Shown here piece by piece: positions 1 to 64,000 of a stretch of DNA of 64,000 bases (within the stretch, counting starts at the first letter, position 1; every line of letters starts with the position of its first letter). Under the pieces are notes generated by a model. That model worked only from the letters and a program-made list of their open reading frames with translations, made no database searches and was not told the origin of the DNA. A program made the translations under genes and the position numbers. Source of the stretch: Bacillus sp. Marseille-Q1617 (lineage in GTDB: Bacteria; Bacillota; Bacilli; Bacillales; Bacillaceae_B); assembly GCF_903645295.1 (NCBI RefSeq), contig NZ_CAHJXM010000002.1:162001-226000 (forward strand). The letters are read 5' to 3'.

Positions 1-328
1 CTGAAAGTATTGATTCCACAGTGGTATCAATGATGCTGTGGAATGGGATTTGAATGGCCGCTTTTATTTGTTCAAGCCAAATATTGGCTGCGTTACAGGG
101 CATAATAAGGAAATCTGCCCCCGCCTTTTCCAACGATATCGCAGATTTGATGAGCCCGGGTAATGGATCCGATTGCTGCGTTCGAGGAGGGATTTTAGGG
201 TTATTGTAGATGATGATGCGATGATGTTCTTGTTCTGTTTGTACTGGAGTATTTACTATAATTTTATGAAATAAGTCCAACGTTGCTGCTGGACCCATTC
301 CTCCGAGGATTCCGATTGTTTTGGACAT
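1..328 (-). CDS. Aspartate/glutamate racemase family protein (partial, runs off window start)
   Basis: Reading the minus strand from the ATG at 328 gives a protein beginning MSKTIGILGGMGPAATLDLF, the typical N-terminus of PLP-independent aspartate/glutamate racemases. The motif MPCNAAN near residue 85 holds the first catalytic cysteine of the family. A strong GGAGGAAAG ribosome site precedes the ATG. Only about 109 residues are present, so the second half with the other catalytic cysteine lies outside the window. The expected role is interconversion of L- and D-amino acids in the cytoplasm; the exact substrate cannot be read from this part. It is the first gene on its strand after the DUF421 gene, separated from it by a hairpin. 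Confidence 0.85.
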   Translation of the reverse strand, partial: MSKTIGILGGMGPAATLDLFHKIIVNTPVQTEQEHHRIIIYNNPKIPPRTQQSDPLPGLIKSAISLEKAGADFLIMPCNAANIWLEQIKAAIQIPFHSIIDTTVESILS

Positions 329-448
329 ATCATTCTTTCCTCCTTTTTTTAAACTTATATATGATGATTCTAGTAGTAATATATGTTGATAGAAGAGTTG
401 GAGTGTGGACGAATTTCCAAAAGTAATTATTTCTAATTAATAGGAATA

Positions 449-485
449 GCCATACCACAAGGTTGAAACCTTTTTAGGGTATGGC
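449..485 (-). terminator. Nested hairpin downstream of the DUF421 gene
   Basis: The outer arms GCCATACC (449-456) and GGTATGGC (478-485) enclose a second small hairpin (AAGGT...ACCTT, 459-472). It lies about 65 bases after the stop of the DUF421 gene and before the racemase gene on the same strand. The T-tail on the minus strand is weak, so termination is inferred from position and stem strength. Confidence 0.5.
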
Positions 486-550
486 ATCTTTTATCTATTT
501 ATGAACGTTGCAATCAGTTTGTTTTGAATTGTATTCCCATAACGATCAAG

Positions 551-1276
551 TTAGTGTCTTATTGGTGGAATAGTTATATTTTTTTCATCTTTTAAAGAAA
601 CATGCAACTCGAGATTTCGATTGACTGAAGCAAAAAACACATTGTTTATATCGATATTTCCTTTATGAGATAATTGTTGTTCTATCCAAGCTTCATTTAG
701 ATTAAAATCCCTTAGGACATTGGTGTAAATGGTGCCTTCTACGATAACAGGAAAGGAAATTGAAGATGTTGTTTTTGTCATGTTCATATCTTCTAACGTC
801 ACTGAATTTTTTTGTGGCTTTTTTAACACGCTTAAAGCCCCGTTAGGTTCGATAATGGCTGTTTCAACTTCACTAATATCAAAAATACCTTTTTCCCTAA
901 GCATTTGAAGTATATTATCAATCGAATAACGAATTTTTTTTAGGTTTTTATCAAGGAATTTTCCATTCTGAATGACCACAGTTGGTTCAAATGTAAGGTA
1001 TCTCCCTATTTTTCGATTGGAAATTTTCCATTTTGCGACCACCTTCTGGAGAATTCCAATCCCAATGATCGCTACTGCAGTCGGAAGATGTTTAATATTA
1101 GGGTCTGCGATATCCGCTCCAACCACAGCGCCTAATGTTAAGATAACCAAAAAATCAAATATAGGCAGTTCCCCAATTGCACGCTTTCCCATAAATAGGG
1201 TGATAATTAATAGTAAGGGTAAAATGGTAATGATTCTCCCAAGGATCAAGAGTAAATCTTTCAAATGCTCCAACAT
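551..1276 (-). CDS. DUF421 domain-containing membrane protein (YetF-like)
   Basis: The 241-residue product has two to three N-terminal membrane helices (about residues 10-80, with the stretch FLVILTLGAVVGADI) followed by a soluble alpha/beta region with FEPTVVIQNGK and RYSIDNILQMLREKGIFDI. These are the signatures of the DUF421 family, to which the Bacillus YetF/YrbG/YkjA proteins belong. I choose the ATG at 1276 because AAAGGAGTGGGAA lies directly upstream; an in-frame ATG at 1306 has no ribosome site. The function of the family is not established, although its members are sometimes linked to sporulation or stress. It appears to be monocistronic. Confidence 0.85.
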   Translation of the reverse strand: MLEHLKDLLLILGRIITILPLLLIITLFMGKRAIGELPIFDFLVILTLGAVVGADIADPNIKHLPTAVAIIGIGILQKVVAKWKISNRKIGRYLTFEPTVVIQNGKFLDKNLKKIRYSIDNILQMLREKGIFDISEVETAIIEPNGALSVLKKPQKNSVTLEDMNMTKTTSSISFPVIVEGTIYTNVLRDFNLNEAWIEQQLSHKGNIDINNVFFASVNRNLELHVSLKDEKNITIPPIRH

Positions 1277-1478
1277 TTCCCACTCCTTTCTTACCTTTTT
1301 TTGCATGAGTTTGGAGAAATAGTCAAAATAACCCTATAACTAGCTTAATAGAATGTGTAATAATTCCACCATTTACTCCCCAAAAAGTTTCTTAAAGAAT
1401 AGTACACTATCATCTTTTCCAATATTTAACCCAAAAATACATATACAAAAAAATATAGACAGATTCATATAAATATAT

Positions 1479-1783
1479 AGAGGCTGGGACAAAAGTGTTT
1501 TAGCATATAAAACCCGAACTAAATTGCTAGCTGGCAAATTAGTTCGGGTTTTTAGTTTAAATGTATATTTATGGGCACTCATTCCAGCGGTTGATTGGAG
1601 TGCAAGACGAAGACTCCTGCGGGAAGAGTAGCTAATGTGAGGCCCCACAGGGAGGTACGACCGAGGAGGCTCACGGGCTACCCGCGGAAAGCGAAGTCTT
1701 GCACGGAAATCATTAGCGGTATTAAGAGACTACTCTAAATGTTCGTCTTAAGGCAGTCGTTTTATAGTTTTGTCCCAGCCTCT
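1479..1783. repeat. Intergenic repeat element with 16-bp terminal inverted repeats
   Basis: The sequence AGAGGCTGGGACAAAA at 1479-1494 is repeated exactly inverted at 1768-1783. Inside is a hairpin (AAACCCGAACT 1510-1520 with AGTTCGGGTTT 1541-1551) and a GC-rich core holding GACTCCTGCGGGAAG and CCGCGGAAAGCGAAGTC, which are roughly complementary. Similar core sequence appears at about 30760 and 48740. No credible open reading frame is present; the ORFs crossing it are by-products. It fits the short non-coding repeats that are scattered between genes in Bacillus genomes and may be MITE-like. It fills most of the 620-base gap between the DUF421 gene and the next gene. Confidence 0.75.
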
Positions 1784-1896
1784 TTATTTAGGTGATAGTC
1801 GGCGAAACATATCTTCAGGAAATGAGATTTGATTATTTCTTTTGATACCGTGTATTTACGCCCTTTTATGTAAAAGATAATTGCATATAAATAAAG

Positions 1897-2394
1897 ATGG
1901 TGACTACTATGAAAACGGTATGGGTTTTTCTGATTTTAGCAATCGTATCCTTTATTTCCTTGTACATCTTGATGAAAAAAATGAACGTCATTAACGTCTT
2001 GGGTTCTTATTTTTTATCCAATATCCTGCTTACAAATACCGGTGTGATTATTAATTTAAATTTAAAATTAACAAAGCAAGATCCATCAAATGAGTTGATT
2101 TTTTGGGCACAAAAAATTCCTGAGTTGTCACTCAAGCCGGCACTGCTTTTGTGGATCATTTATATTTTGTTCTCTAGTAGAACTATTTTAAAAAAACTTA
2201 TTCATCTATTCGTCTTTTTAACAGCACTTGTTTCAATTGAAGTCTATTTCGTACACATTAACTTTTTGGAATGGGTAAATTGGAATGTGTTTTATTCTTA
2301 TGTACGATACATTCTGATCATTTTATTAATGGCTGTTTACGCATTTTATCTGGAAAAAAGTATGTTTAGAAACAAAGAGGTGAATACGATATGA
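1897..2394 (+). CDS. Hypothetical multi-pass membrane protein
   Basis: I do not recognise a specific family. The product of about 165 residues has four to five hydrophobic helices (roughly residues 5-25, 30-50, 80-95, 100-120 and 130-155) and a short basic tail, so it is an integral membrane protein. The start is uncertain: ATG at 1897 or at 1909, with only a weak GATGGTGA-like ribosome site. Its stop overlaps the next start (ATGA at 2391-2394), so the two are translationally coupled, and their products probably act together. The paired layout resembles CBO0543-type membrane proteins of spore formers, but this is only a suggestion. Confidence 0.65.
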   Translation: MVTTMKTVWVFLILAIVSFISLYILMKKMNVINVLGSYFLSNILLTNTGVIINLNLKLTKQDPSNELIFWAQKIPELSLKPALLLWIIYILFSSRTILKKLIHLFVFLTALVSIEVYFVHINFLEWVNWNVFYSYVRYILIILLMAVYAFYLEKSMFRNKEVNTI

Positions 2395-2933
2395 TTTTCC
2401 CTCTCCCTAAGGAATTTGATGAAAATGAACTGTTTATTATGATTTCCACCATCATTACCTGGGCGCTTATGTTTATGCTTCCAAGACGCCTGTCGGCTGT
2501 TACGATCACGATTATTTGGACGTTTAATGTCTTTCTTGCGCTGCTGGCCGATATTACACTTACGGTGAAACCATATGAGCTTTACTTTACGATCGATCAT
2601 AAAACCCATGAGTTATTCGATGTGGTACTGCACTTTATCACGTACCCGACTCTTCCTTATTTTGTAGTGAACTCTTATCAACATTACAAACCTAAAGGGC
2701 TGAAATTTTTATTTTTTGTTGTTTTTTGGGGAGGGGCAGCGATAGCACTAGAATGGACATCCGTGCTATTTCATGTTTTCACCTATACCGGCTGGAAGGT
2801 GTATCTATCCTTTCTTGTTTATCTGATTGTGTTTGCCGTTACCATTTGGCTAGCGAACTTTGTTGAAAAGAACTATCCTTCCAGGTGGAATTCGAAGGTT
2901 CTGAATATGAAAAAAGGGTCAGCCCCCCAGTAA
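2391..2933 (+). CDS. Membrane protein, possibly CBO0543-like
   Basis: The 180-residue product has five hydrophobic segments (about residues 15-35, 40-60, 75-95, 105-125, 130-155) and a basic C-terminus. The ribosome site AAAGAGGTGAATACG precedes the ATG, which overlaps the stop of the upstream gene. The overall layout resembles the gene at 31981-32496, which I assign to the CBO0543 family with more confidence. The last codons (GSAPQ) lie inside the 5' arm of the terminator, so gene end and terminator overlap. The function is unknown. Confidence 0.65.
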   Translation: MIFPLPKEFDENELFIMISTIITWALMFMLPRRLSAVTITIIWTFNVFLALLADITLTVKPYELYFTIDHKTHELFDVVLHFITYPTLPYFVVNSYQHYKPKGLKFLFFVVFWGGAAIALEWTSVLFHVFTYTGWKVYLSFLVYLIVFAVTIWLANFVEKNYPSRWNSKVLNMKKGSAPQ

Positions 2934-2968
2934 GTTAACGCTCACTGGGGGCTGACCCTTTTTTTATA
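2913..2968. terminator. Strong bidirectional terminator between convergent genes
   Basis: The arms AAAGGGTCAGCCCCCCAG (from 2913) and CTGGGGGCTGACCCTT (to 2961) form a very stable stem, with T-runs on both strands. It serves the upstream membrane-protein operon and the convergent dus gene. The same type of arm (GGGTCTGATCCCCAG, GGGTCAGCCC) recurs at 8180 and 17907. Confidence 0.9.
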
Positions 2969-2974
2969 TAAAAA

Positions 2975-3970
2975 TTACTTAGAAACAGAAAAGCCTTCAT
3001 CTTCCTTCACTGCACTTGCATACTCATCAAGCAAAGCGCGTACTTCATCTGTGGTTTCTGTCTCCATCAGACGATTTCTGAGCTCGCTTGCGCCGCGGAA
3101 TCCGCGGACGTAGATCTTGAAGAAGCGGCGGAGCGGTTTGAACGGACGGGGCTCAAGTTCATCATTGTACTGATCATGAAGATCCAGCTGCAAACGAAGA
3201 AGGTCGAGCAGCTCCTCACTCGTATGCTCCTTCTTCTCTTTTTCGAAGGCGAACGGATTTTGGAAGATTCCTCTTCCGATCATGACGCCGTCGATCCCGT
3301 ATTTCTCGGCAAGTTCGAGTCCCTTCTGGCGGTCAGGGATGTCTCCGTTGATCGTCAGTAAGGTGTCTGGGGCAATCTCGTCACGGAGTTTCTTGATCTC
3401 CGGAATCAGCTCCCAATGAGCATCGACTTCACTCATTTCTTTTCTTGTACGAAGGTGGATGGACAGATTGACGATGTCCTGTTCCAACAGGTGTTTCAGC
3501 CAGTCATGCCATTCCTCGACTTTCGTATAACCCAGGCGGGTCTTCACGCTGACGGGAAGACCTCCCGCTTTGGCTGCCTGGATAAGTTCGGCAGCGACTT
3601 CCGGACGGCGGATCAAGCCGGAGCCTTTCCCGTTCGCTGCGACGTTGTGTACAGGGCAGCCCATATTGATATCGATTCCCTTGAAGCCCATTTCCGCCAT
3701 TCCGATACTCATTTCGCGGAAGTATTCGGGCTTGTCCCCCCAGATATGGGCGACGATCGGCTGCTCATCTTCCGTGAACGTCAGACGCCCGCGCACGCTG
3801 TCTTTTCCTTTCGGGTGACAGTAGCTTTCCGTATTCGTAAATTCTGTAAAAAACACGTCAGGTCTCGCCGCTTCACTCACGACGTGGCGGAACACGACAT
3901 CGGTCACGGCTTCCATCGGTGCCAACACAAAAAACGGCCGAGGCAACTCATGCCAAAAATTATTTTTCAT
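2975..3970 (-). CDS. dus: tRNA-dihydrouridine synthase
   Basis: This 331-residue protein has the FMN-binding TIM-barrel layout of Dus enzymes: [16 protein letters not shown] at the N-terminus, [11 protein letters not shown] with the catalytic cysteine at residue 105, [19 protein letters not shown] and [15 protein letters not shown]. The enzyme reduces uridines in tRNA to dihydrouridine using NADPH and FMN. The opening [15 protein letters not shown] resembles a Dus subgroup that is common in Bacillaceae and distinct from the DusB next to lysS. The length is normal and all key motifs are intact. It stands alone and converges on the upstream operon at a shared terminator. Confidence 0.92.
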
Positions 3971-4300
3971 AATATATTAAACCCTTTCCTTAAGGGAAAC
4001 ATGTTCCCAAAATTAAAAAGTAAGATGACTTAGTTTATCCATTCCCAGTCAGGACGGATTTCAACCAGTATATACTTTAATGGTATTGCACGAAAAGTGC
4101 AAGGGGACCGGTTCATAAAATAGAGGAAAAAATGGTTCATTCCGCCAATATGGAAGCTCTGGGCTTGCTGGAGGTCAAGCCCTAATTTCTTGAATATTTT
4201 TCAAATATAATAAACAAAATTTGTAAAAAATTGCTATAATGATTCTTAGGAGCGGCAGGGTAACTCCTGTCTATTGATTGACAGTAAAGGGGAGCGGTCA
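3971..4300. other. Intergenic region with two small hairpins
   Basis: This gap lies between the divergent dus and yiaA-like genes. It holds a short hairpin TTGCAC-GAAAA-GTGCAA (4086-4102) and a second, GGGCTTG...CAAGCCC (4161-4182), followed by an AT-rich stretch that probably contains the promoter for the gene at 4301. No open reading frame of note was seen. Confidence 0.4.
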
Positions 4301-4771
4301 ATGGCTGAATTGAATGAAAACCCGTTAATGAAGAATGATGATAAGAAACCGAAGGTCAAGGTGGAAAGAAAAGAAGGGGAACCAACTTCCGCTTTTAAAG
4401 GGGCGAGCTGGGCAGCGTTGGTGATAGGTGTTTCCGCTTATCTGATCGGCCTGTTCAATGCGGGGATGGAACTGAATGAGAAGGGGTATTACTTCGCTGT
4501 ACTCATCTTCGGATTGTATGCAGCGGTATCGCTTCAAAAAGCGGTCAGGGACAAGGAAGAGGATATCCCTGTTTCCGGCATCTATTACGGACTCAGCTGG
4601 TTTGCCGTGATCGTCGCCATTTCATTGATGGCGATCGGACTTTATAATGCCGGCAGTATCATCCTGAGTGAAAAAGGGTTTTATGGGATGGCATTCGTTC
4701 TTAGTCTGTTTGCTGCTATTACCATTCAGAAAAATATTCGGGATACGCAGGTGGCTAGGGATAGAGATTGA
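4301..4771 (+). CDS. YiaA/YiaB family inner membrane protein
   Basis: The protein (about 156 residues) carries two copies of a two-helix membrane module: ASWAALVIGVSAYLIGLFNAG plus KGYYFAVLIFGLYAAVSLQKAVRD, then LSWFAVIVAISLMAIGLYNAG plus KGFYGMAFVLSLFAAITIQKNIRD. This internal duplication is the hallmark of YiaA/YiaB proteins. A charged, lysine-rich cytoplasmic segment precedes it. I choose the ATG at 4301 because AAAGGGGAG lies just upstream; the upstream in-frame start at 4274 has no such site. The biochemical role of the family is not known. It is followed by its own terminator. Confidence 0.85.
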   Translation: MAELNENPLMKNDDKKPKVKVERKEGEPTSAFKGASWAALVIGVSAYLIGLFNAGMELNEKGYYFAVLIFGLYAAVSLQKAVRDKEEDIPVSGIYYGLSWFAVIVAISLMAIGLYNAGSIILSEKGFYGMAFVLSLFAAITIQKNIRDTQVARDRD

Positions 4772-4778
4772 TAAGGGG

Positions 4779-4806
4779 GGCAGTGCTGTTGACAGTACTG
4801 CCTTTT
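4779..4806 (+). terminator. Terminator of the YiaA-like gene
   Basis: Stem GGCAGTGCTG / CAGTACTGCC (4779-4788 with 4793-4802) followed by TTTT, eight bases after the stop codon. Confidence 0.75.
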
Positions 4807-4859
4807 GTCGATCTGGAAGAATTCCTTTTTCCCTTTCTTGACTTAGAAGTAAGACTAAA

Positions 4860-5054
4860 CTAATCTTCCTTGTCCCGTGTTGATGAAGAGTTTGTGAAAG
4901 ACAACAGGGATAGAGTGCAAACTGTAAGTATAATAGCACTTGTATTAATGTCAGAGCTTTTAATCAAACTGTATATAAAAGAAATGCCACCATATATTGC
5001 TGCAAAAACCGTAGCTATTTTTACCAAATTCCTTTTCTTAATAACATAAAACAA
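4860..5054 (-). CDS. Small hypothetical membrane protein
   Basis: A reading frame starting at TTG 5054 gives about 64 residues with two hydrophobic segments (VKIATVFAAIYGGISFIYSL and SAIILTVCTLSLLSF) and a charged tail. The site AAGGGAG lies nine bases before this TTG; the alternative TTG at 5063 is too close to it. It begins just after the stop of the MazG-like gene on the same strand, which suggests cotranscription. No family is recognised. It is short and has a TTG start, so it could be a chance frame. Confidence 0.45.
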   Translation of the reverse strand: MFYVIKKRNLVKIATVFAAIYGGISFIYSLIKSSDINTSAIILTVCTLSLLSFTNSSSTRDKED

Positions 5055-5068
5055 TCTATCCAACTCCC

Positions 5069-5380
5069 TTAACTTTCGGTCGAAACAGGATACTTCCGCG
5101 CATTCTTCACCATTTTCTCTTCGATAATCTCTTTCACATCCAAATCAAGTTTAGAGCAAAGCATTAACGAGTAGATCAGGACATCCGCGATTTCTTCACG
5201 GATGTTTTCTTTGTTCTTTTCTAGAGCTTCTTCGCTGCTGATCCACTGGAAGTCTTCTAGCAGTTCGGCGGCTTCAATGGAAATGGAGATAGCGAGGTCT
5301 TTTGGGGTTTGGGAGGGTCCCCAGTTACGTTCTTCTATGAATTGGTTGAGTTTTTTTGTTAGATCTTGGATTTCGCTCAT
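5069..5380 (-). CDS. MazG-like nucleotide pyrophosphohydrolase
   Basis: This 103-residue protein matches the all-alpha MazG/dCTP-pyrophosphatase fold: ISIEAAELLEDFQW supplies the first metal-binding EAAELLE motif and REEIADVLIYSLML the second (EExxD). The expected reaction is hydrolysis of (d)NTPs to (d)NMP and pyrophosphate, cleaning the nucleotide pool. The single-domain length matches RS21-C6/iMazG relatives rather than the tandem MazG. AAAGGAGAAGCAAA precedes the ATG. Substrate preference cannot be read from the sequence. Confidence 0.88.
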   Translation of the reverse strand: MSEIQDLTKKLNQFIEERNWGPSQTPKDLAISISIEAAELLEDFQWISSEEALEKNKENIREEIADVLIYSLMLCSKLDLDVKEIIEEKMVKNARKYPVSTES

Positions 5381-5571
5381 TTTGCTTCTCCTTTCAGATA
5401 AAAGAAAATTGTTTAGTAGAGTGATAGGTATATTTTAACATTATTTAATCGGAAGAAGTGGGAATGCTCAGAATGATTGTTGTACACAAACATCTATCTT
5501 CTTTGATAAACTCACACCCACACTAATCCCCATCACAATGAATACCAAACTTTTAAGAAAGCATTAATAAA

Positions 5572-5596
5572 GCTCAGAGGTCATGCACCTCTGAGC
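5572..5596 (-). terminator. Terminator of ohr
   Basis: Perfect stem GCTCAGAGGT / ACCTCTGAGC (5572-5581, 5587-5596). On the minus strand it is followed by TTTATTAA and lies 24 bases after the ohr stop. Confidence 0.8.
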
Positions 5597-5619
5597 CGCT
5601 GATCAAAATTTTTTCAATT

Positions 5620-6048
5620 TTATGATAAAGAAGTTGTGCGATAGTCTACCTCGATGTTCCCGCTTGTAGCTTTAGAATAAGGGCAGACACCGTGTGCTTT
5701 TTCAACAAGCTGTTCCGCTTCAGTAAGATCAACACCGCCTACTGCAACGGACAGGATGACACCAAGCTTGAAGCCGCCGTCGGCAGGATCTTTTCCGATC
5801 GACACTTCAGCCGTCACTTTGGATTCGATCTTTTGCTTTGCTTGTCTTGCGACCAGATTCAACGCACTGTCAAAGCATGCGGCATAGCCGGCTGCGAAAA
5901 GCTGTTCAGGATTTGTCGCTCCTTCTGCACCGGTGCCTCCAAGTGATTTTGGCATGGCCAATCCAAGGTCCAATACCCCATCGCTGCTCTTTACTTTACC
6001 TGCTCGGCCGCCTTCAGCCGTCGCTTTTGCTGTATAGATTGCATCCAT
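5620..6048 (-). CDS. ohrA: Organic hydroperoxide resistance protein (Ohr family)
   Basis: The 142-residue protein is a thiol peroxidase of the OsmC/Ohr superfamily. It has both redox cysteines in their usual contexts, Cys58 in AACFDSAL and Cys122 in GVCPYSKA, and the Ohr opening IYTAKATAEGGRAGKVKSSDG. It reduces organic and fatty-acid hydroperoxides, using lipoylated proteins as electron donors in characterised members. The start has AAAGGAGTGTTC upstream. It is transcribed divergently from an ohrR gene across palindromic operators, the classic arrangement in which OhrR represses ohrA until oxidised by peroxide. I infer ohrA rather than ohrB from this pairing. Confidence 0.95.
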   Translation of the reverse strand: MDAIYTAKATAEGGRAGKVKSSDGVLDLGLAMPKSLGGTGAEGATNPEQLFAAGYAACFDSALNLVARQAKQKIESKVTAEVSIGKDPADGGFKLGVILSVAVGGVDLTEAEQLVEKAHGVCPYSKATSGNIEVDYRTTSLS

Positions 6049-6076
6049 TTTTGAACACTCCTTAAAAGTTCTTTTT

Positions 6077-6145
6077 TAATTGTGCACAATTTAATAGTAG
6101 TGTGCGTTATATTAATTGTCAACAATTAAGTTGTGTACAATTTAA
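6077..6145. promoter_or_regulatory. Cluster of OhrR-type operators between ohr and ohrR
   Basis: Three AT-rich inverted motifs sit in the divergent promoter region: TTAATTGTGCACAATTTAA (6077-6095, nearly perfect palindrome), TTAATTGTCAACAATTAA (6112-6129) and TTGTGTACAATTTAA (6131-6145). They share the AATTGTnnACAATT core expected for OhrR-type MarR repressors. The first is adjacent to ohr; the other two are nearly contiguous and lie toward ohrR, suggesting autoregulation as well. Confidence 0.8.
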
Positions 6146-6216
6146 TTTGATAATTATTATTGGATTTTGTATGATTATTTCAACAATCAGTATGTACAGG
6201 GAAGGATACAACAGAT

Positions 6217-6651
6217 ATGGATGATGTACTTTTATTGGAGAATCAGATTTGTTTTAAGATCTACACAGCGGAAAGGGAAATTACAAGATTATACCGGGGC
6301 CTCCTTGAAGAGATCGGGGTAACCTATCCCCAGTATCTTGCCCTGCTTGTCCTTTGGGAGAAGGAGAGCATCACGGTAAAAGAATTAGGGAAAAAGTTAT
6401 TCTTGGATTCCGGGACACTTACCCCTATGCTGAAAAGAATGGAGGGCAATGGCCTATTGATCCGGGAGCGTTCGAAAGAAGATGAACGCAGTGTAATCAT
6501 CAGCCTGACGGAAAACGGAGCCCGTTTGAAAGAAAAAGCCAGCTGTATCCCGACCCGATTATTGGAGAGTCTGGACATGGAGGGCAATGAGCTTGAGCAG
6601 TTTAATGATACGTTGACCTCGATATTAAGGAAATTGAAGGATAGGGAATAG
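6217..6651 (+). CDS. ohrR: MarR-family peroxide-sensing repressor OhrR
   Basis: This 144-residue MarR-type winged-helix protein has Cys12 in NQICFKIYTAERE, which matches the peroxide-sensing N-terminal cysteine of Bacillus OhrR (Cys15). The recognition helix region LDSGTLTPMLKRMEGNGLL and the wing RSKEDERSVIISLT are typical. A second cysteine occurs near residue 109 (KASCIP); whether it forms a disulphide, making this a two-cysteine-type sensor, is open. GGGAAGGA precedes the ATG. Oxidation of Cys12 by organic peroxides should release it from the operators upstream and derepress ohr. Confidence 0.93.
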   Translation: MDDVLLLENQICFKIYTAEREITRLYRGLLEEIGVTYPQYLALLVLWEKESITVKELGKKLFLDSGTLTPMLKRMEGNGLLIRERSKEDERSVIISLTENGARLKEKASCIPTRLLESLDMEGNELEQFNDTLTSILRKLKDRE

Positions 6652-6680
6652 CGGCTTGCAGGCCGCTGTTTTTTTATTTT
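6650..6680 (+). terminator. Terminator of ohrR
   Basis: Stem AGCGGC / GCCGCT with a short loop, immediately after and overlapping the TAG stop, followed by a long T-run. Confidence 0.85.
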
Positions 6681-6772
6681 ATAGAAATGATAAGGATGTT
6701 GGGGGAACGTCATGGGGGTAGGTTTTTATTTTTACTTATTTTTTCAAAATGACGGAATTATCGCTGGAATCG

Positions 6773-6850
6773 AAAGATTAATTGTCCAAAGTGAAAGATT
6801 ATTGGTCCAAACTCAAAGATTAACGGCCCAATCTCAAAGATTATAAGCTG
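6773..6850. repeat. Degenerate 21-bp tandem array (AAAGATTA family)
   Basis: The octamer AAAGATTA starts at 6773, 6794, 6815 and 6836, an exact 21-base period. Between the anchors the units are partly conserved (TTGTCCAAAGTG, TTGGTCCAAACTC, CGGCCCAATCTC). The array abuts the point where the haloperoxidase-like pseudogene loses similarity to its intact paralogue. Confidence 0.8.
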
Positions 6851-8033
6851 AAACTGGCTGGATAAGAGGGGTGTGTAGGACATCCCTCGGGATAAGACTG
6901 AGGTAAAAGGTAGGTGTTGAATTTTTCAAATGTTTTTGCTACAGCTTTTGAGTTCAGCACCTGAGGATGGATAGGATAACAAGCGTTTCCAGTTAACGTG
7001 TTATGAACACGTCCGCCGAATTCCTCTGGACGGAGGCGACGGTGCACAAGCCACTTTTGATACCAGGCTCCTTCTAAGCCGGAACGCGCTGCTCTTGTGA
7101 CGAAATCCAATATATGAGGAATTCCGAAGGTGGAAAATCCGATTTGAGTGTCAGAGTTGAGATAAGGATTATTCTTATCCAATGCGGCAGGGCCATAACT
7201 AAGCATGATCAAACATGCGTCTAAGCCACTTTCGATGGATAAATCATTATGAACAAACTCTGCCATATCCCGTGCATTTCGGATATAACGCGGGGTAGGG
7301 TCATAGTCAGGACCCGGAGGTATGGCACCATTCTGTACAGCCAGCCACTCATCGTAGTCTGTCAAATAGTCTATACCTGGTTTCGTGGTACGGTACTGCT
7401 GCACAATCTTTGTGGAAATATAAGGGGTGTCTTTCAACAGAAATTGGGAGATATATGGCCCTGTCAACGGTCCTGGGAGATTGTCCCTGAATAAAGTCTC
7501 CGTTGTTACTTTCCATCGACTTTTGGTCCATTAAAATCAAGCAGGCTGGACAGCTCATTTGCTGCTGCAATCGTCAAATGATTGCTATCATAATCGTTGA
7601 AGGAAACATCCCTTGTAAGTGCCTGCCAGTAAAGCTCAACCATTTCAGCGGCTACTTCTGCACTACTGAATGATGGAGGGGGAGATGTCACCAATTGATG
7701 ACTATCAGGACCAACCATTTCAAACGAATAAGCAGCTTGTGGATTAACCAACTTCCTCTCCCCGGCCAATGGGAGGTTTTCAAATTTATCTGAGTCCCCA
7801 GACTTCAATATTTCAATATACTTTTTATAAGCATTGAGGTCTACTTCACCCAGCTCATTATGTGGTAACCCCTTAGAAAAGTTAGCAATCTTATTACGGT
7901 ACCTTTCTTCATCACCATTAGTAGAGTGATTGGAGAACGGTTTACTTGTATAATATAAAGCTGCCCTGAAACGTAATAGGAAAGCCTGCAACCTTCGTTT
8001 CCATTGTGATAACGTCTCTTTTAAAAAGCTCAA
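6841..8033 (-). pseudogene. Broken vanadium-haloperoxidase-like gene (frameshift and 3' truncation)
   Basis: Compared with the intact paralogue at 17989-19524, residues 1-180 are encoded in one frame (7506-8033, TTG start after AAGGAG). A one-base deletion at about 7508-7514 (GGAAAG followed by TAA instead of continuing K-V-T) then shifts the frame, and the protein resumes as TTETLFRDNLPGPLTGPYIS. The second half still has KWLVHRRLRPEEFGG, but it ends at HPSYPASFSL, where the paralogue reads HPAYPAGHAAF. The catalytic AGH and GRDAAGVH motifs and some 110 residues are therefore missing. The break falls exactly at the 21-bp repeat array. The gene cannot make an active enzyme; the one-base deletion alone could be a sequencing error, the truncation could not. 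Confidence 0.88.
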
Positions 8034-8179
8034 TGATTTTTACTCCTTCCTATATAAATTTTTAATAGTATATGTGAGGAAATCAGTTTTTGATTGGACT
8101 AATAGTTTAATCATAGTGCGGAGATTGTGTCATTCTATCAATTTTGATTACATTGATTAATTTTTGGTCCTGAATTTGA

Positions 8180-8242
8180 AATAGGGTCTGATCCCCAGCA
8201 TATAATGCTTTAGTACACTGGGGATCAGACCCTATTTTTTAA
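8180..8242. terminator. Very strong bidirectional hairpin terminator
   Basis: Arms AATAGGGTCTGATCCCCAG (8180-8198) and CTGGGGATCAGACCCTATT (8218-8236) are perfectly complementary over 19 bases, followed by T-runs. It lies between the 3' end of the small-protein genes and the start of the pseudogene, both on the minus strand. It belongs to the same sequence type as the hairpin at 2913-2961. Confidence 0.88.
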
Positions 8243-8323
8243 AAACGATTCCAACGTATCAGAAGCGCCTTATTCTTGTTTAATTACCATACAGTTAGTT
8301 AAAGAACAATACAAGTATAAGTG

Positions 8324-8650
8324 TTAAGATTGACTTGCATCCTGTTCTAAGTTGCCTTCGCCTGACTCGGTACCTTGATTGAATCGATCATTTGGCTGAG
8401 AAGCGGCATTACCTCTGGTGGTAGCTTGAGCGGAGTTAGGATCAGCAACTTGTGCTGTACCGTCACCACCAACTGAAGCTGATTCAGGGTTCGTACCTGC
8501 AGCAGCAGAACCGTCTTTACCTACAAATGCAACATTAGCGTTTTCGCCTGCTGCAACGCCAACCTTTCCGATTGCAACCTCACGAGCAGTGTCATTTACA
8601 ATATTAATCCCTTCGCAACAATACTCTTCTTGATGCTTTTTATCTCCCAT
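8324..8650 (-). CDS. Small Gly/Ala/Asn-rich protein, copy 2 of a tandem pair
   Basis: I do not recognise a family. The product (about 108 residues) starts MGDKKHQEEYCCEGINIVND and continues into a region rich in Gly, Ala, Asn and Ser: VAAGENANVAFVGKDGSAAAGTNPES..., ending with SQPNDRFNQGTESGEGNLEQ. No membrane segment or signal peptide is seen. The start is ATG 8650 (or 8653), after AAAGGAGGTGAAC. Its C-terminal two thirds are almost identical to the upstream gene, so the pair arose by tandem duplication; the N-termini differ. The composition suggests a low-complexity structural or surface/spore-associated protein, but this is only a guess. Confidence 0.75.
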   Translation of the reverse strand: MGDKKHQEEYCCEGINIVNDTAREVAIGKVGVAAGENANVAFVGKDGSAAAGTNPESASVGGDGTAQVADPNSAQATTRGNAASQPNDRFNQGTESGEGNLEQDASQS

Positions 8651-8707
8651 CATGTTCACCTCCTTTACAGGATGATTCATTTAATGGTTTGGATGAATGA
8701 TAGTATC

Positions 8708-9100
8708 TTATTGGCTTGCATTCTGCTCCAAATTACCTTTGCCTGACTCGGTACCTTGATTGAATCGATCGTTTGGTTGGGAAGCTGCATTACCTCTGGT
8801 GGTAGCTTGAGCGGAATTTGGATCCGCAACTTGTGCCGAACCGTCTCCCCCAACCAAAGCTGACTCAGGGTTCGTACCTGCAGCAGCAGAACCGTCTTTC
8901 CCAACGATTCCAATGTTCGTATTCTCCCCGGCACCAACACCTTTTTCGCCAATCGCCACTTCGCGTTGGGTGTCGTTTATGACATTAATTTGCGGATTGA
9001 CTTCAATATTAATCACCATATTTCTAAGTGCATTCTCAACTTCGGATTTAATGATATTTTTTAATTCATCCTTTTTCAGATATTTTTTCCTGTCACCCAT
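8708..9100 (-). CDS. Small Gly/Ala/Asn-rich protein, copy 1 of a tandem pair
   Basis: This 130-residue product has a charged, probably helical N-terminus (KKYLKKDELKNIIKSEVENA, then LRNMVINIEVNPQINVIND) followed by the same Gly/Ala/Asn-rich tail as its downstream neighbour (GKDGSAAAGTNPESALVGGD onward). The start has GGAAGGAGGGAGAGAT upstream. The alternation of short Gly-containing units (IGEKGVGAGENTNIGIVGKD) hints at a beta-strand stack, but no known repeat family is assigned. The gene is 57 bases upstream of copy 2 on the same strand, so both are probably cotranscribed and end at the hairpin at 8180-8236. The function is unknown. Confidence 0.75.
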   Translation of the reverse strand: MGDRKKYLKKDELKNIIKSEVENALRNMVINIEVNPQINVINDTQREVAIGEKGVGAGENTNIGIVGKDGSAAAGTNPESALVGGDGSAQVADPNSAQATTRGNAASQPNDRFNQGTESGKGNLEQNASQ

Positions 9101-9302
9101 ATCTCTCCCTCCTTCCTACTATTAGTAGTATTCATAGTCTAGTAAAAGAGGAAGGGCTTTTGATTGATATTATTCACACATTTTAAGTAGATGGGATCAT
9201 TTAGTTCCTGCATTCCATCTATTTATTCTCTTTTTCTTTTCTTCTATCTCTAGTAAAAGCAGGTCAAAGTCACCTGGGGGTGAGCGCCCATTTTATAAAA
9301 TA

Positions 9303-9335
9303 ATAAAAAACCCGCCTCACCCCGAGACGGATTTC
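9303..9335 (-). terminator. Terminator overlapping the ydbT stop codon
   Basis: On the minus strand CCGTCTC-GGGG-TGAGGCGG is followed by GTTTTTTATT. The stop codon (9317-9319) lies within the hairpin. Confidence 0.7.
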
Positions 9336-10744
9336 CGATGGTACCATTCATAAAATGTTCCCGCTTCTTCTTTCGACACTCCATACAACAAGCTCTCATG
9401 GGAAGGGTCCGCCCGGTTCGAGAACATGATGGTGGCGACCCCGAATTTCCGCTGCAGCCATGAGTGTTTGACGGTCACCTGCTGGATCCGATGAAGATGG
9501 GTGACGAACGTTTCGTTCATCCATCCTCCATGACGGATCTGGACGGTGTGTCCGTGGCGGGTGTAGCTTGTGAACATGTAGTCCAGGGCCCGCAGGAGGA
9601 TGGAGAGTGCGAATACGATCGCTGCAATCCATAGCCAATCTTTTTTGTAAAACCATAATCCGATCAGGGCGGCAAGCGTCAGATAATACGGCTGAATCAG
9701 TTTCAGCCAAAGGACCTTGACGGGGAAGCGCTCCATCCCTTCTTTGATGTAATAGTGCGGCAGGATGGTGTGAAGCATGTTGTAGGCTTCGTGCTTCGGC
9801 ATGAACGGATACAGGGAACTGATTTCCTCCTCCCCTTCTGAGGTGCCGGCACTGATCAGCTTGATCGACACCAGGCTGAATAACCTTTTTACAAGGGTCT
9901 GTTCTACTTTGACAGCCTGTACTTTCTTCTTGGCGATTGAGAAACTCATTTCATTTCCTATGCCTTTTTCAATATAAATCCGTTCTTCATCATCACGGAT
10001 GACATAATTTCCGTATTTGATTGACGTCTTGATGAACCCGATGCCTATCGACAGCATCATCGCCACTATAAAGAGCACGACCAGGACCCATACATGATCC
10101 AGCAGGTAGGCCAAGGCACTTTCCGCCGATTCTTCAATGGCAAAGAAATCGGCCAGGTTGAAATAGATGGCACTCAGCAATGGGAAGATGGCGAGGAAAC
10201 TGAGTGACGTGAAGGATGCTTTCAAAAGGTCTTTCCGCGTTGCCCGGAAGTGGACGATGGGTTCCGGCTTTGTCTCTTCTGCCGGCTCATCCGGAACTTG
10301 CTCTTGTTCCAGATGCCAGAGGATGCGGTCCTTTTCAGCCTGCGTAATGACCGGAAAACCAAATTCGGCATTTTCCCCGCTCGTCCCCGTTTCCAGTGTC
10401 AGGGAAGTCAGACCGAACCAGCGGTGAATGAAGGTCGTGCTGGTCCGATGGCTGTGGATCCGGTCCCAGGCGACCGTCCTTTGCTTCTTAACGAACATCC
10501 CTTCTTTGACGATAATGGTTTTGGGTCCGAGTTCATAGAGGCTGAACGCCCATTTGGAAAGGATGAACAGGATGGAACCAAAGGTGGCCGCCAGCAGGGC
10601 GTAACGCCCCCATACGACCCATCCTGCGGTAGAATTTGCCTTTAAAAGAAATAAGAGAAGATAAAAGCCTGCCAGGCCTTTCAGCGATGCGAACACTTCA
10701 ACTGCAATATATGCCGGATGATAACGCTTGGCGGAAGGGTTCAT
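9317..10744 (-). CDS. ydbT: Bacterial PH-domain membrane protein YdbT
   Basis: The 475-residue protein has three bacterial PH (bPH2/YdbS-like) modules separated by hydrophobic helix pairs (about residues 15-65, 175-240, 345-390). Each module shows the characteristic basic/aromatic strand pattern: WDRIHSHRTSTTFIHRWFGLTSL, KKVQAVKVEQTLVKRLFSLVSI, and LHRIQQVTVKHSWLQRKFGVATI. Together with the overlapping upstream gene it forms the ydbS-ydbT operon. In B. subtilis this pair is linked to the SigW envelope-stress response and resistance to a circular bacteriocin. The ATG overlaps the stop of ydbS by four bases, so translation is coupled. Confidence 0.9.
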   Translation of the reverse strand: MNPSAKRYHPAYIAVEVFASLKGLAGFYLLLFLLKANSTAGWVVWGRYALLAATFGSILFILSKWAFSLYELGPKTIIVKEGMFVKKQRTVAWDRIHSHRTSTTFIHRWFGLTSLTLETGTSGENAEFGFPVITQAEKDRILWHLEQEQVPDEPAEETKPEPIVHFRATRKDLLKASFTSLSFLAIFPLLSAIYFNLADFFAIEESAESALAYLLDHVWVLVVLFIVAMMLSIGIGFIKTSIKYGNYVIRDDEERIYIEKGIGNEMSFSIAKKKVQAVKVEQTLVKRLFSLVSIKLISAGTSEGEEEISSLYPFMPKHEAYNMLHTILPHYYIKEGMERFPVKVLWLKLIQPYYLTLAALIGLWFYKKDWLWIAAIVFALSILLRALDYMFTSYTRHGHTVQIRHGGWMNETFVTHLHRIQQVTVKHSWLQRKFGVATIMFSNRADPSHESLLYGVSKEEAGTFYEWYHRKSVSG

Positions 10745-11259
10745 GCCCCGATCTCTCCTTCTTCTGAGTCTTTGTCGGTGATTTTCGCAAAGGTCGCGAT
10801 CTGTGCTTTCAATGTTTTTGCAACATCCTCAGGTATGGCAGGGATCTTGTGGCTTGAAGCCGTCGTGCCGACTTCAAGGTCGTAAAGCCCGTAACGGCGT
10901 AAGAGAGGTCCCTGCTCCGTGCGGACGTATTCCACTTTTTCCATCGGTATCAGGATATGCTGCTGTTCCCATCTCCCGAATTTCAGCTGGACGAATTCCT
11001 TGTCCACCTGGTAGCGCCATGTCTTTTGCAGATAAACGGGTTCGATGAATATCGAAAAGGCGGCAGAGACTATGAACAATCCGCCAAGGACGTAAAGTGT
11101 GATCCCGATCCAGTTGTACCAGTCAAATTTATCTGAACAAAGGAGCAGAATGCCGATGATGATGAGGACAATCGTATGCCCGATGCTATTGGAGATCCGC
11201 CACACTTTTGCTGCGTTTTTTGATATGGTTTCCGTTGGTTCATCTATGTGTATGTACAT
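10741..11259 (-). CDS. ydbS: Bacterial PH-domain membrane protein YdbS
   Basis: The protein (172 residues from ATG 11259) has a two-helix membrane hairpin (about residues 25-70: IGHTIVLIIIGILLLC and WIGITLYVLGGLFIV) followed by one bPH2 domain (WRYQVDKEFVQLKFGRWEQQ, then IPMEKVEYVRTEQGPLLRRYGL). I choose the ATG at 11259 because GAGGTG lies six bases upstream; the in-frame GTG at 11268 overlaps that site. It overlaps ydbT by four bases, and the two products probably form one membrane complex. A role in protecting the membrane from antimicrobial peptides is inferred from B. subtilis. Confidence 0.88.
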   Translation of the reverse strand: MYIHIDEPTETISKNAAKVWRISNSIGHTIVLIIIGILLLCSDKFDWYNWIGITLYVLGGLFIVSAAFSIFIEPVYLQKTWRYQVDKEFVQLKFGRWEQQHILIPMEKVEYVRTEQGPLLRRYGLYDLEVGTTASSHKIPAIPEDVAKTLKAQIATFAKITDKDSEEGEIGA

Positions 11260-11340
11260 GTTCTTCACCTCAGCTTTACTTACGCTGGAAACGGTGTAAA
11301 GGTTTCAATTAATCAGGTAATTTTGTAAAAATTTATCAAT

Positions 11341-11441
11341 TATATCTTGCAATACAAGATAGTGGTGAATATAATAAACTTATATCTTGCAATACAAGAT
11401 AGCGGTGAATATAATAAACTTATATCTTGTATTGCAAGGTA
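11341..11441 (+). promoter_or_regulatory. Tandemly duplicated promoter/operator of the PadR operon
   Basis: A 40-bp unit (11341-11380) is repeated at 11381-11420 with one mismatch, and a third partial unit begins at 11421. Each unit contains the palindrome TATCTTG-CAATA-CAAGATA (11343-11361, 11383-11401; a variant in the opposite sense at 11423-11441). The two full units each also hold TTGCAA and TATAAT separated by exactly 17 bases (11347/11370 and 11387/11410), a good SigA-type promoter. The palindromes overlap the -35 elements and are the likely binding sites of the PadR protein encoded next. Confidence 0.85.
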
Positions 11442-11458
11442 CTGGAAGGAGATATTCA

Positions 11459-11788
11459 ATGGCAGGTACAACTCAGATGTTAAAGGGGATATTGGACGGA
11501 TGCCTTCTATCCATCATAAAAGACGGGGAAATCTATGGGTACGAGCTGGCAGCGCGGCTTGAGTCTTATGGTTTCACCTCGTTCAGTGAAGGGACCATTT
11601 ATCCTTTATTGCTGCGGATGCAGAAGGAAGGCTTGGTCAGTGCCACGTTAAGAAAGTCGACGGCCGGGCCCAAAAGGAAGTATTATTCCCTGACCGAAAA
11701 AGGTGAAGGGGAGCTGGAGTCATTTATCAAGAGGTGGGGACAGTTGAGTGCCACAGTCAACAATGTGTTGAATAAAAGGGAGATGTGA
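11459..11788 (+). CDS. PadR-family transcriptional regulator
   Basis: This protein of about 109 residues has the PadR winged helix: MLKGILDGCLLSIIKDGEIYGYEL, SFSEGTIYPLLLRMQKEGLV and the beta-wing GPKRKYYSLTEKG. The start is ATG 11459 after AAGGAGATATTC; longer frames upstream run through the promoter repeats and are not real. It lacks a long C-terminal helix, which puts it in the short PadR class that often pairs with a HAAS-domain membrane protein, as here. It probably represses its own operon through the three upstream palindromes. Confidence 0.9.
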   Translation: MAGTTQMLKGILDGCLLSIIKDGEIYGYELAARLESYGFTSFSEGTIYPLLLRMQKEGLVSATLRKSTAGPKRKYYSLTEKGEGELESFIKRWGQLSATVNNVLNKREM

Positions 11789-11791
11789 GAA

Positions 11792-12562
11792 ATGCTTTCC
11801 AAAGAGTCGGAACAGTTTTTAATCGAACTTCGCATGCATTTGATTTCGAAAGGGAAAAACGACAACGAAATCAATGAAATCACGGAAGAATTGGAAGACC
11901 ATCTGCTCCAGGCTGAGGCAGAGGGAAAAGATGTCACGCACATCGTCGGGGAAAGCCCGAAGGAATATATGAAAAGCATAGGCGAATCGATGAAGACGGA
12001 TTATCGGCAGCTGGTGGGGCTGGTGCCGATGTTCATCCTGTTATTGGCTGCTTATTTCAGTCTTGGGCCAGCCATTGAAGGCAACTTCTCGCTGTCGGGA
12101 GGCACGATCATTATTGCATCCGTTGGCTCTATCGCCGGAGGTTTGATCTATGCTGTCCTGCTATTCAAAGTGCTGCCTGGATACATCCAGTCTAAATGGG
12201 GCTACTTACTGATATTTGCGACCACGCTTCTCGTCACCGGATTGGGCGTTGCCGTCTTGTTTTGGTACAATGCGCAGGAGTTTCAGCCGGTGTTCACAGC
12301 GTCGCCCCTGCAAAACAATTTGATCCTCGCTGCGTGCATCGTGATTTTCATTGCTGCAGCCATCTATACGAAAACATGGTTTACCATCATCATCCCGCTG
12401 TTTCTTTCGCTCGGACCGATTGCGAGCCGTTTTATTCCTGAGGATGCCAACGAAGACCCAACCCTGATCCTCTATACGATCATTTTGTTGGCGGTCATTT
12501 CATCAATTGTTGTATTTGTTCTAGTTATAAGGAGGAAAAAGCAAAAACAGTCGACTCTGTAA
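11792..12562 (+). CDS. HAAS-domain multi-pass membrane protein, PadR partner
   Basis: The 256-residue protein starts with a helical soluble domain (FLIELRMHLISKGKNDNEIN, ITEELEDHLLQAEAEGKD) typical of HAAS/DUF1700-like domains. Six to seven membrane helices follow (from about residue 75 to 248), ending in a basic tail RRKKQKQ. Its ATG is three bases after the PadR stop, so the two are cotranscribed and coupled. Such PadR-HAAS pairs are thought to sense and respond to membrane or envelope states, but no substrate is known. Confidence 0.8.
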   Translation: MLSKESEQFLIELRMHLISKGKNDNEINEITEELEDHLLQAEAEGKDVTHIVGESPKEYMKSIGESMKTDYRQLVGLVPMFILLLAAYFSLGPAIEGNFSLSGGTIIIASVGSIAGGLIYAVLLFKVLPGYIQSKWGYLLIFATTLLVTGLGVAVLFWYNAQEFQPVFTASPLQNNLILAACIVIFIAAAIYTKTWFTIIIPLFLSLGPIASRFIPEDANEDPTLILYTIILLAVISSIVVFVLVIRRKKQKQSTL

Positions 12563-12721
12563 CTTTCTGAGCCCAGGTATCAAACCGGTGCTATTTTTGT
12601 ACAGAAAATGAGTTGTGATGTTCATCATCCGACCATAAGAGCAAGAATCAGGAGGAAAGGTGAGGGGCGTCCTTGATAATATAGTAAACAAACAGTATGT
12701 GAAGACAGAAAGGGGGGTGTG

Positions 12722-13306
12722 ATGATGACTGAGGTCAACCTGACGTTCGAAGAGATGTGGGAAAAGATCATGGCTTGCGACCGGAAGTATGACGGATTGT
12801 TTTTTACGGCTGTGAAGACGACAAAAATTTATTGTCGGCCCTCTTGCCGGTCAAGGAAACCGAAAAAAGTGAATGTGGATTTTTATTTTGACATCCATGA
12901 GGTTGAGAAAGCCGGATTTCGTGCCTGTAAAAGATGTCAGCCTGAAGTGGAGCATTCCCCTAATATCGAGGTGGTAAGGAACGTCATCGGCTATCTCGTC
13001 AATCATACGAACAAACCCCTGGTGTTGAAGGATATTGCGGATCATGCTGGTCTGAGCCCCTACTATCTTGAGCGCATGTTTAAACAGGAAACAGGGGAGA
13101 CGCCGCGTACGTACCTGGAAAAAATCCGCGTCGATAAAGCGGCTCATCTGCTGGTGACGACAGGCCTGACGAATCTTGAAATCGGCTATGAGGCCGGATT
13201 TCAAAGCTCCTCCAATTTCTATAAAGTGTTTAAGCAGCTGAAAGCATGTTCACCTAGCGAATATCGAAAGCGTATGTCGGAGGTTTCAAAAAATGAAGTG
13301 GACTGA
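12722..13306 (+). CDS. adaA: Methylphosphotriester-DNA methyltransferase and activator AdaA
   Basis: The N-terminal Ada zinc domain has four cysteines in the canonical pattern, Cys38 and Cys42 (YCRPSCRSRKPKK) and Cys69 and Cys72 (ACKRCQPE). Cys38 is the methyl acceptor for DNA methylphosphotriesters. An AraC-type DNA-binding region follows (LKDIADHAGLSPYYLERMFK and NLEIGYEAGFQSSSNFYKVF). The protein therefore both senses alkylation damage and activates its operon. An upstream GTG (12719) and a second ATG (12725) are possible starts; AAAGGGGGG is nearby. It overlaps alkA by 14 bases. Confidence 0.93.
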   Translation: MMTEVNLTFEEMWEKIMACDRKYDGLFFTAVKTTKIYCRPSCRSRKPKKVNVDFYFDIHEVEKAGFRACKRCQPEVEHSPNIEVVRNVIGYLVNHTNKPLVLKDIADHAGLSPYYLERMFKQETGETPRTYLEKIRVDKAAHLLVTTGLTNLEIGYEAGFQSSSNFYKVFKQLKACSPSEYRKRMSEVSKNEVD

Positions 13307-14207
13307 CGGACAATCTTGGATCAAGATTTATCCTCCAAAGGAATTTAGCTTTGATGAGTGCCTGCTGTTTTTAGGAAGGTCGAATTTGGAAATTCTTCAT
13401 GAGATTGAAGAAGGTTGTTTATTGAAATTGGTCCGAGTGGATGAAGAATTGATTTTGTGTAAGATTGACTATATCCATGAGTTCTTGAACGTTGAATTTC
13501 TGAACGGCACCCCATCTGAAGACGCCAGGGAAAAAGTGGCGGAGTATATATGGGAGTGGTTTGAATTGGATGTGGATCTGGCGGGGTTTTATGAATGGGC
13601 GGCCGGTGATGCCATTTTATCGGGACTCACCCAGAGCTATTACGGACTGCGGATGATCTGCCTTCCCGACCTGTTCGAAGCATTGATATGGGCGATCCTC
13701 GGGCAGCAGATCAACTTATCTTTTGCCTACACATTAAAAAAACGGCTTGTTGAGCAATATGGTGAAAGTGTGACGGTCAACGGCAAGCGGTTTTGGCTAT
13801 TTCCTTCTTTTCACAAGATAGCTTATTTGGATGTGGAGAATCTGCGGAAGCTGCAAATCACAGGCAGGAAGGCTGAATACATCCTTGGGATCGCGGTGGC
13901 GATGGAGACGGGTGAATTGACGAAAGAATCTTTGATGAAACTGGATGAGCGGCAAGTGAGAAACACGCTCTTGCAGTATAAAGGCATTGGAGCCTGGACA
14001 GCGGACTATGTCATGATGAAATGTCTGCATGTCAAATCGTCATTTCCAATCGCAGATGTCGGCCTTCAAAATGCGTTGAAGGTTTTATTGGGATATGACC
14101 GTAAACCGACGCTTGAGGAAATGGAGCAATTATCGGCAAAATGGGAAGGGTGGCGGGGATATGCCGCCTTCTATCTTTGGAGGTCTTTATATGACGAAAC
14201 TATATAA
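13293..14207 (+). CDS. alkA: DNA-3-methyladenine glycosylase II (AlkA)
   Basis: This 304-residue protein has the AlkA layout: an N-terminal beta domain, then the helix-hairpin-helix glycosylase core with FEALIWAILGQQINLSFAYT, the hairpin LLQYKGIGAWTADYV and the catalytic aspartate in FPIADVGLQNA. It removes 3-methyladenine and other alkylated bases as the first step of base-excision repair. Its start lies inside adaA and its end overlaps the ogt start, so all three form a tight operon likely induced by methylated AdaA. Confidence 0.93.
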   Translation: MKWTDGQSWIKIYPPKEFSFDECLLFLGRSNLEILHEIEEGCLLKLVRVDEELILCKIDYIHEFLNVEFLNGTPSEDAREKVAEYIWEWFELDVDLAGFYEWAAGDAILSGLTQSYYGLRMICLPDLFEALIWAILGQQINLSFAYTLKKRLVEQYGESVTVNGKRFWLFPSFHKIAYLDVENLRKLQITGRKAEYILGIAVAMETGELTKESLMKLDERQVRNTLLQYKGIGAWTADYVMMKCLHVKSSFPIADVGLQNALKVLLGYDRKPTLEEMEQLSAKWEGWRGYAAFYLWRSLYDETI

Positions 14208-14664
14208 CAAACTGTACCGGTCACCGATCGGATTGATTGACATACAGGGAACGGATGAAAGGATCACATCCATTCTGTTCATCGAAGAACAGGAGGCAGA
14301 TGATTGCGGGGATGAATGTCCCCTGGTGCTTGAAGAGTGCGAAAAGCAGCTCGATGAATACTTCAAAGGCAAGCGGCGTACGTTCACCTTCCCCTATCAG
14401 CTTGATGGAACCCTTTTTCAAAAAAAGGTGTGGGAAGCATTGACGGGAGTATCGTATGCGAAAACGTCCACCTATAAAGACATCGCCGTCACGATCGGGA
14501 ATGAGAAGGCGGTCAGGGGAGTGGGCAGCGCCAATGGAAGAAACCGTCTGAGCATCGTCGTCCCCTGTCACCGGATCATCGGATCGAATGGAAAGCTGAC
14601 CGGCTATGCGGGCGGTTTGTGGAGGAAGGAATGGCTTTTACGGCATGAGCGGGGTTTGATCTAA
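14191..14664 (+). CDS. ogt: Methylated-DNA-protein-cysteine S-methyltransferase
   Basis: The 157-residue protein carries the invariant active site VVPCHRIIGSNGKLTGYAGG with acceptor Cys126, and the DNA-binding segment TSTYKDIAVTIGNEKAVRGVGSANGRN. It repairs O6-methylguanine by suicidal methyl transfer. I choose the ATG at 14191 because TTTGGAGG precedes it. A longer frame from 14095 adds residues that only reflect the overlapping alkA. In B. subtilis the corresponding operon partner is adaB; ogt and adaB are paralogues, so the symbol is approximate. Confidence 0.9.
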   Translation: MTKLYNKLYRSPIGLIDIQGTDERITSILFIEEQEADDCGDECPLVLEECEKQLDEYFKGKRRTFTFPYQLDGTLFQKKVWEALTGVSYAKTSTYKDIAVTIGNEKAVRGVGSANGRNRLSIVVPCHRIIGSNGKLTGYAGGLWRKEWLLRHERGLI

Positions 14665-14737
14665 AGTGAAATAGGTTTATACCCGTGTGTGTATTGGAAG
14701 TAGGATGTATAATGAAATTTGTCTAAAAATCAGTAGT

Positions 14738-14808
14738 TCGCCCTTATATTTGAGATATCGCCCTTAAAATGAAAATTTCGCACATATATCGAGAATTTCG
14801 CCCATAAA
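14738..14808. repeat. Degenerate 20-bp tandem array (TCGCCC family)
   Basis: TCGCCC or TCGCAC starts at 14738, 14758, 14778 and 14798, an exact 20-base period. The units look like TCGCCCTTATATTTGAGATA and TCGCCCTTAAAATGAAAATT. The same family in opposite orientation is at 37491-37566. The gap between ogt and the PepSY gene (14665-15058) holds this array, a small doubtful frame and the terminator below. Confidence 0.8.
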
Positions 14809-14970
14809 TCCTGCCCCCGGACCCTCCGAAACCTCGTAGGGATTTCCGAGCTGGAGAGACAACATACCAGCGGGAATCAAGCTTTCTTCCGCCACCAACT
14901 CAATAAATCCCGCTGAAACGTAAATTCCCCTTATATCATCACTCTCCGTTGTAACATGATGAATCAACAA

Positions 14971-15011
14971 AAAACGCATGGTGCTTTCTAAAGTGAAAGA
15001 CCATGCGTTTT
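14971..15011 (-). terminator. Terminator of the PepSY gene
   Basis: Arms AAAACGCATGGT (14971-14982) and ACCATGCGTTTT (15000-15011); on the minus strand the stem runs into GCGTTTTTTGTTG, 48 bases after the stop of the PepSY gene. Confidence 0.85.
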
Positions 15012-15058
15012 GGCATTGTAGACCGTTTATTTTGATGTGAAACGTTCCTTTTTAAGGA

Positions 15059-16405
15059 TCAAGCCTCTTTCGTCGTCTTCGTGAAGTAGATGATCGTCTC
15101 AATGATAAAAATCGCGAGAACGGATAATCCGAAAAGCGGCATAAGGATACCGAGTATCATGATTGTTGCGATTGCACCTATCGACCATGGCTTGTTGATC
15201 CTCTTCGGACCCTTCGCTCCACCAGGTTTCACCCGCTTCATCCATGACATGAAGCCCATCGCGATCGCTGCAAGGAATGCGATGCAGACGAGCAGGTTCA
15301 GGATCTTGTTGGCCATCCCGAATAGATGCCCTTCATGAAGAGGGATTCCCCACGTGAACCACTTGCCGATGATGCCGTAGTCCTCAAAGTCGATTTGAGC
15401 GATCATGTCTCCGGAATACTGATCAAAGTAAGCGGTTGTTTCTTCGTCCGGATTGACATCGAGTCCGGTGACGCCCGTATTGCTTCCTTTGGACACGGTG
15501 AAGACACCGGTTTCATCAGAAGGATAGACAATGGAGAACGGTCTTGAAATATTGTTCTCTCCGGATTCCGTGATGATTTCTTCGATGGTTTTCTGGCCGG
15601 CTATCGTGTCATCAGTACTGCTGTCGGAGTGATGTCCCGCGTGCCCCTTATGTTCCGAAGCGGGCTGGTCCATGCTTCTTGTCGCCCAAGGGATTTCATC
15701 CACATCCGACTGAGGGGGATTGTACCGAAGCTCCGTCCTGCCCCAATCAGGATGGTCGGCTGCGAATTGCCCAATTTTACTTCCCGTAAAAACTGACCAT
15801 GGAATCCCGGTCACCACAATGATGATCAGAGGTACGGCAAGTGCCAGTCCAAGTATTGCATGTAGTTTCTGGAACCTGAGAGGGTTTTTCCTGGAACGGT
15901 TCTGGAGCAGTTTCTTCTTGAATGTCATATAGGTCCCCGACACGATCAGGAAGATGGCCCAGCAAGCCGTCAGTTCGACCAGGTAACGGACAAAGGTATG
16001 CTCGGTCAATAAGGAACTATGGAATGTCCTCATAAAGTTGGAATAGGTATTTTTCGAATTTTGGCTGGCGACGATCTGATTGTTTTCGTCTAAAAATACA
16101 TATTGAGACTCTCCTTGATCATTGCTGATCGTCACCCTGTTGTTATAGGGTTCTTCCATCATGCTGATTTTACTGACGGAGTAGCCGTTGTATGTTTCTT
16201 TTATTTCTTCGATCGCTTCATCTATGTTTTGCATCTCCTTGTTATCACTTTGCCCGAAAAATTCATGTTCATAAATCATATTTTCGACTTCTGGATAAAA
16301 GAGAAATCCAATCCCTGAAAGGGTCAGTGTCAACAATAATGGTGTGATGAACCAGGCTGCATAAAAATGAAGCCTTCTGAATGGATTGAATGTGTTCCTG
16401 TTCAT
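15059..16405 (-). CDS. PepSY-domain iron-regulated-type membrane protein
   Basis: The 448-residue protein has the PepSY_TM layout: an N-terminal helix (FNPFRRLHFYAAWFITPLLL), a first extracytoplasmic PepSY domain (residues about 55-130), two central helices (about 140-160 and 180-205), a second PepSY-like domain, and C-terminal helices. The conserved FRRLHFYAAW, HSSLL and GIPLHEGHLFG segments are seen; their histidines suggest haem or metal contact. A His-rich loop (SEHKGHAGHHSDSS) sits between the domains. Family members are usually connected with iron or haem uptake, or with membrane electron transfer. No Fur-type operator was recognised upstream. Confidence 0.85.
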   Translation of the reverse strand: MNRNTFNPFRRLHFYAAWFITPLLLTLTLSGIGFLFYPEVENMIYEHEFFGQSDNKEMQNIDEAIEEIKETYNGYSVSKISMMEEPYNNRVTISNDQGESQYVFLDENNQIVASQNSKNTYSNFMRTFHSSLLTEHTFVRYLVELTACWAIFLIVSGTYMTFKKKLLQNRSRKNPLRFQKLHAILGLALAVPLIIIVVTGIPWSVFTGSKIGQFAADHPDWGRTELRYNPPQSDVDEIPWATRSMDQPASEHKGHAGHHSDSSTDDTIAGQKTIEEIITESGENNISRPFSIVYPSDETGVFTVSKGSNTGVTGLDVNPDEETTAYFDQYSGDMIAQIDFEDYGIIGKWFTWGIPLHEGHLFGMANKILNLLVCIAFLAAIAMGFMSWMKRVKPGGAKGPKRINKPWSIGAIATIMILGILMPLFGLSVLAIFIIETIIYFTKTTKEA

Positions 16406-16926
16406 ATGAATCTCCTTCTCTTGCTCTTTTTAATAGGTTGATTGGACTGAATCGTCTTCATTATTCAGTTTATATAGAAAATGTGTTGAAAGAATGAAAT
16501 AAAAATAGATATTTTTTAACAGCAGGTACCCGCTTCCCGCATTATTTTATATATAGAAGGTAAAGAGGTCTGGAGGTGAGAGTGATGATATGATTTTATG
16601 GAAAAAAATAGACGGGAATCTATGTAAGGTGAAACTAGTTTGCTGCGGTACGAAAAACGTACTGTATTTCTTTTTGTGAATCAGACATGAATCAGGTTTG
16701 CAGCAAGTTTGATTCAGAATCGAAAACAGAAAGAAGAATGTAAAGAAAGAAAAGAATGAAAAGAATGAAAAGAAATATCTCACCACCCTAACATACACTT
16801 TGGCAGATAGTAGGGCGTGCAAGGCTTGACGATGCTGACGGGGAGAAGTCGAAAGCCATAGCGGGATTCCTGGAAAAGCGATACAATTTACTAGAATTCA
16901 ATTTTTTTGAAAACCTTGGAGGAACG
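16406..16926. other. Non-coding region with A/G-rich repeats
   Basis: The gap between the divergent PepSY and glycerophosphodiesterase genes has no convincing frame. It contains a small hairpin (GGTACG-AAAAA-CGTACT, about 16647-16661) and a purine-rich stretch of AAAGAATG/AAAAGAATG units at about 16735-16778. A phenylalanine-rich frame on the minus strand is a translation of that low-complexity stretch. Confidence 0.4.
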
Positions 16927-17907
16927 ATGAAAAAGTTTAAGAGAATCATGAAACGGACTTTGCTGGGTGTTGGTATTCTGGCAGCGTTCATGTACATAAA
17001 CAACACATCTTTATTTACAAAAACCGAAGATAAAAACCCTTTACTGCTTGCACACAGGGGGATGTCGCAGACGTTCCCGATGGACGGCATCAAGAGTGAT
17101 ACTTGCACGGCTGAAAGAATCCATGAGCCTGAACATCCATACCTTGAAAACACAATCTCCTCGATGGAAGCTGCCTTTGAAGCCGGGGCGGACGTTGTCG
17201 AGTTCGATGTCCAGCCGACGAAGGACGGAAAGTTTGCGATTTTCCACGATTGGACACTGGAGTGCCGGACGGACGGCGAAGGGGTGACGAGGGAACATAC
17301 GATGGAAGAGCTTAAACAGTTGGATATCGGCTATGGATATACGGCTGATGACGGGAAGACCTACCCTTTTCGCGGGAAGGGAGTCGGAATGATGCCGTCA
17401 CTTGATGAGGTGATGGAGCATTTCACGGAGGGCTCTTTCCTGATCCATATCAAGAGTGACGACCCCGAGGAAGGGAAGCAGCTTGCCCGCTATCTTGAAG
17501 GTCTGCCTGAGGATCGTCTGGACCGGCTCACCGTGTACGGCGGGGACCGGCCGATTGCGTCGTTGAAAGAAAAGCTGCCGGACCTTCGCGTGATGTCGAT
17601 TGCCACGATGAAAAGCTGTATGCTGCCATATATCGCTGCAGGATGGACTGGATACGTCCCTTCCGCCTGTGAAAATACACAGATCCATTTACCCGAGAAG
17701 TATGCCAAATGGATGTGGGGATGGCCAGACAAGCTCATCAAGCGGCTGGAAGATGCAGGCACGCGCGTAATCCTGGTGGCGGGTGACGGAGGCTGGTCGG
17801 AAGGGTTTGACACCCCTGGGGATCTTGAGCGGCTGCCTGCCGGTTATTCAGGCGTTGTTTGGACCAACCGGATTGATATAACGGCCCCTATTTTACACGA
17901 AAAATAG
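16927..17907 (+). CDS. Glycerophosphodiester phosphodiesterase
   Basis: This 326-residue protein begins with a basic stretch and one hydrophobic helix (TLLGVGILAAFMYI), so it is membrane-anchored or secreted. The catalytic GDPD motifs are intact: LLAHRGMSQ (general acid/base His), ENTISSMEAAFEAGADVVEF, DVQPTKDGKFAIFHDWTLE with the HD pair, and FLIHIKSD. An insertion with two cysteines (SDTCTAERI, LECRTD) is present. It releases glycerol-3-phosphate from deacylated phospholipids. TTGGAGGAACG precedes the ATG. It stands alone. Confidence 0.9.
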   Translation: MKKFKRIMKRTLLGVGILAAFMYINNTSLFTKTEDKNPLLLAHRGMSQTFPMDGIKSDTCTAERIHEPEHPYLENTISSMEAAFEAGADVVEFDVQPTKDGKFAIFHDWTLECRTDGEGVTREHTMEELKQLDIGYGYTADDGKTYPFRGKGVGMMPSLDEVMEHFTEGSFLIHIKSDDPEEGKQLARYLEGLPEDRLDRLTVYGGDRPIASLKEKLPDLRVMSIATMKSCMLPYIAAGWTGYVPSACENTQIHLPEKYAKWMWGWPDKLIKRLEDAGTRVILVAGDGGWSEGFDTPGDLERLPAGYSGVVWTNRIDITAPILHEK

Positions 17908-17988
17908 AAAAATGGGTCAGCCCTCAATTACGAAGCACTGTGCTTTTTTACCGAAAAGTCCGCCTTGCTTCCAGCCCTTTTAAAAAAT

Positions 17989-19524
17989 TTAAATCGTAAT
18001 CGAAGTACCATCAAATTTTGTCAAAGTGAATCCCTTGAACGCCTCATTGTAGGTGGACTTGTAATCCCTCAGGATCCCGATGGCTGCCTGCTCTCCAAGT
18101 TTTAAACCGTTGATGCCGCTGGCCCGAAAGTGGACTCCTGCTGCGTCCCGTCCATTGGCGATATTATAGGCGAGTTTGTTCAATTCACCGCCGACAGTGA
18201 GGGGCGGCCCTTCATAGTCTATTAATTGGAGGCCGTCGCTTGTCGCGATGACAGGGTCGGGAATCACGAATGATTCGTCGAACAGTGCCTTCAGCATGGT
18301 CACCATCGCCCCGACAAATGCTGCATGGCCGGCGGGATAGGCAGGATGTAAAGGAGAGCCTTCCGGGTAAGACTGCGGCAACAGGTAGGAACCATAGATT
18401 TCATAGGTTTTTGCCAGTGCTACTGAGTTCAGTACGTCCGGGTGTATTGGATATTCAGCCTTTCCGGTCAATTTGTTGTGGATGCGCCCGCCGAATTCTT
18501 CCGGGCGGAGACGTCTGTGGACAAGCCATTTTTGGAACCAGGCAGCTTCTAGTCCGGGACGGGCTGATCTTGTAACAAAATCGAGGATATGCGGAACCCC
18601 AAAGGTAGAGAATCCGATCTGGGTGTCAGAATCGAGGTAGGGGTTATTCTTATCCCATGCGGCAGTCCCGTATTGGAAGATGATCAAACTAGCGGCTAGT
18701 CCGCTTTCGACGGATCGATCATTGTACACAAATTCGGCTAAATCCCGCGCATTTCGTATATATCTTGGAGTGGGATCATAATCGGGACCGGGTGGGATAG
18801 AACCGTTCTGAACCGCAAGCCAGTCATCGTAATCTGTTAAAAAGTCTTCTCCGGCCTTGGTTGTCCGGTAGCGTTGGATGGTCCTGGTTGATACATAAGG
18901 AATGTCCTTCAAAAGAAATTGTGAAACATACGGGCCCGTCAATGCTCCCGGGAGATCGTCCCGGTATAATGTCCCGGGGGTGACTTTCCCAACAATTTTA
19001 GGTCCACGGAAATCTGTTAAATTCGACAGTTCATCTGCAGCTGCCAGCGTCAGAGGGTTCGTGTCATAGTCGTTGAAAGGAACATCGCGGGTAAGAGCCT
19101 GCCAGTACAGCTCGACCATTTCAGCAGCCATCTCTGCACTGCTGAAGCTCGGAGCGGGCGGTAAAACCAATTGGTGACTGTCCGGTCCGGTCATTTCAAA
19201 TGCATATGCGGCTTGAGGATTAACCATCTTCCTTTCACCAGCAAGCGGGAGTCTTTCAAAGTCTTCCGGATCGCCCGACTCCAATATCCCGATATACGTG
19301 TTATACGCCTCGACATCTACCTCGCCGAGTTCATTATGAGGGAGCCCTTTTGAAAAGCCGGCTATTTTCTTCTTATATCGTATCTCATCTTTGTTAGTGG
19401 GGTGGTTCCGAACAGGCAGAAGCTTATAGAATAAAGCTGCCTTCCAGCGAAGGGTGAAGGCCTTTTTCACGCGGCATTTCAGCGCTCTGACATAATCTAT
19501 TACACTTGTTTTTTTGTATTTCAA
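17989..19524 (-). CDS. Vanadium-dependent haloperoxidase-like protein (PAP2 superfamily)
   Basis: This 511-residue protein has the three active-site motifs of the vanadium haloperoxidase/acid-phosphatase superfamily: K332 with R340-P341 (KWLVHRRLRPEEFGG), A398-G-H400 (HPAYPAGHAAFVGA) and R459 with H465 (NGRDAAGVHFRASG). These residues bind vanadate or phosphate. The long helical N-terminal part has NPQAAYAFEMTGPDSHQL and IPPGPDYDPTPRYIRNARDL. No signal peptide is evident. It starts at TTG after AGGAGGATGAACAG. Whether it halogenates or acts as a phosphatase cannot be decided from sequence. A broken paralogue is at 6841-8033. Confidence 0.87.
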   Translation of the reverse strand: MKYKKTSVIDYVRALKCRVKKAFTLRWKAALFYKLLPVRNHPTNKDEIRYKKKIAGFSKGLPHNELGEVDVEAYNTYIGILESGDPEDFERLPLAGERKMVNPQAAYAFEMTGPDSHQLVLPPAPSFSSAEMAAEMVELYWQALTRDVPFNDYDTNPLTLAAADELSNLTDFRGPKIVGKVTPGTLYRDDLPGALTGPYVSQFLLKDIPYVSTRTIQRYRTTKAGEDFLTDYDDWLAVQNGSIPPGPDYDPTPRYIRNARDLAEFVYNDRSVESGLAASLIIFQYGTAAWDKNNPYLDSDTQIGFSTFGVPHILDFVTRSARPGLEAAWFQKWLVHRRLRPEEFGGRIHNKLTGKAEYPIHPDVLNSVALAKTYEIYGSYLLPQSYPEGSPLHPAYPAGHAAFVGAMVTMLKALFDESFVIPDPVIATSDGLQLIDYEGPPLTVGGELNKLAYNIANGRDAAGVHFRASGINGLKLGEQAAIGILRDYKSTYNEAFKGFTLTKFDGTSITI

Positions 19525-19760
19525 CTGTTCATCCTCCTTTCTTTTAGAGCTTGTATTATCTTATGTTGAAAAATACTGAACGGAATGGACAGATAAATTA
19601 GTCATCTGTAATAAGCATAAAAAAATCGGATGAAAATCAGTTTTTTAAAATAACATGTGTCGAGTCCGGGGGTACATATAATCACTTAATAAAATGGTAT
19701 GGCCCCTATCTGAAATCACGGCAAAAAAAATAAATGAACGGTTTATTCCAAGCGAAAAAA

Positions 19761-19792
19761 GCCTTAGCCCTTGGAACAAGCTGGGTGAAGGC
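19761..19792. terminator. Hairpin with T-runs on both strands
   Basis: GCCTTAGCCCTTG / CAAGCTGGGTGAAGGC, with small bulges, is flanked by AAAAAA before and CTCTTTTT after. It lies between two divergent genes where no terminator is expected, so it may end an unannotated small RNA. Confidence 0.45.
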
Positions 19793-19980
19793 CTCTTTTT
19801 CTATATTTTCTTAAGACATGGGAGAGCAGTTTGCACTTTTTTATTATCTTTAAATAGTTTATAATTATCAGATAAAAGAAGTTATTTTTATCCATCAATC
19901 ATTATAATAGACTATGATATATTTAGTTTGAGACAGAGAAGATGTGTTCCTGGAGTGACGCCTTGCATTTTTGACACCTA

Positions 19981-20003
19981 AGCAGGAGCGCCTGCTCTTT
20001 TTT
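19981..20003 (+). terminator. Terminator-like hairpin in the mqo leader
   Basis: The perfect stem AGCAGG-AGCG-CCTGCT is followed by CTTTTTTAT and ends about 30 bases before the mqo start codon. It has the form of an intrinsic terminator and could attenuate mqo transcription or end a leader RNA. Confidence 0.6.
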
Positions 20004-20033
20004 ATGAAAATATTAAAGGTAAGGAAGGTTATC

Positions 20034-21536
20034 ATGAGCAGCATACAGAAGAAAACAGACGTTATCTTAATTGGTGCCGGAGTCATGAGTGCGACTTTGG
20101 GGTCATTACTGAAAGAGTTAGCACCGCAATGGGAAATCACAGTGTTTGAAAAGCTCAGTGAGCCGGGGGAGGAAAGCTCGAATGAGTGGAATAATGCAGG
20201 TACGGGACATGCTGCATTATGCGAGCTGAACTATACATCCGAAAAACCCGACGGCTCCATCGATATCACAAAAGCGATAAAGGTAAATGAACAGTTTCAG
20301 GTTTCGAGACAGTTCTGGTCTCATCTTGTCAACAGCAATCTAATCCGCAGCCCACAGGAATTCATCATGCCGCTTCCTCATATGAGTATGGTCCAAGGGG
20401 CTGAAAATGTGGAATTTTTGAAAAAACGATTGGAAGCGCTGTCAGTGAATCCGTTGTTTGAGGGCATGGAATTTTCAGACGATCCTGAAAAACTGAAAGA
20501 GTGGATCCCGCTGATCATGAATGGGCGAACGTCGAATGAACCGATCGCGGCCACCAAGATCGATTCCGGTACGGATGTCAACTTCGGTGCGTTGACACGC
20601 ATGTTATTCGACCACTTGAAGACTCAGAATGTCGAGGTCAACTACGGGCACAGTGTCCAGGACCTTAAACAAATGAGCGACGGTTCATGGGAAGTGAAGG
20701 TGCAGGACCTTGCCAATGGAAGAATCGAAACCCACACGGCGAAGTTCATCTTTATCGGTGGGGGAGGCGGAAGTCTTCACCTGCTTCAAAAGACGGGCAT
20801 ACCGGAATCCAAGCGTATCGGCGGATTCCCGGTGAGTGGACTCTTCATGGTGTGCAACAATCCTGAAGTCGTGGCGCAGCATCATGCAAAAGTATACGGC
20901 AAGGCGAAAGTCGGTGCTCCGCCAATGTCTGTGCCGCATCTTGACACACGCTTCATCGATCATAAAAAATCACTGTTATTCGGACCGTTTGCAGGCTTTT
21001 CTCCTAAGTTCCTGAAGACCGGTTCAAACCTGGACCTGATTACTTCCGTCAAACCGAACAACGTCCTGACAATGCTTGCGGCAGGCGCGAAGAATATGGG
21101 ATTGACAAAGTATCTGATCCAGCAGGTGCTTCTATCAAAAGAAAAGAGAATGGAAGAACTGCGTGAATTCATTCCTAACGCCAAAAGCGAGGATTGGGAT
21201 ATCGTTGTAGCCGGCCAGCGTGTGCAAGTGATCAAAGATACCGAAGCAGGCGGGAAAGGAACGCTTCAATTCGGTACGGAGGTGGTAAGTGCTTCCGACG
21301 GTTCGGTCGCTGCACTTCTTGGCGCATCCCCGGGTGCTTCCACTGCCGTTCACGTCATGCTAGAAGTACTGGATAAATGTTTCCCTCAGCATATGAAAGA
21401 GTGGGAACCAAAAATCAAGGAAATGATTCCTTCTTACGGCCTGTCGTTATCTGAGAATCCAGAGCTGTTCAGGGAAATCCACGCATCGACAGCCCATGCA
21501 CTGGGACTGAATGGAAGAGAGCTTGCTCATAGTTGA
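20034..21536 (+). CDS. mqo: Malate:quinone oxidoreductase
   Basis: The 500-residue flavoprotein has the FAD fingerprint [20 protein letters not shown] and family blocks [22 protein letters not shown]-like [30 protein letters not shown] and [20 protein letters not shown]. It oxidises malate to oxaloacetate at the membrane and passes electrons to quinone, replacing or complementing NAD-dependent malate dehydrogenase in the TCA cycle. I choose the ATG at 20034, preceded by AAGGAAGG; a longer frame from 19971 runs through the leader hairpin. A clear terminator follows. Confidence 0.95.
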
Positions 21537-21565
21537 TGTTTGAAATGTAAATAGCATTGGTGAAG

Positions 21566-21601
21566 GAACCTTCGATCTGATTTTGATCGGAGGTTCTTTT
21601 T
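21566..21601 (+). terminator. Terminator of mqo
   Basis: GAACCTTCGATC / GATCGGAGGTTC stem (21566-21596) followed by TTTTT, 30 bases after the stop. Confidence 0.9.
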
Positions 21602-21799
21602 GTGGCTTCTCCATCAGAGTCATGATAACAACATAAAAATACAGCCGGTAACGAGCGGAATCTACTAATATAGTCAAGAGAATCTATTATTTCTTAAAAA
21701 TATGGTTGTATAATTATACAGTAAGATGTTATCTTATTTATATTCAGAAAATTTAACGAACGAAATAAACAATATTCACGGAAACGGGAGGGTTTGATT

Positions 21800-23188
21800 A
21801 TGCAGGCAGAAAAACTGCAGCACGTCGAGGCGGTAACAGGTAAAAAAGAGTATACAGCAAAGCAATATTTGAAGTTTTGGCTGCCTTCATTATTGGGGGT
21901 ATTGCTATTTCTTGTTCCCATTTCGATTGACGGCAAGGTGACGATCGGCCTTGGGATCCTGGCGGACGGACTTCAGGCGATGATTGGTGATTATATTCCT
22001 GCCATTATGACCGGTATCATCGGTCTATCTGCGGTTGCCAGTTTAGTCGTCAGATTCAGTGACATTCAATTGGTCAAGAAGAGTCCATTCCTCACGGCTT
22101 TATTCGATGTTACGCCGTTTTGGCTGGCGCTGCGCTGGATCGGTGCGCTGTTCGCGGTCTCGACCTTCCTTAAAGTCGGTCCTGAATACATATGGTCGGA
22201 GTTCACAGGCGGGGTGGTCCTGTATGATTTGATTCCGGTGCTGATGGTTTGGTTTTTATTTGCCTGCTTATTCATGCCGCTGCTGCTTGAGTTCGGCCTG
22301 ATGGATTTCTTCGGTACATTGGTTCGGAATGTAATGGTGCCTCTGTTCAAACTTCCAGGCAGGTCCTCCATCGATGCACTGGCTTCGTGGATGGGAAGCG
22401 GGACGGTCGGCGTCTTATTGACGACACAGCAATATGAAGGCGGATATTATACGAAAAGGGAAGCTGCAGTCGTTGCGACGAACTTTTCGATTGCGTCAAT
22501 CGCCTTCAGTCTGGTAATTGCCAAATTTCTAGCGATTGATCACCTGTTTGTCCAATTCTACTTGACGGTGGTCGTGACGGGAGTGATTGCTGCCATCATC
22601 TGTCCAAGGATCCCGCCGCTTTCCTTTAAAAAGGAAACGTATTATGAGCCGGTCGGGAAGCAGATCGAAGAGGATGTGCCTGAAGGGGTCTCCAACTTCC
22701 GCTGGGGTCTCGAAACCGCGGTTGAAAAGGCCGATGGGGTCAAAAGCTTCCGCAGTGTGATCGGCAGCGGGATTAAAAATGTGGTGGATATCTGGTTCGC
22801 ATTGATTCCTTTGGTCATGGCCATCGGGACGGTCGCCCTCGTGATTGCTGAATTCACACCGATTTTTGATTATTTGTCGTATCCGTTCGTGCCCCTGCTG
22901 GAATTGCTGCGTATTCCTGAAGCACAAGCCGCCGCACCGGCGATGATTGTCGGGTTTGCCGATATGTTCCTCCCGGCTGTAGTAGGAAGCGGGATCGAAT
23001 CGGATTTGACCCGTTTTGTGATCGGGGTCATGTCCCTGTCTCAGTTAATTTATATGTCTGAAATCGGGATACTCTTGCTGAAATCAAAGATCCCGATTTC
23101 GTTCCTGCACCTGTTCATCATCTTCTTACAGCGTACGATCATCACACTGCCGGTCGCAGCATTGATGGCGCATTTGTTTTTCTTTTAA
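21800..23188 (+). CDS. YjiH family membrane protein (nucleoside-recognition/gate domain)
   Basis: The 462-residue protein has about nine membrane helices and the YjiH opening KQYLKFWLPSLLGVLLFLVP. The pattern of gate-domain half-helices (ASWMGSGTVGVLLTTQQYEG and FADMFLPAVVGSGIESDL) is typical of the nucleoside recognition (Gate) superfamily, whose members also include spore proteins SpoVAC-like and SpmA/SpmB. The start is ATG 21800 after CGGGAGGG. The transported substrate is unknown. A parS site follows directly after its stop codon. Confidence 0.85.
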   Translation: MQAEKLQHVEAVTGKKEYTAKQYLKFWLPSLLGVLLFLVPISIDGKVTIGLGILADGLQAMIGDYIPAIMTGIIGLSAVASLVVRFSDIQLVKKSPFLTALFDVTPFWLALRWIGALFAVSTFLKVGPEYIWSEFTGGVVLYDLIPVLMVWFLFACLFMPLLLEFGLMDFFGTLVRNVMVPLFKLPGRSSIDALASWMGSGTVGVLLTTQQYEGGYYTKREAAVVATNFSIASIAFSLVIAKFLAIDHLFVQFYLTVVVTGVIAAIICPRIPPLSFKKETYYEPVGKQIEEDVPEGVSNFRWGLETAVEKADGVKSFRSVIGSGIKNVVDIWFALIPLVMAIGTVALVIAEFTPIFDYLSYPFVPLLELLRIPEAQAAAPAMIVGFADMFLPAVVGSGIESDLTRFVIGVMSLSQLIYMSEIGILLLKSKIPISFLHLFIIFLQRTIITLPVAALMAHLFFF

Positions 23189-23192
23189 TGAA

Positions 23193-23208
23193 TGTTTCAC
23201 GTGGAACA
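23193..23208. other. parS: ParB-binding site (parS)
   Basis: TGTTTCACGTGGAACA matches the Bacillus parS consensus TGTTNCACGTGNAACA at every fixed position and is nearly palindromic. It lies four bases after the YjiH stop. parS sites load ParB (Spo0J) and cluster around the replication origin, so the window is probably origin-proximal. Confidence 0.85.
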
Positions 23209-23368
23209 TCGGGACGGGACTGTACTATGAAATACAGCTTAAAAGTGTATAACCGAGAGCATTGACACCCGTCAATGCTTTCGTTTTTTTATTGCAAGTT
23301 CGGGTAGAAGCTCCGGGGTTCTTCCTATACAATGAAAATAAACAAAGAATGGAAAGGTGTTTGATCGT

Positions 23369-24571
23369 GTGAATCCCCAATCTTTTTTTTCAAAAGACAT
23401 TAAATCCGCATTGCAAAATGATCCCCCGGGGGAATGGATGCCCGTCATCCCTGACGGATGCATAAGGCTCAGTTCCGGCTACCCGGATCCCGGGCTTGTC
23501 CCGGTTGAGGAGCTGAAGAACTCGGTTGTGAAGCTTTTGGAAGAGGAGAAAGATTTGCCGCTTCACTATATTGGCAGCAAGAAGGTCGAGGATTTAAAAG
23601 CTTTCATCCAAAACCTGATGGTGGACCGTTCCATGCTGGACGAGAATGATGAAGTCCTGATCACGTCTGGTGCGTGCCAGGGAATCGATTTGATCGCCAG
23701 GATCCTCATGGACGACGAGACGGTCGTGGTTGTAGAGTCGCCGACGTATATGGAAGCGTTGGAAATCTTCCAGAACTATACGAAGCACTTTATCAATATC
23801 GAAGTGGATGAACATGGTCTACGGACAGATGTATTGGAAGAACTGCTGGCTGAACGGAAAAGCAAGGGGCACAAGCTCCCGAAAGTATTGTATACCATTC
23901 CTACATTCCAGAATCCGACCGGGACGACCATGACATCTGAACGCAGGGAACATCTTATAAAGCTCGCAGGTGAGTATGATTTCATCGTGATTGAGGATGA
24001 TGCTTATGGGGAAGTGCATTTCGATCAGGGGATGGATTCATTGAAGTCCCTAAGGAGCGGGGCTGATCCACGTGTATTGTATGTCGGTTCACTTTCGAAA
24101 GTGGTGGCTCCCGGAATGAGGATTGGCTGGGTCGCCGCGGATAAGGAATTCATTCAGGCACTCGCATGGTTTAAGAAAGACCTTGATCATCCCTTTTCAC
24201 AGGCGAGCATGGGTGCATTTCTAGGCAACATGGATCTGGATGCACACTTTACCACCTTGAGAAACGTGTATCGTGAAAAGTGCAGCCTGTTGCTTTCCGA
24301 ACTAGAACGGCATCTGCCGGATTCTGTTTCCTGGTACGTCCCCCAAGGCGGATATTTTGTATGGGTCAGGGTACCGGGTGCCGATACGTCGAAGATTTTG
24401 GAAGATTCTGTTGCTGAAGGCGTTTCCTTTGTTCCCGGCAAGTATTTCTTTTTGAATCAGGAAGAAGGACTGGAGTATTTGCGGCTTTCGTTCAGTTATG
24501 CAAGTGAGGGGGATATTTCGGAAGGTGTGAGGAGGCTTGGCCGGGTGATTAGGGCTGCGATTGATGGATAA
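23369..24571 (+). CDS. PLP-dependent aminotransferase, class I/II (2-aminoadipate-type)
   Basis: The 400-residue protein has the fold-type I pattern of MocR/LysN-like aminotransferases without the GntR domain: SSGYPDPGLVP, YIGSKKVEDLKAFI, ITSGACQGIDLIARILMD, VESPTYMEALEIF, YTIPTFQNPTGTTM, IEDDAYGEVHF and the PLP lysine in YVGSLSKVVAPGMRIGW. The substrate is not fixed by sequence; relatives act on 2-aminoadipate, aromatic or branched-chain amino acids. The start is probably GTG 23369, eleven bases after GGAAAGG; GTG 23357 overlaps that site. Confidence 0.88.
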   Translation: MNPQSFFSKDIKSALQNDPPGEWMPVIPDGCIRLSSGYPDPGLVPVEELKNSVVKLLEEEKDLPLHYIGSKKVEDLKAFIQNLMVDRSMLDENDEVLITSGACQGIDLIARILMDDETVVVVESPTYMEALEIFQNYTKHFINIEVDEHGLRTDVLEELLAERKSKGHKLPKVLYTIPTFQNPTGTTMTSERREHLIKLAGEYDFIVIEDDAYGEVHFDQGMDSLKSLRSGADPRVLYVGSLSKVVAPGMRIGWVAADKEFIQALAWFKKDLDHPFSQASMGAFLGNMDLDAHFTTLRNVYREKCSLLLSELERHLPDSVSWYVPQGGYFVWVRVPGADTSKILEDSVAEGVSFVPGKYFFLNQEEGLEYLRLSFSYASEGDISEGVRRLGRVIRAAIDG

Positions 24572-24581
24572 TAATTTTATG

Positions 24582-24616
24582 AAAAGCATTCATCTTCTCA
24601 AGGATGAATGCTTTTT
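24582..24616. terminator. Bidirectional terminator between convergent genes
   Basis: AAAAGCATTCATC / GATGAATGCTTTTT stem with T-runs on both strands, between the aminotransferase and the convergent fatty acid hydroxylase gene. Confidence 0.88.
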
Positions 24617-24617
24617 C

Positions 24618-25235
24618 TTATGCCCGCTTCTCCAAATCCTTCACCGTCTCACTGGAATCCACTTCCTTCTCCTCTTTCAACGTCCCGAACAAGGCATCAA
24701 TAAACGGGGTAGAGACACCGTACCAATAATTTTCGTTTTTGTAGTGATGCAGGACATGTGTTTTCTTCAGCCACTTGCCGAATTTAGTTTTCGGCTTGAG
24801 CGGCCGGTGGGCTACGTAGTGTTTCCATTCGTAGACGAAGAACATAATCAGGATCCCTGCGCTGAAGGCCAGGGTTGTGGAAAGGGAGCCTGTGATGAAA
24901 TAGAAAATGAGGCTCAGGGCAAACAGGCTGGGTGCGCTGTACCAGATGGGAAGGAATAGCAGCTTCAGGTCATTTGGCTTCTTGTGGTGGTCATAATGGA
25001 GCCGTTTGATTAATTTTAAAAGGATGCTGTTCTTCGGGGCCTTAATGTGAAAGACGAATCGGTGGGTGAGGTACTCGCTGAACATGTAGGTGACAATCCC
25101 GATCGCAAGGAACAGAGGAGTGAAAGCTGTCGTGCCGGCAGTAAAAAGAAAGGCCAGTACGGTCAGAAAAATACCGGCCATGATCAAAATGTCGATGTGC
25201 AGGAAAAAGTCCCGGTAAATCCCTTTATTCTTCAT
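24618..25235 (-). CDS. Fatty acid hydroxylase / sterol desaturase family protein
   Basis: The 205-residue membrane protein has four hydrophobic helices and the histidine clusters that bind the di-iron centre of this superfamily: HRFVFH, HYDHHKKP, HYVAHRP and HVLHHYKNENYWYG. The last box matches small bacterial relatives that include carotenoid hydroxylases (CrtZ-type) and fatty acid 2-hydroxylases. The substrate is not clear. A role in modifying the carotenoid made by the cluster at 33 kb is possible, but the genes are 8 kb apart. The start is ATG 25235, nine bases after GGGAG; ATG 25241 is too close. Confidence 0.85.
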   Translation of the reverse strand: MKNKGIYRDFFLHIDILIMAGIFLTVLAFLFTAGTTAFTPLFLAIGIVTYMFSEYLTHRFVFHIKAPKNSILLKLIKRLHYDHHKKPNDLKLLFLPIWYSAPSLFALSLIFYFITGSLSTTLAFSAGILIMFFVYEWKHYVAHRPLKPKTKFGKWLKKTHVLHHYKNENYWYGVSTPFIDALFGTLKEEKEVDSSETVKDLEKRA

Positions 25236-25457
25236 GTTCATCTACTCCCGTCATTTTAGTTTCATAGCGTTTGGACTTTCTATTATACGCTGAAAACAGG
25301 ACAAAACGCCTACTAAATTACAGAAAATTCATATTTATTTTTCTGTGTAGATGGCAGTTTACTAGTTGCTATCCCTATCTTTTTCTGTTGACTTTTGTAT
25401 AATTTAACATGTATACCAAAATATTAATTTCAAAATTACGTTAAATGAGGTTGTTCT

Positions 25458-27500
25458 ATGTTTTCATTACCGGAATCACCGGACATCTACGTCCTGCAAG
25501 GGGAATACTCCCTCCCTATGGTGGTGTTGTCGATTGTGATCGCCTGCTGTGCTTCTTATACGTCGCTGTCGTTGAATCAGCGGATGCAGCAGAGCAGTTT
25601 TTTTCATAAATCGTTTTGGCTGGTGCTGGCGTCGGTGTCGATGGGGCTCGGGATCTGGTCGATGCATTTTATCGGGATGAGCGCGTTCATGCTGCCTGTT
25701 TCGATGACGTACGATTCGTTCTTGACGGCTGCTTCTGTCATACCGGCTGTGTTTGCTTCTTATTTGGCCTTTTCGTTTGCCAATAGGAAGAAGAAGGGGC
25801 ATGTGCCTGCGATCATCGCCGGGATCATCATGGGGATCGGGATATCCGCGATGCATTATATCGGGATGGCTGCGATGGAGATGAATGCGGAGCATGTGTA
25901 TAAGCCGTTGATCCTCATGTCCTCAGTCATGATTGCGGTTGTCGTTTCCTATGTGGCTTTGTTCATTTTCTCCAGCCTGCAGAAGTTCATGGGAACCCAG
26001 TGGATTAAAATCCTCACATCAGTCCTGATGGGACTCGCCATCACGAGTATGCACTATACGGGGATGGCGGCCGTCGTCTTTTATACAGTGACTCCGGGGA
26101 ATGGCATGCACGGAATGCATAAAATGGACATGCCGCTGCTTGTTACGGTTGTGACGGCAGGTATTTTCATACTGCTGGCGGTTTCCGGACTTGCCGGCCT
26201 TCTGGACCGCTATGTGGACCACCGCCTTCATCAGTACGACGCGCTCACATTGCTTCCTAATCAAAGACAGTTCGAACAGGATTTGAAGAACTCGAAGACG
26301 GCCGGGAGCCTTGCCATCATCCATATCCATGACTTCGAAAAGTGGGTCAGCGGCTATGGCTATACCTTTGGCGACGGCGTGATCAAAGCGGTCGGGGAAA
26401 TCATTGAAGAACGAAAACTGCGCACTTCAAAAGTCTATCGGATCGAAGGAAACCGTTTTGCGGTCTATCACAGTGAAAAGCATGAGTTTGAAATATTGAA
26501 GTCATCTATGGAAAAGGTACTGTCTGAATTGAAGAAACCGTTGTTGATCGATGACTACCGTGTCGTCGTTGAAATGGTATGTGCCGCTTCCCACTGTGAG
26601 GAAGGTGACTGCAGCCAGCTGCTGGCCAATACGATGGCTGTTCTCCAACATCCTTCCATTCAATTTCGGCACGGAGTAATGGAATATGACCCTGCTGTTC
26701 ATACGTACAGCTTTGAAAGACAGATCGTTCAGGATATCAATCGGGCGATCGAATTCGATGAGCTGTTCATGGTCTATCAGCCGAAAGTGCTGCCCGTCAC
26801 GGGGGAAGTAACGGGCGTTGAGGCGCTGCTGCGTTGGGAGCACAGGGTACACGGGATGATTTCACCAGGTGTATTCATCCCTGTTCTTGAAGAGAACGGA
26901 AAGATCTTCGAGGTGACGGACTGGGTCATCGAAACGGTTTTCCGTCAGGTCTCCAGCTGGCTGGAAGAAGGTGTTGAATTCAAGCGGGTATCCATCAACA
27001 TCCCGGGGCAGTATGTGACCTCCTCCAGGCTGCTGTCGGTCCTGAGTGAGGGGTTGAGGAAGTATGGAGTCGACAGCCGCTTCATCGAACTGGAGATTAC
27101 GGAAACGAGTGTCATCCATGACATCGATAACGCCATCACTGCCGTCGGACGCTTCAGGGAAATGGGCCTGTCCGTTGCGCTCGACGATTTCGGGACCGGG
27201 TTATCATCCCTCTCATATTTAAGAAAAATCCCGATTTCAACGATTAAAATTGATAAATCGTTCGTGGACGGTGTCCCGCTTTCCGAGAAGGATTCCGCGC
27301 TGCTGAGGGCGATCATCACATTATGTTCTTCCTTGAATCTCCGGGTGGTCATCGAAGGAGTGGAATCGCAGGAACAGATCGATTTCATCATGTCGATGAT
27401 CGAGCGCCCTCACATTCAAGGCTATTATTTCTCGCCTCCGCTGCGGGAGGGAGAGTTAGTGAGCTGGATGGCAGAACGGGAGCTCACAGGACAAGTATAA
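25458..27500 (+). CDS. MHYT-GGDEF-EAL signalling protein (c-di-GMP phosphodiesterase)
   Basis: The 680-residue protein has a seven-helix N-terminal MHYT sensor with its three motifs (MHFIGM, MHYIGM, MHYTGM), thought to bind copper or a gas. A GGDEF-like domain follows (about residues 265-425), with IEGNRFAVY in place of the GGDEF loop, so cyclase activity is unlikely. The C-terminal EAL domain looks intact: GVEALLRWEH, ELEITETS, LDDFGTGLSSLSYL, IKIDKSFV and VIEGVES. It probably degrades c-di-GMP in response to a membrane signal. The layout matches B. subtilis YkoW. GAGGTTGTTCT precedes the ATG. Confidence 0.9.
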   Translation: MFSLPESPDIYVLQGEYSLPMVVLSIVIACCASYTSLSLNQRMQQSSFFHKSFWLVLASVSMGLGIWSMHFIGMSAFMLPVSMTYDSFLTAASVIPAVFASYLAFSFANRKKKGHVPAIIAGIIMGIGISAMHYIGMAAMEMNAEHVYKPLILMSSVMIAVVVSYVALFIFSSLQKFMGTQWIKILTSVLMGLAITSMHYTGMAAVVFYTVTPGNGMHGMHKMDMPLLVTVVTAGIFILLAVSGLAGLLDRYVDHRLHQYDALTLLPNQRQFEQDLKNSKTAGSLAIIHIHDFEKWVSGYGYTFGDGVIKAVGEIIEERKLRTSKVYRIEGNRFAVYHSEKHEFEILKSSMEKVLSELKKPLLIDDYRVVVEMVCAASHCEEGDCSQLLANTMAVLQHPSIQFRHGVMEYDPAVHTYSFERQIVQDINRAIEFDELFMVYQPKVLPVTGEVTGVEALLRWEHRVHGMISPGVFIPVLEENGKIFEVTDWVIETVFRQVSSWLEEGVEFKRVSINIPGQYVTSSRLLSVLSEGLRKYGVDSRFIELEITETSVIHDIDNAITAVGRFREMGLSVALDDFGTGLSSLSYLRKIPISTIKIDKSFVDGVPLSEKDSALLRAIITLCSSLNLRVVIEGVESQEQIDFIMSMIERPHIQGYYFSPPLREGELVSWMAERELTGQV

Positions 27501-27563
27501 ATTCTGGATTCCGTGGTCACGGGGATCCCCCTTTTGAATACGATGGGTTAAAAAGAGCAGAGG

Positions 27564-28193
27564 ATGATTACATTGTCCATATCGTTTCCAGTAAGTATAA
27601 AAACGAGGATGATCAGCAGCGGACCTAAGCAGACGGTCTATTATCCAAAAGCAGTGGAAATGCAGAATCGGGAATTACAACGATTCATCAACCGTTCCAT
27701 TGTCCATGAGACCCAGAACCTGATCCATGAGCAGGCCGGCAATATGCCGACGAGCGTGGAGGAGATGCTTGGGTCATTTGAAATCAAGAACAACCAGCGT
27801 GAGGTACTGAGTCTATCACTCTCGAACTATACGTATCATTACCAGGCAGCGCACGGGCTGACGATCATCAAGTCGCTGACATTCGATCTCGGGAAAGAAA
27901 AGCTTTGCAGTTTGAAAGATTTATTCAAGCCCGGCAGCGGGTATGTGAAGAGGATCTCGGACCTGGTGGCCCAGCAGATCAAACAGCGGGACATTCCGCT
28001 CCTCGGCGAGTTCCAGGGCATACGCCCCGACCAGGATTTTTACATCGCTGACAAGGCGCTGGTGGTCTATTTTCAACTCTATGAAATAACGCCATACGTC
28101 TTTGGATTCCCGATGTTTCCGATCTCCGTCTATGATCTGCAGGACATCATTGAGGAAAGCGGCCCGCTTGGAAGGATGGCAGTCAATAATTAA
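27564..28193 (+). CDS. DUF3298/DUF4163-type protein
   Basis: The 209-residue product has the DUF4163-DUF3298 pattern seen in RsiV-like and PdaC-like proteins: YYPKAVEMQNRELQRFINRS, SNYTYHYQAAHGLTIIKSLT, LCSLKDLFKPGSGYVKRISD and the C-terminal FYIADKALVVYFQLYEITPYVFGFP. No signal peptide or membrane anchor is seen, in contrast to RsiV, so it may be cytoplasmic or start differently. The ATG has only AGAGG directly upstream. It follows the MHYT gene by 63 bases and may share its transcript. The function is unknown. Confidence 0.75.
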   Translation: MITLSISFPVSIKTRMISSGPKQTVYYPKAVEMQNRELQRFINRSIVHETQNLIHEQAGNMPTSVEEMLGSFEIKNNQREVLSLSLSNYTYHYQAAHGLTIIKSLTFDLGKEKLCSLKDLFKPGSGYVKRISDLVAQQIKQRDIPLLGEFQGIRPDQDFYIADKALVVYFQLYEITPYVFGFPMFPISVYDLQDIIEESGPLGRMAVNN

Positions 28194-28224
28194 GCCGCGG
28201 AGGCATGCTCCACGGCTTTTTTTC
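28193..28224 (+). terminator. Terminator after the DUF3298 gene
   Basis: AGCCGCGGAG / CTCCACGGCT stem with a short loop followed by seven T, directly after the stop codon. It may also serve the convergent Nramp-like gene. Confidence 0.85.
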
Positions 28225-28228
28225 ATTA

Positions 28229-29482
28229 TTAAAAAATAGAAATCAATTTCGTCACTGCAAGGATCGCGAATAACAGGATACACGCAGCAAATACAAAATT
28301 AGCCAATGGACTGTTGCGGTAGTCCTTGTCCACTTTCTTTGAGTTTAACAGCCAAATCAGGCTGAATGATAAAAACGGCATGAACAACGCACCCAATGCT
28401 CCGTATAAGATGATCAGCTGGACCGGTTTACCGAAGAACAACAGCAGCAATGGCGGAAAGGTGAGCCATGCCAGGAAGAGGCGGTATGCCGGGTCCTTTT
28501 CCGTTACAGGCCGGTCGGTCCGTTTCTTTATAACCCTTATGAAATCGGCGAATAGATAAGGGACCCCGTTCCATACACCGAGCAGGGATGAAAATGCCGC
28601 AGACCAGAATCCGATCAGGAACATCCACGAAATGAATCCGCCATATTTATCCCCAAGCAGCCCCGTCAGTTTGATCAAGCCTTCTTCCCCTTCAATTTCT
28701 ACGCCTGTCCCATATAAAAATTGGCTCCCCACGATGAGCAGGGCGAGAGTGAAGATAGCCGTCATCGTGTAGGCTGCCTTGGAATCGAGACGCATCGTCG
28801 GAATCCATTCCTTCCCGCTCCAGCCCTTTTCCTTCAGCCAATAGCCGTAAGAGGTCATCGTGATCGTCCCGCCGACTCCCCCCACTAATCCAAGGGCAAG
28901 GAGGAATGATCCTTCCGGAATGGTCGGGACAAAGCCTTTCATGAACTCACCGAGGTTCGGCAGGAATAAGGCTGCCGAACCCACGACTGTTACAAACATA
29001 AGCCCGATCAGAAACATCATGACCTTTTCAAATATCAGGTAGCGGCCGGTCCACACCAACAGGAAGCCTGCAATGGCATGAATGACTGCCCACGCCCAGA
29101 AAGGCATGACCGGAAACATCGTGGTCATGGCAAGCGCACAGGCCGAGGCTGCGGCAGCCCCGTAGACGAAACCCCAGATGACAGCATATATACCGAAGTA
29201 TCCGGTCGCCCATTTCCCCATCTCCTGCCAGCCTTCAAGAATCGTTTTCCCTGTGGCAAGGTGCCAGCGTCCCACCCCTTCATTGAGGAAATGCTTCAGG
29301 ATGGAACCGACCACGATCGCCCAGACAAACACGAGCCCGAAACCGGCTCCGGCCACCAGGGCAGCAACGAGATCCCCTGTGCCGACCCCGGTTGCCGCTG
29401 CAACGAATCCAGGACCGATCAGGGCGGCCCGTTTTTTAAAAGATTTAGGTGCTGATACATTCGTGTTCACTTCAAGTGACAT
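28229..29482 (-). CDS. Divergent Nramp-superfamily transporter
   Basis: This 417-residue protein has eleven or so membrane helices and the LeuT-like layout of the Nramp superfamily (IGPGFVAAATGVGTGDLVAAL, VSIL-like helix 2, GGVGGTITMTSYGYWLKEKG in helix 6). The metal-binding DPGN motif of helix 1 reads VGTGDLV and the MPH motif of helix 6 reads TMTSYGY. It is therefore unlikely to be a classical Mn/Fe transporter; related NRMT proteins move magnesium, others have unknown substrates. AAGGAGCAAAACG precedes the ATG. It stands alone. Confidence 0.8.
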   Translation of the reverse strand: MSLEVNTNVSAPKSFKKRAALIGPGFVAAATGVGTGDLVAALVAGAGFGLVFVWAIVVGSILKHFLNEGVGRWHLATGKTILEGWQEMGKWATGYFGIYAVIWGFVYGAAAASACALAMTTMFPVMPFWAWAVIHAIAGFLLVWTGRYLIFEKVMMFLIGLMFVTVVGSAALFLPNLGEFMKGFVPTIPEGSFLLALGLVGGVGGTITMTSYGYWLKEKGWSGKEWIPTMRLDSKAAYTMTAIFTLALLIVGSQFLYGTGVEIEGEEGLIKLTGLLGDKYGGFISWMFLIGFWSAAFSSLLGVWNGVPYLFADFIRVIKKRTDRPVTEKDPAYRLFLAWLTFPPLLLLFFGKPVQLIILYGALGALFMPFLSFSLIWLLNSKKVDKDYRNSPLANFVFAACILLFAILAVTKLISIF

Positions 29483-29708
29483 CGTTTTGCTCCTTCCTTG
29501 ATGTAAGCGACTACATTTTTATGTACGGAAAGCAATTATGTAGTAGAAAACAACCCTATATACAAAAAATTTAGAATATTAATACTTTACTATGTTAAAC
29601 GTTTTTGTACAATCGTTACAACCCATCTTTCTGGTAATTAAGGCAGAGGTCTGATAGCCGCCGGGTCTTAGTACTCCTGTTATTCTTTTGAAATAGTTCG
29701 TATTGACC

Positions 29709-29734
29709 AAAAAAACCGAACACCATCATGTTCG
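29709..29734 (-). terminator. Terminator of the gene at 29759
   Basis: CCGAACA / TGTTCGG stem (29715-29734). On the minus strand it runs into GGTTTTTTTGG, 25 bases after the stop codon. Confidence 0.85.
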
Positions 29735-29758
29735 GCTTTTCATATCGGGGAATCAACG

Positions 29759-30250
29759 TTAACACCACACGATTATCTTATAAGGCGTGGTCTGTGCGGG
29801 GATGCTCATGGTAGAAGGACCATATTGAACAATCAGATTTCGGTTGGCAGGATTACCTGTGAAAAGCTGCCCATTTCGCAGAAGGATTTGGGTATAGGGT
29901 GAAAGATTCAGCTTCAGGAAGCCGTCACTGCTCACCAATTGAGAATTGAAATAATCAACTTTCACATTCCGGGACGGATTTTCCTTTACCATGATCAGTG
30001 CCCGGTATTGCGGCGGATAGATAAGCGGGACAGGGGCATTTGCATCATAGTATCCCGTCACTCTATCACCCGCTGCGACCATCTCGTGATCAACAAAATA
30101 AGTGGCCGGTTCCACTACGAAATTGACGGTGCCCCCTGTATCATCCACTAAAGAGATCAGTTTATAACAGCCTTCTCCCTCCCCGTTCTGCCCAATCAAA
30201 AAATCACTGATCGCGGTGATCGTCCCCTGAAAGAAATTGAAATTGATCAT
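29759..30250 (-). CDS. Hypothetical protein, beta-rich
   Basis: I do not recognise a family. The 163-residue protein begins MINFNFFQGTITAISDFLIG and has several alternating hydrophobic strands (FNFFQGTITAI, NFVVEPATYFV, RALIMVKENP, ILLRNGQLFTG, NLIVQYGPS), with no membrane helix or signal peptide; an OB-like or small beta-barrel fold is plausible. It starts at ATG 30250 after GAAGGAGTGCACAAC; the longer upstream frame is not supported. It is divergent from a DUF2642 gene, and both could be spore-related, but that is only context. Confidence 0.7.
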   Translation of the reverse strand: MINFNFFQGTITAISDFLIGQNGEGEGCYKLISLVDDTGGTVNFVVEPATYFVDHEMVAAGDRVTGYYDANAPVPLIYPPQYRALIMVKENPSRNVKVDYFNSQLVSSDGFLKLNLSPYTQILLRNGQLFTGNPANRNLIVQYGPSTMSIPAQTTPYKIIVWC

Positions 30251-30425
30251 GTTGTGCACTCCTTCAAAATAACTTTGAATTTCAAGGTAATCCATATGCT
30301 TCATGGAGGATGAAAAGAACAAGTGATTCTTTATGGGAGGTCTGCTCAATATGAAGGTATGAGCCAGGCCCGGGGCATCATAAACATAAGATGTAAAAAA
30401 TAGTAAACAGTCTGGAGGTAAGTGA

Positions 30426-30680
30426 ATGTACAGCATGTATCCGTATCGAACCAACCCGCAAGTACCTTCCAATGGACCGATGCAAGTGGTTGTAGTGGAG
30501 CCTTATGTATATGCTGCCCTTAAAAGTCTTATCGGGAAAAGAGTGGTCATTGATACATCACGGGGCTCGGTAAGCGGTACAGTGGCTGATGCTAAGCCTG
30601 ATCATGTCGTGGTGAAGGAGCATGATTCTTCTTTCTTTGTCCGTATTTGTGAGATTGTGTGGATTATGCCGGAGGACTGA
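30426..30680 (+). CDS. DUF2642 family protein (YuzF-like)
   Basis: The 84-residue protein has a Tyr/Pro-rich N-terminus (MYSMYPYRTNPQ) followed by an Sm-like beta fold: YVYAALKSLIGKRVVIDTSR, GSVSGTVADAKPDHVVVKE and FFVRICEIVWIMPE. This is the DUF2642 pattern of Bacillus proteins such as YuzF and CotP-associated small proteins, many of them spore-coat related. TGGAGGTAAGTG precedes the ATG. It is followed by its own terminator. Confidence 0.8.
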   Translation: MYSMYPYRTNPQVPSNGPMQVVVVEPYVYAALKSLIGKRVVIDTSRGSVSGTVADAKPDHVVVKEHDSSFFVRICEIVWIMPED

Positions 30681-30690
30681 AGCCATTTAA

Positions 30691-30725
30691 AAAAGTGTCT
30701 GCCGCTCGTGCGCAGACACTTTTTA
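30691..30725 (+). terminator. Terminator of the DUF2642 gene
   Basis: AAGTGTCTGC / GCAGACACTT stem with loop CGCTCGTGC, flanked by A-run and T-run. Confidence 0.88.
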
Positions 30726-30754
30726 TATGTTTGGGTAGTTTTAAACACTGCTGT

Positions 30755-30925
30755 TGATTTCCGTGGTAGACTTCGCTTTCCGCGGGTAGCCCGTGAACCT
30801 CCTGTCCTTTTTCAGGGGGAGGAACTGTCCAGCTGCAGGGCTTAGAGGCACATGTCATAAGCAAAAACGACCAAGAAGGCAAAGAGCGCCTTCCAGGCCG
30901 ATTCGTCTTATGCCACACGCCTCTC
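30755..30925. repeat. GC-rich intergenic repeat element, second copy type
   Basis: The stretch GACTTCGCTTTCCGCGGG near 30770 is the complement-type counterpart of the core at 1479-1783. It is followed by CTGTCCAGCTGCAGGGCTTA, GAGGCACATGTCATAAGC and a palindromic tail ending in CTTATGCC...GCCTCT. The same order (GTCCAGCTACAACGGCTATA, CATAAGC...GCTTATG, GCCTCT) recurs at 48720-48890. It is non-coding. Confidence 0.7.
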
Positions 30926-30950
30926 TTCAAAGCCCTTCCTCTTTTCTTCA

Positions 30951-31859
30951 TTAAGCCTGCGAGTCGATTGATTTAACGATCCTCTCACAGATTTCATGGG
31001 TGATGAGGGAATCCTCGATCGAAGGGTCCGGTGTCCGGTTGTTTGCAGCACAGTCGATAAAGTGATCGACCAGCTGGTAGAATCCGCGCTTATGGAGGGT
31101 CGGTTCCCAGTCACCGAACTTGGTGATGCTGATATCTTTGTTATGGTAATGAGTGGTTTCAACCAGGCTGTTGACGACATATTTGTGATGTCCGGTATGA
31201 TACTCGATGGTTTCTTCCGTCACCCCGCCATTTCGGTTCATGATGCCGATGGCTGTGCAGCCATCGCCGAGCAGCTGGATGACCAGGTGGTGGAGCTCAT
31301 CCCCGTCTTTCAGGCATTCCACTTTGACATTTCGGACATCCGTATTCATCAGGAAGCGGAGCGTGTCGACTACGTGAATGAAATCTTCAACGACAAATCT
31401 CCTTACATGGTCAGGGGATGCGAACCGGTTCTTCTGCATCAGGATCAAGCTTGCTTTTCCATGTTCCTTCAGCTCATGTACACGAGGGATGAAGCGTCTG
31501 TTGAATCCGACCATGGCGATTTTGTTTTGCTCCTTGGCGAGACTGACGATTCTATCGGTTTCCCCGAGGTTCATGGAAATCGGCTTGTCGATGTAGACAT
31601 GAATCCCGCGTTCAAGGAGCTTCTCCGCTATTTCAAAATGGGCTTCCGTTGCGGTGCTTATGAAAGCAGCGTCGATTTCTTTTGTGATCAATTCATCTAT
31701 TGACTGGACCTTCTCCTCGATTCGATACTTATCCGCCAGTGTGTTCAGCGTCTCTAAGTTTCTTGTACATAGGACAAGCTCGATTCCTTCCTTTTGGGAT
31801 AGAACGGGTAAGTATGCTTTTTTTGCGATATCGCCTAAACCGATAATGGCTATTTTCAT
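30951..31859 (-). CDS. Gfo/Idh/MocA family oxidoreductase
   Basis: The 302-residue protein has an N-terminal Rossmann fold (MKIAIIGLGDIAKKAYLPVL) and the family lysine in HVYIDKPISMNLGETDRIV, followed by GFNRRFIPRVHELKEHGKA. The C-terminal substrate domain is present (DFIHVVDTLRFLM). It should be an NAD(P)-dependent dehydrogenase of a sugar or sugar-like compound; the substrate is unknown. The start is ATG 31859 after AGGAGGCATTTTG; the longer frame is unsupported. It stands alone next to a repeat element. Confidence 0.88.
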   Translation of the reverse strand: MKIAIIGLGDIAKKAYLPVLSQKEGIELVLCTRNLETLNTLADKYRIEEKVQSIDELITKEIDAAFISTATEAHFEIAEKLLERGIHVYIDKPISMNLGETDRIVSLAKEQNKIAMVGFNRRFIPRVHELKEHGKASLILMQKNRFASPDHVRRFVVEDFIHVVDTLRFLMNTDVRNVKVECLKDGDELHHLVIQLLGDGCTAIGIMNRNGGVTEETIEYHTGHHKYVVNSLVETTHYHNKDISITKFGDWEPTLHKRGFYQLVDHFIDCAANNRTPDPSIEDSLITHEICERIVKSIDSQA

Positions 31860-31980
31860 CAAAATGCCTCCTGTCTGTTTTCTCATTACCCTGAAGATTG
31901 GCACGGTAACGGCTGGACTTTCGTATAAATTCTTCTAAATCGGTCAATGATGATGACAGCAATGATAAGTAGGTGTGTAT

Positions 31981-32496
31981 ATGTATTTACTATTGGTGAT
32001 CGTGGTTTGGATTCTGTTTGCATATAAATTCGTTGATTGGTCCCAGTGGGGAAAACAGTATCCGACGCTATTATTTTTCATGCTGGTCAACTTTGTATAC
32101 AATTATTTTTATTATGACTATACTCTCTGGGCCTTCAGGGGTGTGACCGCAGAGTGGCTGAATCATTCCATCATCAACACGGCGTTTACTTTTTTTATCT
32201 GTCCGGTGGGCCTCATCATTTATCTTCAACGTTTTCCTGAAAAGAGAACCAGCCAGCTTCTCTATATTTTAATATGGACCGCATTTTATACTGCCATTGA
32301 GGCCCTTTTCGCTCACAAAGGCATGTATGTGTATGACCATGGATGGAATGGATGGTGGAATATCCCGTTGAACCTTATATTGTTCAGTGTACTGTATCTG
32401 CATTACAGGAATCCACTGAGAGCCATTGGTGTGTCGGTTTTACTTGTGGTCGTCTTTTATTTAATATTCCCGTTCCCTTTGGAAAGTTTAAAATAA
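31981..32496 (+). CDS. CBO0543 family membrane protein
   Basis: This 171-residue protein has five membrane helices and the family pattern WSQWGKQYPTLLFFMLVNFV, NYFYYDYTLWAF, then EALFAHKGMYVYDHGWNGWW and LHYRNPLRA. These match the CBO0543 group found in spore-forming Firmicutes; the function is unknown. The ATG at 31981 and a GTG at 31975 are both possible, with TAAGTAGGTG upstream. A short membrane-protein frame follows. Confidence 0.78.
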   Translation: MYLLLVIVVWILFAYKFVDWSQWGKQYPTLLFFMLVNFVYNYFYYDYTLWAFRGVTAEWLNHSIINTAFTFFICPVGLIIYLQRFPEKRTSQLLYILIWTAFYTAIEALFAHKGMYVYDHGWNGWWNIPLNLILFSVLYLHYRNPLRAIGVSVLLVVVFYLIFPFPLESLK

Positions 32497-32512
32497 TCTG
32501 GGGTGTGACGTC

Positions 32513-32632
32513 ATGTTAATCCAAAATGTTCTTTCAGTACCGGTCTTCTTAATCTTATTATTCGCCACGTACATGGCGATGTGGCTGTATTTAAGGAAAA
32601 AAGCCGTTAATAAAAGCAAGCACGAAGAATAG
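32513..32632 (+). CDS. Small membrane peptide (39 residues)
   Basis: An ATG at 32513 opens a 39-codon frame encoding one hydrophobic helix (LSVPVFLILLFATYMAMWLY) followed by a basic tail (LRKKAVNKSKHEE). The pattern of hydrophobic helix plus positive tail and the position 16 bases after the CBO0543-type gene favour a genuine small protein of the same operon. The ribosome site GGGGTG is only fair. A hairpin follows at 32667. The function is unknown. Confidence 0.5.
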   Translation: MLIQNVLSVPVFLILLFATYMAMWLYLRKKAVNKSKHEE

Positions 32633-32666
32633 ACAAGGTTTTTCCCTGCAAATGATCAATCTCCTT

Positions 32667-32700
32667 GATGAAAGAATCTTTCTTTCATCTTATTTTATTT
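32667..32700 (+). terminator. Terminator after the small membrane peptide gene
   Basis: GATGAAAG / CTTTCATC stem followed by TTATTTTATTT. Confidence 0.6.
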
Positions 32701-32774
32701 GAGGACAAGGCGTCCGTTTTTCCAAAATATTCTATTAATTGTGGTAAGATAATACGAAAAAGGAGTGACCTTTA

Positions 32775-33191
32775 GTGAATAAGGAATTCGAAGCCCGCAG
32801 CCGTCCGAGAGCATGTGCTGCAATCATCAAAAACGATCATATCCTCATGGTGAAAATGAAGCGCGGGGATAAAGTATGGTGGTCACTGCCGGGCGGAGGA
32901 CTGGAAGAAGGGGAAAGCTTTGAAGAGACCGTTGTGAGGGAAGTGAAGGAAGAGGTAAATCTTTCCGTGAAAGTGGACCGGCACTTATTTACCTATGACT
33001 ACGGTGCGGGGGAATGCCGCGTCTTTTCAACCGATCTTATGGGCTCCCATGTTCCGCAGCTTGGTTACGACCCGGAATATGCCGGGGATGAGCAGAAGCT
33101 TCAAGAAGTAAAGTGGTGGCCGCTTGAAGCAATGAAGGATGACCTTGAAGTCTCCAGGGTCATTGAACAGATGAACATCATGACGAAATAG
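32775..33191 (+). CDS. Nudix hydrolase
   Basis: The 138-residue protein has an intact Nudix box: G41, E47, R55, E56, E59 and E60 in GGLEEGESFEETVVREVKEE, after the strand WWSLPGG. It should hydrolyse a nucleoside diphosphate linked to another moiety; the substrate is not predictable from the box. It starts at GTG with AAAGGAGTGACC upstream. It is a single-gene unit with its own terminator. Confidence 0.92.
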   Translation: MNKEFEARSRPRACAAIIKNDHILMVKMKRGDKVWWSLPGGGLEEGESFEETVVREVKEEVNLSVKVDRHLFTYDYGAGECRVFSTDLMGSHVPQLGYDPEYAGDEQKLQEVKWWPLEAMKDDLEVSRVIEQMNIMTK

Positions 33192-33204
33192 ATACATAGA
33201 AAAC

Positions 33205-33239
33205 CTGACTGACCTTCCATGATTCAGTCAGATTTTTTT
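33205..33239 (+). terminator. Terminator of the Nudix gene
   Basis: CTGACTGA / TCAGTCAG stem followed by ATTTTTTTA, 13 bases after the stop. Confidence 0.85.
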
Positions 33240-33450
33240 ATAGCCTCCCTTTAGTGAATTAACGCATCGCGGGACGGGCCTTTGGTGTATAGGGATTGTA
33301 CAGGATGGTTAGGTGGGTTGCAGCCACAGATTCCTTTATTTACAGGGGTTTGGCTGCTTTTTCATATTTGAATAATGTTATTTGTGGCAATTCACTTTTA
33401 ATATATGTATAATGATTGTATAACTTTTGTACGAATGGGAGGTCTTGTGA

Positions 33451-34977
33451 ATGGGTAAGCGGATTATCGTGGTTGGAGCAGGTCCCGGCGGCTTGGCGGC
33501 TGCCATGCTTCTGGCCGGTAAGGGATATGATGTAAACGTTTTTGAAAAGCAGGATTATATCGGCGGCCGGAATGCGGAGATCCGCCTGGGAGATTACAAG
33601 TTCGATATGGGACCGACATTTTTATCGATGTTTCATATTGTCGAAGAGTTGTTCTCCGCTGCGGACCGGAAAGCGTCGGATTACATGGAGGCGGTCGAAC
33701 TGAGGTCCATGTATGAATTGATCTTCGAGAACCGCAGAGTCGTCATGTCACGGGACCGGGAGCGCATGAAACAGGAAATCGAAGCCCACTATCCGGGCAA
33801 TGGGGAAGGGTATGAACGCTTCATGAATGAAACGGCAAAGAAGATGGAGGCCCTTTCCCCGGTGCTGCAGTCGAAGATGGACCGCTTCATGCATTATTTT
33901 CAGCCCAAGGTGCTTCAGGCACTTCCGGAACTTGAACTCGGACGTTCCCTCTACGATGTGCTGTCGCGTTATTTCACAGAAGAGGAACTGAAGCTCGCCT
34001 TTACGTTCCAGTCGAAATATCTCGGCATGTCGCCGTGGGAATGCCCGGGTGCCTTCTCGATCCTTTCTTATATGGAACATGCCTATGGGGTCTTCCATCC
34101 GATCGGGGGCGTGAATCAGCTTTCGAAGGCGATGGCCCGGGTGACTGAGGAGCACGGCGGTAAGATCCATACCGGCTCCGGGGTGAAGAGCCTGTGGATC
34201 GAAGGAAAAAAGGTACGGGGTGTCTATCTTGAAGACGGCCGCAGCGTGGAGGCGGAAGAAGTCATCATCAACAGCGATTTCGCCCATGCGATGACAAATC
34301 TTGTCGATGGCAATCAGCTGAAGAAGTACTCGCCGAAAAAACTCGCGAAAAAGAAGTATTCGTGTTCGACGTTCATGCTGTATCTCGGTCTCGACACGAT
34401 TTACAAGGATATGCCTCATCACACGATCGCTTTTTCAAAAGACTACAAAAAGAATGTCGAGGAAATCACGAAGGAGAAGATCCTCTCAGAAGATTCCTCC
34501 CTCTATATCCAGAATGCAAGCGTGACCGACCCGACGCTTGCTCCGGAAGGGAAGTCCACCCTGTATATCCTGGCCCCAGTGCCGAATAACTTCAGCGGAA
34601 TCGACTGGGAACAGGAAAAAGGAACCTTTCGTGAACTCATTCTGAAAACGGTCGAAGAAAAGACAGGATTCAAAAATCTTGAAGCTCACATAGACGTGGA
34701 AAAAATGATCACACCGAAGAACTGGGAACAGGATCTCTACGTCTATCAGGGAGCCACATTCAATCTTGGCCATCAGCTCTCGCAAATGATGGTGTTCAGG
34801 CCTCATAACCGTTTCGAGGAACTGGAATCCTGCTGGCTCGTCGGCGGCGGTACACATCCGGGCAGCGGGCTTCCGACGATCCTTGAATCGGCCCGTATCA
34901 CAGCTAACGGCATCCTGGAACAGGATCTGCAGGAATCGATCCCTGTATCTCCTCTTCCCATTATGGAGGGATTGTAA
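33451..34977 (+). CDS. crtN: Carotenoid desaturase (CrtI/CrtN family)
   Basis: The 508-residue FAD enzyme has the N-terminal dinucleotide fingerprint [20 protein letters not shown], the substrate-site signature [10 protein letters not shown], and the C-terminal family block [20 protein letters not shown]. This is the phytoene/diapophytoene desaturase family, which introduces conjugated double bases into a colourless C30 or C40 precursor. Placement with a second family member and a phytoene/squalene synthase gives a carotenoid operon. Whether it acts on C30 or C40 substrates is not fixed by sequence; Bacillaceae more often make C30. The stop overlaps the next start by one base. GGGAGGTCTTGTGA precedes the ATG. 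Confidence 0.88.
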
Positions 34978-36446
34978 TGAATACAGCGATCATTGGAGGC
35001 GGCGTCGGAGGGCTGATGAGTGCCTTGCTCCTGTCGAAACAGGGTGTAGAGGTGACCATTTATGAAAAAGAAGCACAGTTGGGCGGGAGATTGGCATTCG
35101 TGGAAAGGGACGGTTACCGGATCGACCAGGGACCGACCATCGTCCTTCTCCCCGAGATGTTTCAGGCCCTGCTGGAAGAAGCGGGAATTTCCCGGGACAG
35201 ATACGAACTGCTCTTATGCGACCCGCTCTATTCCCTTCAATTCCCCGACGGCCTGACATTCACGAAATACCCTGATCGGGACCGGCACCTCGAGGAAATG
35301 GAGAACGTGTTTCCACGTGAGGTCGAGGGGTTCAGGCAATTTTTAAAAGAAGGAAAAGAACGGTTCCGGATCGGGAAGAAATCGTTCCTGGAAGAGTCAT
35401 TCGTCAATCCATTTGATTTCTGGAAGCCGGGTAATCTCAAGTCGCTTTTCAAACTCAAACCCTATCAATCTGTCAAAACATTGATGTCCGGCTACTTTCA
35501 GGATGAGCGGCTGCAGACGATCTATGCGCTCCAGTCCCTCTATATCGGGGGAAATCCGTTTCAGTCGCCTGCCATGTATTCGCTCGTTTCCTTCGCGGAG
35601 CATCAATACGGCATCCATTACCTGAAGGGCGGGTATGCTAGCCTTGTCCCTGTATTGGAAGAAGAGCTCAGGAGACGGAATGTAAGGATCCATCTCAATT
35701 GCGAGGTGAAGGATATCCCGAGACAGGGCAAGCGGGTAACGGGAGTGAGGACAAGGGACGGTCTGCAACCCTATGATTCTGTCATTTTCAATGGAGACTT
35801 CCCGGGACTCGACCCATTGATCAAGAGGAAAGAAACAAGGGAATATGTACCGTCATCAGGTTGCGTGCTGCTGTATTTCGGCTTAAATAAAGTGTATGAC
35901 GATGTCAATGTACATCATTATGTGATGGGGGAAAGCTTTTCAAAACATATGAAAGATGTGTTCGGTGATAAGGTAATTCCGGATGATCCCGCCATTTATA
36001 CGTTTCATCCGTCCAAGATGGATGACAGCCTGGCACCAGAAGGCAAAGGCGTGCTGTATGCGCTCGTACCCGTCCCCTCTGACACGGATATCGATTGGGA
36101 AAACGAAAAAGAGTGGATCGATGGGCTAATTGACCGTTTGGAAAAACGGGCCTTCCCGGGGCTCCGTGAATCGATCGAATGGATGGAAGTCCGGACCCCG
36201 CAGGATGCAAAGCAATTCGGGCTTCACAGGGGCGGGAGCTTCGGCGTGGCACCGACCCTCCTGCAATCAGGCGTATTCAGACCCCAGGTCAAACCGTATC
36301 GCATCGGCAATCTTTACGCAGTCGGGGCGTCCATCCATCCCGGAGGCGGCATCCCGCTGGTTATGCAGGGAGCAAAACTTTTGGCCGATCAACTATTGAG
36401 CGATCAAAAAAATCCAGCGATAAAAGGAGTGAATGTACATGTATAG
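34977..36446 (+). CDS. Second CrtN-type carotenoid desaturase/oxidase
   Basis: The 489-residue protein is a paralogue of the upstream gene, with NTAIIGGGVGGLMSALLLSK, IDQGPTIVLLPEMFQALLEE and VGASIHPGGGIPLVMQGAKL. In Firmicute carotenoid clusters the second copy is often CrtNb/CrtP, which oxidises the terminal methyl of the desaturated chain to an aldehyde. That role is inferred from this pairing; it could also be a second desaturase. The first base of its ATG is the last base of the upstream TAA, and its end overlaps the synthase gene, so all three are translationally coupled. Confidence 0.85.
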   Translation: MNTAIIGGGVGGLMSALLLSKQGVEVTIYEKEAQLGGRLAFVERDGYRIDQGPTIVLLPEMFQALLEEAGISRDRYELLLCDPLYSLQFPDGLTFTKYPDRDRHLEEMENVFPREVEGFRQFLKEGKERFRIGKKSFLEESFVNPFDFWKPGNLKSLFKLKPYQSVKTLMSGYFQDERLQTIYALQSLYIGGNPFQSPAMYSLVSFAEHQYGIHYLKGGYASLVPVLEEELRRRNVRIHLNCEVKDIPRQGKRVTGVRTRDGLQPYDSVIFNGDFPGLDPLIKRKETREYVPSSGCVLLYFGLNKVYDDVNVHHYVMGESFSKHMKDVFGDKVIPDDPAIYTFHPSKMDDSLAPEGKGVLYALVPVPSDTDIDWENEKEWIDGLIDRLEKRAFPGLRESIEWMEVRTPQDAKQFGLHRGGSFGVAPTLLQSGVFRPQVKPYRIGNLYAVGASIHPGGGIPLVMQGAKLLADQLLSDQKNPAIKGVNVHV

Positions 36447-37284
36447 TGTCAAAGAAGCGTATAAACATTGTGAAAACATCATATCGCACCATTCCAAAAC
36501 CTTTTATAAAGCCTTCTCCATGCTGCCGAAAAACGAACGCAACGCCGTGTGGGCCGTCTATTCCTTTTGCCGGAAAGTGGATGATATTGTGGATGAGGGG
36601 AGTAACCCCGAAGTGGAACTTGCCCAGTTCAAAACGGAATTCGATCTGTTTTTAAAAGGAGACTCTGATTCCGCGAACCCTTCATGGATGGCCCTCAATG
36701 ATGTGTTCAAGCGCTATGAGATGAACGAACGTGCCTTTCATGACTTGATCAAGGGGCAGGAAATGGATTTAACGATCAACCGCTATGAAACCCTTGATGA
36801 GCTTCTGGACTACTCCTATCATGTCGCCAGCACGGTCGGGTTGATGCTCCTGCCGATCCTTGCCCCTGGTAAAACGGACGTGTTGGAAGAAGGTGGTGTG
36901 TCGCTCGGCCTCGCCATGCAGCTCACCAATATTCTGCGTGACATCAGTGAAGACCTTGAACGTGATCGGATCTACCTCCCCCGGGAAATCATGAAGCGTC
37001 ATGGGGTTACGGAAGGGTCGCTCCGAGCCGGTATCGTCGATGCTTCCTTCATCGACATGTGGGAAGAAATCGCCGGGCATGCCGAATATTATTATGGTGA
37101 AGCGTTCAAGACGATGAAAGAATACCCGCTTTCATCCCGAATCCCGGTGAAGGGTGCTGCGTATCTGTATCGGGCAATCCTCCCGACGATCCGTTCGAAG
37201 GAATATACCGTGTTCGGTCAGAAACATTATGTAGCAGAGGAAACGAAGAAGGAAATTGTGGTTGGTTTGAGCTCACTTTGTTGA
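36439..37284 (+). CDS. crtM: Phytoene/squalene synthase family protein
   Basis: The 281-residue protein has both aspartate-rich motifs of head-to-head prenyl synthases: CRKVDDIVDEG (D48, D49, D52) and QLTNILRDISEDLERDRIYLP. The N-terminal HSKTFYKAFSMLP matches phytoene and dehydrosqualene synthases. It condenses two prenyl diphosphates into the carotenoid precursor. It is called crtM on the assumption of a C30 pathway; crtB (C40) is the alternative. AAAGGAG lies ten bases before ATG 36439; ATG 36433 is also possible. It overlaps the desaturase stop by eight bases. Confidence 0.87.
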   Translation: MYSVKEAYKHCENIISHHSKTFYKAFSMLPKNERNAVWAVYSFCRKVDDIVDEGSNPEVELAQFKTEFDLFLKGDSDSANPSWMALNDVFKRYEMNERAFHDLIKGQEMDLTINRYETLDELLDYSYHVASTVGLMLLPILAPGKTDVLEEGGVSLGLAMQLTNILRDISEDLERDRIYLPREIMKRHGVTEGSLRAGIVDASFIDMWEEIAGHAEYYYGEAFKTMKEYPLSSRIPVKGAAYLYRAILPTIRSKEYTVFGQKHYVAEETKKEIVVGLSSLC

Positions 37285-37302
37285 TGGAAGTGGGCTTTTT
37301 TC
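37270..37302 (+). terminator. Terminator of the carotenoid operon
   Basis: AGCTCAC / GTGGGCT stem (with one G-T pair) followed by TTTTTTC. The synthase stop codon lies in the loop. Confidence 0.7.
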
Positions 37303-37881
37303 GTTGCAGGGAGTGAGGGTGGATTGTTTGTGCCGGGGTGTGGTTGTTTGGGGGAGTAGTGCTGGTTTTTGGCACGATTTCTTATGAAATGTAGGTTAGT
37401 GGATGGTACTGGATAGTTTGGGCAGCGTTTATCGATGGGATGGTGGGTTTGCCCGGGGGTATCGGGAAGGGTTGATGTGTGGAACTCAGCCGATAAGGGC
37501 GTAATTTTCAATATAAGGTCGATATTTTCAGTTTAAGGGCGAAATCTCAACTATATGGGCGAACTACCGATTTTTCGACAATATTCGAGTGTTATATACC
37601 TGCACGCGTATGCAAAATTGGATCCCAAATATAAATCCATAAAGTCAGCTGATCGAACCTGCGCAGTATAACACCGCATGTATACCATATAATAAAAAAC
37701 GAAACAGGATGTCGTCTGGCTTCGTCTCCCGCTCCTCCATTGAAGATGTATACATACAGGAACGGATATCCTTGTCACACCGGCTGATTCGGAACATCCG
37801 ATAATCAATTCTTTAAAAATGGACAGCGGGGAAGTACAATAGGACTTATATGACATGCACTTATGATGAAGGAGAACATAT
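37303..37881. other. Non-coding region between the carotenoid operon and zupT
   Basis: About 580 bases without a convincing gene. It holds a G-rich stretch at 37305-37375, the 20-bp array at 37491-37566, and an AT/GC-mixed stretch up to the zupT ribosome site with no clear frame. Confidence 0.5.
37491..37566. repeat. Degenerate 20-bp tandem array (TCGCCC family, opposite orientation)
   Basis: GGGCG or GGTCG junctions fall at 37500/37501, 37520/37521, 37540/37541 and 37560/37561, an exact 20-base period. On the minus strand the units read TCGCCCATATAGTTGAGATT and TCGCCCTTAAACTGAAAATA, clearly the same family as the array at 14738. Confidence 0.8.
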
Positions 37882-38679
37882 ATGGCTGAAAATTTACTAT
37901 TGGCGTTCGGGTTAACATTGATGGCCGGGCTTGCGACCGGGATCGGAAGCTGTCTTGCATTCTTTGCCTCAACTACGAATACGAAGTTCCTGTCGATATC
38001 GCTCGGTTTTTCGGCCGGGGTGATGATTTATGTGTCGATGATCGAGATTTTTGTAAAGGCGCAGGATGCACTTGTATCCGCAATGGGCGTCACACAAGGG
38101 AACTGGGTGACGGTTGCAGGTTTTTTCGGCGGGATCATCTTGATTGCATTGATCGATAAGTTGATCCCGAAGCAGGGGAATCCCCATGAACTAAAGAAAG
38201 TCGAGGATATGAATAAGCCGGGAAATGCGAAGCTCTTAAAAATGGGTACATTCACCGCGCTCGCCATCGCAATCCATAACTTCCCGGAAGGAATCGCCAC
38301 GTTCACATCCGCCCTGCAGGACCCGTCGCTCGGGATTGCCATTGCAGTGGCGGTCGCAATCCACAATATCCCGGAAGGAATTGCAGTGTCCGTTCCGGTT
38401 TATTTTGCAACGGGTGATAAGAAAAAGGCATTCAAGCTTTCTTTCCTATCCGGTTTATCAGAGCCGGTCGGAGCGGTGGTGGCTTACCTGGTTTTGATGC
38501 CTTACCTGAACGATATCATGTTCGGGATCATCTTTGCTGCCGTTGCCGGGATCATGGTATTCATCTCGCTGGATGAGCTGCTGCCGGCCGCGAAACAGTA
38601 TGATGAAGCCCACCTGTCCATTTATGGGACGATCGCCGGAATGGCGGTTATGGCGGTAAGTTTATTGTTGTTTATTTAG
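37882..38679 (+). CDS. zupT: ZIP-family zinc transporter ZupT
   Basis: The 265-residue protein has eight membrane helices with the metal-site helices ALAIAIHNFPEGIATF and AVAVAIHNIPEGIAVSVPVY, the GLSEPVGAV helix, and a short cytoplasmic loop. It is the GufA/ZupT-type ZIP importer of zinc and other divalent metals. GAAGGAGAACATAT precedes the ATG. It is a single-gene unit with no Zur-type operator recognised. Confidence 0.93.
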   Translation: MAENLLLAFGLTLMAGLATGIGSCLAFFASTTNTKFLSISLGFSAGVMIYVSMIEIFVKAQDALVSAMGVTQGNWVTVAGFFGGIILIALIDKLIPKQGNPHELKKVEDMNKPGNAKLLKMGTFTALAIAIHNFPEGIATFTSALQDPSLGIAIAVAVAIHNIPEGIAVSVPVYFATGDKKKAFKLSFLSGLSEPVGAVVAYLVLMPYLNDIMFGIIFAAVAGIMVFISLDELLPAAKQYDEAHLSIYGTIAGMAVMAVSLLLFI

Positions 38680-38764
38680 TTTTAATGATTTATTGCTCCG
38701 CTTGTTCCTTAAAGAGTATGCTGGAATAAGGCTTTGCCGTGTATCCAATCAAAAATCAAAAAGT

Positions 38765-38812
38765 GTGACCGGCCAGGCAATTGTCATTAACGGCGGTTAT
38801 ACGGCTCAATAA
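38765..38812 (+). pseudogene. Remnant of a short-chain dehydrogenase (C-terminal 15 codons)
   Basis: The frame from 38765 reads VTGQAIVINGGYTAQ followed by TAA, the standard C-terminal end of classical SDR enzymes (VTGQ-NGG-box). Upstream sequence in the same frame does not continue the SDR fold and no start is near. The intact terminator of the lost gene follows at 38827. This is a deletion scar: nearly the whole SDR gene has been lost. Confidence 0.8.
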
Positions 38813-38826
38813 ACTCTTTACGAGGC

Positions 38827-38857
38827 TCCCGTCTACATCTGAAGACGGGATTTTTTT
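38827..38857 (+). terminator. Orphan terminator of the lost SDR gene
   Basis: TCCCGTCT / AGACGGGA stem followed by TTTTTTT, 14 bases after the SDR remnant stop. Confidence 0.85.
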
Positions 38858-38990
38858 CATTTCTGAAGAGCCGTGCATTTTTTCTGCCGTGGGACATTTA
38901 TGCTTTGACCCCAACGACCGAATGATTTCTTTCATAAAGCCCATACTACTAACAGTATGTAATACGAATAATTGTATGGAGGAAATGCCC

Positions 38991-39968
38991 ATGCCCGAAA
39001 AACCGGCACTAACTTCGTCAGAACTGGGTGTGTTGTGGATCACCTATCAGCAAAAAACGATGATCAAACGAATGCTCGAATATCTGATCAACCACGCAGA
39101 TGATGAACAGGCGAAAACGATCATGGAAGATTTGTATGATGAAATCAGTTCCATCCCTGATGAAATAAAGACCATGTTTCAGCAGGAAGGAGCAGCGGCC
39201 CCGATCGGTTTTACAAAGGAGGATGTGTCCCTCGATGCTCCTAAATTGTATGAAAATGGTTTCGATATCACTTTGATCCGTATGGTCCAGGAAATCAGTA
39301 TGGGGATGCATACGCTGAATATCACGATGTCCTATCGCGAGGATGTAATCAAACTTTGCCAGAGGCTGACCGCCATCACGCAGAAATATTATGCGATCTG
39401 CACACATTATCTGCTTGAAAGGGGTCAGCTCAGCCGCTCACCATTTATTCCGATGCCAAAGTCGGTAGAATTTATTAAAGACACAAATTATTTAAAAGGC
39501 ATGACCCCTATGTCCAAATCAAGACATCTGAACACGGTGGAGGTGGCCAACTTGTATCACGCTGTGGAAGCAAACGTATCCGGAATCATCATGATTGATG
39601 GTTTTGCGCAGGTTGCGCAGAAAAAAGATGCCCGCAAGTTCTTTGAAAGAGGCAGTAAAATTGCGAATGATATCGTCCATGACCTGAGTAAAAAGATGAT
39701 GGAAAGCAAGCTTCAGGTCCCCGTTGCGGCCAATGGAAACGTCACAAATTCCACTACTCCGCCTTTCTCGGACAAATTGATGATGTACTGTGTCAGCTTA
39801 TTCTGCAGCTTTTCTGTCGGAAGCGGATCGATCGGCACGGCTTTCAGTCTGCGGAATGACCTGCCAGCGAAAATGGTCATGATCATGCAGGATATCTTCA
39901 GCTACGCCCATGACGGAGCGAAAATCATGATCAAACACGGCTGGATGGAAGAACCGCCTCAGACTTGA
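38991..39968 (+). CDS. DUF3231 family protein
   Basis: The 325-residue protein is almost entirely helical and consists of two similar four-helix modules (about residues 5-160 and 170-320). Each contains an ELGVLW or EVANLYHAVE start and a helix with GMHTLN or DIVHDLSKKM. This two-module layout is DUF3231, a ferritin-like family found in Bacillus, often linked to sporulation. The start is ATG 38991, eight bases after GGAGGA; longer frames run through the SDR scar. The function is not known. Confidence 0.82.
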   Translation: MPEKPALTSSELGVLWITYQQKTMIKRMLEYLINHADDEQAKTIMEDLYDEISSIPDEIKTMFQQEGAAAPIGFTKEDVSLDAPKLYENGFDITLIRMVQEISMGMHTLNITMSYREDVIKLCQRLTAITQKYYAICTHYLLERGQLSRSPFIPMPKSVEFIKDTNYLKGMTPMSKSRHLNTVEVANLYHAVEANVSGIIMIDGFAQVAQKKDARKFFERGSKIANDIVHDLSKKMMESKLQVPVAANGNVTNSTTPPFSDKLMMYCVSLFCSFSVGSGSIGTAFSLRNDLPAKMVMIMQDIFSYAHDGAKIMIKHGWMEEPPQT

Positions 39969-39974
39969 AGCTGA

Positions 39975-40007
39975 GACACCTGGAAGGGATTTCGGGTGTC
40001 TTTTTTT
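39975..40007 (+). terminator. Terminator of the DUF3231 gene
   Basis: GACACC / GGTGTC stem followed by seven T, directly after the stop codon. Confidence 0.75.
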
Positions 40008-40120
40008 ATGTCCCCGACACCCCAGCCTCATCATATTGTCAAAAATTCTGTGAGTATAATAGGATTCCTGAGGGTTTCGTAGAATACTCTTACAGTAAGA
40101 CAATGTCAGGAGGGGGACAC

Positions 40121-41431
40121 ATGAAACAATTATCAGCTGCCGAAACGGCATTCTCATCGGTGCAATGGCTGTTTTTTATATTTGCCAATACAGTGGTGGT
40201 CCCTATTTCTGTAGGGATGGCCTTTGATCTGCCATCTCATGAAATTGCCGTGATCCTCAGAAGTTCGCTCATCTTCACCGGGATTGCCTGTATGCTGCAG
40301 GGACTGATCGGCCATAAGTATCCGCTGATGGAAGGTCATTCAGGGGTCATGTGGGGAGTCGTGCTCAACCTGGCAGCAGCGGCACCTGCACTTGGAATGA
40401 GCCTGACATCGGTCGGCGGAGGAATTGCGACCGGGATGCTGCTGTCCGGAGCAGCGGTCCTGATCCTGTGGGCACTTCGACTTCTGTCCTTGATTCAAAG
40501 GATTTTTACACCGATGGTGATGAGCGTCTATTTATTCCTGTTGACCTTTCAGCTGATTCTGATCTTTTTTAAAGGGATGCTGACCATTTCAGAGGATGGA
40601 AGTTTGGTGCTTCCGGTCAGCTTGTTTTCCATTTCGATTGCGGTACTGGTCAGTCTTTTGAAAATAAAGGGGACGCCCTTTCTGAGTAATTTCTCGATTT
40701 TGATCGGGATGGTGGCGGGCTGGATTGGCTATCTTCTGTTATTTCCATCAGAATCGGAAGCCAGTGCAACAAGCGGGGAGTCTTTTTTTATTTTGTTTCC
40801 TTTCGGTACACCCAACCTGAATGCAGGTATCGTCTTCATCACATTTTTGGCAAGTTTGATGAACCTCAGTAATACGCTTGCTTCGGTGCAGGCTGCATCA
40901 CAACTTTTCGGGGAATCGCCGGTTGAGAAGAGGGTCCACCGCTCATATGTATTATCCGGCATGTATTCAATCGTCGGCGCCTTGTCCGGTCTGGTATCTT
41001 ATGCACCATTCGCATCTTCGGTCGGATTCCTGGAAAGCACGAGGATCTTCCGTATAAGGCCGTTTCTTATCGGCGGGGCCATTATGTCTCTTTTAGGGAT
41101 TGTACCGTTCCTGGGGGGCATTCTGGCCACTCTGCCGATCACTGTCGGCAATGCTATCCTGTTTACCGCTTATCTGCAGCTATTCGGCACTTCGTTGAAG
41201 AGCCTGCAGGGAAGGGTGTTTAACTCTGTGACCATTTACCGGCTGGCTGCACCCGTTCTCGTCGGGATCTCAATCATGAATATGGATCCCCGGCTATTCA
41301 CCAGTCTTCCGGTCTTTGTTCAGCCGATCGTGTCCAACGGCTTCATCGTGGGCGTCCTCGTCTCGATTGTCTTGGAAAAGATGGTGAATTGGGAAAAGGA
41401 AGAGGAAATGAATCAAACAGAATCGGCATGA
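40121..41431 (+). CDS. Purine/pyrimidine permease (NCS2/NAT family)
   Basis: The 436-residue protein has twelve or so membrane helices and NCS2 features: VQWLFFIFANTVVVPISVGMA, YPLMEGHSGVMWGVVLN in helix 3, and the helix 8-10 region NLNAGIVFITFLASLMNLSN, which replaces the canonical NAT motif. It resembles the Bacillus YbbY/YwdJ subgroup, whose substrates (urate, uracil or other bases) are not settled. The start is ATG 40121 after AGGAGGGGGACAC. A strong terminator follows. Confidence 0.85.
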   Translation: MKQLSAAETAFSSVQWLFFIFANTVVVPISVGMAFDLPSHEIAVILRSSLIFTGIACMLQGLIGHKYPLMEGHSGVMWGVVLNLAAAAPALGMSLTSVGGGIATGMLLSGAAVLILWALRLLSLIQRIFTPMVMSVYLFLLTFQLILIFFKGMLTISEDGSLVLPVSLFSISIAVLVSLLKIKGTPFLSNFSILIGMVAGWIGYLLLFPSESEASATSGESFFILFPFGTPNLNAGIVFITFLASLMNLSNTLASVQAASQLFGESPVEKRVHRSYVLSGMYSIVGALSGLVSYAPFASSVGFLESTRIFRIRPFLIGGAIMSLLGIVPFLGGILATLPITVGNAILFTAYLQLFGTSLKSLQGRVFNSVTIYRLAAPVLVGISIMNMDPRLFTSLPVFVQPIVSNGFIVGVLVSIVLEKMVNWEKEEEMNQTESA

Positions 41432-41502
41432 AAAAGAGGGGAGGGGAGAAGATGCCCTCCCCGAAGACGAGAGAAAATAATAATTTTTAGAAAAATGCGG
41501 AG

Positions 41503-41541
41503 AAAAGGCTCCCGTCAGACACGTTCCTGACGGGAGCCTTT
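41503..41541. terminator. Strong bidirectional terminator
   Basis: AAAAGGCTCCCGTCAG (41503-41518) and CTGACGGGAGCCTTTT (41526-41541) form a perfect 16-base stem between the permease and the convergent peptidase gene. Confidence 0.92.
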
Positions 41542-41544
41542 TAT

Positions 41545-42675
41545 TTATTCTGCCGTTAAGATTCTTTCTTCTCCAAGAACAGATTCGATACCGAGGCGTC
41601 CTTCTTCCAAGACGGACTTCTTCCATTCGTCATTAAGGGGGTAGAACATCTCCCTGAACTCGGCGAGGATCCACTCCCTGTCATCCGGGTTTTCCGCTCC
41701 TTCCCAATAGAGCCGGTTTTCAAGGACGATGGTCATGAACTCTCTTAATTCAGCTTTTTTACCTGTACCGAATGTACCGAATTCGAAGAGGGCAGAGAAC
41801 AAATAATTTGCTGGATATTTCTCGTTCTTCAGTTTATGAAAGTGGTTGGTAGAATCACCTTTCACCTTTTTAGGTGTAAATTTCTGGATGTTTTTCAAGT
41901 CATACTTTGCTTTTAGTTCCTCTTCTCCCCGTTCATCTTCAGAGGAGACGACCATGGTGATCTCATTTGAAGGTCCGAGGGCGGTGTGCCAGTCCATATG
42001 AATGACGCGGGGATACTCGGATAATAGCTGATTTTGTAACTTTTTCAGGAAAATTGACGTTTCTTCCTCTTTTTCGCCTCCATAATAGACACCGCGTTCA
42101 AACTCAAACTGCCCCATCCCTTTCGCTTCTTTGATGGCGCTGTATCCTTCTTCCGCCAGGGCCTTGACCAGCTGGGACTGCAGTTTCATCTTCTCTTTCG
42201 ACAGGTCTGTGATCTTTCCGTCGGGCAGGAAGAGTTCACTTTCCTTTTCGTAGTACTTGTTGACATCTTCGGGTACATTGGAACGGTTATATAAGTAATT
42301 TCGATTTAGGTCGACATTATTTTCGGTCACCCGCCTGAAGTTTCTCATCCCCCAAGGATTAAGGGCGTGTATAAAGCAAATACCCGTAGTGGAAGGATCG
42401 ACGCGGTGCAGGTATTCCTCGGTAAACAGGTGAATCATTGCAGCGCCTGCGTATCCTTCTATTCCATGTTCGCCAGTCGTGAAGAAGAGGACTTGATCAT
42501 TCGACTCTGTTGCTCCCGAAGCAATCATATCGATTGTATTATCTTCCTCCTTTCCGATGGAAGTGGTCTTCAACTCTGCTTGAGGCCACTTTTCTTTGAT
42601 TTTTTCCAGATGCCCGCGAAATGTATGTCTCGATTGTTCATAGTCAGCGGGAAAGTATCCTTTTCTTTCGTTCAT
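41545..42675 (-). CDS. M14-type metallopeptidase (DUF2817)
   Basis: The 376-residue protein has the zinc-site pattern of M14-like carboxypeptidases of the DUF2817 type: TTGEHGIEGYAGA (His and Glu ligands), VDLNRNYLYNR, and VIHMDWHTALGPSNE (His ligand), with a C-terminal glutamate region LFEFGTFG. It should be a cytoplasmic carboxypeptidase or deacylase-like enzyme; there is no signal peptide. The start is ATG 42675 after GAGGGTGATGATTTT. An upstream extension of 32 residues is not supported. Confidence 0.82.
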   Translation of the reverse strand: MNERKGYFPADYEQSRHTFRGHLEKIKEKWPQAELKTTSIGKEEDNTIDMIASGATESNDQVLFFTTGEHGIEGYAGAAMIHLFTEEYLHRVDPSTTGICFIHALNPWGMRNFRRVTENNVDLNRNYLYNRSNVPEDVNKYYEKESELFLPDGKITDLSKEKMKLQSQLVKALAEEGYSAIKEAKGMGQFEFERGVYYGGEKEEETSIFLKKLQNQLLSEYPRVIHMDWHTALGPSNEITMVVSSEDERGEEELKAKYDLKNIQKFTPKKVKGDSTNHFHKLKNEKYPANYLFSALFEFGTFGTGKKAELREFMTIVLENRLYWEGAENPDDREWILAEFREMFYPLNDEWKKSVLEEGRLGIESVLGEERILTAE

Positions 42676-42876
42676 AAAATCATCACCCTCATCTATGGTT
42701 TTTATCTTTTTCAACTGTTTTCTCTCAATAACTTTTTTACACACTACCCTTTTCCCGAATTGGTTTTTCATAAACGGATACTTTTTGTGTAATCCATTTT
42801 TTACAAGTGGTAGAATGATAGTTTTTATAAATCAAAAAGTACTAATTTCTAACCAATTAATGGTTGTTTACAAATT

Positions 42877-43001
42877 TGTATACTTGTATACATTTACGTA
42901 CACAATTGTAGACAAAAATGTATACAAGTATACAAAGTCGTGTACATATTGTTATATATGGATGTGTACGATTTTGTGTACAACGAAACATAAATGTATA
43001 C
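42877..43001. promoter_or_regulatory. Iteron array, putative parC-like centromere
   Basis: TGTATAC or a close variant (TGTACA, CGTACA, TGTAGAC) occurs at 42877, 42885, 42897, 42907, 42919, 42928 (inverted sense), 42941, 42965, 42977 and 42995. Spacing is mostly 8-13 bases, i.e. about one per helical turn. The core is palindromic (GTATAC, GTAC), so the orientation is ambiguous. It lies directly upstream of a ParM-like gene, the position of parC/parN in type II partition systems, and may double as the promoter/operator. Confidence 0.75.
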
Positions 43002-43134
43002 AAATAGGTCGAACATTACAGTTGTATGATAGAGTTGAAAGTAGGATTGACCGGAGGCCGGAAGTGTTTTAATCTTTGATTAAGAGTTTAAATTTTTTGA
43101 TAAATTTTTACTTCTATATGAAAGGATGATTTTT

Positions 43135-44316
43135 TTGACGAACTCTCGAATTGCTGCAATTGATGTAGGTAATGATTCCCTTAAAGGTATTTTTGGAAAA
43201 TTGGACAGCGAACTGAATATCCCCAATGTGATTGCAAGGGACATTGAAGATCGTCCGATTATCGGGATCGAGGAACTGGACAAGCAAGACCCTCTAGATG
43301 GAATACATATCCGCGTCCACTCCCCTGCCCTGCAGGATAACAATGCTATTTACCGTGTAGGTAATCTGGCAACGAAAAGCAATAACTCCACTGAATTGGA
43401 TCCGGGGAGCAGTAAATCCGAAGAAGACCAAACACTGATCATGCTGTTTGCTTCATTGGCACTTGATGCTGCTGAACAGGATTCACTATTTAAAAAGAAT
43501 AATAATGTCATAGAAGCGAACTATACGCTCGGTACAGGTCTTCCCCTTCGTGAAGTAAAGGAAGGTAAAGATGTCGGCTACCGTTCGAAGCTTCTTGGAT
43601 CTGTCCACCAGGTTGAATTCCTTGTGACACCGCGCCACCAAGGCATCAAGGTGAATATTAAGTTTGATGAAGTGAAGGTGTATCCTGAAGGATTCGCGGC
43701 GTTCATCAATCTTGTGATGGACAATAACGGTAATATCATCAATAAGGACCTGATCGATAAGCGCATCCTAATCCAGGATATCGGCGGACTTTCAACTGAT
43801 ATCGCCGTGATCAAGAATCGTAAAGTGGATGATGACAAAGCACAGGGCTTCAACCTCGGTGTGTCTGAATCGCTTGAATTGATCCGTGAAGAAATCCGTT
43901 CGAAATACGGCATCGAGCTCGACAGCCGCCGTGACGTGGTGGAAATCATCACGAAGAAAAATGACCGCAACCACATCATGGTCAAAGGAAGCCGTACAAG
44001 CGTGCATGAAATCGTCGACCGTATCCTTGTGGAACTTGCGAAGAAGCAGTACCGCCACCTCCGCAATATGTGGCAGAAGAACTCACAGACGGAAATCTGC
44101 TACTTCATCGGCGGCGGATCCAGCGTTCTTAAGGAATATATCAAGACGCTCAATAACAACCTGGACGGCTACAACATCGACTTCTTCGAAGACGAAAACG
44201 AAAGCATCTGGATGATGGCTAACGCGTACTACAAACTAATCGCTGATTTTTCAAGAAAGAACCAACAGCAGAACCAAAAGAAAGAAGACGAGAAAAAATT
44301 AGCGAAAACCAAATAG
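43135..44316 (+). CDS. ParM/StbA family actin-like protein
   Basis: The 393-residue protein has actin-type nucleotide motifs: phosphate 1 RIAAIDVGNDSLKGIFG, phosphate 2 ILIQDIGGLSTDIAVI and the adenosine motif CYFIGGGSSVLKEYI. It belongs to the ParM/StbA family, whose filaments push or pull DNA through an adaptor bound at a centromere. The tail is Lys/Gln/Glu-rich. The TTG at 43135 is nine bases after GAAAGG and is favoured over ATG 43126, which abuts it. The next gene encodes a small DNA-binding-type partner ten bases downstream. Whether it acts on the chromosome or is left from a plasmid is open. Confidence 0.88.
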   Translation: MTNSRIAAIDVGNDSLKGIFGKLDSELNIPNVIARDIEDRPIIGIEELDKQDPLDGIHIRVHSPALQDNNAIYRVGNLATKSNNSTELDPGSSKSEEDQTLIMLFASLALDAAEQDSLFKKNNNVIEANYTLGTGLPLREVKEGKDVGYRSKLLGSVHQVEFLVTPRHQGIKVNIKFDEVKVYPEGFAAFINLVMDNNGNIINKDLIDKRILIQDIGGLSTDIAVIKNRKVDDDKAQGFNLGVSESLELIREEIRSKYGIELDSRRDVVEIITKKNDRNHIMVKGSRTSVHEIVDRILVELAKKQYRHLRNMWQKNSQTEICYFIGGGSSVLKEYIKTLNNNLDGYNIDFFEDENESIWMMANAYYKLIADFSRKNQQQNQKKEDEKKLAKTK

Positions 44317-44325
44317 GGTGATTGT

Positions 44326-44925
44326 ATGAAAGAAAAGGGGATGTCAAGGGGGCAGCCGATCACGTTCCGCCTCCCCTCCGATACGCCTGATCATATTTTG
44401 AAGCATTTGCAGAAGCTTAAGGAAACAGAGAAGCGGAATTTCTCGAGCAAGATTGCAGAGCTTGTCGTAAACGGGATCAATGAGTCTGTCTCCAAGCAGC
44501 GTGAAGCGATAACCATTCCGCTGCCGAGGGCACTCGACAAGTCTCAGCGCGACTGGCTGAAGCATGAACATTCGGAGGCACTGCTCGGCAGCATCGTCTA
44601 TCAGTTATTGACGAATCCTGTCAGGACCGCCTCCCTGCTTACCCCTCTCAACAGCAATGCAATGGATGTGGATGACGTGCTGTTCCATCAGGAGGAGACG
44701 GCTGCAAGCCGGGATTCTTCCCGTGAATGGTCGCTTGATTCGGTCATCGGGGATGATGAACAGGAGCCGGAAGTGGAAGAGAGATCTCATTCCACGGATG
44801 AAGACCTCGACGGCTTTGATTGGGAAAGTGCCATGAAATCGCGTCAGCCGGAAGAGGATGAAGAGCCGAAGGAAGAAAGCATGGAAGACCTGCTCGGCGA
44901 CTTCCTGTCACAGATGAATAAATAA
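44326..44925 (+). CDS. ParR-like adaptor with N-terminal RHH-type domain
   Basis: The first 60 of 199 residues (ITFRLPSDTPDHILKHLQKL, then KETEKRNFSSKIAELVVNGI) fit a ribbon-helix-helix DNA-binding domain. A middle part (PRALDKSQRDWLKHEHSEAL) follows, then a long acidic, probably disordered segment, and a conserved-looking C-terminal helix MEDLLGDFLSQMNK. This matches ParR-type adaptors, where the N-terminus binds the iterons and the C-terminal peptide contacts the actin filament. The assignment rests on context plus this layout; sequence similarity to known ParR is not obvious to me. AGGGTGATTG precedes the ATG. Confidence 0.72.
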   Translation: MKEKGMSRGQPITFRLPSDTPDHILKHLQKLKETEKRNFSSKIAELVVNGINESVSKQREAITIPLPRALDKSQRDWLKHEHSEALLGSIVYQLLTNPVRTASLLTPLNSNAMDVDDVLFHQEETAASRDSSREWSLDSVIGDDEQEPEVEERSHSTDEDLDGFDWESAMKSRQPEEDEEPKEESMEDLLGDFLSQMNK

Positions 44926-44951
44926 TCGAAGGTTAAATTGAAGGCCCGTCC

Positions 44952-46433
44952 CACTAGCGTTGCACGAAAGTAATTAAATTGAATATATTCAATTATTTTA
45001 CATCTATTTTGAGTTTCTAAATTAAAAAAGGGAAGTAAGGTGTTAACTCAACCTTGTTCCCTTTTTTTTACATATGTATAATGTGCCATTGTTATTTCTT
45101 CTTCGTTTTCTTTTCTTTCACCATCACAATCCCAGTATCACCAAAAAACAGATTCTTTTTCCCCAGAGGTTTTTGCACTTTCTGCCTTCCTTTGGATGGT
45201 TTCTTCCTTCGGTTTAACTCATTCAAGATTCTGTCTGCCGGTTGGAATAAATAAATCTGTAAGACTCGAAAGAAGTTCCATGCCGTCTTCGTTGAGTTCA
45301 GTTGAAGCTTGATTAACAGTGATAGCCCGTATGCGATTAGTGCTAGAAACATGTGATTCCAGATACCTTGCGGTTTGGTACTCCATATCTTTTTCATCTT
45401 GAGATGACCCTTTATCCATTTGAAGAAGAGTTCAATCAACCATCGGTTTTTGTAGATTTCGAGGATTTCCACATCCGTTAAATCAAAGCGAGTGGTCAAA
45501 ATCCGATATACTTGATTCTTTTCATCGACAAACTCAATGTAGCGAACGGGTTCATTTGAAATACCAAAATTAACGGTCTCGTCTTTTAGAACAGACGAGT
45601 GAGTTGGTTCTCGTTCTTCCAATGTGTAAAGAACTAAGTTCTTTCCAATACGGGCAACAAAATCAATTTCTTTGTCCAACCAGTCCATCAAGTTTTTCTT
45701 CGATCCATACCCTCTATCCATGACATAGGTAGCGTTAGCCTCTTCAATGATGACATCTGAGCTTTCAAAGTCTGTCACATTACCCGTTGAAGGGACGATT
45801 TTATCTGGAAACACTGTATTTTTGGAAGTGACAACCAATCGTGTATGCATTTTAACAGCATTATGGCCCTTTGAAATAAAGGCCCAGTCACACATGTTTT
45901 CAGGTAACCGAAATTCTGTAGAATCCACGATGTTCAAACGTCCAATCGCATTCGAAATACCGTTTTGCTTCCGAGTGTAGTGACGAACTTTAGCCATTAC
46001 TTTGATAAAAACACTTTGTACTACCTCGGTAGAAAGATCGTTGATCCGCCGGCTTATTTGAGAGCCACTAATCCCGTTGACATTCAATAGTTTCATTAGA
46101 TCGGTATACGCTCGGATCTTTTCTTCAATATGAGAATACGAACTCATCTGATCCAGGTGCGCAGCCACACCTATCCTTAATAGGGCTTCGGTAGTCAGCT
46201 TCTTTCCATAATCAAGAAGAGGACATTGTAAATCTTCCGTAGGAAGTTGGGATAAACATTGACAAATTAACATTCTTTGACCTATACTTTTACTCATTGC
46301 GTGAGCTCCTTTTGTAGAAGATTAGGGAACGTTTAGGTCACTATCTTCTACATTAGGGCTTTTTTTGTTTTTGTAAAGAAATTTTACCATTTTGCGTTAT
46401 TTTACATATTTTTGAAGTCGTGCAACGCTAGTG
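44952..46433. mobile_element. IS4-family insertion sequence, complete
   Basis: The 1482-base element is bounded by perfect 16-base inverted repeats, CACTAGCGTTGCACGA at 44952-44967 and its complement at 46418-46433. It is flanked by 9-base direct repeats GGCCCGTCC (44943-44951 and 46434-46442), the target duplication. It holds one transposase gene on the minus strand. All ends are intact, so it may still be active or a recent arrival. Confidence 0.95.
45092..46297 (-). CDS. IS4-family transposase (DDE)
   Basis: The 401-residue transposase has the DDE triad with D125 (NIVDSTEFR), D194 (YVMDRGYGSK) and E289 in the IS4 signature Y282-x2-R285-x3-E289-x6-K296 (YKNRWLIELFFKWIK). It is undisrupted, and AAAAGGAGCTCACGCA precedes its ATG. 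The C-terminus is very basic (KEKKTKKK). The subgroup within IS4 is not certain. It catalyses cut-and-paste movement of the flanking element. Confidence 0.94.
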   Translation of the reverse strand: MSKSIGQRMLICQCLSQLPTEDLQCPLLDYGKKLTTEALLRIGVAAHLDQMSSYSHIEEKIRAYTDLMKLLNVNGISGSQISRRINDLSTEVVQSVFIKVMAKVRHYTRKQNGISNAIGRLNIVDSTEFRLPENMCDWAFISKGHNAVKMHTRLVVTSKNTVFPDKIVPSTGNVTDFESSDVIIEEANATYVMDRGYGSKKNLMDWLDKEIDFVARIGKNLVLYTLEEREPTHSSVLKDETVNFGISNEPVRYIEFVDEKNQVYRILTTRFDLTDVEILEIYKNRWLIELFFKWIKGHLKMKKIWSTKPQGIWNHMFLALIAYGLSLLIKLQLNSTKTAWNFFRVLQIYLFQPADRILNELNRRKKPSKGRQKVQKPLGKKNLFFGDTGIVMVKEKKTKKK

Positions 46434-46480
46434 GGCCCGTCCCTCTCCGCTTTAAAGCGGTGAAGGACGGGCCTTTTTTA
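46434..46480. terminator. Terminator split and restored by the IS insertion
   Basis: GGCCCGTCC (46434-46442) pairs with GGACGGGCC (46465-46473) around an inner hairpin CCGC-TTTAAA-GCGG, followed by six T. Before insertion the 5' arm was AAGGCCCGTCC at 44941-44951, so the IS entered the arm and the target duplication rebuilt the stem on this side. It now terminates the minus-strand permease gene and readthrough from the IS side. Confidence 0.88.
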
Positions 46481-47809
46481 ATGATCGTGTTCCGTGTCGG
46501 AATCTTCCTCTGGTCCATGATTTTTAAGGAAGAAATGTTCTCCGGTAAAAATCAGGATCATGAAGACTATGGAGACACCGACAACGAGCAAGTCGGATTG
46601 TGCTTTTACCCATATGAAGGCTGCCAGGACGATGCCATCTAGCACGAGGGCGGTCAGGACGATGGCCGGATTCGCCTTTACTTTGTTTCTGAGATGCTTG
46701 AACACGCCCCAGTGGACCATCATATCCATAACCAGGTAGAGGATCGCACCCATGGATGCAATCCTGCTTAAATCAAAGAAGATCGTCAGGAGCATCGCAG
46801 CCACAATGGTGTAGACCAGCGTATGCTTTTGAATCGATCCAGGCATGCCAAAATGCTTGTGGGGGATCAATTTCATATCCGTCAGCATGGCAAGCATGCG
46901 GGAAACGGCGAACACGCTGGCAATGATACCGGTGATCGTCGCGATGATTGCGATGATGACGGTAAACCAGAGCCCCATATCGCCGAATGCCGGCCTGGCT
47001 GCTTCAGCAAGGGAATAATCTTTCGCTTTGATGATTTCGGTAAGGGATAAATTACTTGAAACAGCCCATGCAAGCAGCAGGTAAACAACAAGGCTGATCA
47101 AAATGGAAATTGTGATTGCCCTGCCGACGTTTTTCTTAGGCTTCTTGATTTCCGATCCACTGTTGGTGATCGTGGTGAATCCTTTGAATGACAGGATCGT
47201 CAGTGCGACTGCAGCGACATAACTGGCTATTGAAGGGTCTGGCGGATTCGCTCCCCCTTCGGCAGGCTCAAAAGCAAAACCGGCCACCCATAAACCGGCG
47301 ATTGCGAACACGGCCAGTCCGGCAATTTTTATGAGTGAAGCGATGCCGGTGAAGGTCTGGATAAAGCTGTTTCCTGATATATTCACCAGGAATGCAAACG
47401 TCAATAAGCCGACACCCAATAAGGGAATGAGGTAATCAGACTGCTTTCCATCCACCAGCTGAAGGGTGTAGGTACCGAATGTCCTTGCCACGAGACTTTG
47501 GTTGATGACCATTGAAAAGGCCATCAGCAGCGCGGCGGATGCGGTCAGCGTCCCCTTCCCGTAAGCTTTCACCAAATACATCCCGATCCCTCCGGCTGAG
47601 GGGTATTGGTTACTCATTTTCACATAGGAATACGCACTGAAGCCGGTCACCATTCCCCCGGCAATAAATATAAGCGGGAACCAGGCACCTGAAAGCTCAG
47701 CCACCTGCCCGAGCAGGGCGAAGATCCCTGCACTGATCATGACCCCGGTGCCGAGCCCGACTGCCCCGGTCAGGGTGATGCTGTCTTTTTTATAATTCGA
47801 ATCAGACAT
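46478..47809 (-). CDS. APC-family amino-acid permease
   Basis: The 443-residue protein has twelve or so membrane helices with the APC helix-1 motif VGLGTGVMISAGIFALLGQ and helix 6 region AVALTILSFKGFTTITNSGSEI, then KKPKKNVGRAI. It should be an amino-acid or polyamine/H+ symporter; the substrate is not clear. The C-terminal tail is rich in acidic residues and histidine (EEDSDTEHDH). The stop codon lies inside the T-run of the shared terminator. AGGTGGAAAT precedes the ATG. Confidence 0.88.
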   Translation of the reverse strand: MSDSNYKKDSITLTGAVGLGTGVMISAGIFALLGQVAELSGAWFPLIFIAGGMVTGFSAYSYVKMSNQYPSAGGIGMYLVKAYGKGTLTASAALLMAFSMVINQSLVARTFGTYTLQLVDGKQSDYLIPLLGVGLLTFAFLVNISGNSFIQTFTGIASLIKIAGLAVFAIAGLWVAGFAFEPAEGGANPPDPSIASYVAAVALTILSFKGFTTITNSGSEIKKPKKNVGRAITISILISLVVYLLLAWAVSSNLSLTEIIKAKDYSLAEAARPAFGDMGLWFTVIIAIIATITGIIASVFAVSRMLAMLTDMKLIPHKHFGMPGSIQKHTLVYTIVAAMLLTIFFDLSRIASMGAILYLVMDMMVHWGVFKHLRNKVKANPAIVLTALVLDGIVLAAFIWVKAQSDLLVVGVSIVFMILIFTGEHFFLKNHGPEEDSDTEHDH

Positions 47810-47939
47810 ATTTCCACCTCACTATATCTACGTTTTCTCGTCTATGCCTCTTGTATACCCCGGGAGTATGCAGTTTAAATGCAGAAATCGTTATTTATCA
47901 ACGAGTGTGGGTATAAATACTGAAAAGGAGTGATAGTGA

Positions 47940-48308
47940 ATGCCGGTAAAAATAAAACGAGCATACGAAAATAAATCGGAACAGGACGGGGTCCGGATTC
48001 TTGTCGACAGACTGTGGCCGCGTGGAAAGTCCAAGGAAGAACTGGACATCGATCACTGGATGAAACAAGCGGCACCCTCCCCCGAATTGCGAAAATGGTT
48101 TGATCACGATCCCGATAAATTTGATGAGTTTAAAGGGAAGTATAAAGACGAACTGCATAACGATGAAGACAAACAAAAAGCTATGGAAGAGCTGAAAAGG
48201 ATTGTGAAGGAAGAAAATAAGGAAGTCAGCCTGATTTACGGAGCAAAGGATGAGAAGCATAACCATGCCATTGTTTTAAAAGAAATCCTTGATCGGCAGC
48301 AGGTGTAA
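47940..48308 (+). CDS. DUF488 family protein
   Basis: The 122-residue protein shows the DUF488 pattern: VKIKRAYENKSEQDGVRILV, DRLWPRGKSKEELDIDHWMK, APSPELRKWFDHDPDKFDEF and VSLIYGAKDEKHNHAIVLKE. The RLWPRG and YGAKDEKHNHA motifs are the most conserved. The biochemical role is unknown. AAAAGGAGTGATAGTGA precedes the ATG. It is divergent from the APC permease. Confidence 0.9.
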   Translation: MPVKIKRAYENKSEQDGVRILVDRLWPRGKSKEELDIDHWMKQAAPSPELRKWFDHDPDKFDEFKGKYKDELHNDEDKQKAMEELKRIVKEENKEVSLIYGAKDEKHNHAIVLKEILDRQQV

Positions 48309-48385
48309 GGGAAGAGTGGTTTAGAGGCAGAGTGTTGAATGGTTGTTCGGAAGAATGGATCAGTGTTGTTTACCGGATTGAGTGT

Positions 48386-48550
48386 GATAATAAAGTGGTG
48401 TGATTGATAATAAGAACGTTTTTTAGAAAATAAGGAGGTCGTTTCAATAATATAAATTGACCTAACAAACCTTTCGATAATAAGTTTGCCGATTTCGATA
48501 ATAAACTTTTAACATTCGATAATAAAACTTCGATTTTCGATAATAAATCC
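48386..48550. repeat. Degenerate 20/21-bp tandem array (GATAATAA family)
   Basis: GATAATAA starts at 48386 and 48406, with decayed copies near 48426 and 48446 (20-base period), then at 48476, 48497, 48518 and 48539 (21-base period). The later units share TTTCGATAATAAA. The design is like the arrays at 6773, 14738 and 37491, with a different unit sequence. Confidence 0.75.
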
Positions 48551-48719
48551 AAAATGAACTTCGTAAATCAATCCTTTTTTTCTGCACATTAATAGATTTA
48601 CCACTAAAATTTCTCTAAAACCATACAGGAAAGAGTGAAAATCCAAAAAATCACGGTTTTAAGGTGGATTATCAGTATAAATGCTCTGTTTCTGCTTGTT
48701 ATTCCAATAAACCTTTTCA

Positions 48720-48890
48720 GCTGTTGTTGGCGTAATGGACGATGACTCCTGCGGAAGAAGTGAGGCATGTCAGACTTGTCCAGCTACAACGGCTATAGGC
48801 TCGAGACATAAGCCAGTGCATCCATAAAAGCACCAAGCGCCTTTTGTGGATGCACTGGCTTATGTTTTTCGCCTCTAAGAAAGCCGCCCT
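48720..48890. repeat. GC-rich intergenic repeat element with long hairpin, third copy
   Basis: GACGATGACTCCTGCGGAAG begins the element, GTCCAGCTACAACGGCTATA follows, and a near-perfect hairpin ACATAAGCCAGTGCATCCA (48806-48824) / TGGATGCACTGGCTTATGT (48847-48865) ends near GCCTCT. The layout parallels the element at 30755-30925. It is non-coding. Confidence 0.75.
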
Positions 48891-49340
48891 CCCTTTTTAA
48901 CCAGCAGGAACTTTAAAGAAGTTTGTCACGGTCACTCATGGAATACAAAGTCAATCACGAAAATTAACTGCGTAATGAGAACTCATTTACACAGGTTTCA
49001 CAGCTCCATATACCTCCTCAACTCATCAAACCACCCCTGAAACACAATTCATTTAAATGTAATCAATTTGTCTTAATTGACTTGTATCTACACCCCCAAA
49101 TCCTAAAAATGCTTGTTAGTACTGCTCTCCATTTATTACAAATCCAGCATGTCCTCATAAAACATGTATAAAAAATTCCAGTTTGTTTCAAGTTCTTTCC
49201 ATAGCAGGTTTTAGGTTGGATAAATCGAGGTAAACACGTTGTAAACCGAATAACAAATCGCAGTGAAAATTGACCTTTGACAGCGTCTGACTGAAGAAAA
49301 TGATGAATCAGACAACTTCCATTAAGAGAGGAGTGAAAGG

Positions 49341-49601
49341 ATGAGTATTCAAAAGAGTACGGATAGTTCCAGTCTCGCTGAAGTAATTGACAGGATTTTG
49401 GATAAAGGGATCGTAATCGATGCCTTTGCAAGGGTATCCCTTGTGGGTATTGAAATCCTCACAGTCGAAGCAAGAGTAGTCATTGCAAGCGTGGACACTT
49501 GGCTGCGCTATGCTGAAGCAGTCGGCCTCCTCCGCGATGAGGTTGAAGAAGAAGGGCTTGCCAGACAGGAAAATGATAGAAACAAACAATTCAGCATTTA
49601 A
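49341..49601 (+). CDS. gvpA: Gas vesicle structural protein GvpA
   Basis: The 86-residue protein is a typical Gvp[41 protein letters not shown] and [10 protein letters not shown]. It polymerises into the ribs of the gas-vesicle wall. It is first in a fourteen-gene operon in the same order as in B. megaterium, and GAGAGGAGTGAAAGG precedes the ATG. It differs from GvpB (50721) at only about 11 positions, mostly at the ends. Confidence 0.97.
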
Positions 49602-49664
49602 CGATAGAAATAGAAGTTGCTAACCATTTTTAAATAAATCAGTTTTAAGAAAAGAGGATGAAAC

Positions 49665-50165
49665 ATGGCAGAAAAAGAAAAGCAGGAAAAACAAAATCAG
49701 GAAGAACAAAATCAGCAAGATCAAACCAACCAAACTGAATCAAAAGACGGCGGGCGTTCAAATATGAACGTGAATTACGCCATCATCGGCGGAGTTGTCG
49801 GTGCAGGTGTCGGGCTGCTCAGTCATCCCGGCACCGGAAAAAAGATTGCCGGCAGCCTGGGTAAATCCGAAGTCGTTCGCATCGCAGGGAACGAACTGCG
49901 CAGAACGGCCCAGGAGTTCATTACGGAACAGGCCATGATCACATTAAGGCAGACGGCTGCGGGATATGTAAGTAAATATGAAAATGGGCTATTGCCATTC
50001 AATAAGAAAAAGGAAGAGGAGAAAGCCCAAGAAGAGCAGGAAGAAACTTCGTCTTCTGCGCAAAACGATGAAATTGAAGAAATCAAAGAAGAAAACAAGA
50101 ATCTGAATGAGCGATTGGAACGCATCGAAGAAATGCTCAGCAGCCTTGTGGAGTCAAAAAAATAA
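49665..50165 (+). CDS. gvpP: Gas vesicle protein GvpP
   Basis: The 166-residue protein has a Gln/Glu/Asn-rich start, a hydrophobic Gly-rich helix (YAIIGGVVGAGVGLLSHPGT) like YtxH-type proteins, then a basic-amphipathic region and a C-terminal coiled coil (EIEEIKEENKNLNERLERIE). It is second in the operon, the position of gvpP in B. megaterium. Its precise role is not known. The related layout in gvpT (55127) suggests that the two share an origin. Confidence 0.85.
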   Translation: MAEKEKQEKQNQEEQNQQDQTNQTESKDGGRSNMNVNYAIIGGVVGAGVGLLSHPGTGKKIAGSLGKSEVVRIAGNELRRTAQEFITEQAMITLRQTAAGYVSKYENGLLPFNKKKEEEKAQEEQEETSSSAQNDEIEEIKEENKNLNERLERIEEMLSSLVESKK

Positions 50166-50204
50166 CGGTTCAACTGAAATGGGCGTTTCCGAAGGGGGAA
50201 TGAC

Positions 50205-50696
50205 ATGGGTAAGTCAGCAGCACAAAAAGCAGCCGGTAAGATGGCTGAAACAATCGTCGAGTACACCCCGGAACCGGTCAAGGACAAGGTAAAAGACAAG
50301 GTGAAGGAAAAAGCCAAGGAAAAATTTGTGGAAGGCGTCCAGGACAAAGTTGAAGGCGGTATTCAATCAAAAGCCAATGAGGCTGCTGAAAAGCTTCAAA
50401 AAGCGAAGGATAAAAATGCAGAAAATGTTCACACGAAAGCGGAGGAAGCGAAGGAAAAAGTACAGGAAGTTCTGCTTTCAGTCCGCGAGAAGTTAGGAAA
50501 TGCCAAGGAAGCCGGTGAAGAATTTCAAGATAAAATCTCTTCATCGAAAAAAGACAAGACCAAATTGAAAAGTGTCTCGGACATCAAGGGAGTAAGTGAT
50601 ATCAAGAGTTCCATGAACATCAAGAGTTCCACGGATATCAAAAGCTCCACCAACATTAAATCGTCGACTGACATCAAAACGATCAGTTCAAGGTAA
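50205..50696 (+). CDS. gvpQ: Gas vesicle protein GvpQ
   Basis: The 163-residue protein is highly charged and helical, with Lys/Glu-rich heptad-like segments (VKDKVKDKVKEKAKEKFVEG). It ends in a six-residue repeat built on DIKSST/NIKSST (about residues 125-160). GGGGGAATGAC precedes the ATG. Its position, third in the operon and before gvpB, matches gvpQ of B. megaterium. It is an accessory protein of unknown detail; no catalytic motif is present. Confidence 0.83.
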   Translation: MGKSAAQKAAGKMAETIVEYTPEPVKDKVKDKVKEKAKEKFVEGVQDKVEGGIQSKANEAAEKLQKAKDKNAENVHTKAEEAKEKVQEVLLSVREKLGNAKEAGEEFQDKISSSKKDKTKLKSVSDIKGVSDIKSSMNIKSSTDIKSSTNIKSSTDIKTISSR

Positions 50697-50720
50697 AAGC
50701 ACCGAAGGGAGATTTTTTAA

Positions 50721-50981
50721 ATGGCAATTCAAAAAACAACAGACAGTTCAAGTTTAGCAGAGGTAATTGACCGTATTCTCGACAAAGGTATCGTCATCGA
50801 TGCGTTCGCAAGGGTATCAGTAGTCGGTATTGAAATATTAACAGTTGAAGCGAGAGTCGTAATCGCCAGCGTCGACACATGGTTACGTTATGCAGAGGCA
50901 GTTGGGCTGCTTCGTGATGATGTGGAAGAAAACGGCCTTGCAAATCAGGAAAATGAAAGAAGTTCACAATTTAGTATTTAA
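50721..50981 (+). CDS. gvpB: Gas vesicle structural protein GvpB (GvpA paralogue)
   Basis: The 86-residue protein is nearly the same as GvpA ([40 protein letters not shown]) with small changes at both ends ([16 protein letters not shown]). In B. megaterium, gvpB is the main structural gene of the cluster. GAAGGGAGATTTTTTAA precedes the ATG. A hairpin follows before gvpR, which could raise the amount of the upstream structural transcripts relative to the rest. Confidence 0.95.
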
Positions 50982-51008
50982 TGCATGATGGAAAGGGGAA
51001 GTTAAAAA

Positions 51009-51045
51009 GGGGATCCGAAAAAGGATCACCCTCCCCATTTTTTTA
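51009..51045 (+). terminator. Intra-operon hairpin between gvpB and gvpR
   Basis: GGGGATCC-GAAAAA-GGATC, with outer GGGG / CCCC pairing across a bulge, is followed by ATTTTTTTATG. It resembles an imperfect intrinsic terminator inside the operon. Confidence 0.6.
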
Positions 51046-51067
51046 TGTCTAGAGTAAGGAGGCCATT

Positions 51068-51334
51068 ATGAAGATCAAAGAAATCATGGGAAATGTATCC
51101 GATTTCTTCAATGAACACGTAGCTCCCGTCCATAAGATTACTTCAGTAGAAGTAAGGGAAGAGGAGGGCTGGCGTGTGATTGTGGAAGTAATTGAAGAAA
51201 AGGAATACATGAAGAAGTACGCCAAAGATGAAATGCTTGGCACGTATGAAGTCCTTCTTGATAAAGACAAGGAAGTCATATCGTTTAAACGCCTTGATAT
51301 TCGTTACAGAAGTGCGATCGGACAGGAAATGTAG
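51068..51334 (+). CDS. gvpR: Gas vesicle protein GvpR (GvpO family)
   Basis: The 88-residue protein has the GvpO-type pattern ITSVEVREEEGWRVIVEVIE and GTYEVLLDKDKEVISFKRLD. These form an alternating beta-sheet domain with no membrane segment. It is fifth in the operon, as gvpR in B. megaterium. The role is accessory to vesicle assembly or regulation. AAGGAGGCCATT precedes the ATG. Confidence 0.87.
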   Translation: MKIKEIMGNVSDFFNEHVAPVHKITSVEVREEEGWRVIVEVIEEKEYMKKYAKDEMLGTYEVLLDKDKEVISFKRLDIRYRSAIGQEM

Positions 51335-51362
51335 CGGCAAGTGAGTAGGAGGGAAAACCAAC

Positions 51363-52277
51363 GTGACAGTCTTAAGGAACAGTATCAAAAAAGACAGCAG
51401 GGCCATCGTGCAGGATGAGGAAACGGAGGAATTGATGACTCGTTCGCTGCACTATCTTAAAGCTGGTTACCCTGTGCATTTTACAGGCCCCTCAGGAGCC
51501 GGGAAAACCTCCTTTGCGCTCGCTTTAGCCAAGAAAAGAAAGCGGCCCGTCATGCTCATACACGGAAATCATGAATTAAATAATAGAGATTTAATCGGTG
51601 ACTTTACAGGCTATACAAGTAAAAAGGTTGTCGACCAGTATATACGCTCCGTTTATAAAAAGGATGAAAGCGTAACAGAGACCTGGAGGGACGGCCGGCT
51701 GCTCGAAGCGGCTAAAAATGGCTATACACTTGTTTATGATGAATTCACGAGGTCGCAGCCGACCACGAATAATATCTTTTTATCGATTTTAGAAGAGGGA
51801 GTCATCCCTTTATACGGAACGAAATTAACGGAACCGTTTGTGAAGGTCCATCCGGATTTTTCAGTGATTTTCACCAGTAACCCGGCAGAGTATGCAGGGG
51901 TTTATGATACCCAGGATGCCCTGTTGGATAGGATGATCACCATCCCGGTCGATTTCATGGACAGTGAACGTGAAGCGATGATCGTATCGGAGAAAGCGGA
52001 CCTGGTGATTGAAGAAGCCCGGACCATTACGTCGATCATTTCTTCATTAAGAGAACAATGTACAAAGGAAAACGAACACGGACCAAGCTTGCGTGCATCC
52101 CTGATGATTGCAAGGCTATCCATTGAATTAGACATTCCCATAGACGGTGAAAACAAAGAGTTTCAGCGCCTATGTATTGATATAGCAGGTAACAGCGTGA
52201 AACGCGGCATTGAAGCCGATAATCCCAGAGAAAAAGCGGAACAATTGATCATAGATGCATGCGTAGGCATGAAGTGA
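51363..52277 (+). CDS. gvpN: Gas vesicle AAA+ ATPase GvpN
   Basis: The 304-residue protein is a MoxR-like AAA+ ATPase with Walker A GPSGAGKTSF (about residues 41-50), Walker B TLVYDEFTRSQ (about 121-131), sensor region FSVIFTSNPAEYAG and a C-terminal helical lid. GvpN is needed for vesicles to enlarge to full width and length. It starts at GTG after GGAGGGAAAACCAAC. It is directly downstream of gvpR. Confidence 0.95.
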   Translation: MTVLRNSIKKDSRAIVQDEETEELMTRSLHYLKAGYPVHFTGPSGAGKTSFALALAKKRKRPVMLIHGNHELNNRDLIGDFTGYTSKKVVDQYIRSVYKKDESVTETWRDGRLLEAAKNGYTLVYDEFTRSQPTTNNIFLSILEEGVIPLYGTKLTEPFVKVHPDFSVIFTSNPAEYAGVYDTQDALLDRMITIPVDFMDSEREAMIVSEKADLVIEEARTITSIISSLREQCTKENEHGPSLRASLMIARLSIELDIPIDGENKEFQRLCIDIAGNSVKRGIEADNPREKAEQLIIDACVGMK

Positions 52278-52299
52278 TATACAAAGGAGAGTCTTACTC

Positions 52300-53067
52300 A
52301 TGAGCCAAGAGAATGGAATTTATGTATTTTGCGCAATTCAGACAGATAAGAAGGAAGAATCGTTCGGGTCAGTGGAGTTAGAAGGAGAAAAGCGTGACGT
52401 CTTCACAATCACTTACAAAGATGCTGCGATGGTGGCGGCTGAAGTACCAATGAAGATCTATCATCCGAAGAAAGAAAATCTCTTGATGCATCAGGAAACG
52501 GTATCAAAAGTGATGAGCGAGAATGACACGGTCATTCCAATCAGCTTCGGTAACGTTTTTCAGAGCAAAGAGGATGTAGAGGCGCTGCTTGAAAATCTTT
52601 ACCCTCAATTTGAAAAGCTCTTCCCGGCCATCAAAGGAAAAATTGAGATAGGTCTTAAAGTGATCGGTAAGAAAGAATATCTTGAAAAAATGGTAAAAGA
52701 AAATCCTGAAATGGTAAAAATGTCTTCTTCCGTGAAAGGTAAATCAGAATCCGCTGCTTATTATGACCGCATCAAACTTGGCGGCATGGCGCAAAAGCTC
52801 TTTACTTCCCTTCAAGAGGAAATGAAGAGTGAAATTTTCGAGCCCCTGGAAGAAACAGCCGAAGCTGCAAAAGCAAATGAGCCTTCGAGCGAAACGATGC
52901 TTCTCAACGCAGCATTCCTAATCGATCGCGATAAAGAAGAAGCATTCGATCAAAAAGTGAATGAAGCTCACGAAAAGTGGAAGGATAAGGTCGACTTTCA
53001 TTACAGCGGACCATGGCCGGCGTATAACTTCGTCAACATCCGCTTAAAGGTAGAGGAAGCCGGATGA
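52300..53067 (+). CDS. gvpF: Gas vesicle protein GvpF
   Basis: The 255-residue protein belongs to the GvpL/GvpF family: NGIYVFCAIQ at the start, DTVIPISFGNVFQSKEDVEA, KIEIGLKVIGKKEYLEKM, and the C-terminal FHYSGPWPAYNFVNIRL. GvpF is a minor vesicle component that interacts with GvpA and probably aids nucleation. It overlaps gvpG by four bases (ATGA). AAAGGAGAGTCTTACTC precedes the ATG. Confidence 0.93.
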   Translation: MSQENGIYVFCAIQTDKKEESFGSVELEGEKRDVFTITYKDAAMVAAEVPMKIYHPKKENLLMHQETVSKVMSENDTVIPISFGNVFQSKEDVEALLENLYPQFEKLFPAIKGKIEIGLKVIGKKEYLEKMVKENPEMVKMSSSVKGKSESAAYYDRIKLGGMAQKLFTSLQEEMKSEIFEPLEETAEAAKANEPSSETMLLNAAFLIDRDKEEAFDQKVNEAHEKWKDKVDFHYSGPWPAYNFVNIRLKVEEAG

Positions 53068-53321
53068 TCCATAAGTTGGTCAGTGCGCCAATTAATATGG
53101 TCATTAAAGTCGGTGAAAAGGTTAAAGAAGAAGCAGATAAAGAATTATACGACCTTCCTACCATTCAGCAAAAGCTGATTCAGCTTCAAATGATGTATGA
53201 GCTTGGTGAAATCCCTGAGGAAGCCTTTCAGGAAAAAGAAGACGAATTGCTGGCACGATATGAAATCGCGAAGCAGCGTGAGATGGAGCAATGGGAAGAA
53301 TTGACGAAGAAGAAAGAATGA
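53064..53321 (+). CDS. gvpG: Gas vesicle protein GvpG
   Basis: The 85-residue, largely helical protein has the GvpG pattern LVSAPINMVIKVGEKVKEEA, DLPTIQQKLIQLQMMYELGE and IPEEAFQEKEDELLARYEIA. It is a minor, essential assembly factor of gas vesicles. Its ATG overlaps the gvpF stop, so translation is coupled, and gvpL starts 10 bases after its stop. Confidence 0.92.
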   Translation: MIHKLVSAPINMVIKVGEKVKEEADKELYDLPTIQQKLIQLQMMYELGEIPEEAFQEKEDELLARYEIAKQREMEQWEELTKKKE

Positions 53322-53331
53322 GGGTGAAAGA

Positions 53332-54138
53332 ATGAGCGACTTACATTATTTATATGGCTTGATACCAACGAACGAAGCAAATGATCAATCGCTTCCCTCT
53401 ATAACGGGTTTTGATGGTGAGAGCGATCTTTTCACCATCGAGGTTGGAGATGTGACAGCCATTGTGTGCACGATCGACTCCGATAAACATTCGGAAGAAG
53501 ACTTAAAGGATAAGATTGAAAATGATATGGAATGGCTGCAGGAAAAAGCATTCCATCATCATGAAACCGTATTGATGGTGTCGAAGATGTATACCATCGT
53601 CCCTTTGAAATTCTGTACGCTTTACAAGAACGAGGACAGCTTAAAGGACACCGTAGAAAGCAACCGCAATAAGCTTTTGAGCACCTTCTCGAAGTTGAAG
53701 GGCAATGAAGAATGGAACCTCAAGATCTTCTGTAATGACAAAGAGCTCAGGGAAGAAGTGAGTAATAGCAATCCGGCGATAGAAGAAAAACGACAAGAAA
53801 TCAGTGAATTGCCGAAAGGAAGGCAGTTTTTTGAAAAGAAAAAAATCGACCAGCTGATCGATCAAGAGCTCGAGAATGAAAAAAACAGGATTTGTGAAGA
53901 AGTCCATGAAAAGCTTAAAGAAAAGGCACTCGAAGGCAGTGTGAAGAAAAACTGGGGTAAAGACGTCACTGGGCGCCAGGAAAACATGGCATGGAACAGT
54001 GTGTTTCTGATTGAGGAAGATAAAGTGGATGACTTCATCAGTGAAGTGAACCGATACAAGGAAGAACTCGAGAAAACAGGCTGGAGTTTCGAAGCTTCGG
54101 GTCCTTGGCCTCCTTACCATTTCTCAAGTTTTTCATAA
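53332..54138 (+). CDS. gvpL: Gas vesicle protein GvpL
   Basis: The 268-residue protein is a paralogue of GvpF: LHYLYGLIPTNEAND, LMVSKMYTIVPLKFCTLYKN, LKIFCNDKELREEVSNSNPA and the family ending EASGPWPPYHFSSF. GvpL is a hub that contacts several other Gvp proteins during early assembly. AGGGTGAAAGA precedes the ATG. The length is usual for the family. Confidence 0.93.
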   Translation: MSDLHYLYGLIPTNEANDQSLPSITGFDGESDLFTIEVGDVTAIVCTIDSDKHSEEDLKDKIENDMEWLQEKAFHHHETVLMVSKMYTIVPLKFCTLYKNEDSLKDTVESNRNKLLSTFSKLKGNEEWNLKIFCNDKELREEVSNSNPAIEEKRQEISELPKGRQFFEKKKIDQLIDQELENEKNRICEEVHEKLKEKALEGSVKKNWGKDVTGRQENMAWNSVFLIEEDKVDDFISEVNRYKEELEKTGWSFEASGPWPPYHFSSFS

Positions 54139-54212
54139 ATTTGCCTGTTTCAAGAAGCGCCACTGAGGGAATTTAAAGAAGTATAAGAGAGAATAGAAAG
54201 GGATTGTGAGCT

Positions 54213-54485
54213 ATGACAGTAAGAGAATCGATTGAGAACAAAGATATTGCACTTATAGACATTTTAGACGTGATTCTCGATAAAGGTGTAGCCATCAAAG
54301 GAGACCTCGTGATTTCGATTGCAGGTGTCGATCTCGTCTATTTGGATCTTAGGGTATTAATTTCCTCGGTGGAAACACTGGTACAGCATAAAAACGGAAC
54401 ACGCAAAGAAATCAACTCTGAAAAGCTTGATAAAGAAAGGGAGGAATTGATTCATGCAACAGGTCAGCCAGACAAATGGACGTAG
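54213..54485 (+). CDS. gvpS: Gas vesicle protein GvpS (GvpA-like)
   Basis: This 90-residue protein has the GvpA fold signature IALIDILDVILDKGVAIKGD, then LVISIAGVDLVYLDLRVLIS, and a basic C-terminus. It is one of the two GvpA-like minor proteins (with GvpJ) that are thought to form or cap the vesicle tips. Its end overlaps the gvpK start by 32 bases. AAGGGATTGTGAGCT precedes the ATG. Confidence 0.9.
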   Translation: MTVRESIENKDIALIDILDVILDKGVAIKGDLVISIAGVDLVYLDLRVLISSVETLVQHKNGTRKEINSEKLDKEREELIHATGQPDKWT

Positions 54486-54744
54486 CAGGATCAACTTCGA
54501 TTCAAATAATCCCGAGGACGGATTGGCACAGCTTGTCCTCACAGTCATCGAATTAGTAAGGCAAATCGTAGAAAGACATGCCATGCGGCGTGTGGAAGGC
54601 GGCACACTCACAGATCAGCAGGTTGAGGATCTGGGCGTTGCCTTGATGAATCTAGAGGAAAAAATGGAAGAATTAAAAGAAATTTTCGGTCTTGATGCAG
54701 AAGACCTTAATATAGATCTCGGGCCGCTGGGAAGCTTGATGTAA
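54454..54744 (+). CDS. gvpK: Gas vesicle protein GvpK
   Basis: The 96-residue protein has the GvpK pattern NPEDGLAQLVLTVIELVRQI, RHAMRRVEGGTLTDQQVEDL and GVALMNLEEKMEELKEIFGL. It is an essential minor protein of vesicle assembly. GAAAGGGAGGAATTGATTC precedes the ATG, which lies inside gvpS. It ends 34 bases before gvpJ. Confidence 0.93.
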   Translation: MQQVSQTNGRSRINFDSNNPEDGLAQLVLTVIELVRQIVERHAMRRVEGGTLTDQQVEDLGVALMNLEEKMEELKEIFGLDAEDLNIDLGPLGSLM

Positions 54745-54778
54745 GTACCTTCCCGTTGAGCCAAAGGAGGACAACAAC

Positions 54779-55111
54779 ATGGCTATGGAACATTCAATGC
54801 AGTCAAATACCATCGTGGATGTTTTAGAGAAAGTCTTGGATAAAGGGGTTGTCATCGCCGGAGATATTACGGTCGGGATTGCCGATGTCGAGCTCTTGAC
54901 CATCAAAATCCGTTTAATCGTCGCTTCTGTCGATAAGGCAAAGGAAATCGGCATGGACTGGTGGGAAAACGACCCTTTCCTAAGCTCCAAAGCGGCTGAC
55001 AACAATACACGAGCTCTTGAACAAGAAAATAAAAAGTTACAGGAACGCTTGGAGTCACTTGAGAAAAAGATGGATTCAAATCGTTTAAAAACTACTAATC
55101 AATCAAACTAA
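54779..55111 (+). CDS. gvpJ: Gas vesicle protein GvpJ (GvpA-like)
   Basis: The 110-residue protein has the GvpA core NTIVDVLEKVLDKGVVIAGD and ITVGIADVELLTIKIRLIVA, then VDKAKEIGMDWWENDPFLSS, extended by a C-terminal coiled coil (ALEQENKKLQERLESLEKKM). The extension distinguishes GvpJ from GvpA. It probably helps to build the conical ends. AAAGGAGGACAACAAC precedes the ATG. Confidence 0.92.
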   Translation: MAMEHSMQSNTIVDVLEKVLDKGVVIAGDITVGIADVELLTIKIRLIVASVDKAKEIGMDWWENDPFLSSKAADNNTRALEQENKKLQERLESLEKKMDSNRLKTTNQSN

Positions 55112-55126
55112 TCGGAGGGTTTAACC

Positions 55127-55966
55127 ATGGCAGAAAAAAACACAAAAGTAGAAGATACTACTGTAGAAAATCAGGATAAGAAATCAACAAATGAAAAGAA
55201 AAAAAGAATGAGCGGTCCCATCAGGCGCACGGTGGCAGGAAGTGTGCTTGGAGCTACAGTAGGATACCTGGCTACCCCGGAAAACGGGAAAAGGCTGCTT
55301 GATTCAATTGATCAGGAAAAGTTAAAGAGCAAATCCCTGGATTTTGGTAAAGCAGCAAAGGAAAAATCAAGAAGTGCGGTCACTTCGTTGAAGTCTTCAA
55401 CAGCCGGTCTGTTCAAGCGTGATAAAAACACGGAAGAAAATGAGAATATGGAAGAAGAAAATGGTACAACACTAAGCTCAGACCAATCTGACGATCAAGA
55501 GACAAACAGCGACAAAGACTATGAATCTCTTAAGCAAGAAAACGATCAGCTAAACGACCGCCTTCAAAAACTAGAAGATATGCTGACAAAACTCACTGAA
55601 CAAAACGAAGATGCAGACGAAGAAGACGAAGATGAAGAAGAAGAATCCAAATCAAAGAAGAGTACGAAAAAAGCGTCCAAGAAAAAAGCGGATGATGAAG
55701 AAGAGGATTCTAAAGAAGACTCAGACGACAACAATGAAGACGATGATTCAGATGAGTCAAAGAGTGAAGACGACTCTGAAGATGAGAATGAAGATGATGA
55801 AGATGAAGACAATAAGGATGATAAGAAAAAAGGCAAATCAGGATCATCTAATAGCAAGAAACGCTCTACCCGTAAATCATCAAAATCAAAAAAATCATCT
55901 AAAAAGGAAGATGAAAACGAAGACGAAGAAACCACACTTTCAAGCGATGACGACACATCTTCTTAA
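55127..55966 (+). CDS. gvpT: Gas vesicle protein GvpT
   Basis: The 279-residue protein starts with a charged segment and a Gly-rich hydrophobic stretch (RTVAGSVLGATVGYLATPEN, YtxH-like, as in GvpP). A coiled-coil piece (ESLKQENDQLNDRLQKLEDM) follows, then about 120 residues of almost only Asp, Glu, Ser and Lys. The last part is low-complexity and must be disordered and highly acidic, with a basic SSNSKKRSTRKSSKSKKSSK patch. Its place before gvpU matches gvpT. Its role is not known. CGGAGGGTTTAACC precedes the ATG. Confidence 0.85.
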   Translation: MAEKNTKVEDTTVENQDKKSTNEKKKRMSGPIRRTVAGSVLGATVGYLATPENGKRLLDSIDQEKLKSKSLDFGKAAKEKSRSAVTSLKSSTAGLFKRDKNTEENENMEEENGTTLSSDQSDDQETNSDKDYESLKQENDQLNDRLQKLEDMLTKLTEQNEDADEEDEDEEEESKSKKSTKKASKKKADDEEEDSKEDSDDNNEDDDSDESKSEDDSEDENEDDEDEDNKDDKKKGKSGSSNSKKRSTRKSSKSKKSSKKEDENEDEETTLSSDDDTSS

Positions 55967-55996
55967 TGGATAGACAGTCAGGAGGGAATAGTTAAC

Positions 55997-56398
55997 ATGA
56001 GCTTAGGATCTGGTGCAAATAAAGATTCAATTCTGGAATTTTTTGTACAGGCAGCTAATAAGCATGATTTTACATTGGACATCACCCTGAATGTAAACGG
56101 GGCTGTCATCACAGGAACGCTCATTTCTGCTAAAGACTACTTTGACGCATTGAGCGAAAACTTTGAAGATGGCAGCGATGTTGCGCAGAAGCTGAGTGAA
56201 GAACTTGTTAAAGCAGGTGAGCAGGTCGATGAGGGCGCCCTTAGTGAAGCCAATTTCATTCACCTGAAAAATACGAAAGTATACTGCGGCGACAATAAGC
56301 CTACTCCTTCAAAGGGGAAGATCCTCTGGAGGGGCAAGCTGAGTGAAGTCGATGGATTCTTCTTAGGGAAGATATCTGAATCAAAAAGCATTAAATAA
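55997..56398 (+). CDS. gvpU: Gas vesicle protein GvpU
   Basis: The 133-residue protein begins MSLGSGANKDSILEFFVQAA and has DFTLDITLNVNGAVITGTLI and NFIHLKNTKVYCGDNKPTPS, then GKILWRGKLSEVDGFFLGKI. This matches GvpU, which in B. megaterium undergoes stimulus-dependent condensation and modulates vesicle clustering. It is the last gene of the operon and is followed by a terminator. GTCAGGAGGGAATAGTTAAC precedes the ATG. Confidence 0.9.
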   Translation: MSLGSGANKDSILEFFVQAANKHDFTLDITLNVNGAVITGTLISAKDYFDALSENFEDGSDVAQKLSEELVKAGEQVDEGALSEANFIHLKNTKVYCGDNKPTPSKGKILWRGKLSEVDGFFLGKISESKSIK

Positions 56399-56411
56399 AA
56401 ATGAGATATAA

Positions 56412-56445
56412 ACAAGCGCCCAGGGTACAGCCTCTGGGCGTTTGT
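56412..56445 (+). terminator. Terminator of the gvp operon
   Basis: ACAAGCGCCCAG (56412-56423) / CTGGGCGTTTGT (56434-56445) stem, 13 bases after the gvpU stop, followed by TTGTG. The T-run is short but the stem is strong. Confidence 0.8.
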
Positions 56446-56515
56446 TTGTGGAATAAAGGTGAAACCCTTTATTGAGTTTTTTAAGTGGTAGAGAAGCCTT
56501 TAAGGGCTTTTTTGC

Positions 56516-56851
56516 TTATTTTATGTTTACTTCCTTGATCGTACTCACCTTGTTGTTTCGGAAGCTGATATGTACTAAAGAGTTGGGAGAGGCTCCGTCC
56601 CATACATAACTCACTTGATGGGCTTTCGTTCCGGATTCCCCCGTCTCCCCCTGCTGCTTCCCTTCTCCGCCGATGATGTCGATGACCTCATCCAGCTCCA
56701 TCCCTTTCGTAATTTGCGTGAATTCCTCCAGGGTGATGTCAGGTGAAAGTGCTTCTTCACTAGATTCCGGGCTGGAGTTGGAGCTTGTGCATGCAGTCAA
56801 GGCAATGAACAGGATGGTGATTATGAATACACCGTTTAACTGTTTTTTCAT
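56516..56851 (-). CDS. Lipoprotein with DUF3862/BamE-like domain
   Basis: The 111-residue protein starts with a lipoprotein signal (MKKQLNGVFIITILFIALTA then Cys) and a Ser/Glu-rich linker. The mature part (ITLEEFTQITKGMELDEVID, IIGGEGKQQGETGESGTKAH, SLVHISFRNNKVSTIKEV) has the BLIP/SmpA-like DUF3862 pattern. It is anchored to the outer face of the membrane; the function is unknown. The start is ATG 56851 after AAAAAAGGAGAAATCTAAC; the longer frame is not supported. Confidence 0.82.
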   Translation of the reverse strand: MKKQLNGVFIITILFIALTACTSSNSSPESSEEALSPDITLEEFTQITKGMELDEVIDIIGGEGKQQGETGESGTKAHQVSYVWDGASPNSLVHISFRNNKVSTIKEVNIK

Positions 56852-57057
56852 GTTAGATTTCTCCTTTTTTAATGATTCATTTATTGATGTAACCGAGGAT
56901 AGATGAAAATTGTTTCGAATGTGGACGGTTTTTTTAAAATAGTGTATCTGAGAAATTGTAAAAATACACCATGAGAGTTGGATGTTTCTATTCATTTGAA
57001 GAGGTTTTTTTCCTTTTTTAACGGGTAAATAATACATAAAAAAGGAGGTTGCCTTTT

Positions 57058-57162
57058 ATGAAACGTTTAATTGGAAGATTGATCAAATGGGGACCTATCA
57101 TCTACCCGATCTATAAGAAATACCGCAATAAGAGAAGATCTCGTAAATCGATGACGTATTAA
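57058..57162 (+). CDS. Small basic protein (34 residues)
   Basis: An ATG at 57058 after AAAAAAGGAGGTTGCCTTTT opens a 34-codon frame: MKRLIGRLIKWGPIIYPIYK, followed by a Lys/Arg/Ser-rich tail. The strong ribosome site and a clean terminator eight bases after the stop support a real gene. It is a short hydrophobic-basic peptide and similar ones occur next to stress genes in Bacillus. The function is unknown. Confidence 0.72.
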   Translation: MKRLIGRLIKWGPIIYPIYKKYRNKRRSRKSMTY

Positions 57163-57169
57163 TGTGAAA

Positions 57170-57194
57170 AACAGCCTGCGGGCTGTTTTTTTTG
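57170..57194 (+). terminator. Terminator of the small basic protein gene
   Basis: AACAGCC-TGCG-GGCTGTT stem followed by a run of eight T. Confidence 0.88.
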
Positions 57195-57273
57195 GTGGAA
57201 GAAGAGTGGTAAGGGTGCACATCAGGGAGTGGTTAATTAATGGCGCAATAGGTACCGTCAATTGTATTCCATA

Positions 57274-57304
57274 TAAAAAGCTCCCCGAGATGACTCGGGG
57301 AGCT
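57274..57304 (-). terminator. Terminator of the GlsB/YeaQ gene
   Basis: AGCTCCCCGAG (57279-57289) / CTCGGGGAGCT (57294-57304) stem; on the minus strand it runs into TTTTTATA, 16 bases after the stop. Confidence 0.9.
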
Positions 57305-57319
57305 TACAAATCGTATAGA

Positions 57320-57577
57320 TTAATGTGATGTTCTTCTCATTCCTCTTAACAGCAAGCTTAGAAGGAATACGAAGATAATGGCTCCGATCAATGCCGGGAT
57401 AATCGCGATTCCTGCCAGTGACGGACCGAAGCTTCCCAGTAATTCACCGCCGATCCATGCACCGATGATACCCGCGATGATATTTCCGATGATTCCGCCT
57501 GGAACGTTTTTACCTAAGATTAGACCGGCTAACCAGCCAATGATTCCTCCAACGATTAAATATAAAATGAAACCCAT
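57320..57577 (-). CDS. GlsB/YeaQ/YmgE family stress-response membrane protein
   Basis: The 85-residue protein is almost all hydrophobic, with three Gly-rich helices (LYLIVGGIIGWLAGLILGKN, IIGNIIAGIIGAWIGGELLG, IAIIPALIGAIIFVFLLSLL). This is the transglycosylase-associated (YeaQ/YmgE/GlsB) family, small membrane proteins linked to general stress in many bacteria. The start is ATG 57577 after TTGGAGGTAATAATT. The precise role is not known. Confidence 0.9.
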   Translation of the reverse strand: MGFILYLIVGGIIGWLAGLILGKNVPGGIIGNIIAGIIGAWIGGELLGSFGPSLAGIAIIPALIGAIIFVFLLSLLLRGMRRTSH

Positions 57578-57653
57578 AATTATTACCTCCAATTGTAGTT
57601 TTAGTATGATGTATTGTTACTGTTTATTTTCCCTTTTATCAGGAATTCAAACC

Positions 57654-59126
57654 TTAATACGTGGTCACTTGGAAGATTTTTTGCAAAAAGTACATGATGT
57701 ATTTAAATGCAGGAAGTTTGTCCTGATACTTTTCATAATCAACCGTATACGTGCCATCCTCGTTATTCCAGATCCGCTTGAAATGGCTGTCAATGGAGCG
57801 GATGAATTCACTATCTGTAGATGAGACCAGCTTGATGTTTTCCTCGAGGTTGTAGTCATCAAGATTGCGTGATGTATAGTTTGTCGATCCGCCGATGACG
57901 GTGGATGTCTTCTTTCCTTTGACGTAAATGAACTTGGAATGATATTGTTCTTTGTTTGTGTCATACCAGCGGATGGTGATGTGTTCCTTGTTGAGATTAT
58001 GCAGCTCGGATGCGATCGGCAGGTTGGGAAGTCCGATTTTTTCCTGGCCGAATGCATTTTGGTTCGGATCCAGCACGAGCCGCACTTTAACCTTCCGTTC
58101 TGCTGCGTCCTCTATGGCATCAATGATGTCCCGGTCTGCCAAATAAAACATCCCTATCCAAATTTCGTCCCCTTTTTCCGCCTCATCCATCGCTTTGACG
58201 ACATGGTCCTGGACCTTGCTTTCAGTGAGGATCTGCGCCTTCACGGGTGGTCCTTCCCCCGAACCGGCAGGCTTGATCAGCTTATCCAGCTCTTCATTTG
58301 TCGGAAAGGCACTTTTATCACCATCGGAATAAGCAGCGACGGCTCTTTCGGCTTTTACCATGTCCTTCAGGATCTCCCCCTTCACCTTGAAGGCAATATT
58401 CGAATGAAACCCGCTCGCATCATGGGGGTTGGCTGAGAGGATCAATCCGGCATCCTCGGTGATGACCGTTTTCCTGTGATTCGCTTTTACGTTCAGTAAT
58501 TTTAAGTAAGACCGTGCCGTCACTTTTGGAGCTGAAGGGGCCATAGGGTTCGGGAGCCAGCCGATTCCTTCCTGTCCAAACCATCCGAGGGCGGCCCTCC
58601 AAATTGATGAATAGATGATATTGGGGTCGCGGAGACGGTTCAAGTCCGTATAGATGACTTCTGCCCCGAGCTTTTCGAGAGGCGCTATTTGATGTGCAGT
58701 ATGTGAACGGTAGGTCGTATTGACATGATCTGTAATGAAGACAACCTTCAAGTCAGGCTTCTTCTCCATTTGTTCCTGTATCTTTTTTGACAAATTTTCG
58801 CTGAGCTTGGGATAAGGCCGTTTGCCATCTGTATAGCCGTTGACGAGGAAGAGGTCAAGGACGAGAAAATCGTCTGCTTCTTCAATGGTTTTGTATACTT
58901 CATCAAAGATGGAATGGTCATATACTTCCTTGCCGTTCTTTTCATACGTAAGGTCGTACAAAAATTCAACATCTTTTTGAGGAAGTGTATAAACGTCCCC
59001 TTCATACGATATGCCCGGTGGGAGAGGCTTCACCCGATGATAGAGCATGAGTGCAGCAAGAATAAGAATGACGGCTCCGCCAATCCACCAGTTTTTCTTT
59101 TGATACCACTTTTGCTTCTTCTTCAA
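57654..59126 (-). CDS. Phospholipase D family protein
   Basis: The 490-residue protein has an N-terminal membrane anchor (WWIGGAVILILAALMLY) and two PLD modules with HxK catalytic motifs: ANHRKTVITEDAGLILSANP and QYHSKFIYVKGKKTSTVIGG, then STNYTSRNLDDYNLE. The pair should form one active site facing the outside. Family members are phospholipases or cardiolipin-synthase relatives; this one is longer and has IIYSSIWRAALGWFGQEGIG between modules. It starts at TTG after CAGGGGAATTCAA, with no better ATG near. Confidence 0.85.
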   Translation of the reverse strand: MKKKQKWYQKKNWWIGGAVILILAALMLYHRVKPLPPGISYEGDVYTLPQKDVEFLYDLTYEKNGKEVYDHSIFDEVYKTIEEADDFLVLDLFLVNGYTDGKRPYPKLSENLSKKIQEQMEKKPDLKVVFITDHVNTTYRSHTAHQIAPLEKLGAEVIYTDLNRLRDPNIIYSSIWRAALGWFGQEGIGWLPNPMAPSAPKVTARSYLKLLNVKANHRKTVITEDAGLILSANPHDASGFHSNIAFKVKGEILKDMVKAERAVAAYSDGDKSAFPTNEELDKLIKPAGSGEGPPVKAQILTESKVQDHVVKAMDEAEKGDEIWIGMFYLADRDIIDAIEDAAERKVKVRLVLDPNQNAFGQEKIGLPNLPIASELHNLNKEHITIRWYDTNKEQYHSKFIYVKGKKTSTVIGGSTNYTSRNLDDYNLEENIKLVSSTDSEFIRSIDSHFKRIWNNEDGTYTVDYEKYQDKLPAFKYIMYFLQKIFQVTTY

Positions 59127-59289
59127 TTGAATTCCCCTGTTCTTGTTTTTTTCTTACTATACCCTTTACGGTGGGAATAGAATCCTGTTTGAAACAGGTT
59201 TGCCACAAGGGCTATCAGTTTGTTTATAACGATATCTCCTATATGATGATGGTAAGAAATCTATATACCGATTGCAGGGAGGAAGAGAT

Positions 59290-59961
59290 ATGACGAAGCC
59301 GAAGATAAAAGCGTTTGTATTCGACGCCTATGGCACGCTGTTCGATGTACATTCTGTTATTGAGAAATGCAATGAATTGTTTCCCGGCAAGGGGGAGACA
59401 ATCAGTGGGATTTGGAGGCAGAAGCAGCTTGAATACAGCTTTTTGCGCCAGCTGATGGGCAGATACTCGACGTTCTTTGAGATTACGAGGGATGCACTCC
59501 GTTACGCCTGTAAAGAGTCAGGTGCCGAGATCTCGGGCGAAACAGAAAAAGAATTGTTGGATTCTTATCTTAAGCTGCAGCATTATGAAGAAACGGAAGA
59601 GATATTGGAGGAGCTGAAATCCTATCAAACAGCGATCTTCTCCAACGGATCACTTGATATGCTGTCTCCGTTGGTCGAACAATCCCCGTTTGCTTCATTG
59701 CTTGATGAGGTGCTGTCCGTTGATGAAGTAAAGCAGTTCAAACCCACTCCGATGTCTTATCAGCTGGTGCTTGATAAGCTTGATGTGAAGAGGGAAGAGG
59801 TCTTGTTCATGTCGTCGAATACGTGGGATATCGCAGGTGCTGCAAGCTTCGGCTTCTACACCGCCTGGATCAATCGTCAGGGAAAGGAAATGGACGAGCT
59901 GGGAGTCAAGCCTGATTTTGTATTTCAGGATTTGCGCGGGATTCTGGATCTGGCGGAATAA
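59290..59961 (+). CDS. HAD superfamily (S)-2-haloacid dehalogenase type II
   Basis: The 223-residue protein has the HAD motifs: DAYGTLFDVHSV with the nucleophile in VFDAYGT, SNGSLDML (motif II), KPTP-type lysine in VKQFKPTPMSYQLVL, and MSSNTWDIAGAASFGFYTAW with VNR-like WINRQG. These match type II haloacid dehalogenases. A substrate from another HAD group is possible. The start is ATG 59290 after GGGAGGAAGAGAT. It has its own terminator. Confidence 0.88.
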   Translation: MTKPKIKAFVFDAYGTLFDVHSVIEKCNELFPGKGETISGIWRQKQLEYSFLRQLMGRYSTFFEITRDALRYACKESGAEISGETEKELLDSYLKLQHYEETEEILEELKSYQTAIFSNGSLDMLSPLVEQSPFASLLDEVLSVDEVKQFKPTPMSYQLVLDKLDVKREEVLFMSSNTWDIAGAASFGFYTAWINRQGKEMDELGVKPDFVFQDLRGILDLAE

Positions 59962-59967
59962 GTGAAT

Positions 59968-60006
59968 GGATACCAGCCGCTTCGGTTGGTATCCCATTTT
60001 ATTTTT
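59968..60006 (+). terminator. Terminator of the HAD gene
   Basis: GGATACCAGCCG-CTT-CGGTTGGTATCC stem (59968-59994) followed by CATTTTATTTTTTT. Confidence 0.88.
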
Positions 60007-60073
60007 TTGAAAGGTAAACGGATCTTTGATGGCGAAAATGTAGAATAGACCGATCAAAAGGAGCTGTGTTGGA

Positions 60074-60403
60074 ATGGTGCCTGAAGAAGTTGTGGTTAAG
60101 GGAGTAGACGTTGATCCGAAGACCAGATGCCGTCATTATCATAGTGAAAAAGATATCATCGCGATAAAATTCAAATGCTGCCATACATATTATCCATGCC
60201 ATCTTTGTCATGAGGAAACGGCCGGACATGAGCCTGTGCGCTGGTCGAAGGATGAATGGAATATAAAAGCGATATTGTGCGGGGAATGCCGGAATGAACT
60301 GACGGTCCTGCAGTATATGAATTGCCAATCGGTCTGCCCGTATTGCAAGTCTTCTTTCAACCCGGGTTGTCAGACTCATTATCATCTTTATTTTGAAGGG
60401 TGA
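60074..60403 (+). CDS. CHY zinc-finger protein
   Basis: The 109-residue protein has the CHY-type pattern of cysteines and histidines: RCRHYHSEKDIIAIKFKCCH, YYPCHLCHEETAGH, LCGECRNELTVLQYMNCQSV and CPYCKSSFNPGC, then HYHLYFEG. It binds several zinc ions. The bacterial role is not established; eukaryotic relatives occur in E3 ligases. AAAGGAG lies ten bases before the ATG. The next small gene starts seven bases after its stop. Confidence 0.9.
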   Translation: MVPEEVVVKGVDVDPKTRCRHYHSEKDIIAIKFKCCHTYYPCHLCHEETAGHEPVRWSKDEWNIKAILCGECRNELTVLQYMNCQSVCPYCKSSFNPGCQTHYHLYFEG

Positions 60404-60410
60404 GGGAAGA

Positions 60411-60683
60411 ATGAAGCAAACGAATCTGTCAATTGGCAATCAAAGAGTTCATTACAAAACGGCAGGTGTCTTGTTAATACATGCTTCAGAGCCTGCTGAG
60501 CTAGGGGATTCAAGAGAAAAAGGTATCCGTTCATTGAAAGAAAAAGTTTCTGATGCAGAGGTTCATCAGAAAAAAGGCGGTCACAATCTTCACTGGGATG
60601 ACCCTGTTGGAATCGGGGACATGGTCAAAAATTTTACGGGAAGTATAGAAGATAGATATGTTCCACGTGAAACCAAGGAGTGA
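60411..60683 (+). CDS. Hypothetical protein upstream of msrAB
   Basis: I do not recognise a family. The 90-residue product ([20 protein letters not shown] onward) is polar, with a possible helix [20 protein letters not shown] and no membrane segment. GGGTGAGGGAAGA precedes the ATG at 60411. It lies seven bases after the CHY gene and four before the msrAB start, so all three probably form an operon. A parS-like site lies in its last codons. Confidence 0.65.
60659..60674. other. parS: Probable parS site (one mismatch)
   Basis: TGTTCCACGTGAAACC matches TGTTNCACGTGNAACA except for the last base. It lies inside the end of the small gene and just before the msrAB ribosome site. Confidence 0.65.
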
Positions 60684-60687
60684 TGAA

Positions 60688-61641
60688 ATGGTACATGAGA
60701 AAGCGACCTTCGCAGGCGGATGTTTCTGGTGCATGGTCGAGCCTTTTGACGAACAGGAAGGCATCATCGATATCCGCTCCGGCTATACCGGAGGGGAGAC
60801 TGAGCATCCAACTTATAAAGAAGTGATATCGGGCGATACGGGTCATGTTGAAGCAGTTCAGATCACATTCGACCCCGATATGTTTCCTTACAAAAAGTTA
60901 TTGGACTTGTTTTGGCAGCAGATTGATCCGACAGATGCGGGCGGCCAGTTCAAAGACCGCGGCGAATCATACAGGACGGCAATCTTTTATCATATTGAAT
61001 CACAAAAGGAGCAGGCGATACAATCAAAGAAAGACCTTTCGGAGAGCGGCCGATTCAATGAGCCGATCGTAACGGAAATCCTTCCAGCTGTAACCTTCTA
61101 TGAAGCGGAGGAGTATCACCAGGATTTTTATAAGAAAAATGCCTTCCGATACGCCTTGTACAAGAGAGGGTCGGGAAGGGAAGAGTTTAAGCGGACATAT
61201 TGGCCTGCTGATCGTTCGCATCTGCGCGTATCGTTGAGCGATATGCAATACTATGTCACCCAGGAAAATGGGACGGAACCTCCTTATGAAAATGAATATT
61301 GGAATAATACTGAAGACGGTCTTTATGTCGATGTAGTAAGCGGCGAACCGCTGTTCACTTCGAAAGACCAATATGACAGCGGGTGCGGATGGCCCAGTTT
61401 TACGAAACCGGTGATGGACGCGAGTGTGAAGGAGAGATATGACCTTTCACATAAATCGACACGCGTGGAAGTGAGAAGCAGGGAAGGTGGTTCCCATCTC
61501 GGCCATGTGTTCACGGACGGACCGGGACCTAAGGGACTCCGGTACTGCATCAATTCTGCAGCTCTCAGATTCATCCCGAAGGAACGGTTGGAAGCTGAGG
61601 GATACGGGGACTTTTTGATTTTATTCAATGGAAAAAAATAA
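60688..61641 (+). CDS. msrAB: Fused peptide methionine sulfoxide reductase MsrA-MsrB
   Basis: The 317-residue protein joins MsrA (catalytic Cys12 in [37 protein letters not shown]-like [16 protein letters not shown]) with MsrB ([22 protein letters not shown] and catalytic [13 protein letters not shown]). The MsrB part lacks the zinc-binding CxxC pair, having [10 protein letters not shown] at that place, as in many Firmicutes. It repairs both S- and R-forms of methionine sulfoxide. The start is ATG 60688 after AAGGAGTGATGAA. It is the last gene of a short operon. Confidence 0.93.
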
Positions 61642-61674
61642 ACGTGTCCGCAAGGGATTCTGCGGGCACGTTTT
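61640..61674 (+). terminator. Terminator of msrAB
   Basis: AAACGTGTCCGCA (61640-61652) / TGCGGGCACGTTT (61661-61673) stem followed by T, at the stop codon. Confidence 0.88.
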
Positions 61675-61698
61675 ACGTATCGGGTGGCGATATACTCT

Positions 61699-62220
61699 TT
61701 ATTTTACTTTTTCTTCTGCCTTTTCAAACAGGTTTTCGACGCCCTGGACGCGCTTGATGGATGTGATTGTTCCCTGGTGCAGCCCCTCATGCCAATTGGC
61801 AAAGGAAAGCACTTCTCCCAAAGTAGTGAATGTAACGGTTCCCAGGTCGAACGGCTTTTCACCCTGTTCATCCAGACGGCCGGTGTATGCCTCTTTCACT
61901 CTTTTCGGCTGATCTTCAAGCAGGTCGCGAAGCTCCTTTAAAGACGGAGGAGTCAATCCGTCCTCCGCCCATGTCAAAGGACTTGTGTTGAAGCCGAACA
62001 GCTCATTGTAATGAGCGGGGATTCCTTTTCTTTCATTTTCACCAGCAAAAGAATGAAGAAGGTTTTCTTGTGATAATAGGATATGTCCGAGATTCCAGCG
62101 GATCGAGTTGCGGAAACCCTCAGGCATTCTGTCAGCCTGTTCTTCAGTTGTCGCATCTAAAAAAGCGAGTGTCCGCATTCGGATGAAGTCCATTTGTTGA
62201 AACAGCATATGTTCTTTCAT
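61699..62220 (-). CDS. DinB family protein
   Basis: The 173-residue protein is a four-helix bundle with the metal-binding histidines in RWNLGHILLSQENLL and SFANWHEGLHQGTITSIKRV, the pattern of DinB/YfiT-like metal enzymes. The Bacillus members include thiol transferases related to bacillithiol, so a bacillithiol-linked role is possible but not shown. The start is ATG 62220 after GGGAGGAATATGAC; the longer frame is not supported. Confidence 0.88.
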   Translation of the reverse strand: MKEHMLFQQMDFIRMRTLAFLDATTEEQADRMPEGFRNSIRWNLGHILLSQENLLHSFAGENERKGIPAHYNELFGFNTSPLTWAEDGLTPPSLKELRDLLEDQPKRVKEAYTGRLDEQGEKPFDLGTVTFTTLGEVLSFANWHEGLHQGTITSIKRVQGVENLFEKAEEKVK

Positions 62221-62306
62221 GTCATATTCCTCCCAAAAAAGTGTGCTCTTTTGGTATTCGGGATAAACGGTTGATATTCCTCTTGTTGAATGGAAAATAA
62301 AAAAGC

Positions 62307-62326
62307 GCCCTTGAATCATCAAGGGC
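62307..62326 (-). terminator. Terminator of the small gene at 62344
   Basis: GCCCTTGA-ATCA-TCAAGGGC stem; on the minus strand it runs into GCGCTTTTTTATTTT. Confidence 0.85.
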
Positions 62327-62343
62327 ACCAGTCGAAAGTTTGA

Positions 62344-62478
62344 TCAGTCTTGAGGACGGTTTTTTTCCGGCTTGACCCGCCCGGTTGTAAACTCCACTAA
62401 TTCAGAGCTTGTGCGATTTCCTCTTTTAGCATTGGTATTTGCCTGTGCATTGCGGTTTCCCTGCTTTGTGCGGCCCAT
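62344..62478 (-). CDS. Small basic Asn/Arg-rich protein (44 residues)
   Basis: The minus-strand frame from ATG 62478 gives MGRTKQGNRNAQANTNAKRG, followed by a short mixed tail ending in KPEKNRPQD. GGAGGGGAAAGT is a strong ribosome site and a terminator lies just after the stop, so this is a real gene. Its small size, Asn/Arg/Lys-rich start and lack of hydrophobic segment resemble minor small acid-soluble or spore-associated proteins, but I do not recognise the family. Confidence 0.75.
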   Translation of the reverse strand: MGRTKQGNRNAQANTNAKRGNRTSSELVEFTTGRVKPEKNRPQD

Positions 62479-62622
62479 ACTTTCCCCTCCTAAAAAAATA
62501 CTCTTGCACTTATAGTGTTGGAACGAACTCCAGGAAATATTCCTTCATATCATTGCCAAGCTGGCGTCAAAAACTGACATATTTCTTTATGATCCGTGAT
62601 ATTTCCCGGGCTATATTCGACG

Positions 62623-64000
62623 TTATTTGAGTTGATCCTCCATTCGAGTCAACGGTTCTTTGGCTGGACCTTCAATAACGGTCCCGTCTGTTGAGAACCT
62701 TGAGCCGTGGCAAGGGCAGTCCCACGTGTGATCACCGTGGTTCCATGAACACTCGCAGCCCATGTGGGTACAGGTGGTATCCACCACGAAAAGCTCTCCA
62801 TTTTCGTTTCTGTAACCGCCGCATCGTCTGCCGTTCACTAATACGATGGCTCCTTCTCCATTCTGTATGTCATCTGCTTTTTTGGTCGGGATATCAAGCT
62901 TTCCTTTCACCAATTGTGCTGCCACATTGGCATTTTCCTTCGCGAATCGTTTAATGCTTGGGTCCGCTTTGAACCGTGATGGCGTAAAGAGATCTTTGTA
63001 TAGATTATGATTACCAAGTACATGATCGGAAAGGATCTGCCCGGCAAGTGTCCCCAATGTCATGCCCCATTTTCGAAAACCTGTAGCAACGAGAATGGCA
63101 GGGTGCTTTTTAGTTAAAGGGCCTATGTAAGGAACCTTATCCAAGGTAGTGAGGTCCTGTGCAGACCATCGGTACTTCACTTCCTCGATCCCGAGGACTC
63201 TATTTCCGAAGTCTTCAAGTGCATTGTAGTGTTCCATTGTGTCTTTTCCCTGCCCCGTCTTGTGGTTATCGCCGCCGATCAGCACAAGTTTATCGCCATT
63301 CTCATCTTCTGTGTAGCGAAGGGAGCGGGTAGGGTCTTCAGCACTGAGGTACATTCCGCCTGGGTACTCTTTAGTTGTTTTAACTCCAAGTATATACGAC
63401 CGGTCAGGCTTAAGACGGGCGAAGTAGCCTCCCATCCCATCATAAAATGGAAAATGAGTGGCGATCACTACGTATTCGCTGTCGAGGTGATAACCGTCTT
63501 CCGTCACTACCTGTGTACTTTCTCCTTCATTGATCGTCTTTGCCAATGTCTGTTCGAAAATTTGTCCGCCGTTGTTAACGATACTGTCCACAAGAGCCTT
63601 GAAATACTTTAAAGGATGGAACTGTGCCTGATTTCTCATAATCACGGCATTTTTTATCTGAAGGTCGATCGGCAGCTGTTCCATCAGTTCTGTATCGATC
63701 CCCAGTTGTAGATAGGCTTCAAATTCCTTCTCCACCTTTTTCTTGTATTCATCGGTAGTGGAATAAATATAAGCATCCTGTTTTGTGTAATCGCAGTCGA
63801 TGTTCTCAGACTGAATGGTGTTTTCCATGAAAGAGAGTGCCTTCATATTTCCTTCGTAATATTTCTTTGTGTATTCTTCTCCGAAATGATTGATCAGTTC
63901 GTCATAGATCAGCCCGTGCTGGGCAGTGATTTTTGCCGTTGTATGCCCGGTGGTACCATTGATAAGCCGGCCGGCATCAATCAAGGCGACTTTTTTACCG
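62623..64000 (-). CDS. FAD-dependent oxidoreductase with C-terminal Rieske domain (partial)
   Basis: The frame enters from beyond 64000, reading GKKVALIDAGRLINGTTGHT, the second half of a DAO-type FAD fold. It continues through GVKTTKEYPGGMYLSAEDPT and ILVATGFRKWGMTLGTLAGQ. A Rieske [2Fe-2S] domain ends the protein, with ligands in CTHMGCECSWNHGDHTWDCP followed by CHGSRFSTDG. Enzymes of this kind occur in Bacillus (YhfW-type), and their substrate is not settled. At least 459 residues are present and the N-terminal GxGxxG is outside the window. A TTG start at 63984 is not real, because the frame continues upstream. Confidence 0.9.
   Translation of the reverse strand, partial: GKKVALIDAGRLINGTTGHTTAKITAQHGLIYDELINHFGEEYTKKYYEGNMKALSFMENTIQSENIDCDYTKQDAYIYSTTDEYKKKVEKEFEAYLQLGIDTELMEQLPIDLQIKNAVIMRNQAQFHPLKYFKALVDSIVNNGGQIFEQTLAKTINEGESTQVVTEDGYHLDSEYVVIATHFPFYDGMGGYFARLKPDRSYILGVKTTKEYPGGMYLSAEDPTRSLRYTEDENGDKLVLIGGDNHKTGQGKDTMEHYNALEDFGNRVLGIEEVKYRWSAQDLTTLDKVPYIGPLTKKHPAILVATGFRKWGMTLGTLAGQILSDHVLGNHNLYKDLFTPSRFKADPSIKRFAKENANVAAQLVKGKLDIPTKKADDIQNGEGAIVLVNGRRCGGYRNENGELFVVDTTCTHMGCECSWNHGDHTWDCPCHGSRFSTDGTVIEGPAKEPLTRMEDQLK

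Follow-up and report, generated by a model that had tools for sequence, protein, structure and literature searches.

The window (the whole stretch of 64,000 nucleotides of Bacillus sp. Marseille-Q1617 that was analysed) contains a compact ParMRC-like cassette, in which an iteron array is followed by a gene for an actin-like protein and a gene for its partner. The parts of the cassette, and the neighbouring features used below, are the following:

42865..43002, + strand: iteron array, a putative parC-like centromere and operator, made of TGTATACA 8-bp palindromes and variants (TGTNNACA)
43126..44316, + strand: gene for an actin-like ATPase of the Alp7A-like/ParM kind, 396 aa (open reading frame, Pfam, PHROGs)
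44326..44925, + strand: gene for the partner protein, a putative ParR-like centromere-binding adaptor, 199 aa (open reading frame, 9 bp after the actin stop)
44347..44499, + strand: predicted ribbon-helix-helix (RHH) region of the partner, residues 8–58 (sequence pattern and AlphaFold2)
44887..44922, + strand: near-invariant C-terminal peptide of the partner, which ends in LLGDFLSQMNK (alignment of relatives)
19971-21536: mqo
23193-23208: parS-like site, no mismatch
37882-38679: zupT
49341-54138: gas vesicle genes (two GvpA-like, two GvpL/F, one AAA ATPase)
60658-61641: msrAB
60659-60674: parS-like site with one mismatch, overlapping the start of the msrAB open reading frame as called (60658)

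Both open reading frames of the cassette are confirmed where the initial annotation had placed them. The comparison with relatives covers 81 loci, namely the best 80 of at least 365 relatives found and the window locus; by their titles, the 80 belong to Rossellomorea, Sutcliffiella, Heyndrickxia, Peribacillus, Cytobacillus, Metabacillus, Jeotgalibacillus, Sporosarcina, Pseudalkalibacillus, Alkalihalophilus, Pontibacillus and others. The actin and partner genes are side by side and in the same direction in all 81 loci, with a gap of 5–15 bp. Array, actin and partner travel together, in this order, as one module, which supports the three-part, type II-like architecture that had been read from the window. 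Other gene families near the cassette are common to 19 of the 81 loci at most, and this weakens the earlier suggestion that the cassette stabilises an integrated element.

The neighbours had been described as chromosomal in appearance, which is confirmed by the presence of mqo, zupT, msrAB, a DUF2817 protein (Pfam) and the two parS-like sites; the three named genes and the parS-like sites agree with a chromosome. The possibility that the contig is a plasmid was also checked: the cassette DNA has no match in 72,556 plasmid records, and the cassette of the relatives is often on the same contig as dnaA. The 120 best of 1778 protein relatives are 82–100% identical, and many of them are on contigs of hundreds of kilobases to megabases. 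Carriage by a low-copy plasmid, which is usual for type II systems without being a strict rule, is not found here, and the cassette is almost certainly real and chromosomal.

An insertion element of the DDE_Tnp_1 type lies just behind the partner gene (about 44947-46423 of the window, with a transposase open reading frame at 45092-46297). By eye, inverted repeats form its two ends, with a GGCCCGTCCC direct repeat on the outside, and in two related loci (L001 and L002) the flanks are nearly continuous across its position. A carotenoid-type cluster is found at 34977-37284, where phytoene desaturase-family and phytoene/squalene synthase-like genes adjoin.

The actin-like protein probably starts three codons later than called, at a TTG at position 43135, which is the start used by most aligned relatives. 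Its C-terminal domain places it in the Alp7A-like family (Alp7A_like_C, PF22128, 122.5 bits for a cut-off of 22); MreB-like_C and ALP_N are also above their Pfam cut-offs, and in PHROGs the protein matches phrog_691, "partition protein", with 150 bits. ALP_N, Alp7A_like_C and phrog_691 identify it as an actin-like ATPase of the ParM/Alp kind, as in type II systems. The ParM model PF21523 gives 26.3 for a cut-off of 27.4, and is thus 1.1 bits short, while the NCBIfam ParM model PRK13917 is far under its cut-off (34 vs 417 bits). AAIDVGNDSLK, QDIGGLSTD and CYFIGGG, which we take to be the nucleotide motifs, look intact by eye, so the earlier statement that the phosphate and adenosine motifs are preserved stands.

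Eight TGTATACA sites with at most one mismatch are found within the array, to which three looser copies can be added by eye; the initial count of about ten iterons upstream of actin is therefore upheld. Over the whole window there are 42 such sites (at most one mismatch), compared to 14.8 expected and to 27 in the largest of 100 shuffles. Summed over the 81 loci, 494 TGTNNACA sites fall within 420 bp upstream of actin, where shuffled sequence has 11 on average; a stretch of equal length behind the partner has six. When the start codons are corrected, the upstream count is 499, with a median of six per locus (six in locus L050) and a minimum of three, so that centromere-like iterons are present, as sequence, in 81 of 81 loci. 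The start-to-start spacings of the TGTNNACA sites in the relatives are mostly 8, 12 and 20–22 bp, and the pairwise distances cluster again at 41–42 bp, as expected for helically phased sites.

The partner was described as having an RHH-like N-terminus. Residues 8–58 indeed show a strand (ITFRLPSD) followed by helix, turn and helix, presumably the classic RHH pattern, and AlphaFold2 predicts helices at 22–34 and 39–58 with a pLDDT of 76–85 over residues 11–50 and 56 over residues 51–60, in a model whose overall confidence is low (pLDDT 66, pTM 0.26). The RHH assignment is consistent with the sequence pattern and, weakly, with this model, and it did not gain a family or fold match. Pfam gives scattered weak matches for 63 members, NCBIfam and PHROGs give nothing usable for the partner, a profile search of the PDB gives no match, Foldseek gives five matches to the model, all with E of at least 3, and VIA-align finds no fold match on ten chains. 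Several relatives of the partner are publicly named "uL1 family ribosomal protein" or "ribosomal L1 domain-containing protein". Ribosomal_L1 matches two of the 63 members (best E 0.1), which does not support the label, and this naming looks like a misannotation.

Plasmid partners have a homologous core: when they are searched with a profile built from the 81 partners, four out of six match over the first 105 residues or so (E 1.8e-31 to 6.7e-17), a fifth matches weakly (5e-4) and the sixth does not match. The six plasmid proteins have 133–168 residues, compared to 199 in the window, and by eye the C-termini of four of them carry a motif like FAKxxFLNFDDDD. The chromosomal partners have a longer acidic tail, with a DDDLDxFDWE-like motif and a near-invariant end (consensus LLGDFLAQMNK) which is not seen in the six plasmid partners; in the window protein, a helix is predicted by AlphaFold2 at residues 186–198. 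The C-terminal peptide that had been noticed as conserved-looking is thus near-invariant among chromosomal relatives, and on this alignment it is a candidate actin- or host-binding peptide. In plasmid R1, the C-terminus of ParR contacts ParM, and by analogy the tail of the partner is likely to be the filament contact. A one-chain prediction of actin and partner gave no support for an actin–tail contact (mean pLDDT 44.8). The changed tail may mark a change of job.

The actin sequences draw a sharp line between chromosomal and plasmid cassettes. The protein matches 116 plasmid records, all below 60% identity (37.8–45.5% for the 26 best), and three phage records at about 25%. A tree of 81 chromosomal and six plasmid sequences is split at one long branch (99/95). 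Among 30 chromosomal genomes, the mean identity is 84.3% and the minimum 75.3%, so domestication from a plasmid would not be recent. The initial annotation had offered a domesticated plasmid module as one of three options; this may hold for a remote origin, given the homologous core of the partners and the presence of TGTATACA on one plasmid, and would not hold for a recent one.

The plasmid in question is that of Bacillus subtilis MH-1 (L114), whose actin is 41.6% identical and which has TGTATACA repeats in the 300 bp upstream of actin. Three other plasmid loci (L111, L115 and L112) have, by eye, TTTGCAAACA- or TGCATGCA-like repeats; the centromere specificity thus seems to have shifted on plasmids. 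The shared repeat and the shared N-terminal core could be explained by an anti-plasmid or incompatibility locus, whose array and partner, when an Alp7A-type plasmid enters, would titrate its partition machinery or cause it to pair wrongly, and so protect the host or decide which plasmids are kept. We consider this very improbable, since the three other plasmids have different repeats, the best plasmid actins are as distant as stated above, and such a function predicts neither a position close to the origin nor a strong conservation of the actin.

The cassette is widespread and its distribution is patchy. Among 299 genomes sampled evenly from the order (E 1e-60 for actin), 145 have one high-scoring copy (741–835 bits) and 154 have no match. 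Three of the 145 have an additional, distant copy at 240–325 bits, and the interval from 325 to 741 bits is empty. In the class sample, orthologues are present in 20 of 299 genomes, and eight genomes have distant copies only (230–327 bits). PF22128 is absent from 14 of 14 control genomes, including Bacillus subtilis, and this absence, together with the 154 genomes without a match, indicates that the lineage can do without the cassette. Sporulation was considered as a correlate of cassette presence and is uninformative, because Spo0A is found in 293 of the 299 genomes.

Within the chromosomal lineage, the divergence of the actin follows that of DnaA in the 30 genomes (Mantel r 0.66, reached by none of 2000 permutations). 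The mean identity of DnaA is 90.5%, and the actin is more conserved than DnaA in just 23 of 435 pairs. The partner is more variable (mean identity 62.3%) and tracks the actin (r 0.89). These sequence comparisons indicate that inheritance of the cassette has been broadly vertical.

A gene order identical to that of plasmid cassettes and the patchy presence would both suit an ancient integrated plasmid of which a selfish or addictive remnant has been conserved, with no segregation function today. This seems improbable in view of the mean actin identity of 84% in 30 genomes, the one high-scoring copy and the near-invariant tail of the partner; in addition, no shared toxin or integrase family is seen among the 45 commonest neighbour families (by eye, on the first residues).

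The position of the cassette relative to dnaA is constant. Of the 145 positive genomes, 80 with large contigs were selected for a dnaA search: the two genes are on the same contig in 67 and not in 13, and in all 67 the actin gene is 5′ of dnaA and on the opposite strand. Similarly, 37 further genomes were taken from the loci; 26 are testable and all agree, while 11 have the genes on different contigs. Over the 117 genomes examined, the cassette is therefore on the 5′ (left) side of dnaA, on the opposite strand, in 93 of the 93 that have both on one contig (24 have them on different contigs). These genomes are related, so that they do not represent 93 independent events. The distance between actin and dnaA ranges from 36 to 313 kb, with a median of 88 kb, based on 81 exact distances; in 12 of the 67 genomes, whose records start at or near dnaA, it is rough and rests on sizes rounded to 0.1 Mb. 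For the window's own cassette, the distance to oriC may be gauged through relatives only: the testable loci of its own tree clade (L003, L009, L010, L012, L013 and L014) are 62–96 kb from dnaA, and that of Rossellomorea marisflavi (L015) is 229 kb away.

Two genes of the window were used as controls. mqo, about 21 kb from the array, is found in 62 of the same 67 genomes; it keeps the region and strand of the cassette in 44 of 56 testable cases and is elsewhere in 12, and it is on another contig in six. zupT is closer to the array (about 4.2 kb); it occurs in 17 genomes, and none of nine testable ones has it in that region. Among the positions listed, spo0A is on the left side and on the opposite strand in 23 of 26 genomes, which suggests that the chromosome arms are generally stable here and that much of the fixed position of the cassette may reflect an inherited gene map and not selection for proximity to the origin. 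The proximity could then be meaningless, the result of one insertion near the origin that was simply inherited, in a cassette that stabilises another replicon or acts under special conditions. The spo0A result speaks for this explanation, which we nevertheless find rather unlikely, because mqo is elsewhere in 12 of 56 testable genomes and zupT in nine of nine, compared to none of 93 for the cassette. It overlaps the other alternatives, and the likelihoods given to the alternatives do not add up to one.

The best explanation, by a narrow balance of probability, is a chromosomal, origin-proximal, actin-type system for segregation or positioning. Of the three options initially put forward, that of a chromosome-acting filament gains the most, because there is one orthologue per positive genome, because the divergence is correlated to that of DnaA and because the position near the origin is constant. 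A type II-like mechanism, with the partner on the array and its tail on the filament, is quite probable; for an action on the chromosome origin in cells the chances are evenly balanced. In the proposed mechanism, the partner would bind the iterons through its RHH domain and repress its own promoter. The multimeric complex of partner and DNA would cap or nucleate the actin filaments via the C-terminal tail, and filament growth would move or anchor the origin region of the sister chromosomes, beside ParABS (Soj/Spo0J).

Indeed, two strong ParB-family matches per genome, taken to be Spo0J and Noc, are found in 35 of 35 genomes with large first contigs; by eye, these genes are found near dnaA or, where a record starts with dnaA, near the end of that record. 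The cassette would therefore add to ParABS, which it does not seem to replace. It is possible, if somewhat doubtful, that about half of the sampled species of the order have in this way a second, actin-powered apparatus for segregating the chromosome origin, in addition to ParABS. Its own centromere array would lie 36–313 kb to the left of dnaA, and the new C-terminal peptide of its adaptor would connect the origin with actin filaments or with a host cell-cycle factor. A widespread, single-copy family linked to the origin in culturable Bacillaceae would allow a direct test of whether bacterial chromosomes are ever moved by actin-like filaments. That the B. subtilis control genome lacks PF22128 may explain why the cassette has been left unstudied.

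The motor of ParABS is ParA, a Walker ATPase. The cassette resembles ParABS (Soj/Spo0J/parS) in being an origin-proximal locus, and ParABS is present alongside it, to judge from the ParB-family genes of the cassette-bearing genomes and the two parS-like sites of the window; its motor and its DNA site are different, and its role is putative whereas that of ParABS is chromosome segregation. The type II ParMRC systems of R1 and pSK41 have the order centromere, actin, adaptor, with iterons and an RHH adaptor. The cassette shares this order and the iterons, with a predicted RHH in its adaptor, but it is chromosomal and its actin scores far too low with PRK13917. Alp7A/Alp7R is the system of the B. 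subtilis plasmid pLS20. Like Alp7A-like plasmid cassettes, the present one has the Alp7A_like_C domain and an actin gene followed by a partner gene, and repeats lie upstream of some of the plasmid cassettes too; it differs from them in the low identity of the actins and in the length and C-terminus of the partner.

The closest precedent for a chromosomal location is given by the chromosome-encoded ParMs (cParMR) of Desulfitobacterium hafniense and Clostridium botulinum (PMC12270681, JBC 2025). According to the available part of that paper, two chromosomal ParMs form filaments, ParR binds upstream repeats in Cb-cParCMR, and Bt-cParM1/2 of Bacillus tropicus are conserved on several Bacillus chromosomes. 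The sequences of these Bacillus tropicus proteins have the accessions WP_001968526 and WP_000025611. The likeness to the cassette extends to a chromosomal actin-like gene with a neighbouring ParR-like gene, to the upstream repeats, to the high conservation within a genus and to the co-occurrence with ParABS. The sequence relation is weak, however (E 0.028 between Dh-cParM1 and the window actin), and the available part of the text gives neither an origin position nor a Bacillaceae-wide count; a search in it for oriC, origin and dnaA returned general or reference-list uses only. A search of the available literature for an origin link of a chromosomal ParM-type cassette found no report. What is new here, compared to the known chromosomal ParMRC-like kind, is the breadth, the origin linkage and the tail of the partner.

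The same paper also suggests that the functions of chromosomal ParMs could go further than the segregation of plasmids (PMC12270681). The cassette could accordingly encode a cytoskeletal filament with a cargo other than the chromosome (cell shape, septum or an organelle such as gas vesicles), with an array that is an operator only and a partner that represses the operon. The gas vesicle cluster, which starts about 4.4 kb behind the partner gene, would fit such a cargo, as would the gas vesicle families near the cassette in about 14–17 of the 81 loci. We judge this explanation unlikely, because such neighbours occur in a minority of the loci and a median of six TGTNNACA sites per locus exceeds the need of a simple operator. 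A role in gas vesicle partition was rated low, since most loci have no gvp genes nearby.

A strict triple-pattern scan for further arrays gave matches in 17 of 35 genomes, many of them just upstream of actin; as 18 of the 35 have no match, this pattern is too strict for counting arrays. Six genomes (G005, G146, G223, G002, G016 and G274) have matches away from actin that resemble, by eye, a different paired operator, a simple repeat or an isolated match. A GTATAC pair with a 10-bp repeat comes back, outside the actin region, at G005:C1:497850, G146:C1:3426055, G223:C1:2796749 and G002:C1:207814, and is probably the operator of another regulator.
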